Of a DNA stretch of 64,000 bases, positions 1 to 64,000 are shown piece by piece (the first letter of the stretch is position 1; each line of letters starts with the position of its first letter). The position numbers and the translations under genes are program-made. The notes below the pieces were generated by a model. It saw nothing but the letters and a program-made list of their open reading frames with translations, was not told the origin of the DNA and did not search any database. This DNA is from Chloroflexota bacterium. GTDB lineage: Bacteria > Chloroflexota > Anaerolineae > Anaerolineales > Villigracilaceae. The stretch lies in contig JACRBN010000010.1 of the NCBI GenBank assembly GCA_016213105.1, positions 62,001 to 126,000 of the forward strand, written 5' to 3'.

Positions 1-627
1 CGCGTGGCGGAGCTCAAGCCCTTCGCCATCACGCTGGACATCATGATGCCCGGTGTGGACGGCTGGCAGGTGTTGACTGAGTTAAAATCGAACCCCGAGA
101 CCCGCGACATCCCGGTCATGATCTGCTCGATCATCGAGGAACAGGAACGCGGCTTCAGCCTGGGCGCGGCAGACTACCTGGTCAAACCCATCCTGGAGGA
201 GGACCTGGTTCATGCCCTCGACCGCCTCAACACGGACGGGAGCATCCATGAGGTGTTGGTGATCGATGACAATCCCAACGACCTCAAACTGATCGGCAAG
301 ATGCTGGCCGACAACGGCCGCTACCAGGCCGTGCTGGCTGAAGGCGGCGAAAAAGGCTGGGAGTTGATCCTCAGCAAAAAACCGCAGGCCGTGATCCTTG
401 ACCTGTTCATGCCCAACATGGACGGTTTCAATATCCTGGAAAACATGCGCCTGAACAAGGGTTTGAGCGAAATCCCTGTCATCATTGTCAGCGGCGGCGA
501 CCTGAGCGCCGAACAGCGCAAACAGCTCGAAGAATACGGCCGACAATTACTCAGCAAGGACGGGCTGAGCGAAAAGGAACTTATTGCCAGCCTGGAACAC
601 GCCCTCCAGCGTGCAAAGGCACCCTAA
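1..627 (+). CDS. Tandem receiver-domain protein, 5' end cut by the window (tail of a hybrid histidine kinase or multi-receiver protein)
   Basis: The reading frame is open from base 1, so the protein begins outside the window. What remains is two CheY-like receiver domains. The first lacks its N-terminal strand and acidic pair but keeps the phospho-acceptor loop (LDIMMPGVDG, Asp about residue 12) and the conserved Lys in YLVKPI. The second is complete: acidic pair in VLVIDDNPND, acceptor Asp in ILDLFMPNMDG, late Lys in LLSKDG. Tandem receivers at a C-terminus are typical of hybrid sensor kinases, so a kinase core probably lies upstream; that part is inference. The threonine-synthase/receiver fusion follows after 15 bases and is probably co-transcribed. 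Confidence 0.85.
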   Translation, partial: RVAELKPFAITLDIMMPGVDGWQVLTELKSNPETRDIPVMICSIIEEQERGFSLGAADYLVKPILEEDLVHALDRLNTDGSIHEVLVIDDNPNDLKLIGKMLADNGRYQAVLAEGGEKGWELILSKKPQAVILDLFMPNMDGFNILENMRLNKGLSEIPVIIVSGGDLSAEQRKQLEEYGRQLLSKDGLSEKELIASLEHALQRAKAP

Positions 628-642
628 GGAGAAACAAATTCC

Positions 643-2313
643 GTGACCTTTACCATTCAATGTCTGGACTGCGGCCAGCCCGCAGAGTATCACCCAGGTG
701 CCATTCATTGCCCGCATTGCAACAGCCAGTGGCGTGAAGCCGTTTACAACTATAAAGCCATTGCCGAAACCTTCCTTCAGCAGATTACCGGCCGCCCCTT
801 TGACCTGTGGCGTTATCGCGAACTCCTGCCCATCCGCAACCCCATCCCCAGCCTGAGATTGGGTGAGGGCGGCACCCCGCTCATCCAGGCCGTCAACCTG
901 GGAATGATGCTGGGCTGTCCCAATCTTTACATCAAGGATGAACGCCAGGGCCCGACAGGTTCCTTCAAGGATCGTCAGGCTGCGGTGACAATTGCCGCGC
1001 TCAAAGAGGCGGGCATCACCGAAATGGTGGCCGCTTCCACGGGAAACGTCGCCATCGCCTACTCGGCCTATGCCTCGCGCGCCAGCATCAAGCTGTGGGC
1101 CTTCGTCACCAGCCTGGTGCCCGCGGTCAAGATGCGCGAGATCGCCCTGTATGGCAGCCAGGTCATCAAGGTGACCGGGTCTTACGACCAGGTCAAGCAA
1201 ATGGCCGCCGAATTTGCGCGCCAGCGCGGCCTCTATCTGGACATGGGCGCGCGCACCATCACCTCCATCGAGGCGATGAAAACCATCGCTTTCGAAATCG
1301 CCGAGCAGCTCACGGCCCTGCTCGGCCCCCCCGCTCCCGTAAACGGCGGCCAGTCCGCACCCTGGCGCACCCCCGACTGGTACATCCAGGCCGTCAGCGG
1401 CGGGATGGGCCCGATCGGCGTCCACAAGGGATTCCGCGAACTCAACGAAATGGGCTTCACCGACCACATGCCCGCGATTGCCCCCATCCAGGCGGACGGC
1501 TGCGCCCCGATGGTCAACAGTTGGAAACGCGGCTTGGAGAATGCCGAGCCTGTCACCTCGCCCCGCACCCGCATCGAAACCCTGGCCACGGGCGACCCTG
1601 GCCGCGCATATAAAATCCTAAGCAGTCAGGTTAACGAAACAAAGGGCGCCTTCGAAAGCGTCACCGACGAGGAAGCCTTCCGCGCCATGCACGTGCTGGC
1701 AAAAATGGAGGGGATTTCCGCCGAACCCGCCGCAGCTGTGGCCTTTGCGGGGTTGTTCAAGCTCATCCGCGCGGGCATCATCAAACAAAGCGACGTGGTG
1801 GTGGTCAATTGCACGGGACACACCATGCCCGCTGAGCAGTTCATCCTGGGCGAGAACTGGTCGCGCAACATCGTCCTGCCGCCCAAGGAGGAAACCCCCG
1901 AAGACGGCCTGCTGGCCGCGCTCAACAACGTGGCCCCCGACCGCTTCCCGTGCGTGGCCATCATCGATGACACGCCCGAAGCGCGCAGATTGATCCGCCG
2001 CATCCTGCAATCCCAGGGAAATTACACCATCAGCGAAGCCAGCAACGGCAGGGAGGGCCTGGAGTTGATCCAGCGCGAACTGCCCGACCTGGTGATCCTC
2101 GACCTGATGATGCCCGGCATGGACGGCTTTGCCGTGATGGACGCCCTGCGCGCCCGACCCGAGACCGCCAACATCCCCGTCATCGTTTCCACCGCCAAGG
2201 AACTGACCCCCCAGGAGAAGAACCTGTTGAACGGTCAAATCCAGGCCCTGATGCAGAAGGGTGATTTCCTGAATGACGAATTCCTCGAAGAGGTGCGTCA
2301 GTTGATCAAATAA
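643..2313 (+). CDS. Threonine synthase-like PLP enzyme fused to a C-terminal response-regulator receiver domain
   Basis: GTG start preceded by AAGGAGAAA. Residues 1-30 form a zinc-ribbon-like segment (C7-x2-C10 and C23-x2-C26). Residues about 60-420 are a fold-type II PLP enzyme of the threonine synthase family, which converts O-phosphohomoserine to threonine; the PLP lysine is K109 in PTGSFKDRQ, and the STGN and SGGMGP phosphate loops are visible. From about residue 437 to the end (556) is a full receiver domain: acidic pair D442-D443, acceptor D487 in ILDLMMPGMDG, Thr in IVSTAKEL and Lys near 539. All receiver catalytic positions look intact. The ordinary enzyme ends before this domain, so this is a true fusion in one frame, placed directly after a receiver protein. 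Phosphorylation control of amino-acid synthesis is a possibility, not shown. Substrate could also differ from phosphohomoserine. Confidence 0.88.
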   Translation: MTFTIQCLDCGQPAEYHPGAIHCPHCNSQWREAVYNYKAIAETFLQQITGRPFDLWRYRELLPIRNPIPSLRLGEGGTPLIQAVNLGMMLGCPNLYIKDERQGPTGSFKDRQAAVTIAALKEAGITEMVAASTGNVAIAYSAYASRASIKLWAFVTSLVPAVKMREIALYGSQVIKVTGSYDQVKQMAAEFARQRGLYLDMGARTITSIEAMKTIAFEIAEQLTALLGPPAPVNGGQSAPWRTPDWYIQAVSGGMGPIGVHKGFRELNEMGFTDHMPAIAPIQADGCAPMVNSWKRGLENAEPVTSPRTRIETLATGDPGRAYKILSSQVNETKGAFESVTDEEAFRAMHVLAKMEGISAEPAAAVAFAGLFKLIRAGIIKQSDVVVVNCTGHTMPAEQFILGENWSRNIVLPPKEETPEDGLLAALNNVAPDRFPCVAIIDDTPEARRLIRRILQSQGNYTISEASNGREGLELIQRELPDLVILDLMMPGMDGFAVMDALRARPETANIPVIVSTAKELTPQEKNLLNGQIQALMQKGDFLNDEFLEEVRQLIK

Positions 2314-2448
2314 GGGGATATTTTGGGGATGGACTGACTGGCGGCAAGGTGGTTGAATGGAGCAGCGTTGGCGCAACGCTCTCTTGTGTTTCTTTGCCAA
2401 AGAGTTACCTGCGTACCACCGTCCCAAAGTTTATTGGAGAGTCTCGGC

Positions 2449-3387
2449 TTGAAAAAAAAGACGGCAGGCATTTTTGCGGCGCTGGGCTCAGCGGTTTTTC
2501 TGGGCATATCACCCGTCTTCGGTAAATTGGCCATTACCCTTGGGTTTAGCCCCTTTGCCGTGGTGGCTTTGCGCACCGTGATGGCCGCCGCCCTGCTTTT
2601 TCTAATCGTCGCCATTTTCAGCCGCCAGTATCTCTACATTTTCCCCGTCGGGCTGGTGGGATGTTTCCTGGCCGGGGTCATCAACGGACTCGGGTCACTG
2701 CTGTACTACATGGCGCTCTATCGACTGCCCGCCAGCCTGGGACAGATGCTGTACTCCCTCTACCCGCTCTTCCTGGCGGTCTGGCTGATCCTCGACCGAC
2801 AAGCTCCCAGCCGCCTGACCATGATCCGCCTCGGGCTGGCCTCGGTGGCTGTGCTGCTGTTGACCAACATCTCCGCCAGTACCACGGACTTGACGGGGGT
2901 GCTGATGATGATCGGCGCAGCCATGTTGTATGCCCTGCACCTGCCGATTAATCAGCGCGTACTGTACGAAGCCCCCGCGCAAACCGTCACGCTGTACACG
3001 CTGATCTCGATGAGCCTGGTGGTGGTGCCCGCCTATTTCATTTTCGACCGCACCTGGCCCGCGGAAAATGTTCCCTGGCTGCCCGTTCTATCACTGACCT
3101 TCGTCACCTTCCTGTCGCGCCTGACACTTTTTCTGGGGGTCAAACGCATTGGCGGGATGCAAACCGCCTTGCTGGGTTTGGCGGAATTATTGGTTACATT
3201 ATTCTTCAGTTACTACTGGCTACACGAAAACCTGACCGCACCTCAATGGCTGGGCGCGTTTGGGCTTGGCATCAGCCTGCTGCTCGTCAAATTCGAAAAA
3301 AATACCCCCGAAAAACATTCCGGGGGCTGGCTTTCCTGGATCCGACCGCCCGAACCGCCAAAGGATGTCTGGCCGCCGTACCAATGA
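2449..3387 (+). CDS. EamA/DMT-family transporter, ten predicted membrane segments
   Basis: A 312-residue hydrophobic protein with two EamA repeats and about ten transmembrane helices, typical of drug/metabolite transporters that export amino acids or other small metabolites. The frame extends to an ATG at 2353, but TTG 2449 is preferred: GGAGA sits 8 nt upstream and the protein then begins LKKKTAGIFAALGSAVFLG, the usual start of the family. The sequence between 2353 and 2448 codes for a poorly family-like peptide. It follows the threonine-synthase fusion by 135 bases; export of a threonine-related compound is conceivable but unsupported. A hairpin terminator lies after the stop codon. Confidence 0.85.
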   Translation: MKKKTAGIFAALGSAVFLGISPVFGKLAITLGFSPFAVVALRTVMAAALLFLIVAIFSRQYLYIFPVGLVGCFLAGVINGLGSLLYYMALYRLPASLGQMLYSLYPLFLAVWLILDRQAPSRLTMIRLGLASVAVLLLTNISASTTDLTGVLMMIGAAMLYALHLPINQRVLYEAPAQTVTLYTLISMSLVVVPAYFIFDRTWPAENVPWLPVLSLTFVTFLSRLTLFLGVKRIGGMQTALLGLAELLVTLFFSYYWLHENLTAPQWLGAFGLGISLLLVKFEKNTPEKHSGGWLSWIRPPEPPKDVWPPYQ

Positions 3388-3410
3388 CCGCGCGTGCAAT
3401 GGAGTCAAAA

Positions 3411-3456
3411 TAAGGTCCCGCAGGCTGTTTGTCAGCTCTTCGGGACCTTTATTTTT
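3411..3456. terminator. Bidirectional rho-independent terminator between convergent genes
   Basis: GGTCCCG at 3414-3420 pairs with CGGGACC at 3441-3447. An A-rich stretch precedes it and TTTATTTTT follows, so it can serve both the DMT transporter (plus) and the response-regulator operon (minus). Confidence 0.8.
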
Positions 3457-3478
3457 CATCGAACGTGGGTTGTTTTTC

Positions 3479-4216
3479 CTACTCCTCCCCCTCATACACA
3501 TACCCCGTTCCACGCACGCTGACTACACGATTATTCAACAAAGGGAAAATTTCCAGCTTGTGGCGCAGGCGGCTGACCAGCGGACGCAGGATTTCGGGCG
3601 CTTCGCGCTGGGAGGCGTCATAGCCCTGCACGAGCAGCACCAATTCACGATGGGAAAAGACCTTGCCCGAGTTCTCCATCAGAATGCGCAGCAGGCGTCC
3701 CTCGGCGGGCGTGAGATGCTCCAATTTGTCCTTGTAGCGGATCTGGCGGCGCGAGAGATCGACCACCGTGCCATCTGTTAGGCTGAACTGCGCGGAGGGT
3801 TCCTCTGCATCCACCTCCCCGCCCGCCCCGCTGCGCACACGCAGACGCGCGGCGCGGCGCGCCAGTCCCTTTTTGACACTGGCCAGCACTTGGGAGGGGG
3901 AGGCGGGCTTGAGCAGGTAATCGTGGATGCGCAGCCGCAAAGCCTGGATGGCGGTCTCGGTCGAGCCGAACGCGGTCAGCAGGATCACCTCGGTCTCGGG
4001 GGAAATCTGGTTGACCACCTGCACCACCTCCAGCCCGTCCATGCCGGGCATGCGCAAATCCACGATCATCAGATCGACGGGATGGGTGCGCATATGTTCG
4101 ACCGCCGCGTGGCCGTTGGGAGCCGAGGCCACACTATATCCCTCAAGCTTGAGAATGTCGCTCAGGGATTGACGGGCAACGGGTTCATCATCCACAACCA
4201 GGATATTCGATTTCAT
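3479..4216 (-). CDS. OmpR/PhoB-type response regulator (receiver plus winged helix)
   Basis: 245 residues. The N-terminal receiver (about 1-120) carries VVDDEP, acceptor Asp in MIVDLRMPGMDG, Thr in LLTAFGST and Lys in YLLKPA. The C-terminal half (about 145-245) is a trans_reg_C winged helix, recognised by LTPAEGRLLRILMENSG and the final RGTGYVYEGEE. It is the last gene of a three-gene minus-strand operon; its ATG overlaps the stop of the upstream kinase (ATGA) and GGAGGTAAGAG gives a strong ribosome site. The receiver resembles NtrC-type receivers (LLTAFGSTETAI) although the output domain is OmpR-like. Likely the DNA-binding output for the two upstream GAF kinases; targets unknown. Confidence 0.9.
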   Translation of the reverse strand: MKSNILVVDDEPVARQSLSDILKLEGYSVASAPNGHAAVEHMRTHPVDLMIVDLRMPGMDGLEVVQVVNQISPETEVILLTAFGSTETAIQALRLRIHDYLLKPASPSQVLASVKKGLARRAARLRVRSGAGGEVDAEEPSAQFSLTDGTVVDLSRRQIRYKDKLEHLTPAEGRLLRILMENSGKVFSHRELVLLVQGYDASQREAPEILRPLVSRLRHKLEIFPLLNNRVVSVRGTGYVYEGEE

Positions 4217-5790
4217 CTCTTACCTCCGATGGGCAGGAAGACTCTGAAACAGGCGCCCGGGCCGCGATCACCGAGCAGTTCCAGGGTGCCTCCGTGGGCA
4301 GTAATGATATTGTAACTCACCGTCAGGCCAAGTCCCGTGCCGCCATCCTTGGTGCTGAAGAACGGCTCGAAGATGTTGGCTTGTTTTTCGGGCGGGATGC
4401 CCTGACCGCTGTCCTGAAACAGGATTTCCACGCCGCCGCGGACCGTGTGTGCGGATATCCGCAACTGGCCGCCCGCGGGCATGGCATCCGAGGCATTCAG
4501 GATCAGGTTAATGAATACCTGCTGGATCTGGCTGCTGACCGCCAGGATGGGCGGCAGGTTGTCGGGAATTTCGAAATCCACCATCACACTGCGCTCGGAC
4601 AACTGCTTGGCCATCAGGTGCAGCACGTGGTCGAGGATCTCGGTCAGGTTGAGCTTTTCCCGCAGGGCGGGACCCGGGCGGTAGAAGTCGAGCATGCGTT
4701 TGACGGTCAGGGTCAGGCGGTCCAGCTCAACACGCGCCAGGTTGAAGTATTCCTCGCGTTTGTCGGGAGGCAGATCCTCGCGCGAGGCGAGATGCAGGCA
4801 GTTCTGCACCGCCTGGAGCGGATTGTTGACCTCGTGCGCAATCGAGGCGCTCAACCGTCCAGCCGTGGCCATTTTTTCACCCTGCAGAAGGGCGCGCTGC
4901 GACTCCTCCACCTTGCGCACGTATTCGAGCTGCACAGCATACAGGCGCGCATTCTCCAATGCGGCGGCGGCCTGCCGCGCAAGGATCTGGAACATCTCGA
5001 AATCCGATTCCTGGAAGGCTGGCTCATTCGGGTCACGCGCGGCGTAGAGCACGCTGTGAAAGCTCGGGCGGACGACGGGCGCCAAAATGGCGGAGCCAAG
5101 CCCCAGGTCCAGCATCTGGCGTTTGAACTTGGTGGCGCGCGGCCCCTTGGACAGGATCAGGATCGGCGCGCCATCCGAATCCACCTGATTGAGCAGCGGA
5201 TAGAGCTTGCCCGCGAAGGGGCGTCCCCGCTCCTCCTGAAGTTGAAGCGGCTCGCTGCCGGTCTTGAGATAATAGCCCGCATGGGAACAACGCAGGTAGC
5301 CGCAAATGGCGCTGGAGATCAGTTGCAGCAGGCGGTCGGGCTGGGTCTCGGAGAGCAGCGATTCGGTCAGGGAGAAGAGCGGACGCAGGGCCTTGGTGCG
5401 CGAGGCGTCGAGTTTTTGCTGCTTGTCGGCCAGGGCCTGCTGCACGGATTGGATAAGCTCCTCGCCGTCGTGAAATGGCTTGAGCAGCAGGCCATCCACC
5501 CCCTGGCGCAGGGCGCGGATGGCGGTCTCGACCGTGCCATAGCCCGTCATCACCAGCACGGCAATATCGGGCTGGATGCGTTGGGCGTGGGCGATGACTT
5601 CGAAGCCGTCCACGTCGGGCATGCGGATGTCCACCAGCAGCAGGTCGACCGAGTTGTTGAGCAGGAAATCCACTGCCAGGCGCGGGTCGGTCAGTGTGGA
5701 AACCTTGAAGCCCGCGCGGGTCAACAGGCGGTTGCACAACAGGACAATGCCTGGTTCATCGTCGACAACGAGGACAGAGATGGGTTCCAT
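4213..5790 (-). CDS. Receiver-GAF-histidine kinase
   Basis: 525 residues from ATG 5790, which shares its A with the stop codon of the upstream kinase (TGATG), so translation is coupled; an in-frame ATG at 5805 is less likely. Domains in order: receiver (about 1-120, VVDDEPG, LLLVDIRMPDVDG, LLLKPF), GAF-like sensor (about 145-290), a coiled linker, HisKA with phospho-His in SASIAHEVNNPLQAV, then HATPase_c with NLILNASDAMP, DSGQGIPPE and GGTGLGLTVS. A receiver placed in front of a kinase lets the kinase itself be an output of another kinase; the gene upstream is the obvious partner. Cytoplasmic, no membrane segments seen. Confidence 0.9.
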   Translation of the reverse strand: MEPISVLVVDDEPGIVLLCNRLLTRAGFKVSTLTDPRLAVDFLLNNSVDLLLVDIRMPDVDGFEVIAHAQRIQPDIAVLVMTGYGTVETAIRALRQGVDGLLLKPFHDGEELIQSVQQALADKQQKLDASRTKALRPLFSLTESLLSETQPDRLLQLISSAICGYLRCSHAGYYLKTGSEPLQLQEERGRPFAGKLYPLLNQVDSDGAPILILSKGPRATKFKRQMLDLGLGSAILAPVVRPSFHSVLYAARDPNEPAFQESDFEMFQILARQAAAALENARLYAVQLEYVRKVEESQRALLQGEKMATAGRLSASIAHEVNNPLQAVQNCLHLASREDLPPDKREEYFNLARVELDRLTLTVKRMLDFYRPGPALREKLNLTEILDHVLHLMAKQLSERSVMVDFEIPDNLPPILAVSSQIQQVFINLILNASDAMPAGGQLRISAHTVRGGVEILFQDSGQGIPPEKQANIFEPFFSTKDGGTGLGLTVSYNIITAHGGTLELLGDRGPGACFRVFLPIGGKR

Positions 5791-8387
5791 CAGACAGGCA
5801 GCCACACGGTGAAGGTGGACCCGGCCCCGGGCTGACTCTCGACATCGATGATGCCGCCGTGGTCGGTGACGATGCCATAGGTGACGGAGAGGCCCAGCCC
5901 CGTGCCGCCGCGATCACCCCGTGTGGTGAAAAACGGTTCGAAGACGCGATCCATGTCCCGGGTGGGGATGCCGATGCCCGTATCCTGCACCGCAATGGTG
6001 ACCCAGCCGCGCTCATCGCGGGTGGCGGAGCGCGTGGAAAGATACAGACTGCCGCCCGTGGGCATGGCCTGCAAGGCATTGTGGATCAGGTTGAGCATGA
6101 CCTGTTTCATCTGGTTGCGGTCGACCGACACCCAGGGCAGGTCGCCGCCCTGTTCGAGCACCAGTTGCACGCCGCTGGTCTGGATGAGGTGATGCGTCAG
6201 CGCCACCACATCCTCGACGATCTCGTTCAAGTCGGCGCGGGTGCGGGAGCGCTCGCCCTGGCGCGAAAAATCGAGCAGGCGGCGCACCACGTCGATGGCG
6301 CGGCGCGCCTCGCGCTGGACCATCTCCAATTCCGTGCGGTGCGGCCCGTCGGGAGGGAGTTCATCGAGCACAAGTTCGGTAAAGCCCGTCACAGTGGTGA
6401 GCGGATTATTCAACTCATGGGCAATGCCCGCCGCCATCTCGCCGACGGCCGCCAGCTTGGCCGCCTGAACAAGGCGGTTTTCCGCGGCACGCTGGGCATC
6501 CATGCGCGCCTTGACCTCGATCTGGGTCTGCCGCAACTGGCGCACGGTTTCCTGCAAGCGACGGTATTGATCCGAGCTGGAAATGACCGCCGAGAGAATG
6601 CCCGCCAGCGACTCGATAGCCAGCAGGTCATTGTTGGTGAAGGCATTGGGCTGCGAACTTTCGATGTCGATGATGCCGAAGACCCGCTCGAAATCGCGCA
6701 GGGGCACGCAGATCTCGGAGGCAGCCTCCCAACCCGGCAGGGACTGGTAGCGCTCATCCTGGCGGGTATCGTTGACCAGCAGGCTTTCCCCCGTGGAAAA
6801 CACAAAACCTGTGATGCCCGTGTGGATGGACAGGTCACGCGTGCCGACGATCTTCCGCAGGGTCGCGGCTTGTTTTCCACCGAAGCCCTGAATGACCTGT
6901 TTCTGCTCGGATGCCTCGAACACCACGGCAGCCAGTTCATAACCGAAATACTGCGCCAGCAGGTCGGCGGTGATCTGCGCGATCTCCTGCATGTTGTGCA
7001 GGCCGATCACCTGCTGGACGACCTCGTGGATCAGGCCCAGGCTGCGGGCGCGGCCCTCGGCCTCCTCGCGCAGGCGGCCGTATTCCACCAGGCCCGCCAG
7101 GTGGCTGGCGATGACCACCATCAGGTTTTCGTCATATTGGCTGAACGCTTCGGGCCGCGGGCTTTCCATGTGGATCACACCAATGACCTGTCCGCGATAT
7201 TTGAGCGGCACCACCATGACCGAGCGGGCGTTCTCGTGCAGGATGGGCAGTCCACTGGAGGCGGTATCCGCGCGCACCAGGCGCACCTTGCGCAACAAGG
7301 GCGCGATGGGATGGTTGGCGGCTGGTTTCATCTGGACGGAGACCTTGCGCTCGCGTCCCTGGAATTCGCGCACCATGCGCCCGTCGATGGACAGCAGAAA
7401 CAGCGAGGCCATCTCAGTGCCAAAGGCGCGCGCCAGCAGGTCGAGCACGCGGCGGGCGATCTGGTCCAGGTTTTGCGCCGAGGAGATCGTCAACGCGAAA
7501 TCGTTGAGCATCCCCAGGCGGCGCAGATGCGCGCCCATCTCGGAAAAGGTGGCAACCACGTCCACCGAGGAGGCCATATACACCGCCAGCCTGTGGAGAA
7601 CCTGCCACTCGTCGGCCGCGGGTTCCTTCGCGCGCCACATCGCCACTGCGCCGATCAGGCGCTGACCGACCACCAGCGGCAGGCAGATCCACACACGCGC
7701 GCCCCGTTTGTACGTCACAGTCGGGATCAGGTCCCATTCGGGTTGGCCGTGCAGGGCGACCACATCCTTGAGGGTGCGATTGACGCGCCGCAGCAATTCA
7801 TTCGAGTCGATTTGGAAGGAGGCGTCTGCCGCCCTCGAGTCGTTCCACTCCGCCTGGACCTCGAGCGCGTCCCCGCGCCGAATGGCCAGCCACGCCGCCT
7901 GGCCTGGCACCGCCTGGACGAAGGCCGCCAGGATGCGATCCAACGAGCCAGGCAGGTCATACGGCAGGGCCGCCAGCACCTCCTGAAGGATCGGCTCGCT
8001 GAGGGGCGCCGCGCCGCCGCCCGGCAGCAGGGAGGCCAGCAGCTTCCAAACGCGCTGATCGCCTGCGACCTGTCCATCCGCTCCAATCAACAGCACGCGC
8101 GTGGAACCAGGCACGGGATAGGCCCACAGGCGCGCCGCGCCCAGGCTGCCCTGGAGGGACGTGAAGGGGCGGTTGCTCCCGCCGTTAAGGGCGCCGCACA
8201 GCCAGGTATCCACCGCTTCCTCGCCGATGATATGCAGCAACTGCAACTGGGCGGGTTTCGTCAGACGCTGGGAGGCCAGCACGGTCCATTTGCCGCCGTC
8301 CCCGCGGTCCGCCAGGACGACCCAATGGGCGGAGGTGAGGCTGAGGGCTTCCTTGAGGTGCGCTTCGAGATTCGAGACGACTGCCAT
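5790..8387 (-). CDS. Multi-GAF sensor histidine kinase
   Basis: 865 residues from ATG 8387. Three GAF-type blocks can be seen (roughly residues 120-280, 290-440 and 455-610), followed by a coiled coil, a HisKA domain with [20 protein letters not shown] and an HATPase_c domain with [18 protein letters not shown] and [10 protein letters not shown]. No membrane helices, so it is probably a cytoplasmic sensor of a ligand or redox state through its GAF domains. First gene of the operon kinase - receiver-kinase - winged-helix regulator. An upstream ATG at 8423 extends the frame by 12 residues, but a TATAAT box at 8402-8397 would place the transcription start inside that extension, favouring 8387. 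Confidence 0.88.
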
Positions 8388-8396
8388 ATAATGCAA

Positions 8397-8424
8397 ATTA
8401 TACAGCACACCCGAATGGTACAAT
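8397..8424. promoter_or_regulatory. Divergent promoter pair, both apparently leaderless
   Basis: Minus strand: TATAAT at 8402-8397, 9 nt before the kinase ATG at 8387. Plus strand: TACAAT at 8419-8424, 7 nt before the trmFO ATG at 8432. Neither gene has a Shine-Dalgarno sequence; the distances imply transcription starts at or near the A of the start codon. Confidence 0.6.
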
Positions 8425-8431
8425 ACATTCC

Positions 8432-9772
8432 ATGACCGAACTCATCGTCATTGGCGGCGGATTGGCGGGCAGTGAAGCCGCCTGGCAGGCAGCCCAACGT
8501 GGACTTAAAGTCCGTTTATACGAAATGCGTCCCACCCTCTCCACGGGCGCGCACCAGACCGCCGACCTGGCGGAACTGGTCTGTTCGAATTCGTTGGGCT
8601 CGAACCTGCCCGACCGCGCCTCGGGTGTGCTCAAGAATGAACTGCGCCGCCTCGGTTCCCTGCTGCTGGAATGTGCGGAAGAGGCCGCCCTGCCGGCCGG
8701 CGGCGCATTGGCCGTCGACCGCGAGGAATTTGCCCGGCGCGTCACTGCGCGCATCCAGGCGCACCCCAACATCGATCTGGTGCGCGAAGAGGTCAGGGAG
8801 ATTCCCTCTGCGCCCGTCATTGTGGCCAGCGGACCGTTGACCTCGGAGGGCCTGTCCAAATCCATTGCGGCATTGAGCGGCGAAGAGCATCTTTTCTTCT
8901 TCGATGCCATCGCCCCCGTCATCGCCGCCGACTCGATCAACATGCAGGCGGCCTTCCGCGCCTCACGCTACGGCGCGGGCGAACAGGACGAGGGCGATTA
9001 CATCAATTGTCCGCTCAACAAGGCGGAGTACCTGGTTTTCGTGGAGGCCCTGCAAACGGCCGAGCGCATCGAATTGCGTTCCTTCGAGGAGGCCATTCGC
9101 GACGGCGTGAAGGCGGGATACTTCTTCGAAGGCTGCCTGCCCGTGGAGATCATCGCCTCGCGCGGACGCGACTCGCTGGCTTTCGGTCCCATGCGGCCCG
9201 TCGGCCTGACCGATCCGCGCACGGGGCGTCGTCCCTGGGCGGTCGTCCAATTGCGGCAGGATAACCTGGCGGGCAGTCTCTACAACATGGTCGGCTTTCA
9301 AACCAACCTGAAATTCCCAGAACAGCGCCGCGTCCTGCGCATGATCCCCGGCCTGGAAAACGCGGAGTTCGTCCGTTATGGGCAGATGCACCGCAATACC
9401 TTCATCGCCTCACCCAGGCTGCTGCGTCCCAGCCTTCAGCACATTCAACGCGATGACCTGTTCTTCGCGGGGCAGATCACAGGCGTGGAAGGCTACATGG
9501 GCAACATTGCCACAGGAGCGCTGGCGGGCATCAACGCGGCGCGCCTGCTGCAAGGCAAAGCCCCGCTGATCCTGCCCGAAACCAGCATGCTGGGCGCGTT
9601 GTGTCATTACGTGACCCACGCCGACCTCAAGGACTTCCAGCCCATGAAGGCCAATTTCGGCATTCTGCCGCTCCTGCACGAGAGCGGAAAAATGGGCAAA
9701 CGCGAACGCGGGGCGCTCCACGCCGGGCGCGCCTTGCAGGATTTGGAGACATACCTCACACAATATGAATAG
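8432..9772 (+). CDS. trmFO: TrmFO, folate/FAD-dependent tRNA U54 C5-methyltransferase
   Basis: 446 residues, full length for the family. It makes ribothymidine at position 54 of tRNA using methylenetetrahydrofolate and FADH2. The FAD dinucleotide motif is at the N-terminus ([13 protein letters not shown]), followed by the family signature YEMRP and ELVCSNS, where C51 corresponds to a conserved active-site Cys. A second conserved Cys lies in FEGCLPVE. The C-terminal part has GQITGVEGY and [10 protein letters not shown] typical of the GidA/TrmFO family. No ribosome site; a TACAAT box just upstream suggests a leaderless message. The last 8 bases overlap the next gene. Confidence 0.95.
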
Positions 9773-10670
9773 ACGCAACGGACTCTACATTTCAGTCATC
9801 GCCATCCTGTTGCTGGGCGTTGCCGGCTGGTACGGTTACTCGTTCTGGCTCGACTCAGCCACCCCCGACGAATTCAACGGGGAACAGGCCCTGGCCGATG
9901 TGCAGACGCAGGTCGCCTTCGGGCCGCGTACGCCTGGGTCAGAGGGTCATGCCCAGGTCCAGGCCTGGATCGCCTCCGAGTTGGAATCCGCGGGCTGGAT
10001 CGTCGAAATCCAGGCCAGCGAGATGCTGGGGCATCCCGTCGAAAATATCGTCGCCAGGCGGGACGACTCGGCGCCCGAGATCATCCTGGGGGCACATTAC
10101 GACACGCGCTTCTTTGCGGATAACGACCCCGATCCGCAGAATCACGCCCAACCCGTGCCGGGCGCGAACGATGGCGCCTCGGGTGTGGCGGTGCTGCTCG
10201 AACTGGCGCGCGCGCTGCCCGCGGAAAGCGTCCCGACCTGGCTGGTGTTCTTCGACACCGAGGACAATGGACGGGTCGAAGGCTGGGATTGGATCCTCGG
10301 CTCGCGCGCCTTTGTGATCCAGAACCCAACGCTCACGCCGCGCGCTGTGGTGATCGTGGACATGGTCGGGGACGCGGACCTGAACCTGTACCTGGAACGC
10401 AACTCCACAGCGGACATCCGCGACGAGATTTGGGCTGTGGCCGCCGAATTGGGCTATGGCGGGGTCTTCATCCAGGAGGAAAAATACAGTATGCTGGATG
10501 ATCATACGCCCTTCCTCGAAGCGGGCCTGCCCGCGGTGGACATCATCGACTTCGACTACCCGTATTGGCACACCGTGCAGGACACCCCCGACAAGGTTTC
10601 CGCTGCCAGCCTGGAGGCCGTCGGCGCAACCCTGTTAAAATGGATCACCCAACAAAATCGTCAACGCTAG
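9765..10670 (+). CDS. Membrane-anchored M28-family metallopeptidase / glutaminyl-cyclase-like protein
   Basis: 301 residues with one N-terminal membrane anchor (about 8-27, [17 protein letters not shown]) and an extracytoplasmic catalytic domain. Zinc-ligand motifs of the M28 fold are visible: [29 protein letters not shown] and the late YPYWHT. The pattern GANDGASG plus FFDTEDNG and a [10 protein letters not shown] segment is close to bacterial glutaminyl cyclases, which turn N-terminal Gln into pyroglutamate, so either cyclase or aminopeptidase activity is possible. Starts inside the end of trmFO (8-base overlap). The link to trmFO is probably only transcriptional. Confidence 0.85.
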
Positions 10671-10712
10671 TAACATGTTCAAACTGGCAGAGTCGGCGTA
10701 CACTTGGAGCAC

Positions 10713-11963
10713 ATGATCGTTCCAGAACTTCTCACTCAGGTTCGCGACCCCTGGATCCAACGCGTGTCCCAGACACTCGCGCGCGGCATTGGCGTGCGGG
10801 AAAGTTTTGTCACCGAACTGGGACGGTTTTACGATCTGATGATGCAGGCGGTGGTCACGGGAGATTCGGCCTGGCTGGAGCCGATCCTGTACGACTGGGC
10901 GCGCTCCCCCACCGAGACTGACCTCGACCAGGGCCAGTATCACGTGGCCTTCGTCATGAACCGCATCATCAGCCTGACCATCGAGGTGGCGCGCGAGACG
11001 CTCAGCGAACAGGAGGCCCTCGACTACATTGCCACGGTCCTGCCGGTGTTCAGCTACGGCTTGGAGGTGGTCTCCCGCTACGAGATGGAGACGCGCCTAA
11101 CCCACATCGCGACCGAGATGGCCGACGTGCAAAAGAAGATGGAGCAGCTCGACCGCAGCAAGTCCAGCTTCATCGCGGTGGCGGCTCACGAGTTGAAGAC
11201 ACCCCTCACCCTGATCGAGGGCTACGCTTCGATGATCCGCGACCTGGCCGTGGCGCTCCAGCAGAAGAGCATCGACACCCTGATCGTGGGCATGAACGGC
11301 GGCATCAACCGCCTGCGCCAGATCGTGGACGACATGATCGACGTTTCCCTGATCGACAATCACCTACTCTCGCTCAACGTGCAGCCGGTCCAGATCAGCC
11401 AGTTGCTCGACCTGCTGCGCAACGAGTTGACTCCCATCGTCCAGGAGCGCCAGCAAGTCCTGGAAACCCAAAAATTCAACGGCAGCGACACGTGGATATT
11501 TGCCGACCCCGAACGCTTATACCAGGCTCTGCGCAACATCCTAAGCAACGCCATCAAGTTCACGCCAGACAAGGGCGCGATCAAGGTGGCCGGGCGCACC
11601 CTGCCTGGTTTCATCGAAATCACCGTGGCCGATACGGGCATCGGGATTTCGTCTGAAAACCAGGCCTTGATCTTCGAGAAATTCGGCCAGTTGGGGCGGG
11701 CCGATTTGCACTCCAGCGGCAAGACCAAATTCAAAGGGGGCGGCCCGGGACTGGGCCTGCCGATTGCGCGTGGAATCGTGGAAGCGCACGGCGGCACCAT
11801 CTGGGTAGAATCGGAAGGTTACGATGAAAAGAAAATGCCCGGCTCGACATTTCATATCCTGATCCCCGCGCGAACCGACGCTGCCGACCCGCGCCTGACA
11901 AAATTATTCGATAGTCTGGATTCCAACCGCAACCAAGCATCCGATGTCAAAGAAACAACCTGA
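10713..11963 (+). CDS. Histidine kinase with an unrecognised helical N-terminal domain
   Basis: 416 residues. The first 120 residues are helical and match no sensor I can name, though the length and position resemble globin-like or RsbR-type sensor domains. A short coiled coil (DVQKKMEQLDRSKSSF) leads to HisKA with VAAHELKTPLTLIEGY (His near 160) and HATPase_c with NILSNAIKFTP, DTGIGIS and GLGLPIARGIV. No membrane segment. ATG 10713 is chosen over TTG 10704 because a TACACT box at 10699-10704 lies 8 nt upstream, the leaderless pattern seen elsewhere here. No response regulator is adjacent, so it is an orphan kinase; its 3' end overlaps hflX by 20 bases. Confidence 0.87.
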   Translation: MIVPELLTQVRDPWIQRVSQTLARGIGVRESFVTELGRFYDLMMQAVVTGDSAWLEPILYDWARSPTETDLDQGQYHVAFVMNRIISLTIEVARETLSEQEALDYIATVLPVFSYGLEVVSRYEMETRLTHIATEMADVQKKMEQLDRSKSSFIAVAAHELKTPLTLIEGYASMIRDLAVALQQKSIDTLIVGMNGGINRLRQIVDDMIDVSLIDNHLLSLNVQPVQISQLLDLLRNELTPIVQERQQVLETQKFNGSDTWIFADPERLYQALRNILSNAIKFTPDKGAIKVAGRTLPGFIEITVADTGIGISSENQALIFEKFGQLGRADLHSSGKTKFKGGGPGLGLPIARGIVEAHGGTIWVESEGYDEKKMPGSTFHILIPARTDAADPRLTKLFDSLDSNRNQASDVKETT

Positions 11964-13362
11964 ACCCACCCTCCCGCCGCGCGAGCGCGCCTTCCTCGTC
12001 GGCGTGGAGATTTTTCAACAGAAACAACTCCTCCCCCTGGAAGATTCCCTGACCGAACTCGCCCTGCTGGCCGACACGGCCGGCCTGGAGGTCGTTGGCG
12101 AACTGACCCAAAAGCTGGATCACCCCAACGTCGAGACCTATATCGGCCCGGGCAAGGTGGAGGAGTTAAAGGCACTCGTCGAGGAGACCCTCGCACAGGT
12201 CGTCATCTTCGACGACGAGTTGAATCCGCGCCACCAGCGCGAATTGGAGAAGGCTCTCGGCGAGAAGGTGCGCATCCTCGACCGCACCGCCCTGATCCTG
12301 GATATCTTTGCCCAACACGCCCACACCCGCGAAGGCATGTTACAGGTGGAACTGGCGCAGTACGAATATTTCCTGCCGCGCCTCACCCGCCAGTGGACGC
12401 ACCTTGCCCGCCAGGCGGGCGGCGGCGGCGGGCGCACAGGCTCCACGGGCGGGGTCGGCCTGCGCGGTCCCGGCGAAACGCAATTGGAAGTGGACCGCCG
12501 CTCCATCCGCACGCGCATCTCCCACCTCAAGAACGAGCTGGAAAAGGTGCGCGCGCATCGCATGCGCTATCGCGCCCAACGCAAACGCTCCCGCATCCCA
12601 ACCGTGGCCCTGGTCGGCTATACCAACGCGGGCAAGTCCACGCTGTTGAACCGCATCGCCCGCGCCGACGTGTACGCCGCCGACCAGCTTTTTGCCACGC
12701 TCGATCCCACCACCCGCCGCGTGGAATTGCCGGGCGGTTACCAGGCGCTCTTCACCGATACGGTCGGCTTCATCCAAAAACTTCCGACCACCCTGGTGGC
12801 GGCCTTCCAGGCCACACTGGAGGAGATCGCCGAAGCGGACCTGCTCCTGCACGTGGTGGACATCTCCCATCCCAACGCGCTCAACCAGTACCAGTCCGTG
12901 CAGGAAACACTGGATGAGATCGAAGCCGGCCACATCCCGATGGTGACCGCGCTCAACAAGGTGGACAAACTCAAGAATCCCGATGCAGCGCGCGAGATCG
13001 TGCGCCGTTACCCCAAGGCCGTGGCCGCCTCCAGCATCAAGGGCACGGGCATCCCCGATTTGCTCAACGTGATCCAGGAGGAATTGTACGAAGCCTACAC
13101 TCCCGTGCATGTGCGGCTGCCCTACCAGCAGGGCGCGCTCATTTCATTGTTCCACGAGGCGGGACAGGTGGAGCGCATTGAACACGAGCGCGGAGGCGTG
13201 GTCATGCAGGGACGCGTGCCCGGCCGCCTGCTGGCCCAGTTCAAACCCTGGCTCACCAGCGCAGGGCAACCCGCCCGCGCCGAACCCGAAGAGCTGCTCG
13301 ATGACGATGAGATCGATGACGAACTCGACGATGAGTTCGAAGACGAGGAGGAGGAAAACTAA
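11944..13362 (+). CDS. hflX: HflX, ribosome-associated GTPase
   Basis: 472 residues. N-terminal HflX domain (about 20-200) with the YIGPGKVEEL signature and the glycine-rich GGGGGRTGSTGGVGLRGPGE stretch, then an Era-like G domain: Walker A GYTNAGKST near residue 222, DTVGFI and the NKVD specificity loop. HflX binds the 50S subunit and splits or rescues stalled ribosomes under stress. The C-terminal domain is followed by a strongly acidic tail of about 25 residues (DDDEIDDELDDEFEDEEEE). The gene starts inside the preceding kinase and its TAA stop overlaps the ATG of a small membrane protein. Confidence 0.95.
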   Translation: MSKKQPEPTLPPRERAFLVGVEIFQQKQLLPLEDSLTELALLADTAGLEVVGELTQKLDHPNVETYIGPGKVEELKALVEETLAQVVIFDDELNPRHQRELEKALGEKVRILDRTALILDIFAQHAHTREGMLQVELAQYEYFLPRLTRQWTHLARQAGGGGGRTGSTGGVGLRGPGETQLEVDRRSIRTRISHLKNELEKVRAHRMRYRAQRKRSRIPTVALVGYTNAGKSTLLNRIARADVYAADQLFATLDPTTRRVELPGGYQALFTDTVGFIQKLPTTLVAAFQATLEEIAEADLLLHVVDISHPNALNQYQSVQETLDEIEAGHIPMVTALNKVDKLKNPDAAREIVRRYPKAVAASSIKGTGIPDLLNVIQEELYEAYTPVHVRLPYQQGALISLFHEAGQVERIEHERGGVVMQGRVPGRLLAQFKPWLTSAGQPARAEPEELLDDDEIDDELDDEFEDEEEEN

Positions 13363-13565
13363 TGTCCAAGTTTCTGGATTTCATGTCCGAGTATCTGGCG
13401 CATCGCAAGGGTCTCCTGCCCCTGGTCGGCATCCTGTTGATCGTGCTCAACCTGATCCTGCAATTCACGCTGCCCGCGGACAGTCTCCTGGTCACCACCA
13501 ATCTGTTCCTGCACGTCGGGCTGGTTGTCGCCATCTTTGGCTTGATGCTGGCCTGGGCTCTCTAA
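13362..13565 (+). CDS. Small two-helix membrane protein coupled to hflX
   Basis: 67 residues, no family recognised. Two hydrophobic stretches (about 19-36, LLPLVGILLIVLNLILQF; and 45-66, NLFLHVGLVVAIFGLMLAWA) make a helical hairpin in the membrane with a short basic N-terminal segment. Its ATG overlaps the hflX stop (TAATG), so the two are translationally coupled. A strong terminator follows. Function unknown. Confidence 0.75.
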   Translation: MSKFLDFMSEYLAHRKGLLPLVGILLIVLNLILQFTLPADSLLVTTNLFLHVGLVVAIFGLMLAWAL

Positions 13566-13580
13566 CATCCAAACCCTGTT

Positions 13581-13615
13581 GCGGCGGATATGCAAATCCG
13601 CCGCATTCTTTTTTT
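13581..13615 (+). terminator. Rho-independent terminator of the trmFO-hflX gene run
   Basis: GCGGCGGAT (13581-13589) pairs with ATCCGCCGC (13596-13604) and is followed by ATTCTTTTTTTG. Confidence 0.9.
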
Positions 13616-13618
13616 GCG

Positions 13619-13647
13619 TTGACAGCGCCGATAAATTCTGATAATAT
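13619..13647 (+). promoter_or_regulatory. Sigma-70-type promoter of the IscA-like gene
   Basis: TTGACA at 13619-13624, 17 nt spacer, TAATAT at 13642-13647. Followed by a normal leader with a Shine-Dalgarno site before ATG 13683, unlike the leaderless genes nearby. Confidence 0.8.
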
Positions 13648-13682
13648 CCGTCAACATTAGCCTTGAAAGACAGGAGACAAAC

Positions 13683-14057
13683 ATGTTACAGGAAATCGAA
13701 ACCCAAACCCTGACGATTACCACATCAGCCGCCCAGGCTGTGAAAGACATCATGGACCAGCGCAATCTCGAAGGGTACGCCCTGCGGGTGTTTGTTTCTG
13801 GCGGCGGCGGTTGCTGCGGTGTGAACTTCGGCATGGCGCTCGACAACAACTTCCAGGATGCGGACACGACCTTCGACAGCAACGGCGTCAAGGTGGTGGT
13901 GGACAATGTCTCGATGGATTACCTGCGCGGCGCCACCGTGGACTTCGTCAACGACCCGACGCATGGCGCTGGCTTCCTGGTGAACAGCCCCTCCGCCAAG
14001 AAGGAACACGGCGAGGATGGCTGCGGCTGTGGCGGATCCTGTTCCTGCCAGAACTAG
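13683..14057 (+). CDS. IscA/HesB-like iron-sulfur carrier protein
   Basis: 124 residues of the A-type carrier fold: ITTSAAQAVKDIM near the start, the Cys-containing GGGGCCGVNFGMA loop, VVVDNVSMDYLRGATVDF in the middle, and a Cys-rich end (CGCGGSCSC) that provides the second and third cluster ligands plus extra cysteines. A-type carriers hold an iron-sulfur cluster and hand it to apo-proteins. The usual NPNA motif before the last cysteines is altered (VNSPSAKKEHGED inserted), so the spacing is longer than in IscA. It stands alone with its own promoter (13619-13647), ribosome site CAGGAGAC and terminator; no isc or suf genes are nearby. Confidence 0.87.
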   Translation: MLQEIETQTLTITTSAAQAVKDIMDQRNLEGYALRVFVSGGGGCCGVNFGMALDNNFQDADTTFDSNGVKVVVDNVSMDYLRGATVDFVNDPTHGAGFLVNSPSAKKEHGEDGCGCGGSCSCQN

Positions 14058-14069
14058 CATACATGCATC

Positions 14070-14101
14070 AAAAAAGACCGGTTTTCGCCGGTCTTTTTGT
14101 T
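14070..14101. terminator. Bidirectional terminator
   Basis: AAAAAGACCGG pairs with CCGGTCTTTTT around a TTTTCG loop. It can end the IscA-like gene on the plus strand and the SH3 protein on the minus strand. Confidence 0.88.
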
Positions 14102-14118
14102 TAAGGGAGGATGCAGAA

Positions 14119-14742
14119 CTACCGTCCGCCGCGCACGAAGGAAATCAACACGCCCAGCGCGCCGATGAAGCCCAGGCCAAAGATCAGCAGCCCCATGGGG
14201 ATGCCGCTCGGCGTGGCGCTTTCATCCACGAAGGAAGGTACCACCAGGGGCGCCGGCGCCGTATAGGTCGGCATGCGGGTGGCAGCTTCAGGGGTGATAA
14301 AGGCGGCCTGCAGGGTCGGGTCAATCGTAGGTGTGGAAACGGGGGTCGGCGTCGGCGGCGGCTCCACGATCGGCAGATTCGCGCCGGGTGAGAGCTTGAC
14401 CAGGGGGGCGTACACCCATCCCACCGCGCCATCCACACCAGGGTAGATGATCTGGATCCAGTCGCCGCCCGGGGAACGCCCCACGGCAGGCACCTGCTGT
14501 CCCGCCATGAGCACACCCACCGGCGGATACAGATAGGTGGAGGGACCTCCACGCACGTTAATTTGGGCCTGGTCCGAGTTGACAATGACGAACGCGCCCT
14601 GCGGCGTACCCGTCACGGTGGGGACCGAGCCTGTCGGCTGCTGGGCCAAGGCCACCGTCTGACCGGGGGCGGTCAGGGTGAGTCCCAGCAAGGCAACCAA
14701 AATGAACATCCAGAGAAGGATTTGAAACCGATATTGCTTCAT
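14119..14742 (-). CDS. Exported SH3b-domain protein with C-terminal membrane anchor
   Basis: 207 residues from ATG 14742 (an ATG 18 codons further upstream gives an unlikely hydrophobic extension). N-terminal signal segment (LLWMFILVALLGLTLTAPGQ), then a bacterial SH3-like domain at about 45-120 with the usual INVRGGPSTYLYPPVGVL and WIQIIYPGVDGAVGWVYAPLV, a Pro/Thr-rich linker (PPPTPTPVSTPT) and a C-terminal membrane helix (GLLIFGLGFIGALGVLISFV) ending in RGGR. Such domains often bind peptidoglycan or sense the wall. It is divergent from the zinc-ribbon gene with only 52 bases between the starts. Confidence 0.82.
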   Translation of the reverse strand: MKQYRFQILLWMFILVALLGLTLTAPGQTVALAQQPTGSVPTVTGTPQGAFVIVNSDQAQINVRGGPSTYLYPPVGVLMAGQQVPAVGRSPGGDWIQIIYPGVDGAVGWVYAPLVKLSPGANLPIVEPPPTPTPVSTPTIDPTLQAAFITPEAATRMPTYTAPAPLVVPSFVDESATPSGIPMGLLIFGLGFIGALGVLISFVRGGR

Positions 14743-14781
14743 GATCGTAAATATGGGTTGAAGGAGAATCGCAAAGGCGAT

Positions 14782-14787
14782 TATAAT
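14782..14787 (+). promoter_or_regulatory. TATAAT box, leaderless-type promoter
   Basis: TATAAT ends 7 nt before ATG 14795. No Shine-Dalgarno sequence can fit in the gap. Confidence 0.6.
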
Positions 14788-14794
14788 CGAAAAC

Positions 14795-15379
14795 ATGGAC
14801 CGAAAAGTTTTTCATGGCGATATCACCCCGGCGGAAGTGGCGCAGGCGCTTCTGGCTGAATTCAACCGCGGCAACCTGCGCGCCCAGACCGTCGGGCAGG
14901 GTGACAAATTGGTGGTGCAGATCGGCACCCGTCCCGGCGCTCCTTCGGGCGGCGATACGGCGGTCACGGTCTCGATCCAGAAGTTCGAGGACGGGGTTGT
15001 CGCCGAAATCGGACAGCAGGCCTGGCTGGGTGTGGCTGCCAGCCTGGGAACGACCGCCCTGTCGGCTTTGCGCAATCCCTTCAACCTGCTTGGGCGGCTG
15101 GACGACCTGGCGCAGGATATTGAAAACCTGCAACTGAGCGAACGGGTCTGGCAGGTGATCGGCAGGAGCGCCCTGACCAAGGGAGCCACAAAGAAACTTT
15201 CCGAGCGTTTGAGCCGCCTGGAATGCGTCTACTGCGGAACGGCCAACCCGGTCGGGGAACCCTCCTGTATCGCCTGCGGTGCGCCGTTGGGCAAGTCGCA
15301 GCCTGGCACTTGCACGAACTGCGGCTTTGTCGTCAAACCGGGCGAAGCAGTCTGCCCGAACTGCGGCAAACCCCTGTAA
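14795..15379 (+). CDS. Double zinc-ribbon protein of unknown function
   Basis: 194 residues. The first 140 residues are not recognised; they include a segment with small hydrophobic residues (WLGVAASLGTTALSALRNP) that could lie at a membrane. The last 50 residues hold two zinc ribbons: C-x2-C in CVYCGTANP with C-x2-C in CIACGAPLG, then CTNCGFVV with CPNCGKPL. It leads a plus-strand run whose next genes are FHA-domain proteins. Leaderless promoter; a strong terminator follows, so it is its own transcription unit. Confidence 0.75.
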   Translation: MDRKVFHGDITPAEVAQALLAEFNRGNLRAQTVGQGDKLVVQIGTRPGAPSGGDTAVTVSIQKFEDGVVAEIGQQAWLGVAASLGTTALSALRNPFNLLGRLDDLAQDIENLQLSERVWQVIGRSALTKGATKKLSERLSRLECVYCGTANPVGEPSCIACGAPLGKSQPGTCTNCGFVVKPGEAVCPNCGKPL

Positions 15380-15383
15380 CTCC

Positions 15384-15414
15384 CATCCCCCCGTGTGACG
15401 GGGGGATGTTTTTA
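15384..15414 (+). terminator. Rho-independent terminator
   Basis: CATCCCCCCG (15384-15393) pairs with CGGGGGGATG (15399-15408) around TGTGA, then TTTTTAT. Confidence 0.92.
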
Positions 15415-15484
15415 TCCCCGCTTTCCCCCACGGGGTAGGATAAGCGGGTCAGTGCCAAGGCTTGCAGAATCCTTCCCGACCTTC

Positions 15485-15490
15485 TATAAT
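15485..15490 (+). promoter_or_regulatory. TATAAT box upstream of the FhaA-like gene
   Basis: Ends 10 nt before ATG 15501; a transcription start about 7 nt downstream would leave only a few bases of leader. Confidence 0.55.
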
Positions 15491-15500
15491 GTTTTTGACT

Positions 15501-16325
15501 ATGAATATAAGCGACCTTGAAGCCCGATTACAGAATCTGATTGAAGTCCGCCTGATGGGTGCGTTACCCGGCCAAAAGGTGGAGGATCGCGTGGTTCAAA
15601 AACTGGCTGCATCCATGCACGCGAACCTGGTCAGGCAGGCCGACGGCCTGACCATTGCGCCAAACGTCTACACCATCATCGTGAACCCCGAGGAGGCCTC
15701 CCGCTGGCAGAACGCCCAACTGCTGGAGAGCCTGCTCGAAGCCCTCAAAATTGCGGGCCAGGAGGCGGGACTGCATTTTGCCTCGCAACCGGAGATCACC
15801 ATTTCGACCGATCCCTCACACCTTATGAACGACGCCAGCGTTCTGGCATCCCACCGCGTGGAACATATGGCAGAAACCAAAGGCATGCCCACTGATAATC
15901 CACAAACACAGCAGGAAGTCGATCACATTCCTGAAAACGCCTTTATCATCATCGAGGGTGTCAAGATCTTCCCCTTGAATACCTCGGTGATCAATGTTGG
16001 CCGCCGCATGGATAATCAACTGGTGATCGATGATCCGCGCATCTCCCGCAATCATGCCCAACTCCGCGCCATCAACGGCAGGTTCGTGTTGTTCGATTTG
16101 AATTCCACCGGCGGCACCTTCGTCAACGGCCAGCGCACGAGTCAATGCGTGCTGTACCCCGGGGACGTGATCTCGCTGGCAGGCGTGGCGCTCATCTTCG
16201 GACAGGACAACCCGCCCCACCGTTCCGACCTAGTGGATACCGCCCCCCTCAACCCAGCCGCCTCGGAACGTCCGACAGCCATCCTCAAAGATCGATCCAC
16301 GGCGAAATTCAAAAAACCGAAATGA
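15501..16325 (+). CDS. FhaA-like protein: DUF3662 domain plus C-terminal FHA domain
   Basis: 274 residues from ATG 15501. Residues about 1-115 match the DUF3662/FhaA N-terminal domain (LEARLQNLIEVRLMG, VVQKLAASMHANL, APNVYTIIVNP, LLEALKIAGQEAGLHF). After a linker, residues about 155-235 form an FHA domain with INVGRRMDNQLVIDDPRISRNHAQL split as GRR, SRNHA and NSTGGTFVNG, the phosphothreonine-binding loops. In actinobacteria FhaA binds phosphorylated wall-synthesis proteins (MviN) and sits beside rodA-pbpA-pknA-pknB; here it precedes a second FHA gene and a RodA-type gene. Starts at ATG 15489 or 15462 are possible but would precede the expected transcription start. Confidence 0.88.
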   Translation: MNISDLEARLQNLIEVRLMGALPGQKVEDRVVQKLAASMHANLVRQADGLTIAPNVYTIIVNPEEASRWQNAQLLESLLEALKIAGQEAGLHFASQPEITISTDPSHLMNDASVLASHRVEHMAETKGMPTDNPQTQQEVDHIPENAFIIIEGVKIFPLNTSVINVGRRMDNQLVIDDPRISRNHAQLRAINGRFVLFDLNSTGGTFVNGQRTSQCVLYPGDVISLAGVALIFGQDNPPHRSDLVDTAPLNPAASERPTAILKDRSTAKFKKPK

Positions 16326-16795
16326 GCGGTCCCATTGTCCTGGCCCTGCGCCTGCTGCTGGCCCTGGCCTTGCTTGCCTTTTTGGCCTGGGCCTTGTATA
16401 CGTTCTGGCGGGATGTCCGCCGCGAAGCGCTTGGGCTGGTTAACCGCCGGGCGAGCGGAATCAGCCTCACGATCCGCGTGGCGGGGGAAACCAGTGCGGT
16501 CAAGCATTTCATCCAGTCGGAGATTACGCTGGGGCGCGATCCCGTTTGTGACATCCCCATTTTCGAAGATACCGTTTCGGCGCGTCATGCGCGCCTGGTA
16601 TTCCATCACGGACAATGGTGGCTGGAGGATCTCGGCTCGACCAACGGCACACGCCTCAACCAGGAGATGGTCACCCTGCCCACGGTGCTGACCTCGGGCG
16701 ACGAGATCAGCGTCGGCCAGACCAGCCTGCTGGTCAACCTGGCAGCGGAGGCGCTGGTATCACCCACTATTCGATTAGGGAGCAATCATGACTGA
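16322..16795 (+). CDS. FhaB-like membrane-anchored FHA protein
   Basis: 157 residues; ATG overlaps the upstream stop (ATGA). One N-terminal membrane helix (about 4-24, IVLALRLLLALALLAFLAWAL), a short basic linker, and a C-terminal FHA domain at about 65-140 with LGRDPVCDIPI, VSARHARL and DLGSTNGTRLN. This layout (single helix then FHA) is that of FhaB/FipA in actinobacteria, which binds division proteins. Coupled to the FhaA-like gene, so both are probably made together and read the same Ser/Thr kinase signals; no such kinase or phosphatase gene lies in the window. Confidence 0.87.
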   Translation: MSGPIVLALRLLLALALLAFLAWALYTFWRDVRREALGLVNRRASGISLTIRVAGETSAVKHFIQSEITLGRDPVCDIPIFEDTVSARHARLVFHHGQWWLEDLGSTNGTRLNQEMVTLPTVLTSGDEISVGQTSLLVNLAAEALVSPTIRLGSNHD

Positions 16796-17654
16796 AATTG
16801 TTGCGCTTGCCATCATCGGCGGCTCGGGACTGTACAGCATGAGCGGCCTGCAGGATACGCAGGAATACGATCTCGACACCCCCTTCGGAAAACCCAGCGC
16901 GCCCATCGTGGTGGGAACGTTGGAGAATCAACGCGTGGCCTTCCTGGCGCGCCACGGACTGGGACATCACATCACACCCAGCGAGATCAACTACCGCGCT
17001 AACATCCACGCGTTGAAATCACTCGGGGTCAGGCAGATCGTGAGCGTGAGCGCCTGCGGCTCCCTGCGCGACGATTACGCGCCCGGGCACATCGTCATCC
17101 CCGACCAGGTCTACGACAATACCAAAGGCCGCGAACGCACCTTCTTCGGCGAAGGCCTGGTGGCGCACGTCAGCATCGCGGATCCGTTCTGCAAACACCT
17201 GTCGGATCAATTGGAGGCCGCCACCCGCGCCGCGGGAGCCACCACCCACCGCGGCGGGACCTTCATCACCATCGAGGGGCCGCGCTTCTCGACCAAGGCC
17301 GAATCCACCACCTACCGCACCTGGGGCATGTCGCTGATCGGCATGACCACCTCGCCCGAGGCCTTCCTGGCGCGCGAAGCCGAGATCTGTTATGCCGCCA
17401 TGGCGCACATCACCGACTACGACGTGTGGCACGTCAGCGCCGCGCCTGTCACCGTGGAGATGGTCATCCAGACCCTCAACAAGAATACCGAATTGGCGCA
17501 GGAAGCCGTCCGCCTGCTGGCGCGCGGATTCGAGCCCGAACGGGATTGCGCCTGTCAACATGCCCTGTCCGATGCGCTCATCACCCGTCCCGACCGCATT
17601 CCCACAGACACCCGTAAAAAACTGGACTTGCTGGTTGGAAAATACCTCAAGTAA
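16788..17654 (+). CDS. mtnP: S-methyl-5'-thioadenosine phosphorylase
   Basis: 288 residues. Cleaves methylthioadenosine with phosphate to adenine and methylthioribose-1-phosphate in methionine salvage. Family motifs: IIGGSGLY at the start, ARHGLGHHITPSEINYRANI, VSACGSLRDDYAPG, TFITIEGPRFSTKAES, the base and ribose pocket GMTTSPEAFLAREAEICYAA and TDYDVWH. The Asp-Tyr-Asp motif indicates adenine-specific MTAP rather than guanosine phosphorylase. It overlaps the FHA gene by 8 bases and sits between two wall-related genes, a placement with no obvious functional reason. Confidence 0.93.
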   Translation: MTEIVALAIIGGSGLYSMSGLQDTQEYDLDTPFGKPSAPIVVGTLENQRVAFLARHGLGHHITPSEINYRANIHALKSLGVRQIVSVSACGSLRDDYAPGHIVIPDQVYDNTKGRERTFFGEGLVAHVSIADPFCKHLSDQLEAATRAAGATTHRGGTFITIEGPRFSTKAESTTYRTWGMSLIGMTTSPEAFLAREAEICYAAMAHITDYDVWHVSAAPVTVEMVIQTLNKNTELAQEAVRLLARGFEPERDCACQHALSDALITRPDRIPTDTRKKLDLLVGKYLK

Positions 17655-17659
17655 CCGCG

Positions 17660-20068
17660 ATGCCTGACCTCATCCAAAACCGTCTGCTCCGCTGGGCGGC
17701 GGTTTTCCTTTTTTTATTCTCCGTCATTCTCACGCTCTCGCCGGCCGTGCGCGAACATACCTTTGCCACGGACTATCGCTGGTCGCACTGGCTGGCTTTT
17801 GCAGTTTGGGGAATCCTGATCGTTGTCGCGAATATCGTCACCAGCCGCAGCCTGCCTGACCGCGACCCGTATCTCCTGCCGGCCGCAGCCCTGCTCAGCG
17901 GCTGGGGCCTGCTCACCATCTGGCGGCTGGATGCTGCGTTTGGCCTGCGGCAGATGATCTGGCTGGTCATCAGCATGGCGGCCCTCCTGGGTGGACTGAG
18001 ACTGCCGCACGATCTGCAATTCCTGCGCCGTTACAAATACGTCCTGCTGACCAGCGGACTGCTTCTGACTGCCCTGACCCTGATCTTTGGCACCAACCCC
18101 GGGGGGATTGGACCACGCCTGTGGCTGGGCTGCTGCGGCATTTACCTGCAACCCTCCGAACCGCTCAAACTATTATTGATCGCCTACCTGGCCGCCTACC
18201 TGGCCGACCGCGCTCCCATCCGCCTGAGCGCCTTCCCGCTGCTGCCGACGCTCTTCGTCACCGGGCTGTCATTGGTGATCCTGCTCGTGCAGCGCGACCT
18301 GGGCACGGCCTCCATCTTCATTTTGCTCTATACCGTTGTCCTCTTCGTCGCCACTGACCACCGCCGCGTCCTGCTCAGCACGGCGGTAGGCCTGACGCTG
18401 GCTGGCCTGATCGGATACTTCTTCATTCCCATCATCCAGGTACGCATGGACGCCTGGCTCGATCCCTGGGCCGATCCCAGCGGGCGTTCGTATCAGATCA
18501 TCCAATCCTTGCTGGCAGTGGCCAACGGCGGGACGCTGGGCCGCGGACCCGGGCTGGGGAGCCCGGGCCTGGTGCCTGTCGCCATCTCGGATTTTATCTT
18601 TGCGGCCATCGGAGAGGAGACCGGGCTGGTCGGGATCGTGGGCCTGCTTGGCCTCTTTGGGCTGACCCTGGCCCGCGGCATGTCCGCCTCCCTGCGCGCC
18701 CCTGACAGGTTCCGCCGTTACCTGGCGGCCGGCCTGACGGCCTACCTCGGCATCCAGAGTCTGCTCATCATTGGCGGGAATCTGCGCCTGCTGCCGCTGA
18801 CTGGCGTGACCCTGCCCTTCGTTTCCTACGGCGGCTCCTCCCTGCTGACCTCCTTCATCGCGCTGCTGATCCTGCTGCGCATCGGGGCACACCCCGAAAA
18901 TGAACCCGCCCAACTGCCCTCGATAAAATCCTTTACCCTGCTGACCGGTTTGCTTGGCCTGGGGCTGCTGGCTGCGGCCCTGGCCTCTGCGTGGTGGTCT
19001 GTAATTCGCGGGCCTGATCTGCTCGTCCGCACCGACAATCCGCGCCGCGGAATTGCCGACCGCTACGTGCCGCGCGGGGACCTGCTCGACCGCCAAGATA
19101 CCCCCTTGAACATCACCAGCGGCGAAAGCGGGACTTATATCCGCGAGTACCTATACCCCGAGCTGGGGCCAATTATTGGCTATACGCAGCCCATCTTCGG
19201 GCAGGCAGGCCTGGAAGCCAGCCTGGATGATTACCTGCGCGGCTTGCAGGGGAACCCCTCCAGCCTGATCTGGTGGGACCACCTGCTTTATGGCACCCCC
19301 CCGCCCGGCCTGGATGTGCGTCTCAGCCTGGAATTGCGCCTGCAACGCACCGCCGATCAAATGCTGGGAATGCACCCCGGCGCGGCCGTCCTGATGAACG
19401 CGCAAAGCGGCGAGATCCTGGTGATGGCTTCGCACCCCACCTTCGATCCCAACCGTCTCGCAGAAGAGGGTGAAAGCCTGCTCAACAACGAACTTTCGCC
19501 GCTGGTCAATCGCGCCACGCTGGGCGCCTATCCGCTTGGAACGGTGAGCACACCATTTCTCTCCACCCTGAAGGAGACGGGCGGGAGTCAGATCGAGGCG
19601 TTGTACGACAGGCTGGGCTTCTTCGCGGCGCCGCAGATCCGCATGGCGGTGGCCGAACCCTCGTCACCCGGGGATTTGGAGCGGCTGTGGGTCAGCCCCG
19701 TGCAGATGGCAACGGCTGCATCCGCCCTGTCCGCGCACGGCGTGGCACCTGCGCCGCGGATCGCCCTGGCCGTGAACACGCCCCAACAGGGTTGGGTGGT
19801 CCTGCCCGCCCTGAGTCAGGCGGTCGAGGCCATTCCAGCTTCGGCGGCCGATGAGGCCTCCACTGCTTATCTGGTGAAGGGGGAAGCCTTCTGGGAATTC
19901 ATCGGGCAATCGCGGCAGGGCGAGACCATCATCACCTGGTACATCGGCGGGACCCTGTCCGACTGGCTCGGCACGCCGCTGGCCGTGGCTGTCGCGCTGG
20001 AGGAGGACAATATTCACCTGGCGCGGCAGGTGGGACGCGGCCTGCTCCTGGCGGCGCTCACACCGTGA
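17660..20068 (+). CDS. RodA/FtsW (SEDS) glycosyltransferase fused to a degenerate PBP transpeptidase-like domain
   Basis: 802 residues. Residues about 1-430 are a SEDS polytopic domain with roughly ten to twelve helices, the lipid II polymerase fold; the catalytic-loop Asp is D268 in AWLDPWADPSGRSYQ, followed by QSLLAVANGGTLGRG and the C-terminal LPFVSYGGSSL. One more helix (ALASAWWSVI, near 440) leads to an extracytoplasmic class-B PBP-like part: pedestal RGDLLDRQDTPLN, then a transpeptidase-like region about 555-800. There the Ser-x-x-Lys motif is absent: in AYPLGTVSTP, Thr628 and Thr631 stand where Ser and Lys are expected, and no Lys-Thr-Gly motif precedes TWYIGG. VSPVQMATAASAL still marks the fold. 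So polymerase probably active, transpeptidase probably not. Follows mtnP by 5 bases. Confidence 0.88.
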   Translation: MPDLIQNRLLRWAAVFLFLFSVILTLSPAVREHTFATDYRWSHWLAFAVWGILIVVANIVTSRSLPDRDPYLLPAAALLSGWGLLTIWRLDAAFGLRQMIWLVISMAALLGGLRLPHDLQFLRRYKYVLLTSGLLLTALTLIFGTNPGGIGPRLWLGCCGIYLQPSEPLKLLLIAYLAAYLADRAPIRLSAFPLLPTLFVTGLSLVILLVQRDLGTASIFILLYTVVLFVATDHRRVLLSTAVGLTLAGLIGYFFIPIIQVRMDAWLDPWADPSGRSYQIIQSLLAVANGGTLGRGPGLGSPGLVPVAISDFIFAAIGEETGLVGIVGLLGLFGLTLARGMSASLRAPDRFRRYLAAGLTAYLGIQSLLIIGGNLRLLPLTGVTLPFVSYGGSSLLTSFIALLILLRIGAHPENEPAQLPSIKSFTLLTGLLGLGLLAAALASAWWSVIRGPDLLVRTDNPRRGIADRYVPRGDLLDRQDTPLNITSGESGTYIREYLYPELGPIIGYTQPIFGQAGLEASLDDYLRGLQGNPSSLIWWDHLLYGTPPPGLDVRLSLELRLQRTADQMLGMHPGAAVLMNAQSGEILVMASHPTFDPNRLAEEGESLLNNELSPLVNRATLGAYPLGTVSTPFLSTLKETGGSQIEALYDRLGFFAAPQIRMAVAEPSSPGDLERLWVSPVQMATAASALSAHGVAPAPRIALAVNTPQQGWVVLPALSQAVEAIPASAADEASTAYLVKGEAFWEFIGQSRQGETIITWYIGGTLSDWLGTPLAVAVALEEDNIHLARQVGRGLLLAALTP

Positions 20069-20093
20069 AACACAGCAAGTCCATTTTGGAAAT

Positions 20094-20122
20094 AAAAAGA
20101 CCAGGCCTAGGCCTGGTCTTTT
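20094..20122. terminator. Bidirectional terminator between convergent genes
   Basis: AAAAGACCAGGCC pairs with GGCCTGGTCTTTT with almost no loop; T-runs on both strands. Ends the SEDS-PBP gene and the ferredoxin gene. Confidence 0.9.
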
Positions 20123-20139
20123 TCTGGTTCCGTGAACAA

Positions 20140-20553
20140 CTACGATCCCTGATCCTGATCCTTGGCGCCGTAGCCAGGCCCGCTCTTGAAGAACTCATAA
20201 TTGGCCTGTACATCGGCGGTCAGATCCACCACCTCACCAGCGGCCAACTGCTTCGTGGTTTCGAGCACCACCGGCTTGCCGTTATGGTTGGTGCCTTCGT
20301 AATGACCGCTAAGACCAACCTTGCTGACGTACTCACCGCCCTTGGCCGTATAGGCCGCGGGAACTTCATCCTCGGGGAAGATGGCGGCATACGGACATTC
20401 GGGCACACAGGCGCCGCAATCGATGCAGGTGTCGGGATCGATATACATCCAGGGCCATTCGGCAACCGGCTGGCCTGGGACGATGCACTCCACCGGGCAT
20501 ACCTCGATACAACCACGGTCGCGAATGCACAGACTGGTAATGATGTGGGTCAT
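20140..20553 (-). CDS. Two-cluster ferredoxin with C-terminal extension
   Basis: 137 residues. The first 60 hold eight cysteines in two groups: C9, C15, C19 and C23, then C-x2-C-x2-C-x3-C in CIDCGACVPECP. This matches seven- or eight-iron ferredoxins (7Fe/8Fe type), soluble electron carriers. The rest (about 62-137) is an unusual tail with charged and small residues that lacks cysteines. Strong ribosome site AAAGGAGG before ATG 20553. Isolated gene, no oxidoreductase partner next to it. Confidence 0.9.
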   Translation of the reverse strand: MTHIITSLCIRDRGCIEVCPVECIVPGQPVAEWPWMYIDPDTCIDCGACVPECPYAAIFPEDEVPAAYTAKGGEYVSKVGLSGHYEGTNHNGKPVVLETTKQLAAGEVVDLTADVQANYEFFKSGPGYGAKDQDQGS

Positions 20554-20682
20554 AAAGAACCTCCTTTGGGATTGGAAACGCTAAACTAAAGTTATTATAA
20601 CGTGCTTCAGATGAGATGCAAGAGGAAGTCCGGTTTGCGATTTGCGATTGGGATTGTATTTGAAGGCGGGACGATTTTCACG

Positions 20683-20688
20683 TAAAAT
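20683..20688 (+). promoter_or_regulatory. TAAAAT box upstream of plsC
   Basis: Ends 7 nt before ATG 20696, the leaderless arrangement. A TTG at 20642 and an ATG at 20687 are in frame but lie at or before the box. Confidence 0.5.
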
Positions 20689-20695
20689 GGAGGCC

Positions 20696-21373
20696 ATGCG
20701 AACTTTTCTGCGTTGGCTCATCCGCTCCACTGTCAGGTTGATTGCCCGGGTGGACATCTCCGGGTACGAGAACCTGCCCGCCACGGGCGCGTACGTAATC
20801 GCCACCAACCACCTGGGCATCCTGGACGCCGCCATGCTCTACCTTGCCATCGACCGCTGGGACGTCTTCATCCCCGTCGCGGAAAAATGGGAGGAGATGT
20901 GGCTTTTCCGCTTCCTCGGCAAATACTTCAACCTGGTCTTCATCAATCGCTTCGAACCCGACCTGAAGGCCCTGCGCAAGATCATCGGCCTGATGGAGGC
21001 TGGCAACATCCTGGTCATCGCGCCCGAGGGTACGCGCTCACGGGTCGGCTCGATGATCGAGGGACGGCCGGGCGTCAGCTACCTGGCCTCCAAACTCAAT
21101 CGACCCATTGTGCCCGTCGGCCTGGCTGGCACGGAGGACAGGATCATCTTCGGCAACCTCAAACGGCTCAAGCGTTCGCACATCGTGGTGCGGGCGGGAC
21201 CCGCCTTCACCCTGCCCGAACTTCCACGCAAGGAACGCGACGCGGCGCTCAAGGGTTTCACCGCTGAGATCATGTGCCGCATCGCAGTCTTGATTCCCGA
21301 GAAGAATCGCGGCGTATACGCGGAGCATCCGCGTTTGAAGGAATTGCTGGCGCAGCAGTCAATCTCCCAATAA
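20696..21373 (+). CDS. plsC: 1-acyl-sn-glycerol-3-phosphate acyltransferase
   Basis: 225 residues. Membrane-associated enzyme that adds the second acyl chain in phosphatidic acid synthesis. Catalytic H-x4-D in NHLGILDA near residue 38, glycerophosphate-binding FINRFE and the EGTRSR motif, and a final PVGLAGTED segment. One hydrophobic N-terminal stretch. Related acyltransferases that modify other lipids share these motifs, so the exact acceptor is inferred. Alone on the plus strand between ferredoxin and guaB. Confidence 0.88.
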   Translation: MRTFLRWLIRSTVRLIARVDISGYENLPATGAYVIATNHLGILDAAMLYLAIDRWDVFIPVAEKWEEMWLFRFLGKYFNLVFINRFEPDLKALRKIIGLMEAGNILVIAPEGTRSRVGSMIEGRPGVSYLASKLNRPIVPVGLAGTEDRIIFGNLKRLKRSHIVVRAGPAFTLPELPRKERDAALKGFTAEIMCRIAVLIPEKNRGVYAEHPRLKELLAQQSISQ

Positions 21374-21408
21374 CCTGCCTCTGCCGCCGTGTATTTTCAC
21401 CAACGCAA

Positions 21409-21446
21409 CTGGCCTGGATTTTCGATCCAGGCCAGCTGTATTTTGA
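21409..21446. terminator. Hairpin between convergent plsC and guaB, probable terminator
   Basis: CTGGCCTGGAT (21409-21419) pairs with ATCCAGGCCAG (21425-21435); a short T-rich stretch (TATTTTGATT) follows on the plus strand. Confidence 0.6.
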
Positions 21447-21486
21447 TTCGGTTTCGCCCGCATTGGAACTGCGGACAGGCAATCGA

Positions 21487-22926
21487 TTAAGTTAGCACTT
21501 CCACATCGTGCGGACCCGACTCGCGCTGGCCGGCGCCCGTGATGCGCACAAAGATCGCCTTGTGCTGGAATTCTTCCAGGGTCGAGGCGCCGCTGTAGCT
21601 CATGCCCGATTGCAGGCCGCCCACCAGGTGCGTCAACACCTCACGCGCCCGTCCGCGGTAGGGCACAGCCGCCTCCACGCCCTCCGCCACGTATTCGTCG
21701 ATCTCCTCCTGGGTCAGGTCATTGCCCTCGCGACGGTTGCGGTCGATGTTCGCGCCGCGTGAAGCCATGCCGCGCGAGGCCTTGTAACGGTGTCCCTTGC
21801 GGGTCATCATCAGGCCGGGACTCTCATCCGTGCCCGCCAGCAGGCTGCCGATCATGGCCGTGGACGCGCCCGCGGCCATGGCCTTGGCCAGATCCCCGGG
21901 CTGGCGGATGCCGCCATCGGCGATGATGGGAATCCCATACGGGCGGGCGGCCTCGACACACTCGATCACCGCCGTCAACTGGGGGACGCCCGATCCCGCC
22001 ACCAGGCGCGTGATGCAGATGGAACCTGGCCCCACCCCCACCTTGACCGCGTCCGCGCCCGCCTCGATCAGACGTTTGGTCCCGTCCGCCGTGGCGACGT
22101 TGCCGCCAATGATCTGCGCCTCGGGGAAGCCGCCCCGAATGCGCTTGATCATCTCGATTTCCAGGTGCGAGTCGCCGTGGGCGATGTCAACCACGATGCA
22201 ATCCGCGCCCGCTTCGAGCAGGGCCTCCACGCGGCGCATTTCTTTTTCGCGCACCCCCACCGCCGCGCCGACGGCCAGCCGTCCGCGCGCGTCCTTGGTG
22301 GCTTTCGGATACTGCGTGATCTTCATGATGTCCTTCAAGGTCACCAGGCCGGTCACAAGGCCCTCCCCGTTCACGAGAGGCAGCTTCTCGATGCGATGAT
22401 CGTGCAGTAACTTCTCGGCCTGCTTGAGGGAGGTATCCTGCGGGGCGGTGATAACCTTCTTTTGCATGATGGCCTTGATGGGCTTGTTGGGGTCATCCTC
22501 GAACAGCAGGTCGCGCGTGGTGACGATGCCGACCAGTTTGTCGCCAACATCCAGGATCAGGATGCCGCCCGAGCCTGTCTCCGCGACGACGCGCTGCACC
22601 TCGCCGACGGTGCTGGTCACGGGCAGGGTGATCGGATCCTCCACGATGAAGGACTCGGCCTTCTTCACGCGCTGGATCTGGCGTGCCTGCTCAGCAATGG
22701 ACAGGAAGCGGTGTATGATGCCGATCCCGCCTTCGCGCGCCATGGTGATCGCCATCTCGCTTTCGGTCACCACATCCATGTTGGCGGAGACGATGGGAAT
22801 TTGCAGGAAAATCTTTCGGGTCAACTGCGTACGTGTGGATAAGACACGCCGTGAATCGGCTTCCGAATACTGCGGCACGAGTAAAACGTCGTCATACGTC
22901 AGGGCGGTATCGGACAATATTTTCAT
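21487..22926 (-). CDS. guaB: Inosine-5'-monophosphate dehydrogenase
   Basis: 479 residues, the usual bacterial length. Oxidises IMP to XMP with NAD+, the committed step to GMP. N-terminal [13 protein letters not shown], two CBS domains inserted at about 95-210 (regulatory nucleotide binding), catalytic Cys in GPGSICITR, flap region with [11 protein letters not shown] and a YRGRAREVL segment near the end. Ribosome site GAGGAGAG before ATG 22926. Divergent from purA, so the two enzymes that draw IMP to GMP and AMP share one 120-base control region. Confidence 0.95.
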
Positions 22927-22955
22927 ATTCTCTCCTCATGGAATCAAACGCCCGA

Positions 22956-22963
22956 ATTATAAT
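22956..22963. promoter_or_regulatory. Shared palindromic -10 box of guaB and purA
   Basis: ATTATAAT reads TATAAT on both strands (minus 22961-22956, plus 22958-22963). The guaB leader would be about 23 nt and the purA leader about 77 nt. Only one polymerase can occupy the site at a time. Confidence 0.6.
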
Positions 22964-23046
22964 GCTGGATGTGATACCTTTTGTTTTTTCACATGTTACC
23001 AAAATTCGCCCAGCGGCTCCGCCCAGGGCGAATGTCAGGAGGATCA

Positions 23047-24312
23047 ATGACCGTTACAGCAGTGATCGGTTCGCAATGGGGCGACGAGGGCAAGGGCAAG
23101 GCCGTGGATTTTCTGGCCGAAAGCGCCGACTACGTGGCGCGTTTCAACGGCGGGAATAACGCCGGACATACCGTCATCAACGAATTCGGAACCTTCAAGA
23201 TTCACCTGGTGCCCTCGGGCATCTTCACGCAGAACACGGTCGGCCTGATCGGCGGCGGCGTGGTGATCGACCCATCCGTGCTGCTCGATGAGATCGGGAT
23301 GCTCAACCGGGCTGGCGTGGGCCTGGACGGGCGCTTCTGGGTTTCGCCGCGCTCGCACCTGATCATGCCCTATCACAAAATCCTGGACGGCCTGTACGAG
23401 GAGGCCAAAGGCGCGGGCGCGACGGGCACCACGCGGCGCGGCATTGGCCCCGTCTTTGCGGACAAGGTCAGCTACAACGGCATCCGCTGGACGGACTTCA
23501 CCAGTGACATGTTCGAGTCGCGCCTGAAGGTACAGTTGGAATTGAAGAACAAGATCATCGTTGCGCTGGGCGGCGAAGCGTTGAATTACGATGAAGTGCG
23601 CGCAACCTATCGCGGCTATTACGAAAAGATGAAACCCTACCTGCGTGAACTGTTCCCACTCGTGCAGGACGGATTGAAGGCGGACAAACATTTCCTGCTC
23701 GAACAGGCGATGGGCACCTTCCTCGACACGGACTGGGGCACGTATCCGTTCGTGACCGCCTCGACCACCATCCCTTCCGCTGCCTCGGCCGGGCTGGGCA
23801 TCCCGCCGCGTTACATCACGCGCGTCGTCGGCGTGACCAAGGCCTACACCACACGCGTCGGCGCGGGACCGCTGCCCACCGAAATCCACGACACGTCCAC
23901 GCAGGCATATGGACTGTTTGCAGAGACCGCCGCCACGACGGGCCGCACCCGCCGCGTCGGCTGGCTGGACCTGGAGATTATCAGAACGGCTGTCGCCCTC
24001 AGCGGCGTCACCGAGTTGTGCCTGACCAAGCTCGACGTGTTGAGTGGGCTGGAGGAAATACAGGTCTGTACGGGTTACAAATTAAATGGCCAGGCCGTGG
24101 GCTACGTCGACGTGGATGCCTACGGGCTGGAGAAGGTCGAGCCGCAGTATCAAACCGTCAAAGGCTGGGACGGAGACATCCGCGGCGCGCGGCGCTTCGA
24201 GGACCTGCCCCTGCGCGCGCGGGAGTACGTGCAGATGATCGAATCCGCGGCAGACACCCCCGTCAAGTGGATCGGGGTTGGGCCTGAGCGGGAAGCCACG
24301 ATACGCAGGTAA
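23047..24312 (+). CDS. purA: Adenylosuccinate synthetase
   Basis: 421 residues from ATG 23047, which follows AGGAGGATCA; a start at 22981 would add 22 residues unlike the family. Joins IMP and aspartate using GTP, first step to AMP. Motifs: IGSQWGDEGKGK at the start, GGNNAGHTV, GTTRRGIGP, VTKAYTTRVGAGPLPTE and TKLDVLSG. Divergent from guaB. A pair of tandem hairpins lies directly after the stop. Confidence 0.95.
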   Translation: MTVTAVIGSQWGDEGKGKAVDFLAESADYVARFNGGNNAGHTVINEFGTFKIHLVPSGIFTQNTVGLIGGGVVIDPSVLLDEIGMLNRAGVGLDGRFWVSPRSHLIMPYHKILDGLYEEAKGAGATGTTRRGIGPVFADKVSYNGIRWTDFTSDMFESRLKVQLELKNKIIVALGGEALNYDEVRATYRGYYEKMKPYLRELFPLVQDGLKADKHFLLEQAMGTFLDTDWGTYPFVTASTTIPSAASAGLGIPPRYITRVVGVTKAYTTRVGAGPLPTEIHDTSTQAYGLFAETAATTGRTRRVGWLDLEIIRTAVALSGVTELCLTKLDVLSGLEEIQVCTGYKLNGQAVGYVDVDAYGLEKVEPQYQTVKGWDGDIRGARRFEDLPLRAREYVQMIESAADTPVKWIGVGPEREATIRR

Positions 24313-24319
24313 CGATGGA

Positions 24320-24368
24320 GTCCGCAAGCAGAGCTTGCGGACAAAGTCCAGAAGTAGAACTTCTGGAC
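24320..24368. repeat. Two tandem 23-nt perfect hairpins of the same design
   Basis: Copy 1 at 24320-24342 and copy 2 at 24346-24368. Both read GTCC-N2-AAG-N-AGA-N-CTT-N2-GGAC with the N positions changed in a compensating way, so base pairing is kept while sequence differs. They occupy most of the 82 bases between purA and the SUI1 gene. Confidence 0.8.
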
Positions 24369-24394
24369 TCCAGAACAGAAGGTAAACATTCATC

Positions 24395-24733
24395 ATGCCG
24401 AACAACGATAGCCGTACCGTCTGGTCGTCCGAGCAGGGCGACCTGCGCAAAACCAGCCAGAACCCATCTGCGGGCAAGTCCCTGCCGCCGCAGCAGCAGA
24501 CCATTTACCTGCACCGCGAGTCGAAGGGCCGCGGTGGGAAGACGGTCACGCTGGTCAAGGGACTGGTGCTCTCCGAAGACAATTTGAAATCGCTGGCCAA
24601 ACAGTTGAAACAGGTCTGCGGCACAGGCGGGACGTTCAAGGATGGCATCATCGAAATCCAGGGTGAACACCGCGAGAAGATCGCCGAGGCGCTGAAAAAG
24701 CTGGGCTACAAGGTCAAGATCGCGGGCGGATAA
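24395..24733 (+). CDS. SUI1/YciH-type translation initiation factor homologue
   Basis: 112 residues. The last 75 form the SUI1 (eIF1-like) fold: YLHRESKGRGGKTVTLVKGL, LAKQLKQVCGTGGTFKDG and IEIQGEHREKIAEALKKLGY. The first 35 residues are a polar, probably disordered tail. Bacterial YciH homologues are thought to influence start-site choice; given the many leaderless-type starts in this window that is worth noting, but no link is shown. Confidence 0.9.
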   Translation: MPNNDSRTVWSSEQGDLRKTSQNPSAGKSLPPQQQTIYLHRESKGRGGKTVTLVKGLVLSEDNLKSLAKQLKQVCGTGGTFKDGIIEIQGEHREKIAEALKKLGYKVKIAGG

Positions 24734-24735
24734 TC

Positions 24736-24781
24736 CCGCTCCTGGCACATCCCGCTCCTGGCGGGATGTGTAATCCGCCAG
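24736..24781. repeat. Variant of the GCTCC-CTGGCGG hairpin repeat
   Basis: CTGGCGGGAT and ATCCGCCAG form a hairpin at 24758-24781, preceded by GCTC. A partial copy of the left side (CCCGCTCCTGG) lies at 24735-24745. Related to the double-hairpin elements at 42.9 and 62.7 kb. Confidence 0.6.
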
Positions 24782-24846
24782 CCGCCAAATCACGTGTCGG
24801 GCAATTCAAAAGAAACTATAAAAAAACACATCGAAGAGAGGAATGC

Positions 24847-25470
24847 ATGAATCATCCCGAAGTCACTCAAATGGCGTTGGACATCCTGCGCAAGGGGGAC
24901 AATTTCCAATGGTACGTCATCGCCTTCCTGGCGCTGATCGTGTACGTCTACATGAACGAGATTTCCAACAAGAACTGGAAGGGCATTGCGGCGGGACTGG
25001 CGCTGTATTCCGTGCATTGGTTCTATGAGATTCTCAACGCGCTCATCCAGCATTTCAGCGGTCACGCGTTGTGGACGGTGCCGACAGGCACGGCTTTCCT
25101 GCTGCTGATCGGCGTGGGCATCGAGTTGAGCTTCATGTTCTCCATCGCGGGTCTGGTGATGAGCAAAATCCTGCCCGCTGATCCCAAGTTGAAACTGCTG
25201 GGAATCAACAACCGTCTGCTGTTCGCGGTTGGGAATGCGGCCTTTTTCTCCATCGTGGAAATCTTCCTCGCCAGGACGCCCGCCTTTGTCTGGGTCTATC
25301 CGTGGTGGGGCGCATTCCCCGTTTTCGTCACCGTCTACATCCCCTTCTTCCTGGCGGCCTTCTATTGCTACGACTGGAAGCCGAAAACACAGATCGCGTT
25401 CATTGGGACAATGGCCGCCCTGGATGCGCTGATGCTGTTCGTTTTTGCGGGCCTCTTGCAGTGGATCTGA
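24847..25470 (+). CDS. Polytopic membrane protein, family not recognised
   Basis: 207 residues from ATG 24847 (GAGAGGA upstream). About six hydrophobic segments, including YVIAFLALIVYVYMNEI, IAAGLALYSVHWFYEIL, AFLLLIGVGIELSFMFSIAG, LFAVGNAAFFSIVEIFLA and PVFVTVYIPFFLAAFYCYDW. Conserved-looking polar residues sit inside helices (NEIS, HWFYE, GIELSF, EIF), suggesting a transport or enzymatic role rather than a simple anchor. It ends 3 bases before the convergent NarL-type regulator. No function assigned. Confidence 0.75.
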   Translation: MNHPEVTQMALDILRKGDNFQWYVIAFLALIVYVYMNEISNKNWKGIAAGLALYSVHWFYEILNALIQHFSGHALWTVPTGTAFLLLIGVGIELSFMFSIAGLVMSKILPADPKLKLLGINNRLLFAVGNAAFFSIVEIFLARTPAFVWVYPWWGAFPVFVTVYIPFFLAAFYCYDWKPKTQIAFIGTMAALDALMLFVFAGLLQWI

Positions 25471-25473
25471 TCC

Positions 25474-26121
25474 CTACTCGGTAAGCAATCCCTTTTGCGC
25501 CGCGACGGCCACCGCCGCGGCGCGCGAGTCCACGCCGAACTTCTGGTAGATGCTGGCCAGGTGCGCCTTGACCGTCCGCTCGGTGATGCCGAGTTTGTAG
25601 GCGATCTCCTTGTTGCGCTCGCCGCGCGCCGTGGCTTGCAGCACCTCAAGCTCGCGCTCCGTCAGCGCGGATTCCGTTTGGGGAACGGGGGCAGGCTTCG
25701 GGTCCGGGCGGGGCGCGGACAGAACGCGGGCGAGGATCTCAGGCTTGAGCAGGGTCTCCCCGCGCGCGGCGGCCTGAATCGCATCCAATAAATTTTCGCG
25801 GCTGGAATCCTTCAACAGGTATCCGCGCGCGCCCGCCTGCAAACCGCGGATCATCAGATCGTCTTCGTTGTAGGTGGTCAGGATCACGATGGCGATTTCG
25901 GGATGCTCGCGGCGCAGGTGCCCGATGGCGGTAATGCCATCCATGCGCGGCATTTGCAAATCCATCAGCACCACGTCGGGCCGTACTTCGGGCGCCAGCC
26001 GCAGGCACTCCGCGCCGTCGACGGCTTCGCCCACGACTTCGATATATTCCGCCGTTTCGAGGATCAGCCGCAATCCCTCGCGGATGATGAGATGGTCATC
26101 GGCGATCATTACGCGGATCAT
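25474..26121 (-). CDS. NarL/LuxR-type response regulator
   Basis: 215 residues. Receiver at about 1-120 with MIADDHLIIREGL, acceptor Asp in VVLMDLQMPRMDG, Thr in ILTTYNEDDL and Lys in YLLKDS; LuxR-type helix-turn-helix at about 150-212 with LTERELEVLQATARG and ERTVKAHLASIYQKFGVDSR. ATG 26121 shares its A with the kinase stop (TGATG) and GGGGAGG lies 5 nt upstream; ATG 26124 is an alternative one codon longer. Partner of the upstream kinase. Confidence 0.9.
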   Translation of the reverse strand: MIRVMIADDHLIIREGLRLILETAEYIEVVGEAVDGAECLRLAPEVRPDVVLMDLQMPRMDGITAIGHLRREHPEIAIVILTTYNEDDLMIRGLQAGARGYLLKDSSRENLLDAIQAAARGETLLKPEILARVLSAPRPDPKPAPVPQTESALTERELEVLQATARGERNKEIAYKLGITERTVKAHLASIYQKFGVDSRAAAVAVAAQKGLLTE

Positions 26122-27305
26122 CATGACCTCCCCAGGATGAATTGAATACAAGTGCCGCTTGCGTTTGACTCGATGGCGAGTGTGCCGCCAGTCAGCCGCG
26201 CGCGTTCGTGCATTCCAAGCAGACCGTAATGCCCGCTTGAGTTTTGATTCACATCGAAGCCTTTGCCGTTATCGCGAATTTCAAGATCGAGGTTTTTATT
26301 CTGAACCACACACTTGACTTGAACCTTCGTGGCCTGCGCGTGACGGACGATATTGGTCAGCGCCTCGCCCAGCACATTCAGCGTGTGGTTCATGGTCTCG
26401 GGGGATAATTGGTTTTCGTTTACAGAAATTTCCATTTCACAAGGAATGCCGGTCGCTTGCGTGAAGCGGTCGATTTTCTCGCGGATAAATTCAGCGAGAT
26501 TCGCGGGCGCCGCGCGCAGGTCATCGATGGCGGCGCGCGATTCGGCCAGGGTGCTGCGGGCGCGCGTCAGGGCCTGTTCGACGATGGCGGCGGCGCGTTC
26601 CGCGCGATTCGCCCCGAGGTGCGCCTTGACCGCTTCGAGCTGCAGCACCAGTCCCGCCACGCCCTGGGCCAGCGTATCGTGCAGTTCACGCGCCATGCGC
26701 TGACGTTCATTCTGCAAGGTGAGCGACTCGATCTTGGCAGCCGAGGCGGCCAGCTTGGCATTGGCGCTTTCGAGCGACTCGGCCAGGTCCATGGCTTTCT
26801 GCCGCTCGGCCAGTTGCTGGTTCAAGACCACCATGAACAGCACGATAAATCCGCCATTGATCAACAGGGTCGACAGGGCAAATCCAAAATCGACGGGCGC
26901 AACCAGCCGATACAGCATCACCAGCAGCAGCGCGAGAAAAAACAGGCCAAGGTACAAGGCGCGCCGCGTATTGCCCCACAACCCCAGCGACTCGGCAATC
27001 AACGAAATGAGCGCCGAACCGAGCAGGGTTATATGGATGTTCGTCCCATACGGAAGGCTGACCAGCGCGATCACCAGCAGCGTCTGCGTGAAATAATAGA
27101 ACACCCACCAACGCTCACTCTGGAACTGGTACAGGTTGAGCCAGTACAGGCCGATATGTGCAAGGAACAGCAAAATGCAGATGACGAAATGGAAGGTCGC
27201 GCCTGATTTCCACAGGTCATTCAGTCCAAGGACTGCGATCATACCCAACAGGACGGAGATGAAAATGTAGAAGGGAAAACCGACGAACTGCTTTTTATTT
27301 TGCAT
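26121..27305 (-). CDS. NarL-system sensor histidine kinase (HisKA_3) with membrane sensor
   Basis: 394 residues from ATG 27305 (AGGAGT upstream); the frame runs open to 27461 but the extra codons are not protein-like. N-terminal half has six hydrophobic segments (for example FPFYIFISVLLGMIAVLGL, FHFVICILLFLAHIGLYWLN, LGLFFLALLLVMLYRLVA), a coiled coil (QQLAERQKAMDLAESLESAN), then HisKA_3 with phospho-His in MARELHDTLAQGVAGLVLQL and an HATPase with NIVRHAQAT, IRDNGKGFD and YGLLGMHERA. Resembles LiaS/DesK-type envelope-stress kinases. Divergent from an Lnt-like gene with an inverted repeat in between. Confidence 0.88.
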   Translation of the reverse strand: MQNKKQFVGFPFYIFISVLLGMIAVLGLNDLWKSGATFHFVICILLFLAHIGLYWLNLYQFQSERWWVFYYFTQTLLVIALVSLPYGTNIHITLLGSALISLIAESLGLWGNTRRALYLGLFFLALLLVMLYRLVAPVDFGFALSTLLINGGFIVLFMVVLNQQLAERQKAMDLAESLESANAKLAASAAKIESLTLQNERQRMARELHDTLAQGVAGLVLQLEAVKAHLGANRAERAAAIVEQALTRARSTLAESRAAIDDLRAAPANLAEFIREKIDRFTQATGIPCEMEISVNENQLSPETMNHTLNVLGEALTNIVRHAQATKVQVKCVVQNKNLDLEIRDNGKGFDVNQNSSGHYGLLGMHERARLTGGTLAIESNASGTCIQFILGRS

Positions 27306-27361
27306 GAACAAAGACTCCTGAAGCGATGCGATGATTTTACTGTACCCCGCCCGAAATCCAT

Positions 27362-27379
27362 ATTGTCCAAATGGACAAT
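27362..27379. promoter_or_regulatory. Operator-like inverted repeat between kinase and Lnt-like gene
   Basis: ATTGTCCA (27362-27369), two bases AA, TGGACAAT (27372-27379): a perfect 8-bp inverted repeat, with a further half-site TGTCCA at 27379-27384. It lies about 57 bases upstream of the kinase ATG on the minus strand and about 95 upstream of the Lnt-like ATG, where a -10-like TATAAA/TAAAAT sits near 27424-27432. Candidate binding site for the NarL-type regulator. Confidence 0.5.
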
Positions 27380-27474
27380 GTCCACTTTGGGGCGGAATGG
27401 CCGATGCGGGCAGAACCCCAAACTTATAAAATAGCCTCAATCTACACCCGATCATCACCACTCAGGAGACTTTC

Positions 27475-28944
27475 ATGAACAAAAACCTTCGCTACCTCTG
27501 GCTCGTTATCGTCGCAATCCTCGGCTTCTTCATCGGCAGCAAGTGGAATATTCCGCTGGCGGGCTGGCTGGCCCCCATCTTTGCCATCCGCTTCTTCCGC
27601 GACAGCGACAAGGCGTGGCGCGACTTCCTGTTGTTTTGGTTCGCCTCAGCCATCTCCACCATCGTTTCCTGGCAGGGCGCGACCTTCATGAGCATGATCC
27701 ATCCCGCCGCGGAGGCTGGTTTCTTCCTGCTCATGGCACCGCTGGGCCTGCTGCCCTACGTCATCGACCGCGTGTACTTCCGCCGCTTCGGCTCCTCCGC
27801 CTGGCTGACGCTGGTCTATCCCGTCGCCGCCACCGCCATGGATTACTTCTCCGCCAGCGGCAGTCCGTTCGGGACATTCGGCGCGGGCGCCTATTCGCAG
27901 CGCGATTTTCCCGCCGTCATGCAGATCGCCTCGCTGACGGGATTGTGGGGCATCACCTTCGTCGCCAGTTGGGCCGCGAGTTTGGTCAATCATCTCTGGG
28001 AAAGCGGATTCAAAACCACCCGCCTGGCTTGGACCTTTGTCGGGCTGCTGGCCCTGATCCTGGGGCTTAGCTTTGGGCGGACCCTGCTCCCCCTGCCCGC
28101 GGAACAGACCGCGCAGGTGGCGGGTTTCTCGCTGCCAGCGGGGAAACTGTCAGGGCTGATGGGCCAGCTTCAGGCGGGGGATGAGGCGGGCTTCCGTCAG
28201 GCCGTGGATGAGCTTCACACGCAGGAGTTGGATCAAATCCGCAGCCTGGCCCAACAGGGCGCGGACATCGTTGTCCTGCAGGAAGGCGCGGGCATGGGCT
28301 ACTCGGACCAGGTCGAAACGCTGATGGCGAATGCGGCTGCCCTTGCCAAAGAGGAAGGCATCTACATCGTCCTGCCAACCTTCGATTTCGGCAGGACGCC
28401 CGCCGAAAACGTGGTGCGCATCCTCGACCCGAACGGCGCGGTGGTGCTGACCCACGTCAAATACGGCGGCAACGATTTCGAGGGCACGCGCAAGGGTGAC
28501 GGTGTTCTGCAAACCGTCGAGACGCCCTACGGCACACTGAGCGCGGTCATCTGCTGGGACGCGGACTTCCCCAACACCATCAAACAGGCTGGCGCGCAGG
28601 ATGTCGACCTGCTCTTCATCCCCGTCAACGATTGGCTGGAAGTGAAGGACATCCATCAGGGCATGGCAACCTTCCGCGCCGTGGAGAACGGCATGACCAT
28701 CTTCCGCCAGTCGGGACAGGGCATCTCGTCGGTGATCGACGCCTATGGGCGTGAGCTCAACCGCGTGGACCTGTTCGAGGAAAACGCAGCAGGCTTCACT
28801 GGTCTTCAACTGGTGGAGACACCCAGCGGCTCCGTGAACACCTGGTACCCGGTCATTGGCGATCTGGCAGGAATTGCGGCCCTGTTGGGCATGGCTGGCC
28901 TCCTGATTGACATGTTCGTAACCCGCAAGAGAAAATCCCAATAG
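27475..28944 (+). CDS. Apolipoprotein N-acyltransferase-like protein (membrane plus nitrilase domain)
   Basis: 489 residues; AGGAGAC upstream. About six N-terminal helices (1-200), then a periplasm-side nitrilase/CN-hydrolase domain at about 225-465 and a final helix. The triad positions are present: Glu in VVLQEGAGM, Lys in LTHVKYGG and Cys in SAVICWDADFP. This is the layout of Lnt, which adds the third acyl chain to lipoproteins. The N-terminal domain diverges from classic Lnt, so another acyl or amide transfer is possible. Divergent from a membrane-sensing kinase and probably under its regulator. Confidence 0.8.
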   Translation: MNKNLRYLWLVIVAILGFFIGSKWNIPLAGWLAPIFAIRFFRDSDKAWRDFLLFWFASAISTIVSWQGATFMSMIHPAAEAGFFLLMAPLGLLPYVIDRVYFRRFGSSAWLTLVYPVAATAMDYFSASGSPFGTFGAGAYSQRDFPAVMQIASLTGLWGITFVASWAASLVNHLWESGFKTTRLAWTFVGLLALILGLSFGRTLLPLPAEQTAQVAGFSLPAGKLSGLMGQLQAGDEAGFRQAVDELHTQELDQIRSLAQQGADIVVLQEGAGMGYSDQVETLMANAAALAKEEGIYIVLPTFDFGRTPAENVVRILDPNGAVVLTHVKYGGNDFEGTRKGDGVLQTVETPYGTLSAVICWDADFPNTIKQAGAQDVDLLFIPVNDWLEVKDIHQGMATFRAVENGMTIFRQSGQGISSVIDAYGRELNRVDLFEENAAGFTGLQLVETPSGSVNTWYPVIGDLAGIAALLGMAGLLIDMFVTRKRKSQ

Positions 28945-28962
28945 GACCAATGGACTTCGCAG

Positions 28963-28995
28963 AAAGCAGGGCGCCTCCCCGCGCGCCCTGCTTTT
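28963..28995 (+). terminator. Rho-independent terminator of the Lnt-like gene
   Basis: AAAGCAGGGCGC (28963-28974) pairs with GCGCCCTGCTTT (28983-28994), then TTTTCG. Confidence 0.82.
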
Positions 28996-29094
28996 CGATG
29001 GCAATTTCCATCTTTCTCGAAACATAAATGTGTTTCACAGCCGCCATTTTGTTTAAATTCCAAATCCATCTTGAAATCCAATTCATCAAGCCCC

Positions 29095-29122
29095 TTGCTT
29101 TCTTGATTTTCCAGTGTATAAT
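29095..29122 (+). promoter_or_regulatory. Promoter in the 385-base gap before the HTH-kinase-regulator operon
   Basis: TTGCTT at 29095-29100, 16 nt spacer, TATAAT at 29117-29122. Transcription start expected near 29129, some 200 bases before the first clear gene. Confidence 0.7.
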
Positions 29123-29128
29123 GTCGTG

Positions 29129-29292
29129 TATTAATAAGACATTAACGGTATAAGTAGTTATATTAGCATGTGGAAGCAATGATCCAAGGAAGTAGATTGG
29201 TCGCTGAACTTTTCCCCATCTTCGATTGGAAAAGGGATTTCCTTGTGGAGCTAACAGCGAAACCGGCCACAGCCCGGTTTCGCTGTTTGTTT
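29129..29292 (+). ncRNA. Candidate small RNA or attenuator leader ending in an intrinsic terminator
   Basis: Between the promoter at 29095-29122 and the gene at 29330 lies a perfect 14-bp hairpin: AACAGCGAAACCGG (29253-29266) with CCGGTTTCGCTGTT (29274-29287), followed by TGTTTAT. Transcripts would end here at about 160 nt unless read-through occurs into the downstream operon. A frame starting at ATG 29170 crosses this hairpin and is not protein-like, so the stretch is best read as RNA. No Rfam family recognised by eye. The rest of 28996-29094 is AT-rich with no gene. Confidence 0.5.
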
Positions 29293-29329
29293 ATCTGGAA
29301 ACAGATGGCACACACCAGGAGAAGAGTAT

Positions 29330-29554
29330 ATGACCAGCAGGATTCAGGCTTTAGCGAAGAAGATCAACATGTCCTATGATGAGTTCGTGGGGGAGATGCG
29401 CAAGCGTGGGTGCAGTGAGCCAACCGCCTGGAAATTATGGAACGGGGTCTATGAACAGTTCGACACATACAACGATAACGATATCCACCTAAGCAACCTC
29501 CGCAAGGCGGCCGACGTTTTACAAGTAAAGACCGGAAGATTACTGGACAAATAG
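29330..29554 (+). CDS. Small Cro/C1-like helix-turn-helix protein
   Basis: 74 residues; AGGAGA lies 8 nt before the ATG. IQALAKKINMSYDEFVGEMRKRG and a second helical part ending LSNLRKAADVLQVKTGRLLDK resemble an XRE-type DNA-binding domain, where the final part matches the usual LRKIADALGVSVGELL ending. It precedes a kinase (14-base gap) and a NarL-type regulator, so the three probably form an operon behind the terminator at 29253-29292. It may repress or adjust the operon; that is inference. Confidence 0.7.
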   Translation: MTSRIQALAKKINMSYDEFVGEMRKRGCSEPTAWKLWNGVYEQFDTYNDNDIHLSNLRKAADVLQVKTGRLLDK

Positions 29555-29568
29555 CCTTCAAGGAAACC

Positions 29569-30900
29569 ATGTCCAAGCTTCTAACCTGGGTAACAAAAAA
29601 GCATTGGCTGACGATCATCATGGCAACGCTCCTCATCTGGACGTGGGAAGCGCTTGAAAATTTGATTCCCAGCCTGCGCAAGCTGTTCGCGGTCGAACAG
29701 ATTATTTATCTGGGCCTGCTGCTCTTCATCGGCTGGGCGCTGTCTTTTTCATCCGACCGGATCGACACCCAGGCCAGGATGATGAAACTCATCGACCACA
29801 AGCACAAGCTGGGACAGGAACTTGCGATGTACACGGATTGGGACGCGCTGTGCGACTACCTCGCCCGGCTGCCGTCCACCCTGGCGGCAGTCGGACAAAC
29901 CCATCTGTTCATCGCCAACCTCATCACCGGCCAGTTCGAGGACACGGCGTATTGGAGCATGACCGGGCAAGACACGAATGATTTCGATGTTGAAAGCGTC
30001 TGCAAGAAATACCTGGAAACCTCCCGCTCTGGCACGCAAGTCGGCTTGTCCACATCGTCGGAACCACACCTGGCTGGCGTCCATTGTCTTCCCATCCAAT
30101 ACGGGAAAACCCTGCTGGCCATCCTGATTTTCAGGCTGGAAGTGGGAAAGACGCTTTCCGCGGAACAGATCGAGACCTTCGAAAATATCAGCGACGAAAT
30201 GGCGGTTGCCATCAAAATTGGACAGGAACACAAGGTGCTCGGTGAAATGTTCAGCGCCAAGGCCGCCCTCGACGAGCGCCGCACGGTTTCCCACTACCTG
30301 CACGATCACCTTGCGCAAAACCTGGGGTACGTCCACTTCAAACTCGGCCAGTTGATCTCCGAAAAGGAGCAGTTATCGCTGGAAAAAATATCCACAGAAC
30401 TGGAGCGAATGCGAGTCGCCTCCAAGGAATCCTACGAGATCATGCGCGGGACGCTGGAGACTCTCAACCAACAGACAACCCCGCTGCTGACGAACCTGTT
30501 GATCGAATCCGCGCGAAAAGTGGCCCAACGGGCGAATTTCGAGATCACATTTAAGACGCATGGAAGACCCATGCCCCTGGAACCCAATGTGCAGCGCGCG
30601 GTTTTTTACGTTTTCCAGGAATCCCTCAGCAACGTGGAAAGACACGCCTGCGCCACCAGGGTGGATGTCCAGGCCGAGTGGGCCGATGGGCACTTCGAGC
30701 TTTCGATCCAGGACAACGGCATCGGCTTCAATCCACAGGAAGTCAACAAGGATCATCATTTCGGACTCGAGATCATGCGGGAACGTCTTGCAAAAGTTAA
30801 TGGTCGTGTCAAATTAACCGTCGCCAAGGATTCAGGAACACTCATCAAAGTCTGGGTCCCGGCGCCCTCAGCGAGTCAATCACGGATTTCCCATGAATAA
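29569..30900 (+). CDS. Membrane-linked GAF-type HisKA_3 sensor kinase
   Basis: 443 residues. Two N-terminal hydrophobic segments (about 14-30 and 44-60), a GAF-like domain at about 85-225, then HisKA_3 with VSHYLHDHLAQNLGYVHFKL, in which the histidine of LHDHLAQ is the expected phospho-site, and HATPase with VFQESLSNVERHA, IQDNGIGFNP and FGLEIMRERLAKVNG. Similar in plan to NarX/LiaS-type kinases. The 3' end overlaps the cognate regulator by 8 bases. Confidence 0.87.
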   Translation: MSKLLTWVTKKHWLTIIMATLLIWTWEALENLIPSLRKLFAVEQIIYLGLLLFIGWALSFSSDRIDTQARMMKLIDHKHKLGQELAMYTDWDALCDYLARLPSTLAAVGQTHLFIANLITGQFEDTAYWSMTGQDTNDFDVESVCKKYLETSRSGTQVGLSTSSEPHLAGVHCLPIQYGKTLLAILIFRLEVGKTLSAEQIETFENISDEMAVAIKIGQEHKVLGEMFSAKAALDERRTVSHYLHDHLAQNLGYVHFKLGQLISEKEQLSLEKISTELERMRVASKESYEIMRGTLETLNQQTTPLLTNLLIESARKVAQRANFEITFKTHGRPMPLEPNVQRAVFYVFQESLSNVERHACATRVDVQAEWADGHFELSIQDNGIGFNPQEVNKDHHFGLEIMRERLAKVNGRVKLTVAKDSGTLIKVWVPAPSASQSRISHE

Positions 30901-31606
30901 TCAAACTGCAACCACCGTAAGCAAAATTCTTATCATTGACGACCACATCCTCTTCCGTGAAGGATTGATGAGCCTGTTTCGCTTTGCCCCCGATTTCGAA
31001 GTGGTAGGCGGGGCTGGCGGGGTTTTCGAGGGCATCGAGCAGGCCCGCCTCCACAGGCCGGACATCATCCTCATGGACTTTTCGCTCCCCGATGGAACGG
31101 GCCTGGAAGCCACCCGCGCCATCCTGGCCCAACTGCCCGACTGCAAAATCGTATTCCTGACCGTCTACGAGACGGACGAGAAATTATTCGCTGCCGTACG
31201 CACGGGCGCCAAAGGCTACCTGATGAAGAGCGTAGCCAGTTCAGACCTGCTGGCCAGCCTGCGCGCCGTAGTGCGCGGCGAACGGGCCATCTCCCGCCGC
31301 ATGATGAACAGCATCCTCGATGAATTTACAAACAACGGCAACGGCAATGGAGAGAAGGAAAGGCTGCTGACCAGGCTCAGCCCGCGCGAATACGACGTGT
31401 TGTGCGAGTTGAAAAGCGGCGCAACGAACCTGGAAATTGCCCAACATCTCTTCATCTCTGAAAATACCGTGAAGCATCATATCCGAAGCATCCTCGACAA
31501 ACTCGAAATGGAGAATCGTCGCGAGGCGGCTCACTTCGCGCGCAGGTATGAGCTGGTCGGCAAACATGCCAGCGATGGAGCCTGGCCTAGGCAGACCGGG
31601 GGATGA
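30893..31606 (+). CDS. NarL/LuxR-type response regulator
   Basis: 237 residues. Receiver with IIDDHILFREGL, acceptor Asp in IILMDFSLPDGTG, Thr in FLTVYETD and Lys in YLMKSV; LuxR helix-turn-helix at about 160-225 with LSPREYDVLCELKSGATNLEIAQHL split around NLEIAQHLF and NTVKHHIRSILDKL. Starts inside the kinase gene, so the pair is translationally coupled. A strong terminator follows. Confidence 0.9.
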   Translation: MNNQTATTVSKILIIDDHILFREGLMSLFRFAPDFEVVGGAGGVFEGIEQARLHRPDIILMDFSLPDGTGLEATRAILAQLPDCKIVFLTVYETDEKLFAAVRTGAKGYLMKSVASSDLLASLRAVVRGERAISRRMMNSILDEFTNNGNGNGEKERLLTRLSPREYDVLCELKSGATNLEIAQHLFISENTVKHHIRSILDKLEMENRREAAHFARRYELVGKHASDGAWPRQTGG

Positions 31607-31623
31607 TCTCCCCGACGAAGGGT

Positions 31624-31660
31624 AAAACGCGGCATGGTACCCAATCATGCCGCGTTTTTT
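31624..31660 (+). terminator. Rho-independent terminator after the second NarL system
   Basis: AAAACGCGGCATG (31624-31636) pairs with CATGCCGCGTTTT (31646-31658), then further T residues. Confidence 0.92.
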
Positions 31661-31692
31661 GATTCGACCGATGGATGACCACCGCCATCGGG

Positions 31693-31698
31693 TATAAT
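31693..31698 (+). promoter_or_regulatory. TATAAT box upstream of the sigma factor gene
   Basis: Ends 9 nt before ATG 31708 and lies inside the open frame that begins at 31675, which argues for the later start. Confidence 0.6.
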
Positions 31699-31707
31699 CC
31701 GGTTGCA

Positions 31708-32346
31708 ATGGATGCACGCACCAATGAAACCTGGCTGGATGAATTGCGCTCGCCCGGGCCTGTCCGCGACATGGCCCTGGACGATTTGCATTCCATCGTA
31801 AGGAAGGGACTGCCCTACGCCCTCTCGCGCTGGCTCTCGCCAGACGATCCCCTTTTCACGCCCCTGGTCGACGAAGTGACCCAGGAGACCCTTCTGCGCG
31901 TGCTCGACCAGTTGGACACCTTCGAGGGCCGCAGCATGTTCACCACCTGGGTACACAAGATCGCCATCCGCATCGCGTTGACCGAACTGCGCCGCAAACG
32001 CTGGCAGGATTCCTCGCTCGACGAAATGGTGGACAATGAGGAGAATCCCGCGCCCGAACGCCTGATGGCCGACTCGCAGGCAAGCCCCGAGACCTCGGCC
32101 GAGCGTACCGATATCATGACCCGCATCCGCCGCATCCTCGACGAGGAGCTGACCGAAAAACAACGCCAGGCGCTCATTTTCCTCGGTGTGCAGGACCTGC
32201 CCATGGAGGAGGCCGCCCGCCGCATGAAAACCAACCGCAATGCCCTGTACAAGCTCCTGCATGATGCCCGCCTGCGACTCAAGCACCGCCTGGCCGCCGA
32301 AAACCTGAACGCACAGGAAGTTCTTTCCGCCTTCGAAACCAGGTAA
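31708..32346 (+). CDS. ECF-type RNA polymerase sigma factor
   Basis: 212 residues from ATG 31708. Region 2 at about 30-100 (LVDEVTQETLLRVLDQLDTFEGRSMFTTWVHKIAIRIALTELRRKR, read in pieces: DEVTQETLLRVL, FTTWVHKIAIR, ELRRKRW) and region 4 at about 140-195 (LTEKQRQALIFLGVQDLPME, EEAARRMKTNRNALYKLLHD). The linker between them is acidic and longer than usual (about 40 residues). Leaderless-type start. A small Cys/His protein with an anti-sigma-like motif follows 64 bases downstream, a common partner arrangement. Confidence 0.88.
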   Translation: MDARTNETWLDELRSPGPVRDMALDDLHSIVRKGLPYALSRWLSPDDPLFTPLVDEVTQETLLRVLDQLDTFEGRSMFTTWVHKIAIRIALTELRRKRWQDSSLDEMVDNEENPAPERLMADSQASPETSAERTDIMTRIRRILDEELTEKQRQALIFLGVQDLPMEEAARRMKTNRNALYKLLHDARLRLKHRLAAENLNAQEVLSAFETR

Positions 32347-32410
32347 GATTAAACCTGCATTAAACATCTAGTGTTCAGATTTCTTCGATACCCAAGGCGT
32401 GATTTAATTC

Positions 32411-32674
32411 ATGGACACTCATCCAACCGCAAAACCCCAAATCCCCGATGAACTGATCGAAAACCTGATCCGTTCCCTCGAACATACCCACGATGAGGAA
32501 TGCACCTGCGAAGACGTATACGCCGTCGTGGATGAATTTGCCGAGGCGGAATTTCGAGGCGAGGATGCCGCGCGCCTGATGCCGCTCATCAAACAACACA
32601 TGGAACTCTGTCATAATTGCTGCGAGGAATACGAAGCGCTGCTCGACGTCCTCGAAAAATCGCAATCAGCATGA
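32411..32674 (+). CDS. Small zinc-binding protein, candidate anti-sigma factor
   Basis: 87 residues with no membrane segment. The centre holds HMELCHNCCEEYEALLDVL, which fits the H-x3-C-x2-C zinc motif of ZAS anti-sigma factors; CTCEDVYAVVDEFAEAE upstream fits the first helix of that domain. Placed directly behind the ECF sigma gene. The assignment rests on motif and position. A perfect 18-bp hairpin begins at its stop codon. Confidence 0.75.
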   Translation: MDTHPTAKPQIPDELIENLIRSLEHTHDEECTCEDVYAVVDEFAEAEFRGEDAARLMPLIKQHMELCHNCCEEYEALLDVLEKSQSA

Positions 32675-32712
32675 AACAAACAGGATCTCCAAATGGAGAT
32701 CCTGTTTGTTTC
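32673..32712. terminator. Long perfect hairpin, probable bidirectional terminator
   Basis: An 18-bp perfect stem around AAAT (left arm 32673-32690, right arm 32695-32712). The arms end in AAACAAA/TTTGTTT, so both strands have a T-rich flank. It separates the sigma/anti-sigma pair from the convergent DUF1684 gene. Confidence 0.8.
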
Positions 32713-32733
32713 AACGGGTTGCAGCCCGCCTGC

Positions 32734-33240
32734 TCAAGCGTGGAATAGCTTCTCCCCTGCGCGGATCGGCGCCTTGAGATGGTTTTCGAAGGGAGTGATG
32801 GGGCACGACCACATTTCGTTGTAGGCACAATAGGGATTATAGGCAAGATTGAAGTCCACTAAAAAGCGGCCGCCGGGCAGAGGCTCGGGTTCGAGATAAC
32901 GGCCGGCAGGGTAGGTCTCCCTCCCAGCCAGCGCATCCACAAAGGGCAGGAAGAAACCGTGCTCGCCCTGGTAGATCGTTAATTCCATCTCCTGGCCGTC
33001 CACCTGGAAGGTGAAGCTGCCGTAGCGCAAATAAATCTGGATGTCGCCCGTGGTGGTCTGCATTTCCAGGCGTTCCTTCTCGGGAAATTCCCGCACCTGC
33101 ACCTCGAAGCTCAGCGCCTCGTTCTCGGGAAAATAATGCAGGCCTTGAAAAGCCTTGCGCTGCTCCCGCGTCAACGGGCTTTGCGCGTGGTTTGCAAAGA
33201 AATCATCCTTCTCTTTTCGATACTCAGCCAATCCGCTCAT
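32734..33240 (-). CDS. DUF1684-family protein
   Basis: 168 residues. The C-terminal signature DFNLAYNPYCAYNEMWSCP followed by PFENHLKAPIRAGEK identifies DUF1684. The N-terminal part has KDDFFANHAQSPLT and GLHYFPENEAL, also typical. Biochemical role unknown in the family. Cytoplasmic, no signal. Convergent with the anti-sigma gene and divergent from a single-domain receiver. Confidence 0.88.
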   Translation of the reverse strand: MSGLAEYRKEKDDFFANHAQSPLTREQRKAFQGLHYFPENEALSFEVQVREFPEKERLEMQTTTGDIQIYLRYGSFTFQVDGQEMELTIYQGEHGFFLPFVDALAGRETYPAGRYLEPEPLPGGRFLVDFNLAYNPYCAYNEMWSCPITPFENHLKAPIRAGEKLFHA

Positions 33241-33352
33241 GACACCTCCAATCCAGGGTCACTCCATTGACGGAGGACATTTTCCATTTCTTACATCCCA
33301 GCCGGGCGGGAACAGTTCCTTCGCGCCCCTTGCAATTTCGCCTGTCTTATGC

Positions 33353-33358
33353 TATTTT
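33353..33358 (+). promoter_or_regulatory. TATTTT box upstream of the single-domain receiver
   Basis: Ends 7 nt before ATG 33366. No ribosome site. The frame extends back to 33267 but that part is not receiver-like. Confidence 0.5.
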
Positions 33359-33365
33359 TGCACCC

Positions 33366-33755
33366 ATGGTGCAAAAGACCGTCATGATCGTCGAAGATGA
33401 AGCTGAAGCCGCCGAGATGTTTGCGGAGATGATGCGTGTCAGCGGTTTTCGCGTGCTGAAGTACTACAGCAGCGGCCCCGCCATCCCCGCCATCTCACAC
33501 GAAAAACCCGATGTCATTATTTTGGATGTGATGATGCCCGATATCTCCGGCCTGGAGGTGCTGCGTTACATGCGCCGCCAGCCCGACCTGGCCCGCATCC
33601 CCGTCATCGTTGTCTCGGCCAAGAGCATGCCCACGGATGTCAAGACCGGCCTCGATGCAGGCGCATCGCTCTACCTGACCAAACCCGTTGGGTACCTCGA
33701 TCTCAAACAGGCCGTGGACAAGGTTTTGTTAGAGGGCGTCAAGCCGCACGTATGA
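33366..33755 (+). CDS. Single-domain response regulator (CheY-like)
   Basis: 129 residues from ATG 33366, all receiver: MIVEDEAEAAEMF, acceptor Asp in VIILDVMMPDISG, Ser in VIVVSAKSMP and Lys in YLTKPVGYLD. No output domain, so it works as a phospho-relay or by protein contact. Overlaps the next gene by ATGA, an odd pairing with an RNA-processing enzyme. Confidence 0.9.
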   Translation: MVQKTVMIVEDEAEAAEMFAEMMRVSGFRVLKYYSSGPAIPAISHEKPDVIILDVMMPDISGLEVLRYMRRQPDLARIPVIVVSAKSMPTDVKTGLDAGASLYLTKPVGYLDLKQAVDKVLLEGVKPHV

Positions 33756-34336
33756 CACTCCTGCGCGCATTCATTGCGCTGGAAATCCCCGCCTCGATAC
33801 AGCAAGCAATCCAACAGCAAACGGCTGGACTGCGAAAGTCGGCCGATTCGTCCCTGGTGCGCTGGGTGACAGCGGGCAACCTGCACCTGACGCTCAAATT
33901 CCTTGGCGACGTTTCCTCCACGAACGTGCAATTCCTGACCCAGATGCTTTCGCGTGAAGCGGGCCAACACCCGGGCTTTTCCATGCAGCTCGGCGGACTT
34001 GGGGCCTTCCCGAACCCCACCCGGCCCCGCGTGATCTGGATCGGAATCCGCGCCCCCGAAACGCTCCCTGCTGTTTACCGCAGCCTGGAGGCGGCCACCG
34101 CGCGCCTGGGCTATCCTCCCGAGGAGCGGCCGTTTTCCCCGCACCTGACCCTCGGCCGCGTGAAACAATCGGTCACCCCGACGGACTTGCAGCGCATCCG
34201 CACCGCCCTGGAGGCCGCCAACGTCGGCCAACTCGGCACGGTGGAAGTAACTTCCATCCACTTGATGAAAAGCGATTTGAAACCCACAGGCTCGGTGTAC
34301 ACCCGCCTGTTTTCCGCGCCCTTCGCATCCAAATGA
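33752..34336 (+). CDS. thpR: RNA 2',3'-cyclic phosphodiesterase (LigT/ThpR family)
   Basis: 194 residues. Two H-x-T/L-L motifs define the 2H phosphoesterase fold: HLTLKFLGDV near residue 46 and HLTLGRVK near 131. The start RAFIALEIP and the ending TGSVYTRLFSAPF are typical. Hydrolyses 2',3'-cyclic phosphates at RNA ends. Translationally coupled to the upstream receiver by a 4-base overlap. Confidence 0.92.
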   Translation: MTLLRAFIALEIPASIQQAIQQQTAGLRKSADSSLVRWVTAGNLHLTLKFLGDVSSTNVQFLTQMLSREAGQHPGFSMQLGGLGAFPNPTRPRVIWIGIRAPETLPAVYRSLEAATARLGYPPEERPFSPHLTLGRVKQSVTPTDLQRIRTALEAANVGQLGTVEVTSIHLMKSDLKPTGSVYTRLFSAPFASK

Positions 34337-34352
34337 CCCAATGAGGTGAAAC

Positions 34353-34697
34353 CTGAACACACTTGAACTTGCCCGTGAAATCGTCAACGCCCTGGAAGAC
34401 AAAAAGGGCGAGGATATCGTACTTCTCGACCTAAAGGAAGTGGTCGTCTTTACCGATTATTTCGTGATCTGTACCGGCACCAGCGACCGCATGCTCAACG
34501 CGCTTGCCGATGCGGTAATCGAAGACATCCATAAGAAGCATCGCAGGAAAGGCAGAAAGGAAGGCATGGCCAGCGACGGCTGGCAGATCGTTGATTTCGG
34601 CGATGTGGTCGTCCACCTCTTCTCCCCCGATCAGCGCGGCTACTATTCGCTGGAGGAATTGTGGGGGGAAGGGAAAGTCTTGCTGCGCCTGCAATAA
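34353..34697 (+). CDS. rsfS: RsfS ribosomal silencing factor, probable CTG start
   Basis: 114 residues. Binds L14 on the 50S subunit and blocks subunit joining when nutrients are low. Motifs: LELAREIVNALEDKKGEDIV, FTDYFVICTGTSDRMLNAL, GWQIVDFGDVVVHLFSP and YYSLEELW. The family N-terminus begins just after an in-frame TGA at 34347, and the only credible start codon before the conserved part is CTG 34353, with AGGTGA 4 nt upstream; the next standard start (GTG 34440) would remove about 29 conserved residues. Followed by a terminator. Confidence 0.9.
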   Translation: MNTLELAREIVNALEDKKGEDIVLLDLKEVVVFTDYFVICTGTSDRMLNALADAVIEDIHKKHRRKGRKEGMASDGWQIVDFGDVVVHLFSPDQRGYYSLEELWGEGKVLLRLQ

Positions 34698-34719
34698 GAC
34701 AATATTCCAATGGAAGCAG

Positions 34720-34747
34720 CGCCCGGGATCTCCCCGGGCGTTTTTTA
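34720..34747 (+). terminator. Rho-independent terminator of rsfS
   Basis: CGCCCGGG (34720-34727) pairs with CCCGGGCG (34733-34740) around ATCTC, then TTTTTTATTA. Confidence 0.9.
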
Positions 34748-34983
34748 TTACGGGCGGTAATTTCCATAGGAAAAACACAATCGCGTGACAGCGCGGTTAC
34801 ACGGGATCGCTACAATCTGCCTTGTACATCGCCCACAAGGACATCAGCATGATTTCCCGCAAGCACCTCACCCCTCACCCTCCTGTCGCCTGGAGCCACT
34901 TCCACCGACACGCGCTTTCCGTCGATGTGGCTCCCAGCTTGACCTGCGACAATTCCGCCTGCGGGGAAAGGAGGTTTCATGAA
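34748..34983. other. Gap without a convincing gene; possible weak promoter
   Basis: The 339 bases between rsfS and ndk hold the two terminators described separately and this middle part. A TACAAT at 34811-34816 could start a plus-strand transcript. A 67-codon frame from 34822 reads into the ndk terminator hairpin and does not look like protein. Near the end, AGGAGG at 34969 stands 4 nt before ATG AAA TAA. Confidence 0.4.
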
Positions 34984-35022
34984 ATAAAAACTCGGGCGGC
35001 AGGAGAGTCCTGCCGCCCGAGT
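34984..35022 (-). terminator. Rho-independent terminator of ndk
   Basis: A perfect 15-bp stem (34990-35004 with 35008-35022, loop GAG), GC-rich, followed on the minus strand by TTTTTATTTC. Confidence 0.92.
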
Positions 35023-35036
35023 TGATTCCTGGTGGA

Positions 35037-35489
35037 TTATTTTTCGAAGATCCACATGTCGTTTTCGCGAGACCACTCCACGAGTTCAGCGAGCTTGAAC
35101 CACAGAGCCACTTCGCCGGCGCCATTTTCGACCGAGTCCGAAGCGTGGGTCAGGTTGCGGCCCACTTCCAGGGCAAAGTCGTGACGCAGGGTGCCGGGGG
35201 CCGCCTCGGTGGGGCGGGTGGAGCCCATTGTCTGGCGGACAGCCGCCACCGCGTTGGGACCTTCCCAAACCATCGCCATCACCGGCGCGGACGTGATGTA
35301 GGCGATCAGGCCATCATAAAAGCCCTTGCCCTTATGAACGGCATAGTGCGTCTCAGCCAGTTCCTTGCTGACCTGGATGAACTTGGCGGCCACCAGGCGC
35401 AGGCCGCGGCGTTCCAGGCGGGCAATCACTTCACCGATCAGGCCGCGCTGGACACCATCCGGTTTAACCATAACAAACGTTCGTTCCAC
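35037..35489 (-). CDS. ndk: Nucleoside diphosphate kinase
   Basis: 150 residues from GTG 35489, preceded by GGAGGA; the open frame upstream to 35672 is a shadow of the TPR gene. Balances nucleoside triphosphates through a phospho-His intermediate: catalytic His in RNLTHASDSVENG, N-terminal VERTFVMVKPDGVQRGL, and GSTRPTEAAPGTLRHDFA. Typical family length. The leader carries a 27-nt hairpin repeat (35514-35540). Confidence 0.95.
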   Translation of the reverse strand: MERTFVMVKPDGVQRGLIGEVIARLERRGLRLVAAKFIQVSKELAETHYAVHKGKGFYDGLIAYITSAPVMAMVWEGPNAVAAVRQTMGSTRPTEAAPGTLRHDFALEVGRNLTHASDSVENGAGEVALWFKLAELVEWSRENDMWIFEK

Positions 35490-35513
35490 AAAATCCTCCG
35501 AAGATTCAAAATC

Positions 35514-35540
35514 GTAGGGCGACTGTTCAGGTCGCCCTAC
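35514..35540. repeat. 27-nt GTAGGGC hairpin repeat
   Basis: GTAGGGCGAC, seven-base loop, GTCGCCCTAC. Lies between the TPR gene stop and the ndk start. Shares its arms GTAGGGC/GCCCTAC and its exact length with the hairpin inside queA at 44845-44871. Confidence 0.7.
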
Positions 35541-35544
35541 GGGT

Positions 35545-38500
35545 TTACCGTAGTAATTCTTCCGCCTTGGTGTAGGAGTCCAAGGCCTCCTGCAGGCGAT
35601 TCTCGCGCATGTAGGCGTCGCCCAGAGTCTGCCAGATGGATACCTCGACGGGATAGCGATACAGCGCCTCACGCAGGTCGCGGATGATCTCCTCCAGCAG
35701 CTTGCCCTTTCGGATGAGCTTGCCGTAATGCTCCAAGGCAGCCGGGATGTCGCCGCGATTCATTTCCGCCTGCGCCGTGGACAGGGCGGGATCCGCGAGC
35801 GGGGGCAGCATACCCGTATAACGGCGGGCAGGCTGGCGCTCTGCGGGAGCGATCTTGCGCACCGGGGCTTTCTTCGGCGCGGGAGGCCGTTGGAGCGCGG
35901 GGCTGGGCGGCTCGGGCCTGAAGTCGATCTCGGCCGGCTTGAACTCGGGCTCGGGTTTGGGCTCGGGCGCAGGCTCATATTTCACAGGTTCGGGTTCCGG
36001 CTCGGGAGCAGGCTGCGGAGCGGTTTCCACCAGCGGCTCGGGTTCGAGCGGCGGGCTAAAGATGAGCTCCTGCTTTTGCTCGAATTCGGGTTCGGGGCTG
36101 AAGCGAATGCCTGAAGATTCGGCCTCCACGGGATGCCAGTCGGTCGGCATGGTCGGTTCGGGCTGGGCGGGAGGCTCGGGTTCCCGCAGCCAATCGGGCA
36201 GCTCGTCGGTGTCGACTCGCGCGGCTGGCGCCCCTTCCTTGTCGAGGCCCTTGAGCCACTCGGGCAGGGAGGCGTCGACGGCGGGTTCCTCCTGCGAAAC
36301 AGGCGCAGGGCTGGCTTCGCTGATTTCGGCAGTATCCAACGCGTTCAACCAGTCGGAAACCTGCGCGGCGGAATCGGTGAAGGCAGGCTCGGTTTCGAAC
36401 AAATCTTCGCCCGCAGGGGCAGGTTCGGCCAAATCCCGCAGCCAGATACCCGTTTCATCCTGGTTGAAGCCGGCAGGCTCAGGCATGGATGTCGGGGCGG
36501 GTTGCTGTTCGTTCATCGCCTGCGTCACCCACTCGGGCGGGGTTTCACTGCGGGCATTCGGATCGGTGACCAATTCCTCGGGCTTCGCGCCGTGCTTGGT
36601 GGCCAGACTCTCCAGCCAGGCGATTGCATCCTCCTGTTCCTGCGCGGAGGTACCCAGAGCCTCAGCCGCAGCGACGGGAGCAACAGGCTCCTCGGCGACA
36701 GGGGTCGGGGCGGGCGTTTCAGGTTCGGACAGGCTCATCGACTGCGTCACCCAATCGGGCGGAGTTTCGCTGCGGGCGTTCGGGTCGGTGACCAGTTCCT
36801 CGGGTTTCGCGCCGTGCTTGGAGGCCAGGCTTTCCAGCCAGGCAATCGCATCTTCCTGTTCCTGCGCGGAGGCGCCCAGGGACTCGGCCGCAGCGACGGG
36901 AGCGGCAGGCTCCTCGGCGGCGAAGGTCGGAGCAGGAGTTTCAGGTTCGGACAGACTCATCGACTGTGTCACCCAATCGGGCGGGGTCTCGCTGCGGGCG
37001 TTCGGGTCGGTGACCAGTTCCTCGGGTTTCGCACCGTGCTTGGAGGCCAGGCTTTCCAGCCAGGCAATCGCATCCTCCTGTTCCTGACCGGAGGCGCCGA
37101 GGGTCGCAGCCGCTGCCACAGGGGCCACAGGGGCAACAGGCATCTCAACGAGGGGCAGGGGAGCAGACGTTTCATCAGGGGTTCCCATGACCTGCGTGAC
37201 CCAATCGGGCGGAGTTTCGCTGCGGGCGTTCGGGTCGGTGACCAGTTCCTCGGGTTTTGCGCCGTGTTTGGTAGCCAGGCTTTCCAGCCAGGCAATCGCG
37301 TCATCCTGTTCCTGCGCGGAGGTACCCAGAGTTTCGACAGCGGCCGTCGCAGCGATCGGGCGGGTGGGAGTGGAAAATTCACCCGGCTGCGGGAGCGGGG
37401 CGGATTGCGGTTCTTCGTCTTCGGGCAGCAGCCAACTGGGCAGGTCCGCATCGGCGGAAACGGCAGGCACCTTGACGGCGCTCGTCTCTCCAAAATCCTT
37501 CAACCAATCGGGGACGTCGGAGGAGGAAGCGGGTTCCATTTCCTGACTGGGCAGGGGCATCGGTGGGGCCGCAGGGGCCGCCTCGGCAGCAACCGCTTCA
37601 CCCAATCCCAAGCCGCTCAGCCACTCGGGCAGGTTTTCATCATCGGCTTGGGCCGGTATCTCAGGCTTGGCTTCGTCTTCAGGGGCCATGGCCTTTAGCC
37701 AATCGGGCATGTCGGCGGGAGCCAGCTCATCAGCGCCGGCGGAATCTTCGAAAGAAACAGGTTGTTCGGTTGCGCCGTCGGTTTTCTTCCAACCAGCCTC
37801 GCGCATAAAGTCGGGGATGTCCTCTTCCCTGGCGGGAGCAGCAGGAGAGGTCTCGATGGAGGGCGTACCCGCGGCAGGCGCGGGAGCAGGGGTGGGCGTG
37901 GGGGTCGAGTAATTTCGATTCAACCACTCGGGCTCGGCCTGGGGTGCAGCTTGGCCGCCCATGCCGATTCCCGCCGCGCTCCAGGCAGCGTGATCCTCCA
38001 CCGCCTGGCCCGTGTACTGGTGGCGTTCGAGGCTGATGGCCGCATCGGAGACTTCGTTGGAGCGGAAAACGGATCCCTGGGCAAAGGTGGCGTAGGGATC
38101 GAGTTCGTTGACGCGGTGGCGGTAGACCTGTGTGGTCTCAACACTTTCGGAGGTTTGCAGGAGTTCCACCATGACGCGGTTGGCATCGAGGGAGTAGGGG
38201 TATTTCTTTAAAAGTTGCTGGCAGATATCGGAGGCATCGGCCTTCTGGCCCGCGTGGAAATAAGCGCGCGCCAGGAGCGTTTTCATATCGTCGCGGTTGG
38301 CATCCTGCCCAAGCACGGCCTTGATCTCAGAGATGGCCTGCGGATACAACTCGCCCTGCACGTACATGTGCGAAAGCGCGCCGCGCGTCATGCGGATCTT
38401 GGGCGGCTCCACGCCATCGCGGCGGCCGAACAGGCGGCGCAATTCACCCTGAATGGCCGAGTTCGAAGGCTGGCACTCGAAGGCGCGCTCCATGTGCCAG

Positions 38501-38781
38501 ATGGCATCATCAAGTTTCCCCTGGTCGTCACGGATGATGCTCATGCCCACATGGGCCACGAAATCATCGGGGACCGCCATCAAGGTGCGTGAGAAGATTT
38601 CCACGGCTTCGTCGTACCGCTTCGCTTCCAGGTAGGCCTTGCCCAGCAGACGATACGTCTCGAGATGCTTTGGGAAGGTGCGAAGGATATGACGGCAATG
38701 CGCAATGGCCTCATCCAGGTGTCCCTGGTCAATGAGGCTTTCAATATCGCGGTTATAAATTCGCAGGGATACTTTAGCCAT
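35545..38781 (-). CDS. TPR scaffold protein with repeated P-(D/E)-W-L motifs
   Basis: 1078 residues. Residues about 1-270 are TPR units (SLIDQGHLDEAIAHCRHIL, LLGKAYLEAKRYDEAVEIF, LLARAYFHAGQKADASDICQ); the last 80 residues are TPR-like again (IPAALEHYGKLIRKGK, LGDAYMRENRLQEALDSYTK). Between them lies an acidic, Pro/Ala-rich, probably disordered region of some 700 residues with about a dozen short motifs such as MPDWLKAM, LPEWLSGL, VPDWLKDF, PPDWVTQ, LPEWLKGL and LPDWLREP. Four near-identical units of about 70 residues sit at roughly 478-760. No signal or membrane segment. The motifs look like docking peptides for one partner, presented in many copies; this is inference. AGGAG before ATG 38781 and TTGCAT-17-CATACT promoter-like boxes. 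Confidence 0.85.
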   Translation of the reverse strand: MAKVSLRIYNRDIESLIDQGHLDEAIAHCRHILRTFPKHLETYRLLGKAYLEAKRYDEAVEIFSRTLMAVPDDFVAHVGMSIIRDDQGKLDDAIWHMERAFECQPSNSAIQGELRRLFGRRDGVEPPKIRMTRGALSHMYVQGELYPQAISEIKAVLGQDANRDDMKTLLARAYFHAGQKADASDICQQLLKKYPYSLDANRVMVELLQTSESVETTQVYRHRVNELDPYATFAQGSVFRSNEVSDAAISLERHQYTGQAVEDHAAWSAAGIGMGGQAAPQAEPEWLNRNYSTPTPTPAPAPAAGTPSIETSPAAPAREEDIPDFMREAGWKKTDGATEQPVSFEDSAGADELAPADMPDWLKAMAPEDEAKPEIPAQADDENLPEWLSGLGLGEAVAAEAAPAAPPMPLPSQEMEPASSSDVPDWLKDFGETSAVKVPAVSADADLPSWLLPEDEEPQSAPLPQPGEFSTPTRPIAATAAVETLGTSAQEQDDAIAWLESLATKHGAKPEELVTDPNARSETPPDWVTQVMGTPDETSAPLPLVEMPVAPVAPVAAAATLGASGQEQEDAIAWLESLASKHGAKPEELVTDPNARSETPPDWVTQSMSLSEPETPAPTFAAEEPAAPVAAAESLGASAQEQEDAIAWLESLASKHGAKPEELVTDPNARSETPPDWVTQSMSLSEPETPAPTPVAEEPVAPVAAAEALGTSAQEQEDAIAWLESLATKHGAKPEELVTDPNARSETPPEWVTQAMNEQQPAPTSMPEPAGFNQDETGIWLRDLAEPAPAGEDLFETEPAFTDSAAQVSDWLNALDTAEISEASPAPVSQEEPAVDASLPEWLKGLDKEGAPAARVDTDELPDWLREPEPPAQPEPTMPTDWHPVEAESSGIRFSPEPEFEQKQELIFSPPLEPEPLVETAPQPAPEPEPEPVKYEPAPEPKPEPEFKPAEIDFRPEPPSPALQRPPAPKKAPVRKIAPAERQPARRYTGMLPPLADPALSTAQAEMNRGDIPAALEHYGKLIRKGKLLEEIIRDLREALYRYPVEVSIWQTLGDAYMRENRLQEALDSYTKAEELLR
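36500..37345 (-). repeat. Four tandem in-frame coding repeats within the TPR protein
   Basis: Each unit encodes ...AQEQEDAIAWLESLA-(S/T)-KHGAKPEELV, then TDPNARSETPP-(D/E)-WVTQ. The four copies are nearly identical in DNA as well (for example around 36530, 36750, 36970 and 37195), which indicates recent duplication or gene conversion. Confidence 0.9.
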
Positions 38782-38883
38782 CGATGCGCTCCTGGGGCAA
38801 GTATGCCCGATTCTTAATAATTATGCAAGACCAAAGGTCATATTTCAAGCAAATTCCCGCGGTTCGACGCGGGAATATCGATC

Positions 38884-40179
38884 TCATTCGTAGAACAGGG
38901 GCAATGGAGGGACAGGCTCATCACTGATGACGTGCGCCGCCGCCACCCGCGCCTGGACCTCGGGCTTGACCGCCGCGTTATTGGCGTGGATCGTGAAAAG
39001 CGGCTGTCCCGCTTCGATGCGATCGCCGACCTTGCGATGAATGATGAACCCGACCGCGTGATCGACGGGGTCGCCTTTCTTCGCGCGCCCCGCCCCCAGC
39101 GAAACGGCCGCCTCACCCACTTCGCCCGCATGCACTTGTTGGATCCAGCCGCTCTTTGTAGCGGGGACCACTTCCACCATGGAGGCCTTCGCCATTTTGT
39201 CGGGATCATCCACATAGGACACGTCCCCACCTTGGGCGCGGACGAGTTGACGGAATTTGTCGAAGGCGCTGCCATCGGCAATGGCCTTCTCTGCCATGGA
39301 GCGGCCTTCAGCGAAGTCCGCGGCCTTTTTGCCGAGCACGAGCATCTCGGCGCTCATATGCAGGCCATGCTCGCGGAAGTCGGCCGGGCCGCCGCCGCGC
39401 AGGGCATCCAGAGCCTCGCGCACTTCCAGCACATTGCCCACCGCCTCACCGAGCGGCTGGTTCATATCGGAGATGACCGTGCGCACCTCGCGGCCCGCCA
39501 GTTTGCCAATGGCGGACATGGCCTGGGCCAGCTTGCGCGCATCCTCCAGGGTCTGCATGAAGGCGCCCGTGCCGGTCTTGACATCCAGCACCATGGCATG
39601 TGCGCCGCCCGCGATCTTCTTGCACATGATCGAGGAGGCAATCAATGGAATGGAAGGCACGGTGCCCGTCACATCGCGCAGGGCATACAACTTTGCGTCG
39701 GCAGGGGCCAGTTCCGCAGATTGGCCGGTCAACACGATACCGATTTCCTTCAATTGTTTTTCGAATTCCTGCATCGAAAGATTCACACGGTAGCCGGGGA
39801 TCGATTCGAGTTTATCCAGCGTGCCACCCGTGAAGCCCAGTCCGCGCCCGGACATCTTGCCAACGGGCAGCCCGCAGGCGGCCACCGTGGGTAACACAAA
39901 TAGCGAGGTCTTGTCGCCCACGCCGCCCGTCGAATGTTTATCCACGACAATGTCCACCAGGTGGGAGAAGTCGAGGACATCGCCGCTGTGCGCCATGGCC
40001 ATGGTCAAATCCTTGGTCTCACGGTCGGTCATGCCATTGAGCAGGACCGCCATGGCCCATGAGGAAACCTGGTAATCGGGGATGGCGCCTGCCGTGAAAT
40101 CCCGCACGAAGAAATCGATCTCTTCGCGGGTCAACTCGTCTCTCTCGCGTTTTTTGATGATGATGTCTACTGCGCGCAT
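38884..40179 (-). CDS. pdp: Pyrimidine-nucleoside (thymidine) phosphorylase
   Basis: 431 residues from ATG 40179 (GGAG upstream); an ATG at 40203 is also in frame. Splits thymidine, uridine or deoxyuridine with phosphate to the base and (deoxy)ribose-1-phosphate. Family motifs: DIIIKKRERDELTREEIDFF, DKHSTGGVGDKTS (phosphate and K+ loop), KMSGRGLGFTGGTLDKLESI, SADAPADAKLYALRDVTGTV region and KTGTGAFM. Length and the N-terminal IKKRERDELT favour the Bacillus-type broad pyrimidine enzyme over strict thymidine phosphorylase. A hairpin TTCCCGCG/CGCGGGAA lies after the stop (38853-38874). Confidence 0.93.
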   Translation of the reverse strand: MRAVDIIIKKRERDELTREEIDFFVRDFTAGAIPDYQVSSWAMAVLLNGMTDRETKDLTMAMAHSGDVLDFSHLVDIVVDKHSTGGVGDKTSLFVLPTVAACGLPVGKMSGRGLGFTGGTLDKLESIPGYRVNLSMQEFEKQLKEIGIVLTGQSAELAPADAKLYALRDVTGTVPSIPLIASSIMCKKIAGGAHAMVLDVKTGTGAFMQTLEDARKLAQAMSAIGKLAGREVRTVISDMNQPLGEAVGNVLEVREALDALRGGGPADFREHGLHMSAEMLVLGKKAADFAEGRSMAEKAIADGSAFDKFRQLVRAQGGDVSYVDDPDKMAKASMVEVVPATKSGWIQQVHAGEVGEAAVSLGAGRAKKGDPVDHAVGFIIHRKVGDRIEAGQPLFTIHANNAAVKPEVQARVAAAHVISDEPVPPLPLFYE

Positions 40180-40293
40180 GGGATAGCTCCTTGTGAAATC
40201 CAACGCAGGTATTTTATCCTATATTACCCGCGGTCACAAATTGCGGCAGGAGCCGAAAAAAATCAGCGGAGGGAACCTGTCCTCCGCTGTGTC

Positions 40294-41337
40294 TTATATC
40301 CTGACCAGTTTCTGCCCGTCCCGCCCATCCTGCACCTGCCAGCCCAGCGCGGCGATTTGGTCACGCAGCACGTCGGATGCGGTGAAGTCCTTTGCGGCGC
40401 GGGCGGCGGCGCGGCGGGCGAGGAGCTCAAGCACCGCCTCGGGCGGACCCGCCCCTTCGAGCGGAGGCGCATCCGTAACCATTTGCCAGGCTTGCGGGGA
40501 AATGCCTGCGCTCAATTCCGACGGCATACGGAAATCGCCGATCCCGACCAGTGGAATTTTCGCGCCCGACGGGAAGATTTCTGGATTGCATACGCGCACC
40601 AGGGACACCGTGCTCACGCCGCTCACTTCGCAGGTGTCGGTCTCGAAGTCGAAGATGACACCCGTGTGTTCGTCCAGGCCAAGCGTGACGTGCCCGGGCG
40701 GCAGGAGGTCACACCACTTCGCGAAGCGCTCCATGCCAACGAAACAGCGGCTGGTATCAAGATCCAGGCCGCCGTCAGCGTTGTTCCAGTGCGGGATGAA
40801 GGACAGATGCACACCGTAATCGGCGAACAGGTCCAGGCCGGGCTTGGTATGCACATCCTCACCGACCTTGTAGATCTCGTACACGGGCAGCGCATGGGCG
40901 CCCACGGCAATCGTCGCAGCGGAGGCAAACACGAGGGTGGCGCCGAGTCGATGCCGCGCGCGCAGGATGTCCCAGGCGAGCGTCCCCTGCAACTGGCGGG
41001 CGGCATAGGTCGGGCTGCCAGGTCCCATGAAGAGGATGTCCGCGTACAGCATGGGGGTCAGGATGTCGGGGTTATCGGGGCTGAATTCCGTGCCAAGTTT
41101 TCGGGCGGGAATCACGTTCACGATGGGAGCGTAATTTTGCAGGCGGGTCTTGAGGAAATCCGCCACGCGCCCGGCCACCTGGGCCGAGTTCAACTCGAAA
41201 CCTGCCGTGGTTTCGAGGATGGCGATCCGCAGAGGGCGGGAGTGATTGCGGGCGACCGCCTCGAAGATGCGCCCACCCGCCAGCGAAGTCTCGCCCGAAC
41301 CAAGGAATGCAATACGACCTAAAGTATGATGTGTCAT
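40294..41337 (-). CDS. Peptidase S51-like domain fused to a CysRS-type C-terminal helical segment
   Basis: 347 residues. The first 285 residues look like an S51/cyanophycinase-type class I glutamine-amidotransferase fold: IAFLGSGETSLAGG, MGPGSPTYAARQL, a nucleophile-elbow-like FASAATIAVG (Ser-Ala-Ala rather than the usual Ser-Ala-Gly) and HWNNADGGLDLD with candidate His and Asp. The last 55 residues (ARAAKDFTASDVLRDQIAAL and GWQVQDGRDGQKL) closely resemble the C-terminal anticodon-side tail of cysteinyl-tRNA synthetase, which has no known place in peptidases. Activity uncertain. Last gene of the minus-strand run with the selenoprotein redoxin, 66 bases after it. Confidence 0.72.
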   Translation of the reverse strand: MTHHTLGRIAFLGSGETSLAGGRIFEAVARNHSRPLRIAILETTAGFELNSAQVAGRVADFLKTRLQNYAPIVNVIPARKLGTEFSPDNPDILTPMLYADILFMGPGSPTYAARQLQGTLAWDILRARHRLGATLVFASAATIAVGAHALPVYEIYKVGEDVHTKPGLDLFADYGVHLSFIPHWNNADGGLDLDTSRCFVGMERFAKWCDLLPPGHVTLGLDEHTGVIFDFETDTCEVSGVSTVSLVRVCNPEIFPSGAKIPLVGIGDFRMPSELSAGISPQAWQMVTDAPPLEGAGPPEAVLELLARRAAARAAKDFTASDVLRDQIAALGWQVQDGRDGQKLVRI

Positions 41338-41403
41338 GTTTTCTTTGATGACCTGTTCGAAGCGACTATTACGATGTGGCTCGCGCCCCGCCGCGTGGAA
41401 CGG

Positions 41404-41886
41404 TCACGATTCGAGGTTCAATTCATCGATGACCGCGAGGAGCTTTTCATTCGGGGGAATATCGGCCATCGACGTGCCGTAATGCGCGTACCGGATGCGG
41501 CCGTTTTTATCCACCACGCATACCAGCGGCATGCGCCCCAGTTTGAAGATGTTGACTTCCTGCCGATACCTGCGCGCCACCGTGTGGTCTGGATCAGGCA
41601 GGCCAGCGTAGGGGATGTTTTCATTGCCCCAATAACGGATGAATTGTTCGGGTTTGTCGGGACCGACAGACAGAATCTCCGCACCGCGTTCAGTGAAGGC
41701 GGGATAATCGTCGCGCATGCGCGCCAACTGCGCGCGGCAGTACGGTCACATGAAGCCGCGCAGGAAAGCCAGCACAATCGGCTTGGAGCCGTGGAAACTC
41801 GAAAGGCGCACGGGCTGGCCGCGCGTATCGAGCAGTTCGAAATCGGGAGCAAGCTCCCCGGGGGTAATCAGCATGGTTGGGTTCAT
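41404..41886 (-). CDS. Redoxin/peroxiredoxin-like selenoprotein with in-frame UGA (Sec47)
   Basis: 160 codons read through one UGA at 41748-41746. The frame on both sides encodes one AhpC/TSA-like thioredoxin fold: GELAPDFELLDTRGQPVRLS, then PIVLAFLRGFM-U-PYCRAQLARM, then RGAEILSVGPDKPEQF and RMPLVCVVDKNGRIRYAHYG. The UGA falls exactly where this family has the first active-site Cys, giving U47-x-x-C50. The ATG at 41886 overlaps the stop of the upstream hydrolase (ATGA), so the part before the UGA is clearly translated. A SECIS-like hairpin follows the UGA and selB lies at 49454-51367. If the UGA were a real stop, only a 46-residue fragment would be made. Likely a Sec-dependent thiol peroxidase or disulfide reductase in the cytoplasm. 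Confidence 0.88.
41719..41735 (-). promoter_or_regulatory. Bacterial SECIS-like hairpin after the Sec UGA
   Basis: On the mRNA: GCGCGC, loop AGUUG, GCGCGC. The loop begins 17 nt after the UGA and has G as its second base, in keeping with the bacterial SECIS model as I recall it (apical loop 16-37 nt from UGA, a G in the first two loop positions). The self-complementary GCGCGC arms mean other foldings are possible. Confidence 0.6.
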
Positions 41887-42854
41887 CTGTATTGATTCTT
41901 ATAGAAGGCGATCAGTGCATCCATGAAAAGATTTGGGCACTCCTCCTGTGGCAGGTGGCCGCATTGCGCCAGAACGACCAGTTCGGCGGAGGGAATTTCC
42001 TCCGCCAGGCGCAGGCTTTGCTCGGTGGGAACGATGCGGTCGTCGTCCCCGGTCAGCACGAGCACGGGTACGGCCAGCCCCGCCAGACGATCCTCCAGGG
42101 CCGAGGCATGACTAGCAGCCGTCAACTCCCACAAGGCGCGGTCCCAGTTTTCCACCTGCAACGGCTTCTCATAGCCGGCAAACACCTCGGCTGGGATGCG
42201 TGTGGGATCGTGCCAGGCGGTCTCGATAAAGGCGCGTCCCTGGGCCTGGAGTTGACGCGCAATCAACGGGCCGACGTGGCGCATTTGGGGCGTGTCCAGC
42301 AGGGGACGGATCCACGCGGGCGAGCCGCCTCCCGCGTAAATGGCCGCGTCCACCAGGACGAGGGCCTGCACCCGTTGTGGATAGCTCAGCGCCACTTGGA
42401 CGGAAATCGTCCCGCCCGCCGAGTTGCCCACCAGGATCGCGCGTTCCACGCCGAGCGCATCCATCAGGCCAATGACCAGTTTAGTTTGCGCTTCGGGGCT
42501 GTAGGGACTCTCCCCGCTCCACTCGCCAGGCATGGGACGCTCGGTCAGGCCAAAGGCGGGGCGGTCATAAGCGATGACGCGCCCATATTGGGAAAGCGGC
42601 TTCATGACTTCGCGCCACGAGAAGGTGCTGGCGCCAAATCCATGCAGGAGGATGAAGGTGGGGCTGCCCTGTCCCATTTCCTTGTAGTGGACGGTCAGGC
42701 CGTTGACCTCCACGAATTTGCTGTCGGGGTCGGTCAGTTCTGCGACTGTCTTCAGGCCTTCCAGCGGCGGGACGGGTATCAAAAACGGGCCTACCCCCAG
42801 GACAAGGAGCAGGACGAGAAAGATGATGAGGAGATTCTTTTGCCAACGTTTCAT
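41883..42854 (-). CDS. Membrane-anchored alpha/beta hydrolase
   Basis: 323 residues. One N-terminal membrane helix (LLIIFLVLLLVLGVGPFLI), then an alpha/beta-hydrolase fold: oxyanion HGFGASTFSW, nucleophile Ser in VGNSAGG near residue 145, Asp in LTGDDDRIVP and His in CGHLPQEE. Substrate unknown; similar proteins are esterases or C-C hydrolases. Its stop overlaps the start of the redoxin, so the two are co-translated. A double-hairpin repeat lies upstream of its start. Confidence 0.87.
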   Translation of the reverse strand: MKRWQKNLLIIFLVLLLVLGVGPFLIPVPPLEGLKTVAELTDPDSKFVEVNGLTVHYKEMGQGSPTFILLHGFGASTFSWREVMKPLSQYGRVIAYDRPAFGLTERPMPGEWSGESPYSPEAQTKLVIGLMDALGVERAILVGNSAGGTISVQVALSYPQRVQALVLVDAAIYAGGGSPAWIRPLLDTPQMRHVGPLIARQLQAQGRAFIETAWHDPTRIPAEVFAGYEKPLQVENWDRALWELTAASHASALEDRLAGLAVPVLVLTGDDDRIVPTEQSLRLAEEIPSAELVVLAQCGHLPQEECPNLFMDALIAFYKNQYR

Positions 42855-42867
42855 TGTAGGTTAACCT

Positions 42868-42944
42868 GTCAGCCGCTGGATTAAAAATCCAGCGGGAGCA
42901 AAATGAGTTAAAAATTGCTCCAGGCGGAGTTGTAATCCGCCTGA
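42868..42944. repeat. Double-hairpin repeat element
   Basis: Two stems: CGCTGGATT/AATCCAGCG (from 42874) and CAGGCGGA/TCCGCCTG (to 42943), joined by GGAGC...GCTCC and bounded by GTCAG...CTGAC. It nearly fills the 99-base gap between the hydrolase and uracil-DNA glycosylase genes. Same family as 62712-62856, in the opposite order. Confidence 0.78.
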
Positions 42945-42953
42945 CCTGTTGCA

Positions 42954-43622
42954 TTACGATGAGGGTTCCAGCAAGTCCCTGACTTTCGTCCAGACCGCAT
43001 CGAACATGTCGACAGTCAACTTGCCCGTCAAGGTGTTTTGCTGGCTGGGATGGTAGGAGCAGATCAGCCAGGGACCTGCATCCAGGCGGAAGGTCGCAGC
43101 GTGGGCAAACTTCCAGGCCGCATTGCGCGCGGAATATATCCGCAGCACCCTCTCAAATGCTATCCGACCGAGAGCGACGATCACTTTGGGTTGCAGGATT
43201 TGCAGCTCGCGTTCGAGGTAGGGCTGACAATTCGCCAGTTCCGCGGGCGTCGGCTTGTTGTCGGGTGGGGCGCAGCGGCCCGAGGCGGCGATGTACAGGT
43301 CGGACAGGAGCAAGCCATCGTCGCGAGAGGTGGATGTGGGCTGGCTGGCAAATCCCGCGCGGAACAGGGCAGGGTAGAGGAAATCCCCCGAGGCGTCGCC
43401 CGTGAATTGCCGGCCTGTGCGGTTGGAGCCGTGCGCGCCGGGAGCGAGTCCCACCACGAACACACGCGCGCGCGGGTCGCCAAATCCAGGCACGGGTTTG
43501 CCCCAATATTCCTGGTCGCGATACGCCTTGCGTTTGACGCGCGCCACTTCCTCGCGCCATTCCACCAGGCGCGGACATTTTCGACAGGCAATGATCTCGG
43601 CGTTGACAGTTTTCAGGTCCAT
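42954..43622 (-). CDS. Family 5 (UdgB-type) uracil-DNA glycosylase
   Basis: 222 residues. Removes uracil and related damaged bases from DNA. Motif 1 is GLAPGAHGSNRTGRQFTGD, characteristic of family 5, where an Ala stands in place of the polar catalytic residue of other families. Four cysteines (C13, C16 and two near 116 and 131 in SGRCAPP and ANCQPY) would hold the iron-sulfur cluster. The second motif CSYHPSQQN is near the end. Divergent from the patatin gene. Confidence 0.92.
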   Translation of the reverse strand: MDLKTVNAEIIACRKCPRLVEWREEVARVKRKAYRDQEYWGKPVPGFGDPRARVFVVGLAPGAHGSNRTGRQFTGDASGDFLYPALFRAGFASQPTSTSRDDGLLLSDLYIAASGRCAPPDNKPTPAELANCQPYLERELQILQPKVIVALGRIAFERVLRIYSARNAAWKFAHAATFRLDAGPWLICSYHPSQQNTLTGKLTVDMFDAVWTKVRDLLEPSS

Positions 43623-43642
43623 AAGCTTATTCTACCTGCCCC

Positions 43643-43670
43643 TTGCTTTTCGTTCAAATCTGGCTACACT
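43643..43670 (+). promoter_or_regulatory. Promoter of the patatin gene
   Basis: TTGCTT at 43643-43648, 16 nt spacer, TACACT at 43665-43670, then AAGGAGG before ATG 43692. Confidence 0.65.
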
Positions 43671-43691
43671 GTTTGTAACAAGGAGGCTGTG

Positions 43692-44690
43692 ATGAAACCC
43701 TTTAGAAAAAATGTGGCCATCGCGATTGACGGGGGCGGCATCCGCGGTGTGATTCCCGCGCGGGCCTTGATGATGCTGGAGGAGGCGCTCGGTCAGAGTT
43801 GCCATGATCTTTTCCGATTGGCAGCCGGCACCTCGACGGGTTCCATCCTGGCGGCGGGCATCGCGCACGGACTGCGCGCCGAACAGATGTACGATCTGTA
43901 TGTCGACCTGGGCAATGAAGTCTTCAGGAAGACCCTGCGCTCGCGCCTGTGGTTTGCGTTCAATTATCGCTACCCGCGCGAACCGCTGGAGGCGGCCCTG
44001 CGCAAGAATCTGGGGGGCGGCAACCTGGGTGACCTCTGGAAGGCCACGCCGCCCACCGACCTGGTGATCACCACCTTTGACGTGACCGAGAATCGCACCC
44101 GCTTCCTCAAGCCGTGGAAGGAGGAATACGTTGAATGGCCGCTGGTACAGGCGGTTCTGGCCTCGGCCGCCGCGCCGACCTACTTCCCCATGGTGGGCGA
44201 TCACTTCATCGACGGCGGTGTGGGCTCGTATAACAATCCATGCTACCTGGCCGCCTATGAAATTCAATACTGCCTGAAATGGAAACTGGAGGAAACCACC
44301 CTGATCAGCCTCGGCACGGGACGGACGCCCGACGAGATCAAGCACGGACAGGCCAACAAATTCCTGCCCATTCAGTGGATCAGTCATCTGCTGGATGCCT
44401 TCTCCCATTCCGCCGACGACCAGCAGGTACACCTGGTCGATACCTTCTTCAAGAAATTGGATTTCCGCCGCTTTCAGGTGGACCTGGAGACGCCCATCGC
44501 GCTCGACCAGCCCGAGGCCATCCCCGAGTTGATGAAGTACGGCGAAAAACTTGGCACGCTGCTGTTGAACGATTCGGTCGACCGCGCGCAGTCTGTCGTT
44601 GCTTCGCACCCGCAAAAGACCAGCCGCCGCAAGCCAACTACAAAATCAACATCGCGTCGCCAAACGAGTAAAAGCGAAAACCACAAGTAA
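43692..44690 (+). CDS. Patatin-like phospholipase
   Basis: 332 residues from ATG 43692 (AAGGAGG upstream); the frame is open far upstream but those codons are the shadow of the glycosylase gene. Ser/Asp dyad hydrolase: oxyanion loop DGGGIRGVIP, nucleophile elbow GTSTGS, and DGG in HFIDGGVGSYNN. Releases fatty acids from membrane lipids. The last 30 residues are a basic, Ser/Thr/Lys-rich tail (KTSRRKPTTKSTSRRQTSKS). Patatins also act as effectors in CBASS defence, but no nucleotide cyclase is nearby, so a housekeeping lipase is more likely. Its 3' end overlaps queA on the other strand by 53 bases. Confidence 0.9.
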   Translation: MKPFRKNVAIAIDGGGIRGVIPARALMMLEEALGQSCHDLFRLAAGTSTGSILAAGIAHGLRAEQMYDLYVDLGNEVFRKTLRSRLWFAFNYRYPREPLEAALRKNLGGGNLGDLWKATPPTDLVITTFDVTENRTRFLKPWKEEYVEWPLVQAVLASAAAPTYFPMVGDHFIDGGVGSYNNPCYLAAYEIQYCLKWKLEETTLISLGTGRTPDEIKHGQANKFLPIQWISHLLDAFSHSADDQQVHLVDTFFKKLDFRRFQVDLETPIALDQPEAIPELMKYGEKLGTLLLNDSVDRAQSVVASHPQKTSRRKPTTKSTSRRQTSKSENHK

Positions 44691-45648
44691 TGGCCGTCCC
44701 GTACGCCGACAGGATCCGCTCCCGCCCGGCGAAGGCGCTGACCAGCATGATCAGCGTGGACTTGGGCAGGTGGAAGTTGGTGATCATCGCATCCACGACC
44801 TTGAACTGATAGCCAGGCAAAATAAAAATCGATGTGGAACCGATGTAGGGCAAAATGGCATTTTGCCCTACATTTACTGATTCAAGGGTGCGCACCGAGG
44901 TGGTGCCCACCGCGATCACCCGCCCGCCCGCGGCGCGGGTCTGGTTGATGACGTCGGCCGTCTCCTGCGGGAGCTCGCACCACTCGGTATGAATCTTATG
45001 CTCCACGGGATCATCCTCGGTGACGGGCGCAAACGTATCCAACCCCACGTGCAATGTGACATAGGCAACCTCCACGCCCCGCGCCCTGACCTCGTCCAAC
45101 AGGCGCGGTGTGAAGTGCAGCCCCGCCGTCGGCGCAGCGGCCGAACCTGGTTCGCGCGCGTAGACGGTCTGGTAGCGTTCGGGGTCGGATAATTTCTCGT
45201 GGATGTAGGGCGGCAGCGGGACGTTGCCCACCTTGGGAAAATACGGTTCGATGGGCTCCGTGAAGCGGATCAACCGTTCCGAGCCGTTGAGCAGTTCGAG
45301 AATCTCCGCCTCGGGTCCATCCTCGACTCTGACGCGTTTGCCGACCCGCAGGCCCTTGCCCCCGACCAGCGCCTCCCAGGTCAATTCGTCGCGGCGGCGC
45401 AGGAGCAGAAGTTCCACCCGTCCGCCCGTTTCCTTGCGGGCAAAAATGCGCGCAGGGATGACGCGCGTCTGGTTGAGCACGAGCAGGTCGCCCGGGCGCA
45501 GGTATTCCACCACATCCCGAAAGATGCGCTGTTCCAGCTCGCCCGTCTGGCGATTCAATACCAGCAGGCGCGACGAATCACGCGGCTCGACGGGAGTTTG
45601 CGCGATGGAGGTTTCAGGCAGGTGATAATCGAAGTCGGAAGTTTTCAT
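44638..45648 (-). CDS. queA: QueA, S-adenosylmethionine:tRNA ribosyltransferase-isomerase
   Basis: 336 residues from ATG 45648. Transfers the ribosyl part of SAM to preQ1-tRNA to make epoxyqueuosine. Start MKTSDFDYHLPETSIAQTP, then DLLVLNQTRVIPAR, PLPPYIHEKLSDPERYQTVY, GSAAAPTAGLHF, HVGLDTFAPV and ITNFHLPKSTLIMLVSAFAG are all family motifs. At about 256-268 the usual loop after TLES is replaced by NVGQNAILPYIG, encoded by a 27-nt hairpin repeat (44845-44871). The flanking motifs TTSVRTLES and IFILPGYQFKVVDA are intact, so the protein is probably functional. Confidence 0.93.
   Translation of the reverse strand: MKTSDFDYHLPETSIAQTPVEPRDSSRLLVLNRQTGELEQRIFRDVVEYLRPGDLLVLNQTRVIPARIFARKETGGRVELLLLRRRDELTWEALVGGKGLRVGKRVRVEDGPEAEILELLNGSERLIRFTEPIEPYFPKVGNVPLPPYIHEKLSDPERYQTVYAREPGSAAAPTAGLHFTPRLLDEVRARGVEVAYVTLHVGLDTFAPVTEDDPVEHKIHTEWCELPQETADVINQTRAAGGRVIAVGTTSVRTLESVNVGQNAILPYIGSTSIFILPGYQFKVVDAMITNFHLPKSTLIMLVSAFAGRERILSAYGTAITCGFRFYSFGDAMLIL
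44845..44871. repeat. 27-nt GTAGGGC hairpin repeat inside queA
   Basis: GTAGGGCAAAATG, one base, CATTTTGCCCTAC: 13-bp perfect arms. In frame within queA. Same ends and length as the intergenic copy at 35514-35540. Confidence 0.75.
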
Positions 45649-45655
45649 AAACAAA

Positions 45656-45679
45656 AACGGCGCGGGAATCCGCGCCGTT
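45656..45679 (-). terminator. Terminator-like hairpin just before the queA start
   Basis: AACGGCGCGG and CCGCGCCGTT around four bases, followed on the minus strand by TTTTTGTTT and, after the T-tract, directly by the queA ATG. It terminates the M23 gene upstream, or forms a leader hairpin for queA. Confidence 0.7.
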
Positions 45680-45697
45680 GATTTTATCAAGGAATTC

Positions 45698-46882
45698 CTA
45701 CGGGGGCGGGAGATAATCCCAGGGATTCACCTTGTAGGTCGTGGTCATGATCTCGAAGTGAAGGTGGGAGCCGCTCGAGTTGCCCGTGCTGCCCACGGCG
45801 CCGATACCCTCGCCCTGTCCCACGCTTTGTCCGCAGAAGCGATAGATGTCATTCAGGTGGGCATAAAGACTTTGGAAACCATTGCCGTGGTCGACGATGA
45901 CCATGTTGCCATAGCCATAATTGTTCCAGCCTGCGTACACCACCACGCCCGCATCCGCGGCGTACACGCCCTCGCCCGTGCCGCCCGCAATGTCGATGCC
46001 CCAGTGATTGGACTTGGGCGAATAGTCGAAGCCCGAGAGGTAGTGCTTGTTGGTCGGCCAGACAAAATAGCCGAACCCGACCGCCCCGCCCGAAACAGGA
46101 TCGCAGGCGCCAGGTCCCAGCACACGCGCATACGCGGGATTGTCGCGGGTGATGCCCAACGGCGCGCTCCAGGAAACGAATTCCCGTTTGCCGCCCGGGA
46201 TGATCAGGTACGAACCAGGCGCAATATTGGGCGCGGCAAAATCGCCAACGGTGGCTGCGTCCAGGCCGTTGCCGCCATAGTTGATAATATCCTCGGGATT
46301 CACCCCAAAGAACTTGGCCACACCGTTCAGGCCGTCGCCGCTCTGCCATTCGTAATACGTGCCGTCGATGGGCAGGATGATCAGACTCTGCCCGGCCTTC
46401 AGGTTGTGCGGATCATCGAGCAGGGTGCCGTAGTTGCCCCACAGGATCGTCTGCGGCTGCAGGCCATATTTCTCGGCGATGCCAAACACGGTATCGCCTT
46501 CCTGCACGGTGTAACGCTCGATCTCCTGGCGCGGACGGCTGGGGATGATGGTATGCACCTGCGCCAGACGGGAAATTCCCAGCGCGGCTGGGTCGGCGGG
46601 CGGAGGAACAGGGGTGGCCGCCAGCGCCTCCTCGGTCGGACCTGCGGCCTGGGCTGCCGCAGCCCCCGAGTCGAACGCCCCCTGACGGTAAAAGGCCTGC
46701 ACAAGCCAGATCACCACCAGGATGGCGATGACCGAAAAAATATTCGTGCTGGCGCGCAACAGAGATTCGCCCAATCCCATCTGAAGCAGGGCGCTCGTCC
46801 AGCGGGAGAACAGGCCAGGCGTCCGCTCCCTTTTCTTGTTTTCATCCCCCGACCCGGGCTCGGGGAAGTTCTTGTTTTCCAT
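45698..46882 (-). CDS. LysM plus M23 cell-wall endopeptidase
   Basis: 394 residues from ATG 46882. A short cytoplasmic N-terminus, one membrane helix (IFSVIAILVVIWLVQAFY), a Pro/Ala linker, a LysM domain (YTVQEGDTVFGIAEKYGLQP to AGQSLIILP), a second LysM-like unit (SGDGLNGVAKFFGVNPEDII to PGSYLIIPG) and a C-terminal M23 domain with the zinc ligands in NHWGIDIAGG and HLHFEI. Cuts peptidoglycan cross-bridges; the LysM units bind glycan. Acts outside the membrane. Followed by a terminator-like hairpin. Confidence 0.92.
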   Translation of the reverse strand: MENKNFPEPGSGDENKKRERTPGLFSRWTSALLQMGLGESLLRASTNIFSVIAILVVIWLVQAFYRQGAFDSGAAAAQAAGPTEEALAATPVPPPADPAALGISRLAQVHTIIPSRPRQEIERYTVQEGDTVFGIAEKYGLQPQTILWGNYGTLLDDPHNLKAGQSLIILPIDGTYYEWQSGDGLNGVAKFFGVNPEDIINYGGNGLDAATVGDFAAPNIAPGSYLIIPGGKREFVSWSAPLGITRDNPAYARVLGPGACDPVSGGAVGFGYFVWPTNKHYLSGFDYSPKSNHWGIDIAGGTGEGVYAADAGVVVYAGWNNYGYGNMVIVDHGNGFQSLYAHLNDIYRFCGQSVGQGEGIGAVGSTGNSSGSHLHFEIMTTTYKVNPWDYLPPP

Positions 46883-46955
46883 GCTCGTTTTGTTTCTCCA
46901 CGAAATATCATAACAGGGCGGTTTCGTCTCCGTCAAGCGAAACACTCATCCAGAA

Positions 46956-48206
46956 TTAACCCTCGGCGGCGCGCAGGTCGGGGTTGCCAAGATGAATGGC
47001 GGCGTAGATCACGAGCAGGAGCATCCCGCTCACCAGCATGGAGATGGAGAGACCCCATCGCTGCACCCACCATCCCACCAGGATACTGCCAAAGGGAGCC
47101 ACGCCCTGCAAAGCCCACAGGTAGACACTGAACACCCGGCCGCGCAGACCGTTGGGCACCCGCAACTGGATCAGGGTGTTCATCGTCACCAGTTGCGTCA
47201 CCGAGCCCCAACCGACAATGGACAGCAGGAGCAATGCCAGCGGCAGATAAGTGACCCGTCCCAGCGGGATCAACGCGAAAATGAACGCCGCCTGCCCCAG
47301 CGTGAGCACCAGGCCCTTGTGACGCAAGTTGCTGAAGAGGGTCGCCAGCAGGGCTGCCGCCAGGGCACCAACGCCCTGGGCGATATACAACTGACTGGTA
47401 CGCAGGGCGACAAGTTGCTCGGTATCCAGGAGCGTCTGCAACACATCCCGCCCCAGGGCCGGTAATTGTTGAAGCAGGGGCAGGCCGAAAAAGCCCAGCA
47501 GCCCGGACATCACGATGATGGAAGCCACCACCCGGTTGCGTCGGATGTACCCCATCCCCTCCAGAAATTCCTGCGGTAAATTCCGTTTGGCGGGCGTTTC
47601 GCGCTGAACGGAAAAATGCGTCCGCGCAAACAACAAACCAACGATCACGAACAGGAAGCTAAAGCCGTTGAGGAGGAAGGCGTAGCCTTCACTGCCAGCT
47701 GCCATGAACGGCGCCGCCAGGGTCGGACCGAGGACGCGTCCCAGATTGAAGGCGGTCGTCTGCAAGGCGATGGCGCTGGGCAGGGCCTCGCGTCCCACCA
47801 GTTCGATCAGCATGGCCTGACGGGCGGTGATCTCCACGGCGCTGGCCGTTCCAAAGAGAAAGGCAACCAGGGTGATGTGCCAGATCTGAATCTGCCCGCT
47901 GAAGGTCAACACAGCCAGGACGATGGACAGGGCCGCCATGACAGATTGCAGGATGATGACCGTTCTGCGTTTGTCCCAGCGCTCGACCAGCACGCCCGCA
48001 GGCAGGGCCAGCAGGAAGGTGGGCAGGGTCAGGGCGGCGCCGATCATCCCCAGGTCAAAGGGACGGCCCGAGATGCGATAGGCCAGGTAGGGCTGGGCCG
48101 TGCTCTGCATCCACGTGCCAATGACGGAGATGAATTGTCCGATGATGAATAATACGAAATCCCGCGAGGCAAGAGCGGGAAAACGGGAGTTGAGGAATAT
48201 TTTCAT
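46956..48206 (-). CDS. MFS transporter, EntS/multidrug-like
   Basis: 416 residues with about twelve membrane segments. N-terminal NSRFPALASRDFVLFIIGQFISVIGTWMQ, split by QFISVIGTWMQ, is typical of the MFS_3/EntS-type exporters, and LPAGVLVERWDKRRTVI is the MFS loop 2-3 motif (motif A). Probable exporter of a drug or siderophore-like compound; substrate unknown. The ATG lies 5 nt after the T-tract of a hairpin and has no ribosome site. The M23 gene follows after 73 bases. Confidence 0.88.
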   Translation of the reverse strand: MKIFLNSRFPALASRDFVLFIIGQFISVIGTWMQSTAQPYLAYRISGRPFDLGMIGAALTLPTFLLALPAGVLVERWDKRRTVIILQSVMAALSIVLAVLTFSGQIQIWHITLVAFLFGTASAVEITARQAMLIELVGREALPSAIALQTTAFNLGRVLGPTLAAPFMAAGSEGYAFLLNGFSFLFVIVGLLFARTHFSVQRETPAKRNLPQEFLEGMGYIRRNRVVASIIVMSGLLGFFGLPLLQQLPALGRDVLQTLLDTEQLVALRTSQLYIAQGVGALAAALLATLFSNLRHKGLVLTLGQAAFIFALIPLGRVTYLPLALLLLSIVGWGSVTQLVTMNTLIQLRVPNGLRGRVFSVYLWALQGVAPFGSILVGWWVQRWGLSISMLVSGMLLLVIYAAIHLGNPDLRAAEG

Positions 48207-48220
48207 GAGAAAAAAACGTC

Positions 48221-48259
48221 ACGAACTACGGTTTCCCTGGCGCGGAGACCGTAGTTCGT
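48221..48259 (-). terminator. Terminator-like hairpin between SRAP and MFS genes
   Basis: ACGAACTACGGT (48221-48232) pairs with ACCGTAGTTCGT (48248-48259), a 12-bp perfect stem with a 15-base loop. On the minus strand GACGTTTTTTTCTC follows and then the MFS ATG. Confidence 0.75.
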
Positions 48260-48289
48260 GCTACGTGTCGCGTATGGATGTTGTCAATG

Positions 48290-48958
48290 TTAAACGGGTA
48301 CAACCAACTCGGGTCGGTCATTGGCGGGGGCATTGACCAGGGTCGAGACAGGATAGGCGGCCATTTGGTCCGCGGGGAAGGGCTTGAGCAGCGCAGCCAG
48401 GCTGTCGGGCGTGCGCGGCGCGGGGTCGAGCCATTCGGCATAATCCGCGGGGTCGAGGATGACGGGCATGCGGTTGTGTAATTTCATCATCAGCTCGTTC
48501 GGCTCGGTGGTGATGATGGTCGCCGAGCGGAGCGAGCCGCCGTCAGGCGCATGCCATTCATCCCACAGGCCTGCAAAGGCAAAGGGCTGGCGATCTTTGA
48601 GGTGGATATAGTGCGGAATCTTGGTCTTCGCGCCGATTTGGGCCTGCCACTCGTAGAAACCATCGGCCAGAATCAGGCAGCGTTTGTATTTGAACCCTCC
48701 GCGGAAGGATGGCTTTTCGCCCAGAGTCTCGGCACGCGCATTGATCAGGCGCTGGCCAATGCTCGGGTCCTTGGCCCAGGAGGGGATCAGGCCCCACACG
48801 AAGAAGTCGGCTGTGTTCTTTGCATCATTGGGGATGGCCAGGATGGGCTGGGTCGGCGCAATGTTAAAGCGCGGCACGAACTGAACGGGAAAGGTAAAAT
48901 CGGTAAAGGCGTCCTGGAGTTCGGCGGGGTCAACAGTTAAGGTAAAACGTCCACACAT
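48290..48958 (-). CDS. SRAP-family (YedK/HMCES) DNA-protein crosslink protein
   Basis: 222 residues. Cys2 becomes the N-terminus after Met removal and forms a thiazolidine link with abasic sites in single-stranded DNA, shielding them. MCGRFTLTVDP at the start, RFNIAPTQP, WGLIPSWAKD, NARAETLGEKPSFR, GFYEW with the active Glu, and a conserved His in KLHNRMPVIL. Full length for the family. GAGGACCCC before the ATG. Confidence 0.95.
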   Translation of the reverse strand: MCGRFTLTVDPAELQDAFTDFTFPVQFVPRFNIAPTQPILAIPNDAKNTADFFVWGLIPSWAKDPSIGQRLINARAETLGEKPSFRGGFKYKRCLILADGFYEWQAQIGAKTKIPHYIHLKDRQPFAFAGLWDEWHAPDGGSLRSATIITTEPNELMMKLHNRMPVILDPADYAEWLDPAPRTPDSLAALLKPFPADQMAAYPVSTLVNAPANDRPELVVPV

Positions 48959-48995
48959 GGGGTCCTCGATTCATACGGTTCAACGAGTCGGCGAA

Positions 48996-49451
48996 TCATC
49001 GGAACTGCAATGTAGGCTGGATAGCAACGCCAACTTCTTTCAATTTTTCGAGAATACGATTGTAATCCTCATCGCTGATGGAATAATGGATCATGATGCC
49101 AACATCTTTTCTTTCACTCTTAATGCAGGGCGCCGCAAGCAACCTGGATTTTCCTACCGCCACCCTGGTTATTTTGTCATAGCGAATGATTTGTCTTTTT
49201 CTGGAAAATCCATCGGCGGGGCCTTCAATGCCGTTTGGGCCAAGAACAAGCCTATAGTGGCGCATGTCCACTGGGATCCTCCAAATTTTCCATAAGAGGA
49301 GAACAACCACACCCATGCCAAGCCCGAGCAATCTGGAAACAGTAAAACGCTCGGTGGTGATGTAATACGCACAAAGCAGCAAAACATAAAGTAACAAACT
49401 GAGAATCCCATTCGCCAGGAGACGGTTTCTGTTGGGTGTGATCGTGAGCAT
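48996..49451 (-). CDS. Two-helix membrane protein of unknown function
   Basis: 151 residues. Two membrane helices near the N-terminus (ILSLLLYVLLLCAYYI and LGLGMGVVVLLLWKIW) and a cytoplasmic part of about 95 residues with alternating beta-like and helical character (YRLVLGPNGIEGPADGF, IIRYDKITRVAVGKSRLL, DEDYNRILEKLKEVGV). This plan resembles bacterial PH-like (bPH) proteins but I cannot confirm it. It starts 2 bases after the selB stop, so it is in the selB operon. Slightly lower GC than its neighbours. Confidence 0.7.
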   Translation of the reverse strand: MLTITPNRNRLLANGILSLLLYVLLLCAYYITTERFTVSRLLGLGMGVVVLLLWKIWRIPVDMRHYRLVLGPNGIEGPADGFSRKRQIIRYDKITRVAVGKSRLLAAPCIKSERKDVGIMIHYSISDEDYNRILEKLKEVGVAIQPTLQFR

Positions 49452-49453
49452 GG

Positions 49454-51367
49454 CTACCCCTTTCTCAACTTCCTAAAATCGCCAGCACGCATGGTCACAC
49501 CGATGACGTCCAGATGTTCGAGCAGGGCCTGGGCATATTTGCGGCTGGTGTTGAACAGGTCGCGGACTTCGGCCAGGGAGATCTGTCCGTTTTGCGCGAG
49601 CGTCGCCTTGATCTTCGCCGTCATCGCGTCATACTCCTCCCTGCGGAAGATGACCTCCTGCGAGACGGCCATCAACTGGCCCAAGTCGAGCAGCGCGTTG
49701 AGGAGTTCCTCACCCGTCTCGGCCTGACATTCCTTGACGGAGGGCGGCGCGTACGGATTGGCTTCGAATTTCCGCAGCAAGGTGCCGACTTTGACTTTTT
49801 GTCCCTCATCGAATCGAACCTCGTGCGCAGGCAGGGCGATCAAATTTTCGATTTTTGATTTGCGATTTTCGATTAATAGATTTCGTTGAGTGAAGACCGC
49901 AAGAACCGCATTGAAAACGCGCGGCTGGAGTTTGAGTTTGGACTTCAATTCCTCGCGGGGGATGCCGCGGCGCAAGGGAAAATTCTGATGATGGGCTGCA
50001 ACGAGCTGCAGGGTCTTGTCGCGCAGGACGTTCCAGTGCGGCAGGGCCAGGGCGAGCAAATCAGACGTGATGGATGGCGCGCCCTCATCAAGCAGGATTA
50101 GCTTGCGGCTCTCCAGCAATTCGGTCAGCGCCTCACTGGCGGGGGCAGGCTCCAAGCGCGAACGGGCGACCATCGCCTTCAGCGAGTCGGCCTGGAGCGC
50201 CAGCGCGGCTTCGAACAAAACATCCGCGGGCGAGCCCTGCGAGAGGGACTCGAGCGACTTGAGCACATCTCCGTCCATGCGCTTGTGGCGGCCTTTGGGC
50301 TGGTGGTCGACGATCACGCCGCCGCCCAGGGTTTCGCCAGGCGAGGGACGGCGTAGGATGTAACGGTCGCCGCGCACGGCCACCACCGGATCGCGCAGTT
50401 CGAACTGGATCCAGCCTTCGTCACCGGGCAGGAGTTCCTCCGTACCGAGCAGGCGCAGCATGGCCAGCGTCTCACTGGCGCCGACAAAGAACTTAACCTC
50501 GCTGCCATGTTTGAGCGCGGACGAGGCATCCTTCAACAGGCGGAAGCGCGCGTCGAGTCGCCGCGTGGCCTGGTACTGATCCGGGCGGACAACCACCTCG
50601 CCGCGCCGCACGTCTTCCGCGGGGATGCCCGAGATGTTGATCGCCGTGCGCGAACCTGGCACCGCCTGATCCTCTTTTTTACCGTGGGTTTGCAGACCGC
50701 GCACACGCCCCGTGAGTCTGCCCGGCAGGATTTGCACTTCATCGCCGAGGGACAGGCTCCCATCGCTGAGCGTGCCCGTGACGACCGTGCCGAATCCGCT
50801 CATGGTGAAGACGCGGTCAATGGGCAGGCGCGGGCGGCCCAGGTCGAGGCGGGCGGGTTTGGTTTCGAGCAATTGGGTCAGGGTGCGGAGCAGGCCATCG
50901 AGGCCGAGTCCTGTTTTGGCGGAGACACGCACAAGCGGCGCGGCCTGCATGACGGTCCCCTGCACGGCGGCGCGGATATCCACTTCGAGCAGGTCGAGCC
51001 AGTCGGGGTCGGAGGCCAGGTCCGTTTTGGTCAGGACGATCATCCCCGCGGGGATCTGGAGCAAATCCAGAATGGCAAGGTGCTCCTTCGTCTGCGGCAT
51101 GACGCCTTCATCGGCGGCGATGACCAGTAGGGCGGCGTCGATCCCGCCCACGCCCGCCAGCATGTTCCCGATAAAGTCACGATGGCCCGGCACATCCACG
51201 ATGCCGATCTCCTCGCCGTTCGGGAGGGTCAGCCAGCCGAAGCCAAGCTCAATGGTCATCTCACGGGCCTGCTCCTCCTTAAGGCGGTCGGGGTGGGTGC
51301 CCGTGAGCGCGGCAATCAGGGTGGATTTGCCGTGGTCCACGTGGCCTGCGGTGCCAATCACACGCAT
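49454..51367 (-). CDS. selB: SelB, selenocysteine-specific elongation factor
   Basis: 637 residues. Carries Sec-tRNA to the ribosome and binds the SECIS hairpin. GTPase domain: Walker A GHVDHGKST, DVPGHRDF, TKTDL, plus the SelB-type start MRVIGTAGHVDHGKSTLI. EF-Tu-like domains II-III (PIDRVFTMSGFGTVVTGTLS, RGEVVVRPDQY) follow, then four winged-helix units in the last 270 residues that bind SECIS. In the linker near residues 496-508 the AT-rich repeat-like string NRKSKIENLI is inserted. GGAGGA before the ATG. selA, selD and selC were not seen in the window. Confidence 0.95.
   Translation of the reverse strand: MRVIGTAGHVDHGKSTLIAALTGTHPDRLKEEQAREMTIELGFGWLTLPNGEEIGIVDVPGHRDFIGNMLAGVGGIDAALLVIAADEGVMPQTKEHLAILDLLQIPAGMIVLTKTDLASDPDWLDLLEVDIRAAVQGTVMQAAPLVRVSAKTGLGLDGLLRTLTQLLETKPARLDLGRPRLPIDRVFTMSGFGTVVTGTLSDGSLSLGDEVQILPGRLTGRVRGLQTHGKKEDQAVPGSRTAINISGIPAEDVRRGEVVVRPDQYQATRRLDARFRLLKDASSALKHGSEVKFFVGASETLAMLRLLGTEELLPGDEGWIQFELRDPVVAVRGDRYILRRPSPGETLGGGVIVDHQPKGRHKRMDGDVLKSLESLSQGSPADVLFEAALALQADSLKAMVARSRLEPAPASEALTELLESRKLILLDEGAPSITSDLLALALPHWNVLRDKTLQLVAAHHQNFPLRRGIPREELKSKLKLQPRVFNAVLAVFTQRNLLIENRKSKIENLIALPAHEVRFDEGQKVKVGTLLRKFEANPYAPPSVKECQAETGEELLNALLDLGQLMAVSQEVIFRREEYDAMTAKIKATLAQNGQISLAEVRDLFNTSRKYAQALLEHLDVIGVTMRAGDFRKLRKG
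49843..49880. repeat. AT-rich repeat-like stretch inside selB
   Basis: Alternating AATCGAAAATC, GCAAATC, AAAAATCG units (minus strand) in an otherwise GC-rich gene. It codes in frame for ENRKSKIEN. A short relative (tttgcgatttgcgatt) lies in the plsC upstream region near 20641. Confidence 0.6.
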
Positions 51368-51394
51368 GGGGATACCATCCTCCGCCGATGGGCG

Positions 51395-52606
51395 CTAGGA
51401 ACGGGCGCCCTTCCTGGCAGGCGCCTTCTTGCTGTGACCCATGATGCGCTCATAGGAGGTCAGCCATTCGTGGAAGACGTTGACCACCTCCTGCAATTGC
51501 TTCTCGGTGGCGTCCGCGGTCTGCTGCATCTGATCCTGGATGACCTGCATGACGTCGTCGAGGGCGGTGGCGCGGTTCTCAATACGCTCCATTTCCTTCT
51601 TGAGGTCGCGCAGGGATTCCTCCTGCGAGAGCGAATAGCCCGTCCAGCGTTTCTGGTCGTCGGCCTTGAAGGTGACCCACTCCTGGCGGACGCGGTCCTC
51701 GGCCAGGCGCTGCATCTCGGAGACTTCGGTGATGCGGCGTTCGAGTTTGACGTTGAGGTCGGTATAGGTTTCCTGCACCTTCTTGGCCAGGCGCAGGGAC
51801 TCGTCGATGGAGGCCAGCTGGGTATCGAGGGTGTGACTAGTGGTCTTGAACTCTTCGAGTTTTTCGCTCCAGGCCTTGAGCGAACGGTCACGCTCGATCT
51901 GGGCCAGGGACTGCTGTTCGATGAAGGCGATCTGGGTGATCTTGCGCTCGTTCTCCGAAGAGAGCAGTTCCGCGATGCGGTTCTCCATATTGCGCAGGCT
52001 GTCATTGCTCAGATCGGTCCTGCCGCGTACCTCGTCGATGCGTTTGCGCAGGGCAGTCAACTCGCCCTGGACGTCGGCCACGCGTTTGATGTCCTGCCGC
52101 CGATTCTCGTCGAGGATGCGCTGCGCGCCCTTGACCTCTTCGTAAACCTTGGCGACCTCGTCGATGCGCGGCTTGACCTCGGCAATCGAATCCGCCAGAC
52201 GGATCTGGTCGGTAAAGCGCACCTTCAACTCGGATTTGACCGCCGCCACGTCGGTCATGACGGATTTCTTCAGTCTTTCCAATTCCACCTGCAAAGGCTC
52301 CAGGCCTTCGACGTGACGCTTGGCGGCGTCGCGTTCGCGCTGCTGGTTCTTCTTTTCCATCTCCTCCAAGGACCGGCTGAAATCGTCCCGTTGCTTGGAA
52401 AGCATTTCGGTAAACTGATTCAAGCGGGCGGCCGAGAAGGCAACATCCGCGATTTCCTTGCTGAGACCCTTGATCTGCTTCGAGACCGCATCCACCGAGG
52501 TTTCGACGGCTGTCAGTTTGTTCTCGACGGCTGCAACGTCAGCCTTGGTTTTGCGCTGTTCGGTTTCCAGCCAGTCCAGGCGTTTGATGATTTGCTCGAA
52601 TTCCAT
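51395..52606 (-). CDS. Long coiled-coil protein
   Basis: 403 residues, almost entirely heptad-like helical sequence with many Glu, Lys, Arg and Leu. No signal peptide or membrane segment. Recognisable stretches: EFEQIIKRLDWLETEQRK, EIADVAFSAARLNQFTEML, LVQAVKSELKVRF-like middle part and a basic end (GHSKKAPARKGARS). Probably a filament-forming or DNA/cytoskeleton-associated structural protein; could resemble SMC-like arms, but no ATPase head is present. Extended -10 box TGCTATAAT at 52638-52630 and ribosome site CGGAGGA; it heads an operon with selB 27 bases downstream. Confidence 0.8.
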   Translation of the reverse strand: MEFEQIIKRLDWLETEQRKTKADVAAVENKLTAVETSVDAVSKQIKGLSKEIADVAFSAARLNQFTEMLSKQRDDFSRSLEEMEKKNQQRERDAAKRHVEGLEPLQVELERLKKSVMTDVAAVKSELKVRFTDQIRLADSIAEVKPRIDEVAKVYEEVKGAQRILDENRRQDIKRVADVQGELTALRKRIDEVRGRTDLSNDSLRNMENRIAELLSSENERKITQIAFIEQQSLAQIERDRSLKAWSEKLEEFKTTSHTLDTQLASIDESLRLAKKVQETYTDLNVKLERRITEVSEMQRLAEDRVRQEWVTFKADDQKRWTGYSLSQEESLRDLKKEMERIENRATALDDVMQVIQDQMQQTADATEKQLQEVVNVFHEWLTSYERIMGHSKKAPARKGARS

Positions 52607-52629
52607 GCGTCCTCCGAAAATTTGCGGGG

Positions 52630-52638
52630 ATTATAGCA
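52630..52638 (-). promoter_or_regulatory. Extended -10 promoter of the coiled-coil/selB operon
   Basis: TGCTATAAT on the minus strand, about 24 bases upstream of ATG 52606. No clear -35 box, as expected with an extended -10. Confidence 0.7.
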
Positions 52639-52646
52639 CGCCAGGT

Positions 52647-54047
52647 TTATTGCCCGAGGCGGTTGAAAATGAGCGGCAGCCCTTCCAACAGGGGACGCAC
52701 CGCCTGGGGGAAGACGCCCAGGATGAACAGACCGAGGATCCCCACCCCCAGCATGATCCGTTGCACCCAGGTTTCGCCCCAGCCCCATTCGGTGTATTCG
52801 GACGCCATGACCAGCACCGCCATCGAACGCACCGCCCCCGTCAGCAGGCCCAGCACGCCGATCGACAGCCAGAAAGCCGTGAGCACCGAATCGCCCGCCA
52901 GCCCCTCCCACAACGCCAGGCGGGGGGGAAATCCCGCCAGCAGGGGAAAGCCCGCCGCGGAGAAATTCGCCAGCACCACGCCCAACGAGGCCAGGGGCAG
53001 CGCGCGCGCCAGGCCCTGGACCGACGTGAAGCGCAACGAGTCGGCTTTTCGCGACAGGAGCGTCAACGACAAGGCCCAGATGGCCAGCCCCAATCCGCGC
53101 GGAATGAGGCTGAGGAAGATGATCTGGATGGCGTTGGAGGCCGGCTGGACGCTCAGCGCCAGGATGATATATCCCGTCTCGACAACGGCGGCGTACGCCA
53201 TGATGCGGCCCAGGTGACGCTGGAAGGCCGTCCATATTCCGCCCGTGACCACCATCAACACGCCGGTCAATTGGAGGGTATCGGCCATGACAGGCGAGGA
53301 GCGCAGCCAGGCGTAACGGTCAAGAAAGCCCAGCCCAAAGATGATGGTAATGGTCGGCAGACACCAAAACAGGAAGCCCACCACAAAAGGAGAGGCTTCC
53401 TCCGCCAGCATGGGCATCCAGTTGTAGAGCGGGAAAACCGCCAGCAGGAAGGCAAAACCCATGCCCAGCATGGTGGCCGCCTGCAAGGTCAGGGCCAGGT
53501 CGCCCGGGCTGGATTCGACGCCCTCCAGCATCCAGCCGGCGAAGAGGATGAAGGGCATGGCCAGCGTTTGATAGATCAGGAAACGCATCACGCCGCGCCC
53601 GGGTGCCTGTCCGGGCGGGGTGATGAGGGGAATGCTCACCAGGGCGGCGATCTCGATGAAAATGGCCGCAAACAGAAACGGTTCGACAGCAATCGAGGCA
53701 ACCATCAGTGCCAGCACACCCAGGCCCAGGGGGACAAGCCTGCGCGCCACGCCCGCCGCCTCCGAACCGAAGAACCACAAAGCCGCCAGACCGTACAGGA
53801 TGGCCAGCAGCGCGCCATTGGCGGGATCAAGCACCAGGCTGCGCCCCAGGATCTGGAACGAGGAGGCGATCTTCACCGAGAACGGGCCGATCAGCAAAGC
53901 CGAATCAAAGGGGATGAACAGCGCGATGGCGCTCAACAGCACAGCCGCCACCCCGCCCAGCGCGGCATTGACGCGCTCGTTCGGAATGAGCAGGGCCAGC
54001 GCCGCCACTGCCAGCGGGAATCCGATCCAGATGGCGGGCGCGGTCAT
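52647..54047 (-). CDS. NuoN/HyfF-like antiporter-type membrane subunit, degenerate
   Basis: 466 residues with about 14 membrane helices, the fold of complex I NuoL/M/N and Mrp antiporter subunits. MGFAFLLAVFPLYNWMPMLAEEASP matches the channel-helix region, but the key Lys before the VFP motif is Leu and the His after it is Tyr. In HLGRIMAYAAVVETGYI the second helix also lacks its Lys (Gly) and the usual His is Glu. So the classic proton path seems broken. Last of a three-gene operon; its ATG overlaps the upstream stop. Acts in the cytoplasmic membrane. Confidence 0.78.
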   Translation of the reverse strand: MTAPAIWIGFPLAVAALALLIPNERVNAALGGVAAVLLSAIALFIPFDSALLIGPFSVKIASSFQILGRSLVLDPANGALLAILYGLAALWFFGSEAAGVARRLVPLGLGVLALMVASIAVEPFLFAAIFIEIAALVSIPLITPPGQAPGRGVMRFLIYQTLAMPFILFAGWMLEGVESSPGDLALTLQAATMLGMGFAFLLAVFPLYNWMPMLAEEASPFVVGFLFWCLPTITIIFGLGFLDRYAWLRSSPVMADTLQLTGVLMVVTGGIWTAFQRHLGRIMAYAAVVETGYIILALSVQPASNAIQIIFLSLIPRGLGLAIWALSLTLLSRKADSLRFTSVQGLARALPLASLGVVLANFSAAGFPLLAGFPPRLALWEGLAGDSVLTAFWLSIGVLGLLTGAVRSMAVLVMASEYTEWGWGETWVQRIMLGVGILGLFILGVFPQAVRPLLEGLPLIFNRLGQ

Positions 54048-54655
54048 AGGGACTCCTCCACTTCTTCCGCCGCGGGACTGGAGCGCAGGAACAGGTAGGA
54101 GCCCGCCAACGCCAATCCCAGGTTGGCAGCCGAGAGGAGGGCCGCCACCAGAATGGAGGTCTCGACTACGGCGTAAATCACTTCGAAGCCGGAGAGAACC
54201 ACCAGCAAGCCTACGACTACACGCAAAACATCAAATGTCATCCCCAATTGGAACAGCCCGGTGCCGATCAGCGCCAGGCCGCCCACGATCACGGGCAGGC
54301 CAATGCCGGGGATGGCCTTCTCGATGGCGGCCGCGCCGCTGACCGCGATCAGCAGGGCCAGGGCCGCTCCAAACAGGCGGAAAAAGCTCCCCTCCACCAG
54401 GAAGGCGCCCTTTTCCGCTTCGGGCGGGGCCAGGCTCAAACGCGTCATGCCCAGCGCCGCTATGCCCATCCAGCCGGTCACCAGTTTGACCACGGCCATC
54501 CCCAGCGGCCAATGACGGGACACAAGGATGAAGGCAGCCAGATACACAACGGCCAGGAGGCCAAGCACCCAACGCCAGTCGCGCATGATCATCAACAAGG
54601 GAGAGGCAAGCAGCAGCGCGCCAACCGCAATCCAGGAGAACAGCGTCGCATCCAT
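54044..54655 (-). CDS. NuoK/HyfE-like small membrane subunit
   Basis: 203 residues from ATG 54655, which overlaps the stop of the upstream gene (TGATG). Six or seven helices. The C-terminal half (MTFDVLRVVVGLLVVLSGFE, then VIYAVVETSILVAALLSAAN) resembles NuoK/HyfE, with a Glu inside a helix, and ends in an acidic tail (AAEEVEESL). The first half is an additional helical region including LVTGWMGIAALGMTRL. Middle gene of the Nuo/Hyf-like module. Confidence 0.65.
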   Translation of the reverse strand: MDATLFSWIAVGALLLASPLLMIMRDWRWVLGLLAVVYLAAFILVSRHWPLGMAVVKLVTGWMGIAALGMTRLSLAPPEAEKGAFLVEGSFFRLFGAALALLIAVSGAAAIEKAIPGIGLPVIVGGLALIGTGLFQLGMTFDVLRVVVGLLVVLSGFEVIYAVVETSILVAALLSAANLGLALAGSYLFLRSSPAAEEVEESL

Positions 54656-56217
54656 CAGGGCGTCCCCCGCAACATAAAGGAAATAAGGACAGCCAGGAAC
54701 ACAAGACTCCACATGATGCCGCCCTCGCCTTCGAGCGCAGCGGAAATCAAATTACCCAGGCGTCCCAACACCCGGTAGAGCGACCACAGACCGCGATAGG
54801 CAGAATCCAGCCAGGAGGTGCCCGTGGGACGGATCCAATGGGCACGGATCGGGTTGAGGAAAGGCAGACGCGGGGCTGCCCAGACCAGTCCCAAGCTGAG
54901 GAGCGCAACGCTCAGGGATGCGATGACATTCCCCACCTGGAGGGCTCCATCCCAGCCCAGAAATCCAAGCACCAGGGCCGTCAGCAGCAACAAGCCGATG
55001 CCGGCTGGGTAGAGCGTGCGCGCAAAGGGAGGCTGGGAGTCCATGGTGTCGCGGATGCCGGGCCGCAGCGCATGGCGGACATATCCCGCTGTCAGCATGG
55101 CCTGCGCCGCCAACAGGAAGGGCCAGGCTGGCAGGAACACGGATGCCTCTCCCTGCCAGGCGCCAGCGGTCAACGAAAACGGCAGGCTGGAAATAACCCA
55201 CGCCCCGACCAGCAGGAGTCGATTGACCCAGACTTGCTGAACCGAAGCCTGGAACAGGGCACCGCCCGTCAGGATCAGCGCTGCGCCCCAGCCCGCCGCG
55301 CCCAGGGGCGAGCCGCCCAGGGCAGAGGCCACAGCCATCGCGGCCAGGCCGATCACCCAAAACGGACGTCCCGCCAGTTCGTCGGGGGCGCGCAGCCAGA
55401 TCCAGGCGCCGTAGACGGAGGCGAAGGCGGTCAGGATGAACAGGAAGGGCGTCAGGGAAGAGATGATGCTGCTCGGGGGAATGCGCGCCAGCAAAACCAG
55501 GCTGGAGGCGGCCGAGATCAGGCGCATGGCCGTCCCCATGCCGCGCCTTAGTTTGGACTCGGCCGTGTAGGGGAGGTGCAGGGGCAGAACGCCCAGACGT
55601 AATCCCGCCGCGATGAGCAAATACAATCCCGCCGAGGGGGGCGTAGACAGGAAATCGAGGCGGCCGCCCGCTGAAACGCTCAATACATTGGCCCAGATGA
55701 CCAGGCCGATACCCGCAGCGCGGGTGGAAAAGGCGATGACCACGCGTTCACTGGCTTCGGGCGTTTCCACCGAGCGGAGTTGGGTGAGCAGTTCGGCCAG
55801 GTCGAGCGCGGCCCATACCAGCACAAGCGTGAGGGGGTTGTTGGCCGTGACAGCCAGCACGCCCACGCCCGTCAGCAGGAGGGTACCCGCCCAGGGCATG
55901 GGATCGGTCAGGTCCTGCCGCACCACCGCCGTCAGGACAACAGACAAGGCCAGGGTGACCAGGCTGATAACAAACGGCCAGGAAATGCCGTCGGCCAGGA
56001 AGGCGGGCGCATCGAAAAAAAGGGCTTCAGGCTGCCAGGGCGGCAGTTGGAAGATCAGCGGCAGTCGCGCCAGCCAGACCCAGGCGCTGATCCAGGCCAA
56101 CAGGGAGCCGCCCAGGGCCACCAGCCAGAAAAAACGGAAATTCGGGCGCAGGATACGCAGGGTCACCAGCGCCAGGGCGGGAAGGATAAGCAGTAAAACC
56201 GTGATCAGAATCAGCAT
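54655..56217 (-). CDS. NuoL/HyfB-like antiporter-type membrane subunit, degenerate
   Basis: 520 residues from ATG 56217 (an ATG at 56271 adds 18 polar residues, but an extended -10 box TGATACAAT at 56236-56228 sits between). About 14 helices. LLIAAGLRLGVLPLHLPYTAES corresponds to the channel-helix Lys region, here with Arg in place of Lys and the His-x-Pro kept. The second Lys helix is not recognisable. First gene of the module; no NADH- or hydrogenase-type soluble subunits are nearby. It could pair with an unlinked partner complex. Confidence 0.78.
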   Translation of the reverse strand: MLILITVLLLILPALALVTLRILRPNFRFFWLVALGGSLLAWISAWVWLARLPLIFQLPPWQPEALFFDAPAFLADGISWPFVISLVTLALSVVLTAVVRQDLTDPMPWAGTLLLTGVGVLAVTANNPLTLVLVWAALDLAELLTQLRSVETPEASERVVIAFSTRAAGIGLVIWANVLSVSAGGRLDFLSTPPSAGLYLLIAAGLRLGVLPLHLPYTAESKLRRGMGTAMRLISAASSLVLLARIPPSSIISSLTPFLFILTAFASVYGAWIWLRAPDELAGRPFWVIGLAAMAVASALGGSPLGAAGWGAALILTGGALFQASVQQVWVNRLLLVGAWVISSLPFSLTAGAWQGEASVFLPAWPFLLAAQAMLTAGYVRHALRPGIRDTMDSQPPFARTLYPAGIGLLLLTALVLGFLGWDGALQVGNVIASLSVALLSLGLVWAAPRLPFLNPIRAHWIRPTGTSWLDSAYRGLWSLYRVLGRLGNLISAALEGEGGIMWSLVFLAVLISFMLRGTP

Positions 56218-56227
56218 GGGCGGGGCA

Positions 56228-56236
56228 ATTGTATCA
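56228..56236 (-). promoter_or_regulatory. Extended -10 promoter of the Nuo/Hyf-like operon
   Basis: TGATACAAT on the minus strand, 10 nt before ATG 56217. Divergent from the DUF3048 promoter at 56293. Confidence 0.55.
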
Positions 56237-56292
56237 GTTTTTGCAGGCACGGATTGCAAGGCTGTCGTCATCCTGCTCTCAGGGGGCTTTGG

Positions 56293-56298
56293 TAGAAT
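56293..56298 (+). promoter_or_regulatory. TAGAAT box upstream of the DUF3048 gene
   Basis: Ends 6 nt before ATG 56305; leaderless arrangement. Confidence 0.5.
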
Positions 56299-56304
56299 TC
56301 AGTC

Positions 56305-57597
56305 ATGTCCAAGCCCAAAGCCATCCCCCGTTCCGTTTGGTGGACTTTTCCAACCCTGATCGTGTTTCTTCTGATGCTGAGCGCCTGCGGCACAGGCGCG
56401 ACCTCGGCCCCGCTCCCGACCCAAACGCCGCCCCTGACCTCCACGCCGTTCCAGCCCGAAACCACCGCGCCTGATCCGCTGTTCGGATTGCCCGCCGACG
56501 CCCTGCCTGCGGTCACCATCACCCCGATGCCGACCCTGGCTGTCCAGCCGAATGGACAGGCACCCGCCTACGTCGTGCCGCCCACCCCTGACTCAAGCGG
56601 CCAGCCGCCCTACGAGATCAACCCGCTGACAGGCCTGCCCTTCCCCAATCCAGCTCTGGCAGAGCGCCGCCCCATGGCGATCAAGATCGCCAACTCGCCC
56701 GATTACATCCGCCCGCAATCGGGATTGTCGCTGTCGGACGTGGCATACGAGTATTACATCGAGTGGGGCGATACGCGTTTCATCGCCGTGTTCTACAGCA
56801 ACGACTCGACCCAGGTGGGCCCGGTGCGCTCGGGCCGTTTCTTCGATGAACACGTCCTGCGCATGTATCACGCCTTCCTCGTTTACAAATATTCCGACCC
56901 GCGCGAAAAGGAATACTTTTACAGCAGCGACTTTGCGCCCTTCCTGACCGTGCCCGGCTTCACCTCCTGTCCACCGTTCTTCACGGGTCTGTATGCGCGC
57001 GACAACTACAACAACGTGTTCTTCAACACCACCAGGATGGCCGCCTGCGTTGCCAAGCGCAGCGACGTGGATAACCTGCGGCAGGACCTGCGCCATGGCT
57101 TCTTCAGCGACGATCCTCCCGCCACGGACCAGAGCGGCGTGCGGGTTTTTACGGATTACTCCATATACAGCTATAACTATTGGGAATACGACGCGGCCAC
57201 GCGCCGCTACTTCCGCTACCAGGAATCTGCCGACATGGTCAAGACCCAGCCGCGCGCCTATGCGCCCATGTACGATGCGGTCACGGGCCTGCCTGTCACA
57301 GCGGATAATGTGGTGGTCATCCTCGTGCCGCATACCTTCGCCAACCAGTTCGAGGAGGAGGACGAGGTCTATCGCATCGATCCCGTGGGCGAAGGCCTGG
57401 CGTTCGTCTTCCGCGACGGCAAGGCCTATCCCGCCCGCTGGTACCGCATGGATATGGATCAGGCGCTATTCATTGCCGATGATCAGGGCACGCCCATCTA
57501 CCTGCATCCGGGCCGCACCTTTTACCAGGTCATCGGCGAATCCTCGCAATACACCCACGATGGCGACAATTGGTATTTCACCTTCAAGACACCCTGA
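56305..57597 (+). CDS. DUF3048-family lipoprotein
   Basis: 430 residues. Signal with lipobox LLMLSAC (Cys about 28), a Thr/Pro-rich linker up to about 105, then DUF3048: NPLTGLPFPNPALAERRPMA, IANSPDYIRPQSGLSLSDV, YEYYIEWGDTRFIAVFYS and VGPVRSGRFFDEH, followed by the C-terminal DUF3048 half (QADNVVVILVPH-like and RYRMD region, WYRMDMDQAL). Same family as YerB. Surface-exposed; role unknown. Confidence 0.9.
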   Translation: MSKPKAIPRSVWWTFPTLIVFLLMLSACGTGATSAPLPTQTPPLTSTPFQPETTAPDPLFGLPADALPAVTITPMPTLAVQPNGQAPAYVVPPTPDSSGQPPYEINPLTGLPFPNPALAERRPMAIKIANSPDYIRPQSGLSLSDVAYEYYIEWGDTRFIAVFYSNDSTQVGPVRSGRFFDEHVLRMYHAFLVYKYSDPREKEYFYSSDFAPFLTVPGFTSCPPFFTGLYARDNYNNVFFNTTRMAACVAKRSDVDNLRQDLRHGFFSDDPPATDQSGVRVFTDYSIYSYNYWEYDAATRRYFRYQESADMVKTQPRAYAPMYDAVTGLPVTADNVVVILVPHTFANQFEEEDEVYRIDPVGEGLAFVFRDGKAYPARWYRMDMDQALFIADDQGTPIYLHPGRTFYQVIGESSQYTHDGDNWYFTFKTP

Positions 57598-57607
57598 CAT
57601 GAAAGTT

Positions 57608-57635
57608 TTGACTTCGCGTTATTTGCGGGTAGAAT
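57608..57635 (+). promoter_or_regulatory. Promoter of the zinc-ribbon membrane protein
   Basis: TTGACT at 57608-57613, 16 nt spacer, TAGAAT at 57630-57635, then GAGG before ATG 57660. Confidence 0.7.
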
Positions 57636-57659
57636 TGGGTGTAGTCCTTCGAGGCACTC

Positions 57660-58181
57660 ATGACCCTTGACCCAAACTTCCTTAGCAGTCTCCTGCTTGT
57701 GCTCACGGCCTTTGGCGCGGCCTTCCTAGTCGTCCTGTGGATCGCGCTGATCATCTGGACCTACCGTGACATCCGCGCCCGCGCGCGCGACCCACTGGTG
57801 CAGATTCTGTCTGCGCTGCTGGTGGCGGTGCTCAATCTGCCTGGAATCCTGGTTTACCTGATCCTGCGCCCCCCGCGCACGCTCGAAGAGGAATACCAGC
57901 GCACGCTCGAAGAGGAGGCCCTGCTCCAGGCGCTGGAGGATCTTCCGCTCTGCCCAGGGTGCGAACGCCGCGTGCGCGATGAATGGCAGGTCTGCCCGAA
58001 CTGCCACACCAAGCTGAAGAAGACCTGTCATAATTGCAGTCGGTTCATGGAACTGCCCTGGAATATCTGCCCCTTCTGCGGCACGCCCGCCGTGGGCGTC
58101 CGCCGCGAAAGCGTGAGCATGGACGAGGCGCTCAAAGGCCTGCAAATGAACGAAGACGCAGGCGAGGTCAGGATCGAGTAG
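57660..58181 (+). CDS. Membrane protein with cytoplasmic double zinc ribbon
   Basis: 173 residues. Two N-terminal helices (LLLVLTAFGAAFLVVLWIAL and LVQILSALLVAVLNLPGILVY, in parts) flanked by basic residues (YRDIRARARD), a short acidic coiled coil (LEEEYQRTLEEEALLQALED), then four Cys pairs forming two zinc ribbons: CPGCERRV, CPNCHTKL, CHNCSRFM and CPFCGTPA. Similar in design to the protein at 14795 but with a different front half. Own promoter and terminator. Function unknown. Confidence 0.82.
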   Translation: MTLDPNFLSSLLLVLTAFGAAFLVVLWIALIIWTYRDIRARARDPLVQILSALLVAVLNLPGILVYLILRPPRTLEEEYQRTLEEEALLQALEDLPLCPGCERRVRDEWQVCPNCHTKLKKTCHNCSRFMELPWNICPFCGTPAVGVRRESVSMDEALKGLQMNEDAGEVRIE

Positions 58182-58205
58182 CCGCGCGATAAAAATCCGC
58201 ATCTC

Positions 58206-58239
58206 AAAGGCCAGGCGATACGCGAGCCTGGCCTTTTTC
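58206..58239 (+). terminator. Rho-independent terminator
   Basis: AAAGGCCAGGC (58206-58216) pairs with GCCTGGCCTTT (58226-58236), then TTCA. Confidence 0.85.
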
Positions 58240-58301
58240 AAAATCCCAAAAAGGCGGAACGGGCCGACACCCCGCGCCGCGGAGTTCAAGGCCCATCCTT
58301 C

Positions 58302-59414
58302 ATGAAAATAGAACAGATCACCCTGCACCTCATCCGCATGCCCCTGGTTGCGCCATTCGAAACCTCCTTCGGTCGTGAGACCGAACGGGAATGCATCCTC
58401 ATCACCCTGCGCGCCGAAGGCCTGAGCGGCTACGGCGAATGTGTGGCCGACGCCGACCCCGGTTACTCCTACGAGACCACGGGCACAGCCTGGCACATCC
58501 TCCACGACTTCATCGCGCCGCTCCTCCTCGGCCAGGACGTGGTCGATCCTGCCGACTTCCAACGCCGCGTGGAGGGCATCCGCGGACACAACCTGGCCAA
58601 GGCAGGCGTGGAGATGGCGATCTGGGATCTGATCGGCAAACGCGACGGCAAATCCCTGCGCGAACTGTTCGGCGGCCTGCACGACAAGGTGCAGGTCGGC
58701 GTCTCGATCGGCATCCAGGCCTCGCCCTCTGTCATGGTCCAGACCGTGGAGCGGTTCCTTGCCGACGGGTACCGCCGCGTCAAGCTCAAGATCAAGCCCG
58801 GCCGCGACGTGGGCGACACAGCCGCCGTCCGCAGCGCGTATCCCGATCTGCGCCTGCAAGTGGACGCAAACTCAGCCTACACCCTGGAGACCGCCGAAGC
58901 CCTGCGCCCGCTCGATGACTTGAACCTGCTGCTGATCGAACAGCCGCTCTTCGAAGATGACATATGGGATCACCGCCGCCTCCAGGCGACGATGAAGACG
59001 CCCATCTGCCTCGACGAAAGCGTCATCTCCTTGCGCCATGCGCGCTACGCTCTCGAAATGGAAGCCTGCCGCATCATCAACATCAAGGCGGGACGTGTGG
59101 GCGGCCTGAGCCAGGGACTCGCCATTCACGACCTGTGCCGCGCCAACGGCATCCCCGTCTGGTGCGGCGGGATGCTCGAAACGGGCGTCGGGCGCGCCTC
59201 GAACCTGGCGCTGGCCTCCCTGCCCGGCTTCACCCTGCCCGGCGACATCTCGGCCTCGGACCGTTATTACACGCGCGACATCACCCACGAACGCTTCACC
59301 CTCAATGCCGACAGCACCATCGACGTCCCTACAGTTCCAGGCCTGGGTGTAAGCATCGATCAGCAGGCTTTGAAAGCCTTTACCCTTAAAGAAACAGACA
59401 TTACCGCCCAATGA
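58302..59414 (+). CDS. Enolase-superfamily enzyme, o-succinylbenzoate synthase / N-acylamino acid racemase type
   Basis: 370 residues, MLE subgroup. Catalytic Lys pair in VKLKIKPG, metal ligands in VDANSAY, IEQPL and CLDESV, and the second Lys in INIKAGRVGG; substrate loop at the N-terminus (PFETSFG) and WCGGMLETGVGR near the end. These features fit MenC-type OSBS and the closely related N-succinylamino acid racemases, which cannot be told apart here. No other men genes are in the window. Overlaps the CapA-type gene by ATGA. Confidence 0.88.
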   Translation: MKIEQITLHLIRMPLVAPFETSFGRETERECILITLRAEGLSGYGECVADADPGYSYETTGTAWHILHDFIAPLLLGQDVVDPADFQRRVEGIRGHNLAKAGVEMAIWDLIGKRDGKSLRELFGGLHDKVQVGVSIGIQASPSVMVQTVERFLADGYRRVKLKIKPGRDVGDTAAVRSAYPDLRLQVDANSAYTLETAEALRPLDDLNLLLIEQPLFEDDIWDHRRLQATMKTPICLDESVISLRHARYALEMEACRIINIKAGRVGGLSQGLAIHDLCRANGIPVWCGGMLETGVGRASNLALASLPGFTLPGDISASDRYYTRDITHERFTLNADSTIDVPTVPGLGVSIDQQALKAFTLKETDITAQ

Positions 59415-61156
59415 AATTCCTCACCCGTCTCACACTTTGCGGGCTGAGCCTGGCCCTGTTCCTCAGCGGCTGCGCCCTGCCTGCGCTCAACCAAACCACC
59501 CCCACCCCCGCGCCCATCATCACGTCCGCGCCCATGCAGCCGACGGCCACCCCAGAACCGCCCAGGAGTGGACTCTGGCTCGACCCATCCGCGCCCGCAA
59601 ATTTGGTCCAGGCCGCATTGGGCTGGAACCTGCCCGCCGCGGCGGATGCGGCATCCGCCGCCGTGAAGCTGGAGCTCGCCCTGCCCCAGCCATCCGACCC
59701 GAACCAGGTCACGTGGGTGTACGCGCTCGTAGCGCCCTTCCCCACCCTGGTGGACGATGTCTCCTCCTACGATTTGCGCTCCGCCTGGAGCGGAACCCCC
59801 TCGGCTGACTTCGATGGCCGCCCGCTCATGATGGCAGAATCCACGCGGGCGGCGTTTGCGGCCCTGTGGGGCGAACCCGCTTCGGGCGCCGTGAAGTCCC
59901 TGCCCGCCGACAAGATCCAGGCCCTGGCCTGGTACGACCTGCCCGCCTGGGCCATCATCCCATTCGAGGAGTTGAATCCGCAGTGGAAGGTCATGAGCGT
60001 GGACGGGCAGTCGCCCATCCGCAAGGACTTCGACGCCGCGAAATATCCGCTTCTGGCAGGCTTCCGCCTGACCGCCGCCGACGCGACGTATACCCTGCCT
60101 TCCTCCAACCGCGACGCCGGCAAGATGACCACCATCATCCTGACGGGCGTGACCGCCCTGGTGCGCGCCACCGCCAAGACGATGGAGATCAAGGGAGTGC
60201 TGTACCCGGGCCAGGACATCCGCGACATCATGCGCGAAGCCGACATTGCCCACGTCAGCAACGAGATTCCCTTCTACACCCCATGCACCTATCCCAACCC
60301 GAGCCAGACCAAACTGGTCTTTTGCTCCAGTCCAAAGTACATGGATCTGCTGACCGACATTGGCACGGATGTGATCGAACTGACGGGCAACCACTTCGGC
60401 GATTACGGTGCTGTGGCCATGCTCGAAACGCTCGAGATCTACGCGCGCAACAACATCCCCTATTACGGCGGGGGCAAGGATGTTGCCGACGCGATGAAGC
60501 CGCTGCGGCTCGAAAATCACGGCAACAAGATCGCCTTCATCGGCTGCAACCCGGTGGACACGGGCAAGTTCCCCACCGCCACCAGCGCCCGCCCCGGTGC
60601 GGCGCCCTGCGACTTCGAGTACATGACCCAGCAGATCAGCGAACTAGCCACCGAAGGTTACGTCGTCATTACCACCTTCCAGTATTACGAGTATTACTCC
60701 GCCGAGGCGCGTCCCTGGCAGGCGCAGGACTTCCAACTGATGGCCGATGCGGGTGCCTCCATCGTCAGCGGCAGCCAGGCGCACTATGCCCAAGTGATGG
60801 AATTCCACCGCGGCTCCTTCATCCACTACGGGTTGGGCAACCTGTTCTTTGACCAGATGGGCGACATCCCGCCCCAGCCTGGCATCCGCCGCATGTTCAT
60901 GGACCGTCACGTGATCTACGACGGGCGCTACATCAGCACCGAACTGTTGACCGGCATGATGGAGGACTACTCGCGCCCGCGCCCGATGACCCCCGAGGAA
61001 CGCGTCGCCTTCCTGCAGGAATACTTTTCGCTCAGCGGATGGATTCCCGCCGTGGAAACACCCACCCCAGGTCCCACCCCCACCCTGACGCCGCTGACCC
61101 TTCCGCCTGCAAGCTCGGGCCTGATCCCGCCAAACACACCGACTCCCGCGCCGTAG
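59411..61156 (+). CDS. CapA-family lipoprotein
   Basis: 581 residues. Lipobox LALFLSGCA (Cys about 21), Thr/Pro linker, an unrecognised domain at about 50-235 and a CapA/PGA_cap metallophosphatase-like domain at about 240-540. The classic GDxxL first motif is not evident; instead IILTGVTALVRATAKTME precedes IMREADIAHVSNEIP, and the later ELTGNHFGDYGAVAMLETL, VVITTFQYYEYYSAE and GSQAHYAQVMEFHRGSFIHYGLGN segments, read separately, match the family. Ends in a Pro/Thr tail. Related proteins act on poly-gamma-glutamate or wall polymers. Coupled to the enolase-type gene. Confidence 0.82.
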   Translation: MKFLTRLTLCGLSLALFLSGCALPALNQTTPTPAPIITSAPMQPTATPEPPRSGLWLDPSAPANLVQAALGWNLPAAADAASAAVKLELALPQPSDPNQVTWVYALVAPFPTLVDDVSSYDLRSAWSGTPSADFDGRPLMMAESTRAAFAALWGEPASGAVKSLPADKIQALAWYDLPAWAIIPFEELNPQWKVMSVDGQSPIRKDFDAAKYPLLAGFRLTAADATYTLPSSNRDAGKMTTIILTGVTALVRATAKTMEIKGVLYPGQDIRDIMREADIAHVSNEIPFYTPCTYPNPSQTKLVFCSSPKYMDLLTDIGTDVIELTGNHFGDYGAVAMLETLEIYARNNIPYYGGGKDVADAMKPLRLENHGNKIAFIGCNPVDTGKFPTATSARPGAAPCDFEYMTQQISELATEGYVVITTFQYYEYYSAEARPWQAQDFQLMADAGASIVSGSQAHYAQVMEFHRGSFIHYGLGNLFFDQMGDIPPQPGIRRMFMDRHVIYDGRYISTELLTGMMEDYSRPRPMTPEERVAFLQEYFSLSGWIPAVETPTPGPTPTLTPLTLPPASSGLIPPNTPTPAP

Positions 61157-61172
61157 AATCGATACCTCACGA

Positions 61173-61219
61173 AGCGCAGACTTTGGCCCGCAATGCCGGT
61201 GCAGACATAAGTCTGCGCT
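61173..61219. repeat. Long-range hairpin AGCGCAGACTT / AAGTCTGCGCT
   Basis: 11-bp perfect arms (61173-61183 and 61209-61219) with an inner alternative hairpin GCAGAC/GTCTGC at 61201-61216. Occupies the gap between the CapA gene and the cyclase; may be a terminator or another repeat. Confidence 0.6.
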
Positions 61220-61252
61220 CCAATTTTCGGATAAACTCCAATGGAGAATCCC

Positions 61253-61888
61253 ATGCGCATCCATGACATTTCCCTGCCCATTTCCCCCTCCCTGCCCGTC
61301 TGGCCCGGCGATCCCGCCATCGTGCTGGAACCGGCCGAGTCGATGGACCAGGGATCGGAATACAACATGATGCGCCTGAGTGCGAGTGTACACATCGGCA
61401 CCCACGTGGACGCGCCGCACCACTTCCTCAACGATCATCGCACCGTGGAGAACCTGCCGCTCGAGGTTCTGACAGGCCTGTGCTACGTGGTGCAGCTGCC
61501 CGACGGCGTGGACGCCATCACCGCCGAGGTATTGAATGGGGTTCCGCTGGCTGAGCGCACGACCCGCGTCCTGTTCGGCACGCGCAACTCGCACCTGTGG
61601 GCCAGGGGCGAGACCGAGTTCCAGACTGATTTCGTCGCCATCACTGAAGACGGCGCGGAATGGCTGGTGGAACGCGGCATCCAACTGGTCGGCGTGGACT
61701 ACCTCTCCGTTTCCCCCTACGAGGACTCGGTCCCGACCCACACGGTTCTGCTCCAGGCAGGCGTGGTGGTGGTCGAAGGCCTGAATCTCTCCCAAATCCC
61801 GCGCGGATTTTATGACCTGTACTGCCTGCCGCTCAAGCTGGTCGGCGCAGACGGCGCCCCCGCGCGCGCGATCCTGATCTCAAGATAA
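61253..61888 (+). CDS. Cyclase / kynurenine-formamidase-like metal hydrolase
   Basis: 211 residues from ATG 61253 (GGAGA 5 nt upstream); ATG 61241 adds four residues. Metal-binding HIGTHVDAPHHF, the family signature, and a DISLPISPSLPVWPGDP start. The C-terminal DYLSVSPYEDSVPTHTVLL and GLNLSQIPRGFYDLYCLPLK, in pieces, are also typical. Hydrolyses formylkynurenine or a related amide; no other tryptophan-breakdown genes are nearby, so the substrate is open. Confidence 0.9.
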   Translation: MRIHDISLPISPSLPVWPGDPAIVLEPAESMDQGSEYNMMRLSASVHIGTHVDAPHHFLNDHRTVENLPLEVLTGLCYVVQLPDGVDAITAEVLNGVPLAERTTRVLFGTRNSHLWARGETEFQTDFVAITEDGAEWLVERGIQLVGVDYLSVSPYEDSVPTHTVLLQAGVVVVEGLNLSQIPRGFYDLYCLPLKLVGADGAPARAILISR

Positions 61889-61898
61889 AGGTGGCAGC

Positions 61899-62699
61899 AT
61901 GACCGGGAACCGCTCCAAACGCATTCTGGGGATGACATTGATCCAGCTCGTGATCCTCATCTGCCTGGGCTGCGCTCTGCTCTCCATCCTCGGCGGCGGG
62001 ACCTGGATGCTTGCCAGCGGCGCGGGTGTAACCTTTTCCGATTGGCCGACGGCTGTCATTTCGCCCACACCCACCCCCTTCCTGAGCGCCACTCCCTTCC
62101 CCACTTTTTCCCGCACCCCCAAACCTTCCCGCACGCCCACGATCACGCCCATTCCCTACGAGGCCTACGTCCCCGCGGATTGGAAGCGTTATGAAAACGG
62201 ACGGGTGGAGATCTGGCTGCCCGACACCTTCGCCATCACAGGCGACCCCGACGGACTGCTGCAGGAAATCGGAGCCATTTACAAGACCATCGGGTTGCAG
62301 GAATTATTGGACCTGCGCGCAAAGGAGATTCGCTCCTACGAATTGCTCTTCCGCCACGGCCCGGCATTGGCCAGCTATTATGTTCCGCTTGTATCCGTCA
62401 AGGAGTATGGCCGCAACGGGCGCAGCCTGGACCAGTACGCGGACCAGTTCGTCCAAAGGCTGGACATCACCTCCACGGTGGCGGAGCGCGGCCCCTTCGA
62501 GCTCTACCAGGCCGAAGGAGAACGCATCGTCATCCAGACCAATTTCAGCAATGCGTATGTCGTCTTCTACTACTACCTGGTGGTGGACGGGGATACCATC
62601 TGGGAGATTGGCTGCGACGCATCGCTGATCGACTCGTACACCTTCCAGCCCACCTTCGACAGCATTGCGCGCACCTTCCGACCAGTAAAGGCGCCGTAA
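61899..62699 (+). CDS. Membrane-anchored extracytoplasmic protein with TPTP linker, function unknown
   Basis: 266 residues. N-terminal helix (about 12-40, TLIQLVILICLGCALLSILG), a Thr/Pro linker (SPTPTPFLSATPFPTF, SRTPKPSRTPTITP) and a globular part of about 180 residues outside the membrane with YVPADWKRYENGRVEIWLPD and FDSIARTFRP. The last part resembles the PsbP/MOG1-like or DUF1795-type fold of proteins whose domain ends in 'I..TF', but this is uncertain. 10 bases after the cyclase, probably same operon. Confidence 0.7.
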   Translation: MTGNRSKRILGMTLIQLVILICLGCALLSILGGGTWMLASGAGVTFSDWPTAVISPTPTPFLSATPFPTFSRTPKPSRTPTITPIPYEAYVPADWKRYENGRVEIWLPDTFAITGDPDGLLQEIGAIYKTIGLQELLDLRAKEIRSYELLFRHGPALASYYVPLVSVKEYGRNGRSLDQYADQFVQRLDITSTVAERGPFELYQAEGERIVIQTNFSNAYVVFYYYLVVDGDTIWEIGCDASLIDSYTFQPTFDSIARTFRPVKAP

Positions 62700-62711
62700 G
62701 GCTGAACCTCT

Positions 62712-62856
62712 GCTCCAGGCAAATTTGTAATCCGCCTGACGATTGACAGACAAGCTGCTGGATTACAAATTCAGCGCGAACCTTATGCTCCAGGCGGATT
62801 TGTAATCCGCCTGACATCTAACCCACAAGCCGCTGGAGTACAAATCCAGCGGGAGC
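62712..62856. repeat. Two tandem copies (75-base period) of the double-hairpin repeat
   Basis: Copy 1 at 62712-62779 (partly decayed) and copy 2 at 62787-62856. Each has GCTCC, stem CAGGCGGATT/AATCCGCCTG around TGT, a spacer, then stem CGCTGGA/TCCAGCG around TTACAAA-like bases, closed by GGAGC. The two stems are made from related sequence (TTTGTAATCC / GGATTACAAA). Fills the gap before the PD40 gene. Confidence 0.82.
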
Positions 62857-62880
62857 AAAAGCAATCCACGAGCGAAAATA

Positions 62881-63906
62881 ATGTTTGGGAAACGACCAGC
62901 GCCCCGCCCGATCTTCAACCGCCACCGACGGCGGAGTCATATCCCCTGGATATGGGTCATCCTCGGCGTGCTGGCCCTGCTGCTCTTCCTGATCCCCACC
63001 AACACCCTGCCCATCGTCAGCCTTGACCAGGTCACGCCCTTCGTCGTGAACGTTACGCCCCTGCCCACGGCGACATCCACCCCCAGGCCCGTTTCCGAAC
63101 ACGGCGGGCGCATCGTCTTCACCTGCACGCGCGGGGAATACAACCAGTTGTGTCTCATCAATGCCGACGGCACCGACCTGCACCAGCTTTCCTCCGAATC
63201 TGGAGCCAACGATTACTACCCCATCTTCAGCCCGGACGGCAAGACGTTGATGTTCGCCTCCAACCGCAACGGGGCCTTCGATATCTACCTGATGGTCTTC
63301 GGCCAGCGCGACGTCTTCCAAATCACAAGCAACCTTGGCAATATCGTCTCGCCCGATTTCTCCCCGGACGGGACGAAGGTCATCTTCGCCAATCAGGCCG
63401 GAGAGGCCCCGTCCGCCCTCTGGATGGTCAACCTGGATGGCTCGGACCCGCATCTGGTTTATGCTGGCCCGGGCGCCATCGTGGCGGCGGCCTGGTCGCC
63501 CGACGGAAGAACGATTGCCTATGCCATGGAAACAGCCCTGGCAGGCCAGTACCAGGTCTACCTGATGAACGTGGACGGCGCGGCCTCGCGCCAGGTCACG
63601 AACATCGAGGGCGTGGGCGGCTCGCTGAGCTGGTCGCCCGACAGCCAGTCCCTGCTGATCTACGCAGGCCCCGTGGGCGGACGCGAGGTTTACCGCCTCG
63701 ACGCGGCAACGGGCGCACTCACCCAACTGACGAGCGGCGGCAACAACGCCTCTCCCTGCTATTCCCCTGACGGGCAATTCATCGTCTTCAACTCCCTGCG
63801 CAATAACAACCAGGCCGACCTCTACATCATAAACGCCGACGGTTCCAATCTGCGCCAGCTCACCAACGACCCCGAACCCGACTGGCAGCCGCGTTGGGGG
63901 CCGTAA
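62881..63906 (+). CDS. Membrane-anchored PD40 (TolB-like) beta-propeller protein
   Basis: 341 residues. Basic N-terminus, one helix (about 21-41, IPWIWVILGVLALLLFLIP), a Thr/Pro linker and then about six PD40 repeats from residue 75 on, marked by YYPIFSPDGKTLMFASNRNG, SPDFSPDGTKVIFANQ, AAWSPDGRTIAYAM, LSWSPDSQSLLIYA and CYSPDGQFIVFNSLRNN. The propeller ends with the last strand at the C-terminus (DWQPRWGP). Outside the membrane; likely a binding or scaffold role as in TolB/WD40-like proteins. No pal or tol genes nearby. Bases 63907-64000 after the stop hold nothing recognised. Confidence 0.85.
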   Translation: MFGKRPAPRPIFNRHRRRSHIPWIWVILGVLALLLFLIPTNTLPIVSLDQVTPFVVNVTPLPTATSTPRPVSEHGGRIVFTCTRGEYNQLCLINADGTDLHQLSSESGANDYYPIFSPDGKTLMFASNRNGAFDIYLMVFGQRDVFQITSNLGNIVSPDFSPDGTKVIFANQAGEAPSALWMVNLDGSDPHLVYAGPGAIVAAAWSPDGRTIAYAMETALAGQYQVYLMNVDGAASRQVTNIEGVGGSLSWSPDSQSLLIYAGPVGGREVYRLDAATGALTQLTSGGNNASPCYSPDGQFIVFNSLRNNNQADLYIINADGSNLRQLTNDPEPDWQPRWGP

Positions 63907-64000
63907 AAGTTCCACCCGGCAAAGCGTTATTTTTCCAGAATCGAAATCGTGATAAGCATCTGTTCAAGGGGAAATAATGCAACTTTGTTCACCAACCGAT

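Follow-up and report, generated by a model that had tools for sequence, protein, structure and literature searches.

The window analyzed here, a 64,000-nt stretch of a Chloroflexota genome, carries on its minus strand a redoxin gene that is interrupted by an in-frame TGA (Table 1). Read with TGA as selenocysteine (Sec, U), positions 41886-41404 translate into 160 residues, MNPTMLITPG...RGFM-U47-PYC50...NLES, and the TGA at 41748-41746 is the sole interruption of this frame, which closes with a TGA of its own at 41406-41404. An earlier note, made from the letters of the window, had placed the UGA at this position within an otherwise continuous redoxin frame, and our translation agrees with it; the ATGA overlap with the upstream hydrolase gene that it described (41886-41883) is likewise real. 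Its expectation that gene calling would report a truncated product after the UGA was borne out except for the start, which it put at codon 56: the mechanically called ORF of 107 aa begins at TTG codon 54 (41727), and the first ATG is codon 57. Profile search matched the read-through protein to PF00578 (AhpC/TSA) at 92.9 bits against a cut-off of 26, which answers the search of redoxin families suggested in the same note, and the active site carries a UxxC motif, U47-P-Y-C50. The nearest relative, L019, also starts with MNPT, and dN/dS between the two genes is 0.124 over codons 1-46 and 0.074 over codons 48-160. The gene is a single intact frame, and by these substitution rates purifying selection acts on the codons before the UGA as well as on those after it.

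Table 1. Features of the redoxin locus and of the associated decoding gene, in window coordinates.
Feature	Position	Strand	Evidence or detail
UxxC AhpC/TSA-fold redoxin gene, 160 codons, UGA47 predicted as Sec	41404..41886	-	translation, PF00578, dN/dS
In-frame UGA, codon 47 (predicted Sec), first UxxC position	41746..41748	-	TGA kept in 135/140 loci
bSECIS-like hairpin GCGCGC-AGUUG-GCGCGC	41719..41735	-	loop 41725-41729
Alpha/beta hydrolase, upstream, ATGA overlap 41886-41883	41883..42854	-	Abhydrolase_1, 104.4 bits
Peptidase E/cyanophycinase-like fold with C-terminal CysS_C domain, downstream	40294..41337	-	CysS_C, 29.7 bits
selB, selenocysteine-specific elongation factor	49454..51367	-	TIGR00475, 327.2 bits (cut-off 242.25)

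The two neighbors differ in how they accompany the redoxin among the related loci described below, many of which have short flanks: a hydrolase homologue lies near the redoxin in 12/24 clade A and 18/107 clade B loci, and the downstream neighbor stands beside it in 24/24 clade A and 3/107 clade B loci. The structural model of the downstream protein reached a pLDDT of 84.0, and its best fold match was 6nqc (TM by target length, 0.79). Elsewhere in the window, a c-di-GMP-II-GAG riboswitch was matched at 29163-29277 on the plus strand with 40.1 bits, for a cut-off of 40.

The source genome (5.39 Mb in 28 contigs, 97.55% complete), whose nearest named relatives are Chloroflexota/Anaerolineales genomes, encodes the machinery for Sec decoding. 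The selB gene that the earlier note had recognized in the window was confirmed by profile search, and the remaining components that it proposed looking for were all found in the genome: selA (527 bits), selD (350.6 bits), and tRNA-Sec (selC; 70.4 bits, anticodon TCA). The selD gene (L017, C2:28955-29887) has an in-frame TGA of its own (CAG-U-ASK), with candidate hairpins 32-33 nt and 17 nt downstream of it. The same genome holds a second UGA-containing UxxC redoxin (L002, C1:41210-41653), 45% identical to the window protein. Across the genomes of the class, selA scored over the cut-off in 111 of the 120 genomes with a UGA gene vs 204 of the 276 without one (Fisher p = 1.1e-5, kinship between genomes being ignored); one genome (G099) was kept out of the UGA group, its TGA lying at a codon other than 47. 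Nine UGA-gene genomes, G184 and G335 among them, have no selA over the cut-off. Of the three of these that were examined further, G108 shows selB together with a strong tRNA-Sec match, G180 shows selB, and G128 has neither selB nor tRNA-Sec over the cut-off.

The UGA recurs at the same codon in related genes. Matches at E <= 1e-15 were obtained in 206 of 396 genomes of the class Anaerolineae, and the 140 loci that we compared are mainly the best scoring of these matches plus nine named loci; they include the window's own gene and one locus twice (L020 = L028). Codon 47 was TGA in 135 of the 140, TGC in three, and ACC in one, the remaining locus being a fragment that lacks the site, so that the Sec or Cys residue that the earlier note had sought at this position in homologues is what nearly all of them encode. 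Since TGA stands at the same codon in 135/140 loci, its presence goes beyond chance. The ACC locus, a PrxQ, is a distant match, as are two of the TGC loci (E 2e-21 to 8e-24 for the three), leaving a single close Cys form (L057, 48% identical), with TGC, in genome G289. In that genome, the assembly of which is rated 99% complete, selB is present and selA is split by unknown bases; a search for tRNA-Sec did not find it there, the two best matches being tRNA-Ser. We considered whether G289 had lost Sec decoding and dropped the idea, given the presence of selB and a selA interrupted by unknown bases; the Cys form is thus not tied to the loss of Sec decoding. B-type UGA redoxins were also seen in three Deltaproteobacteria records (L025-L027), and two of these (L025 and L026) fall among Chloroflexota sequences in the second of the trees described below, which suggests horizontal transfer.

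Downstream of the UGA, the window gene can form a hairpin whose loop starts after 16 nt and whose segment encodes Arg-Ala-Gln-Leu-Ala-Arg. The rules for a bacterial SECIS (bSECIS) set out in section 5 of PMC13188914 call for a loop of 3-9 nt, an upper stem of 4-16 bp, a distance of 16-37 nt from the UGA, a G in the first two loop positions, and an energy of -7.5 kcal/mol or lower. With its AGUUG loop, its 16-nt distance, and -16.6 kcal/mol over 49 nt, the window hairpin satisfies these published rules, the check that the earlier note had recommended. It resembles the consensus in its 5-nt loop, with G at position 2 followed by U, and in its stem of at least 6 bp, but it lies at the lower limit of the published range, whereas close relatives have theirs at 25 nt. 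Applied automatically, the bSECIS rule was passed by 81 of 95 loci and failed by 14. The folding energy of the window hairpin gave no signal against dinucleotide shuffles (z -0.14, 0.11, and 0.87), the best structure of an 81-nt fold that included upstream sequence differed from the hairpin, and Rfam at gathering scores returned nothing within the redoxin gene. Because shuffled energies carried no signal, protein-preserving controls were used instead.

These controls covered 133 of the 134 distinct UGA loci, leaving out the copied locus (L028) and one (L154) whose flank ends at the contig end. The loci were divided by peptide into clade A (24 loci), which brings together the family of the window gene and the named loci L019-L024 and has Ala-Gln-Leu or Ala-Ser-Leu at residues 52-54 in nearly all members, and clade B (107 loci), which is defined by Gln-Leu at 56-57; the remaining two (L085 and L088) could be assigned to neither register by peptide and are counted with neither clade. 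Codon choice within the hairpin is nearly invariant. The loop leucine is encoded by TTG in 21/24 clade A and 107/107 clade B genes, a codon used for 17.5% and 19.3% of the other leucines there, and glutamine by CAG in 21/21 and 107/107. GCG is similarly near-fixed for alanine (A52, 23/23, and A55, 24/24, in clade A; A55, 101/103, in clade B). The Pro48 and Gln59 codons of clade B, unlike those in the hairpin, are not near-fixed. When codons were drawn at random from the synonymous usage of each clade's genes, 1.4 clade A and 5.5 clade B genes were expected to carry the hairpin in the register of their clade; 23/24 and 77/107 do so. The automatic bSECIS rule, applied at 45 nt, rejected 28 of the 107 clade B genes. 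When entire genes were scanned for a GUU presented by a stem of 5 bp or more, it stood at offset 17 in 23/24 genes of clade A and at offset 26 in 105/107 of clade B, every other offset of such a GUU hairpin occurring in four genes at most.

Pairing in the stem adds to this picture for clade B, in which 99.4% of the cells pair and four of six pairs change on both sides (9 cells; 0/500 shuffles). Some of these stem changes also alter the encoded residue: L077 has Cys for Arg58, and L128 combines Val for Ala55 with His for Arg58. In clade A, all cells pair and no pair has changed on both sides, and covariation therefore says nothing there. The Cys homologue L057 has no such hairpin and keeps Gln-Leu-Arg as CAA CTT CGG. 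Taken from these codon and pairing patterns, the RNA hairpin is under selection.

The two clades differ in where the hairpin sits. Clade B has the same GUU-loop hairpin 25 nt after the UGA vs 16 nt in clade A, which puts the two loops exactly 9 nt apart and the encoded Ala-Gln-Leu three residues apart, as seen in U-PYC-RAQLARMRDD (clade A) vs U-PFC-RRHMAQLRQD (clade B). Both registers occur in the window's genome, in the 16-nt window gene and the 25-nt second redoxin (L002), from which we infer that a single SelB would act at two registers or more. The second of our two trees, with 115 proteins, recovered clade A as a single clade with 100/100 support nested in B-type sequences, and several of the latter diverged before it (98/90 and 96/96). 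The first tree omitted L100, L153, L155, and L156 as short and placed an outgroup with a very long branch (L004) within clade A. For the second, 67 hand-picked B-type rows were used, the outgroups were PrxQ, distant Cys proteins, and additional UxxC groups, and L004, other long rows, and L057 were left out. The bootstraps of both trees are unsettled, with correlations of 0.988 and 0.910 where 0.99 was wanted. Since clade A lies inside B-type sequences, the 25-nt register is most likely the older one, and there is a good probability that in clade A the hairpin moved from an ancestral 25 nt to 16 nt, carrying the encoded Ala-Gln-Leu along with it. Such a relocation would most likely have kept the frame, the stem, and the GUU loop while rewriting part of the active-site helix.

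A further 45 loci from the phylum (40 TGA, 3 TGC, and 2 AGC) were mostly picked for their reported TGA, and no frequency can therefore be taken from them. In this selected set, B-like genes elsewhere in the phylum have the hairpin at 25 nt in 20/23 cases, and a divergent VREF-U-MQC group has it at 25 nt in 6/6, with a different stem. UxxC redoxins of other Chloroflexota with YRAFW-U or YRGFF-U (L213-L215, L223-L225, L228, L229, and L231) show a candidate hairpin at 20-21 nt in 7/9, a further register.

The change of register might instead be structural, with the hairpin not moving alone: two indels of 9 nt each, with sequence deleted before the hairpin and inserted after it, would have shifted the whole peptide. 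Read by eye, the two segments can indeed be written as CR---AQLARMRDDY vs CRRHMAQLR---QDY. The MAFFT alignment, however, is ungapped, and none of the loci examined showed just one of the two indels, so we consider this route tenable yet somewhat the less probable. The hairpin register has changed whether by substitutions or by an indel pair, both routes being possible. Returning to the relocation itself, we think it probable that a bacterial SECIS can relocate within its own coding sequence, here by exactly three codons in one Anaerolineae family, with the RNA signal, and not the function of the enzyme, dictating the conversion of RRHMAQLRQD to RAQLARMRDD.

Peroxiredoxins use a Pro and a Thr (PxxxTxxC) together with an Arg as catalytic residues that activate the peroxidatic Cys. 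The AlphaFold2 model, made with 35 proteins, had a mean pLDDT of 93.2 and placed residue 47 directly before a helix spanning residues 48-59. Its nearest solved folds were the AhpE and BCP peroxiredoxins (5id2_D; Z 24.1, 152 residues, rmsd 1.7), with ResA ranking below them. The earlier note was right in naming a redoxin, and its "thioredoxin fold" needs refining, since the protein is nearer to AhpE/BCP than to the thioredoxin-like ResA. The UGA does fall at the active-site UxxC, as it stated; it is, however, Cys50 rather than U47 that aligns with the peroxidatic Cys of PrxQ (L115), in 35/35 proteins, and U47 replaces the catalytic Thr. In 34/35 proteins, the exception being PrxQ itself, the peroxiredoxin Pro, Thr, and Arg correspond to Arg43, residue 47 (Sec or Cys), and Pro120, the equivalence of Pro120 to the PrxQ Arg coming from the column alignment only. 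Pro120 would presumably match the cis-Pro of thioredoxin-type proteins. The window protein thus shares the fold and the Cys50 position with AhpE and BCP/PrxQ and differs from them in the absence of PxxxTxxC and the catalytic Arg and in having a predicted Sec in place of Thr; by these residues, it is not a canonical peroxiredoxin.

We propose that SelB, with Sec-tRNA(Sec), would read the hairpin presenting GUU 16 nt after the UGA and that Sec would be inserted as residue 47. Sec47 would then be the likely nucleophile and Cys50 its resolving partner, and the protein would most likely carry out cytoplasmic selenol/thiol-disulfide exchange, being itself reduced by a thioredoxin-like system. Sec insertion at residue 47 is, on the comparative evidence, almost certain; the redox chemistry and the partners of the protein are put forward with a good deal more reserve, as somewhat the better-favored reading. 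A selenoprotein acting mainly as a peroxidase, in which Sec47 would reduce the peroxide and Cys50 would then resolve the selenenic acid so formed, would suit the AhpE/BCP-like fold and the alignment of Cys50 with the peroxidatic Cys, but the residues that activate that Cys are replaced by Arg43, Sec47, and Pro120 in 34/35 proteins, which makes this function rather unlikely. It is the replacement of Pro, Thr, and Arg that favors disulfide exchange through Sec47 and Cys50 over peroxidase activity.

The identity of the inserted residue rests on sequence, and UGA47 might accordingly be decoded as another amino acid through a code change or suppression. This is very improbable: the redoxin gene and the overlapping hydrolase gene both end in TGA, selA, selB, selC, and selD are in the genome, the close homologue has Cys at codon 47, and a selected hairpin lies downstream of the UGA. 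A genuine stop at UGA47, a pseudogene lesion, or a sequencing error, with a separate or dead ORF downstream, would agree with the two pieces seen by gene callers under table 11 but is scarcely credible in view of the same TGA in 135/140 loci, the purifying selection on both of its sides, and the selected hairpin. We therefore regard the window gene as very likely a real selenoprotein gene of a known class, the UxxC Prx-like proteins.

SelL proteins carry a UxxU motif. The best NCBIfam match of the window protein was to SelL (NF040769), at 66.3 bits and below the 120-bit cut-off, and its motif is UxxC rather than UxxU. No NCBIfam model exceeded its cut-off for this protein, and routine annotation may well cut the gene at the UGA as a result. 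UxxC Prx-like selenoproteins are already described in passages of PMC13188914, PMC1088965, PMC1794560, and PMC2398784, the first of which names WP_010940744.1 as the reference sequence of the class. With these Prx-like thiol:disulfide oxidoreductase selenoproteins (the "Prx-like protein" of the Sargasso Sea and "Prx-like 1" of GOS), the window protein shares PF00578 and a UxxC in place of TxxC/TxxU; the class, as presented in those passages, also holds UxxU. By its PF00578 domain and UxxC motif, it belongs to the UxxC Prx-like class and is a predicted oxidoreductase. The GOS survey, in the part dealing with Prx-like 1, counted 225 Sec and 2,740 Cys sequences (PMC2398784), so that Cys forms outnumber Sec forms there, whereas close Cys forms are rare here among loci chosen by score. 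A count of selenoproteins in PMC1794560 gives three for Chloroflexi. The corresponding passages of the published Prx-like selenoprotein accounts make no mention of a difference in SECIS register, the titles and abstract openings of the open-access papers listed by our searches pointed neither to redoxin selenoproteins of Anaerolineae nor to a moved bacterial SECIS, and the main text of PMC12013277 did not contain the terms looked for.

In this family, an RNA signal within the coding sequence appears to have shifted register as a unit, with the protein sequence following it. More than 100 natural sequences stand at one of two fixed registers, and both the distance limits of the SECIS and the way in which a SECIS shapes its host protein thereby become directly testable. 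If this reading is true, one genome decodes UGA with hairpins at 16 and 25 nt, and the spacing tolerance of SelB could be tested through natural variants.
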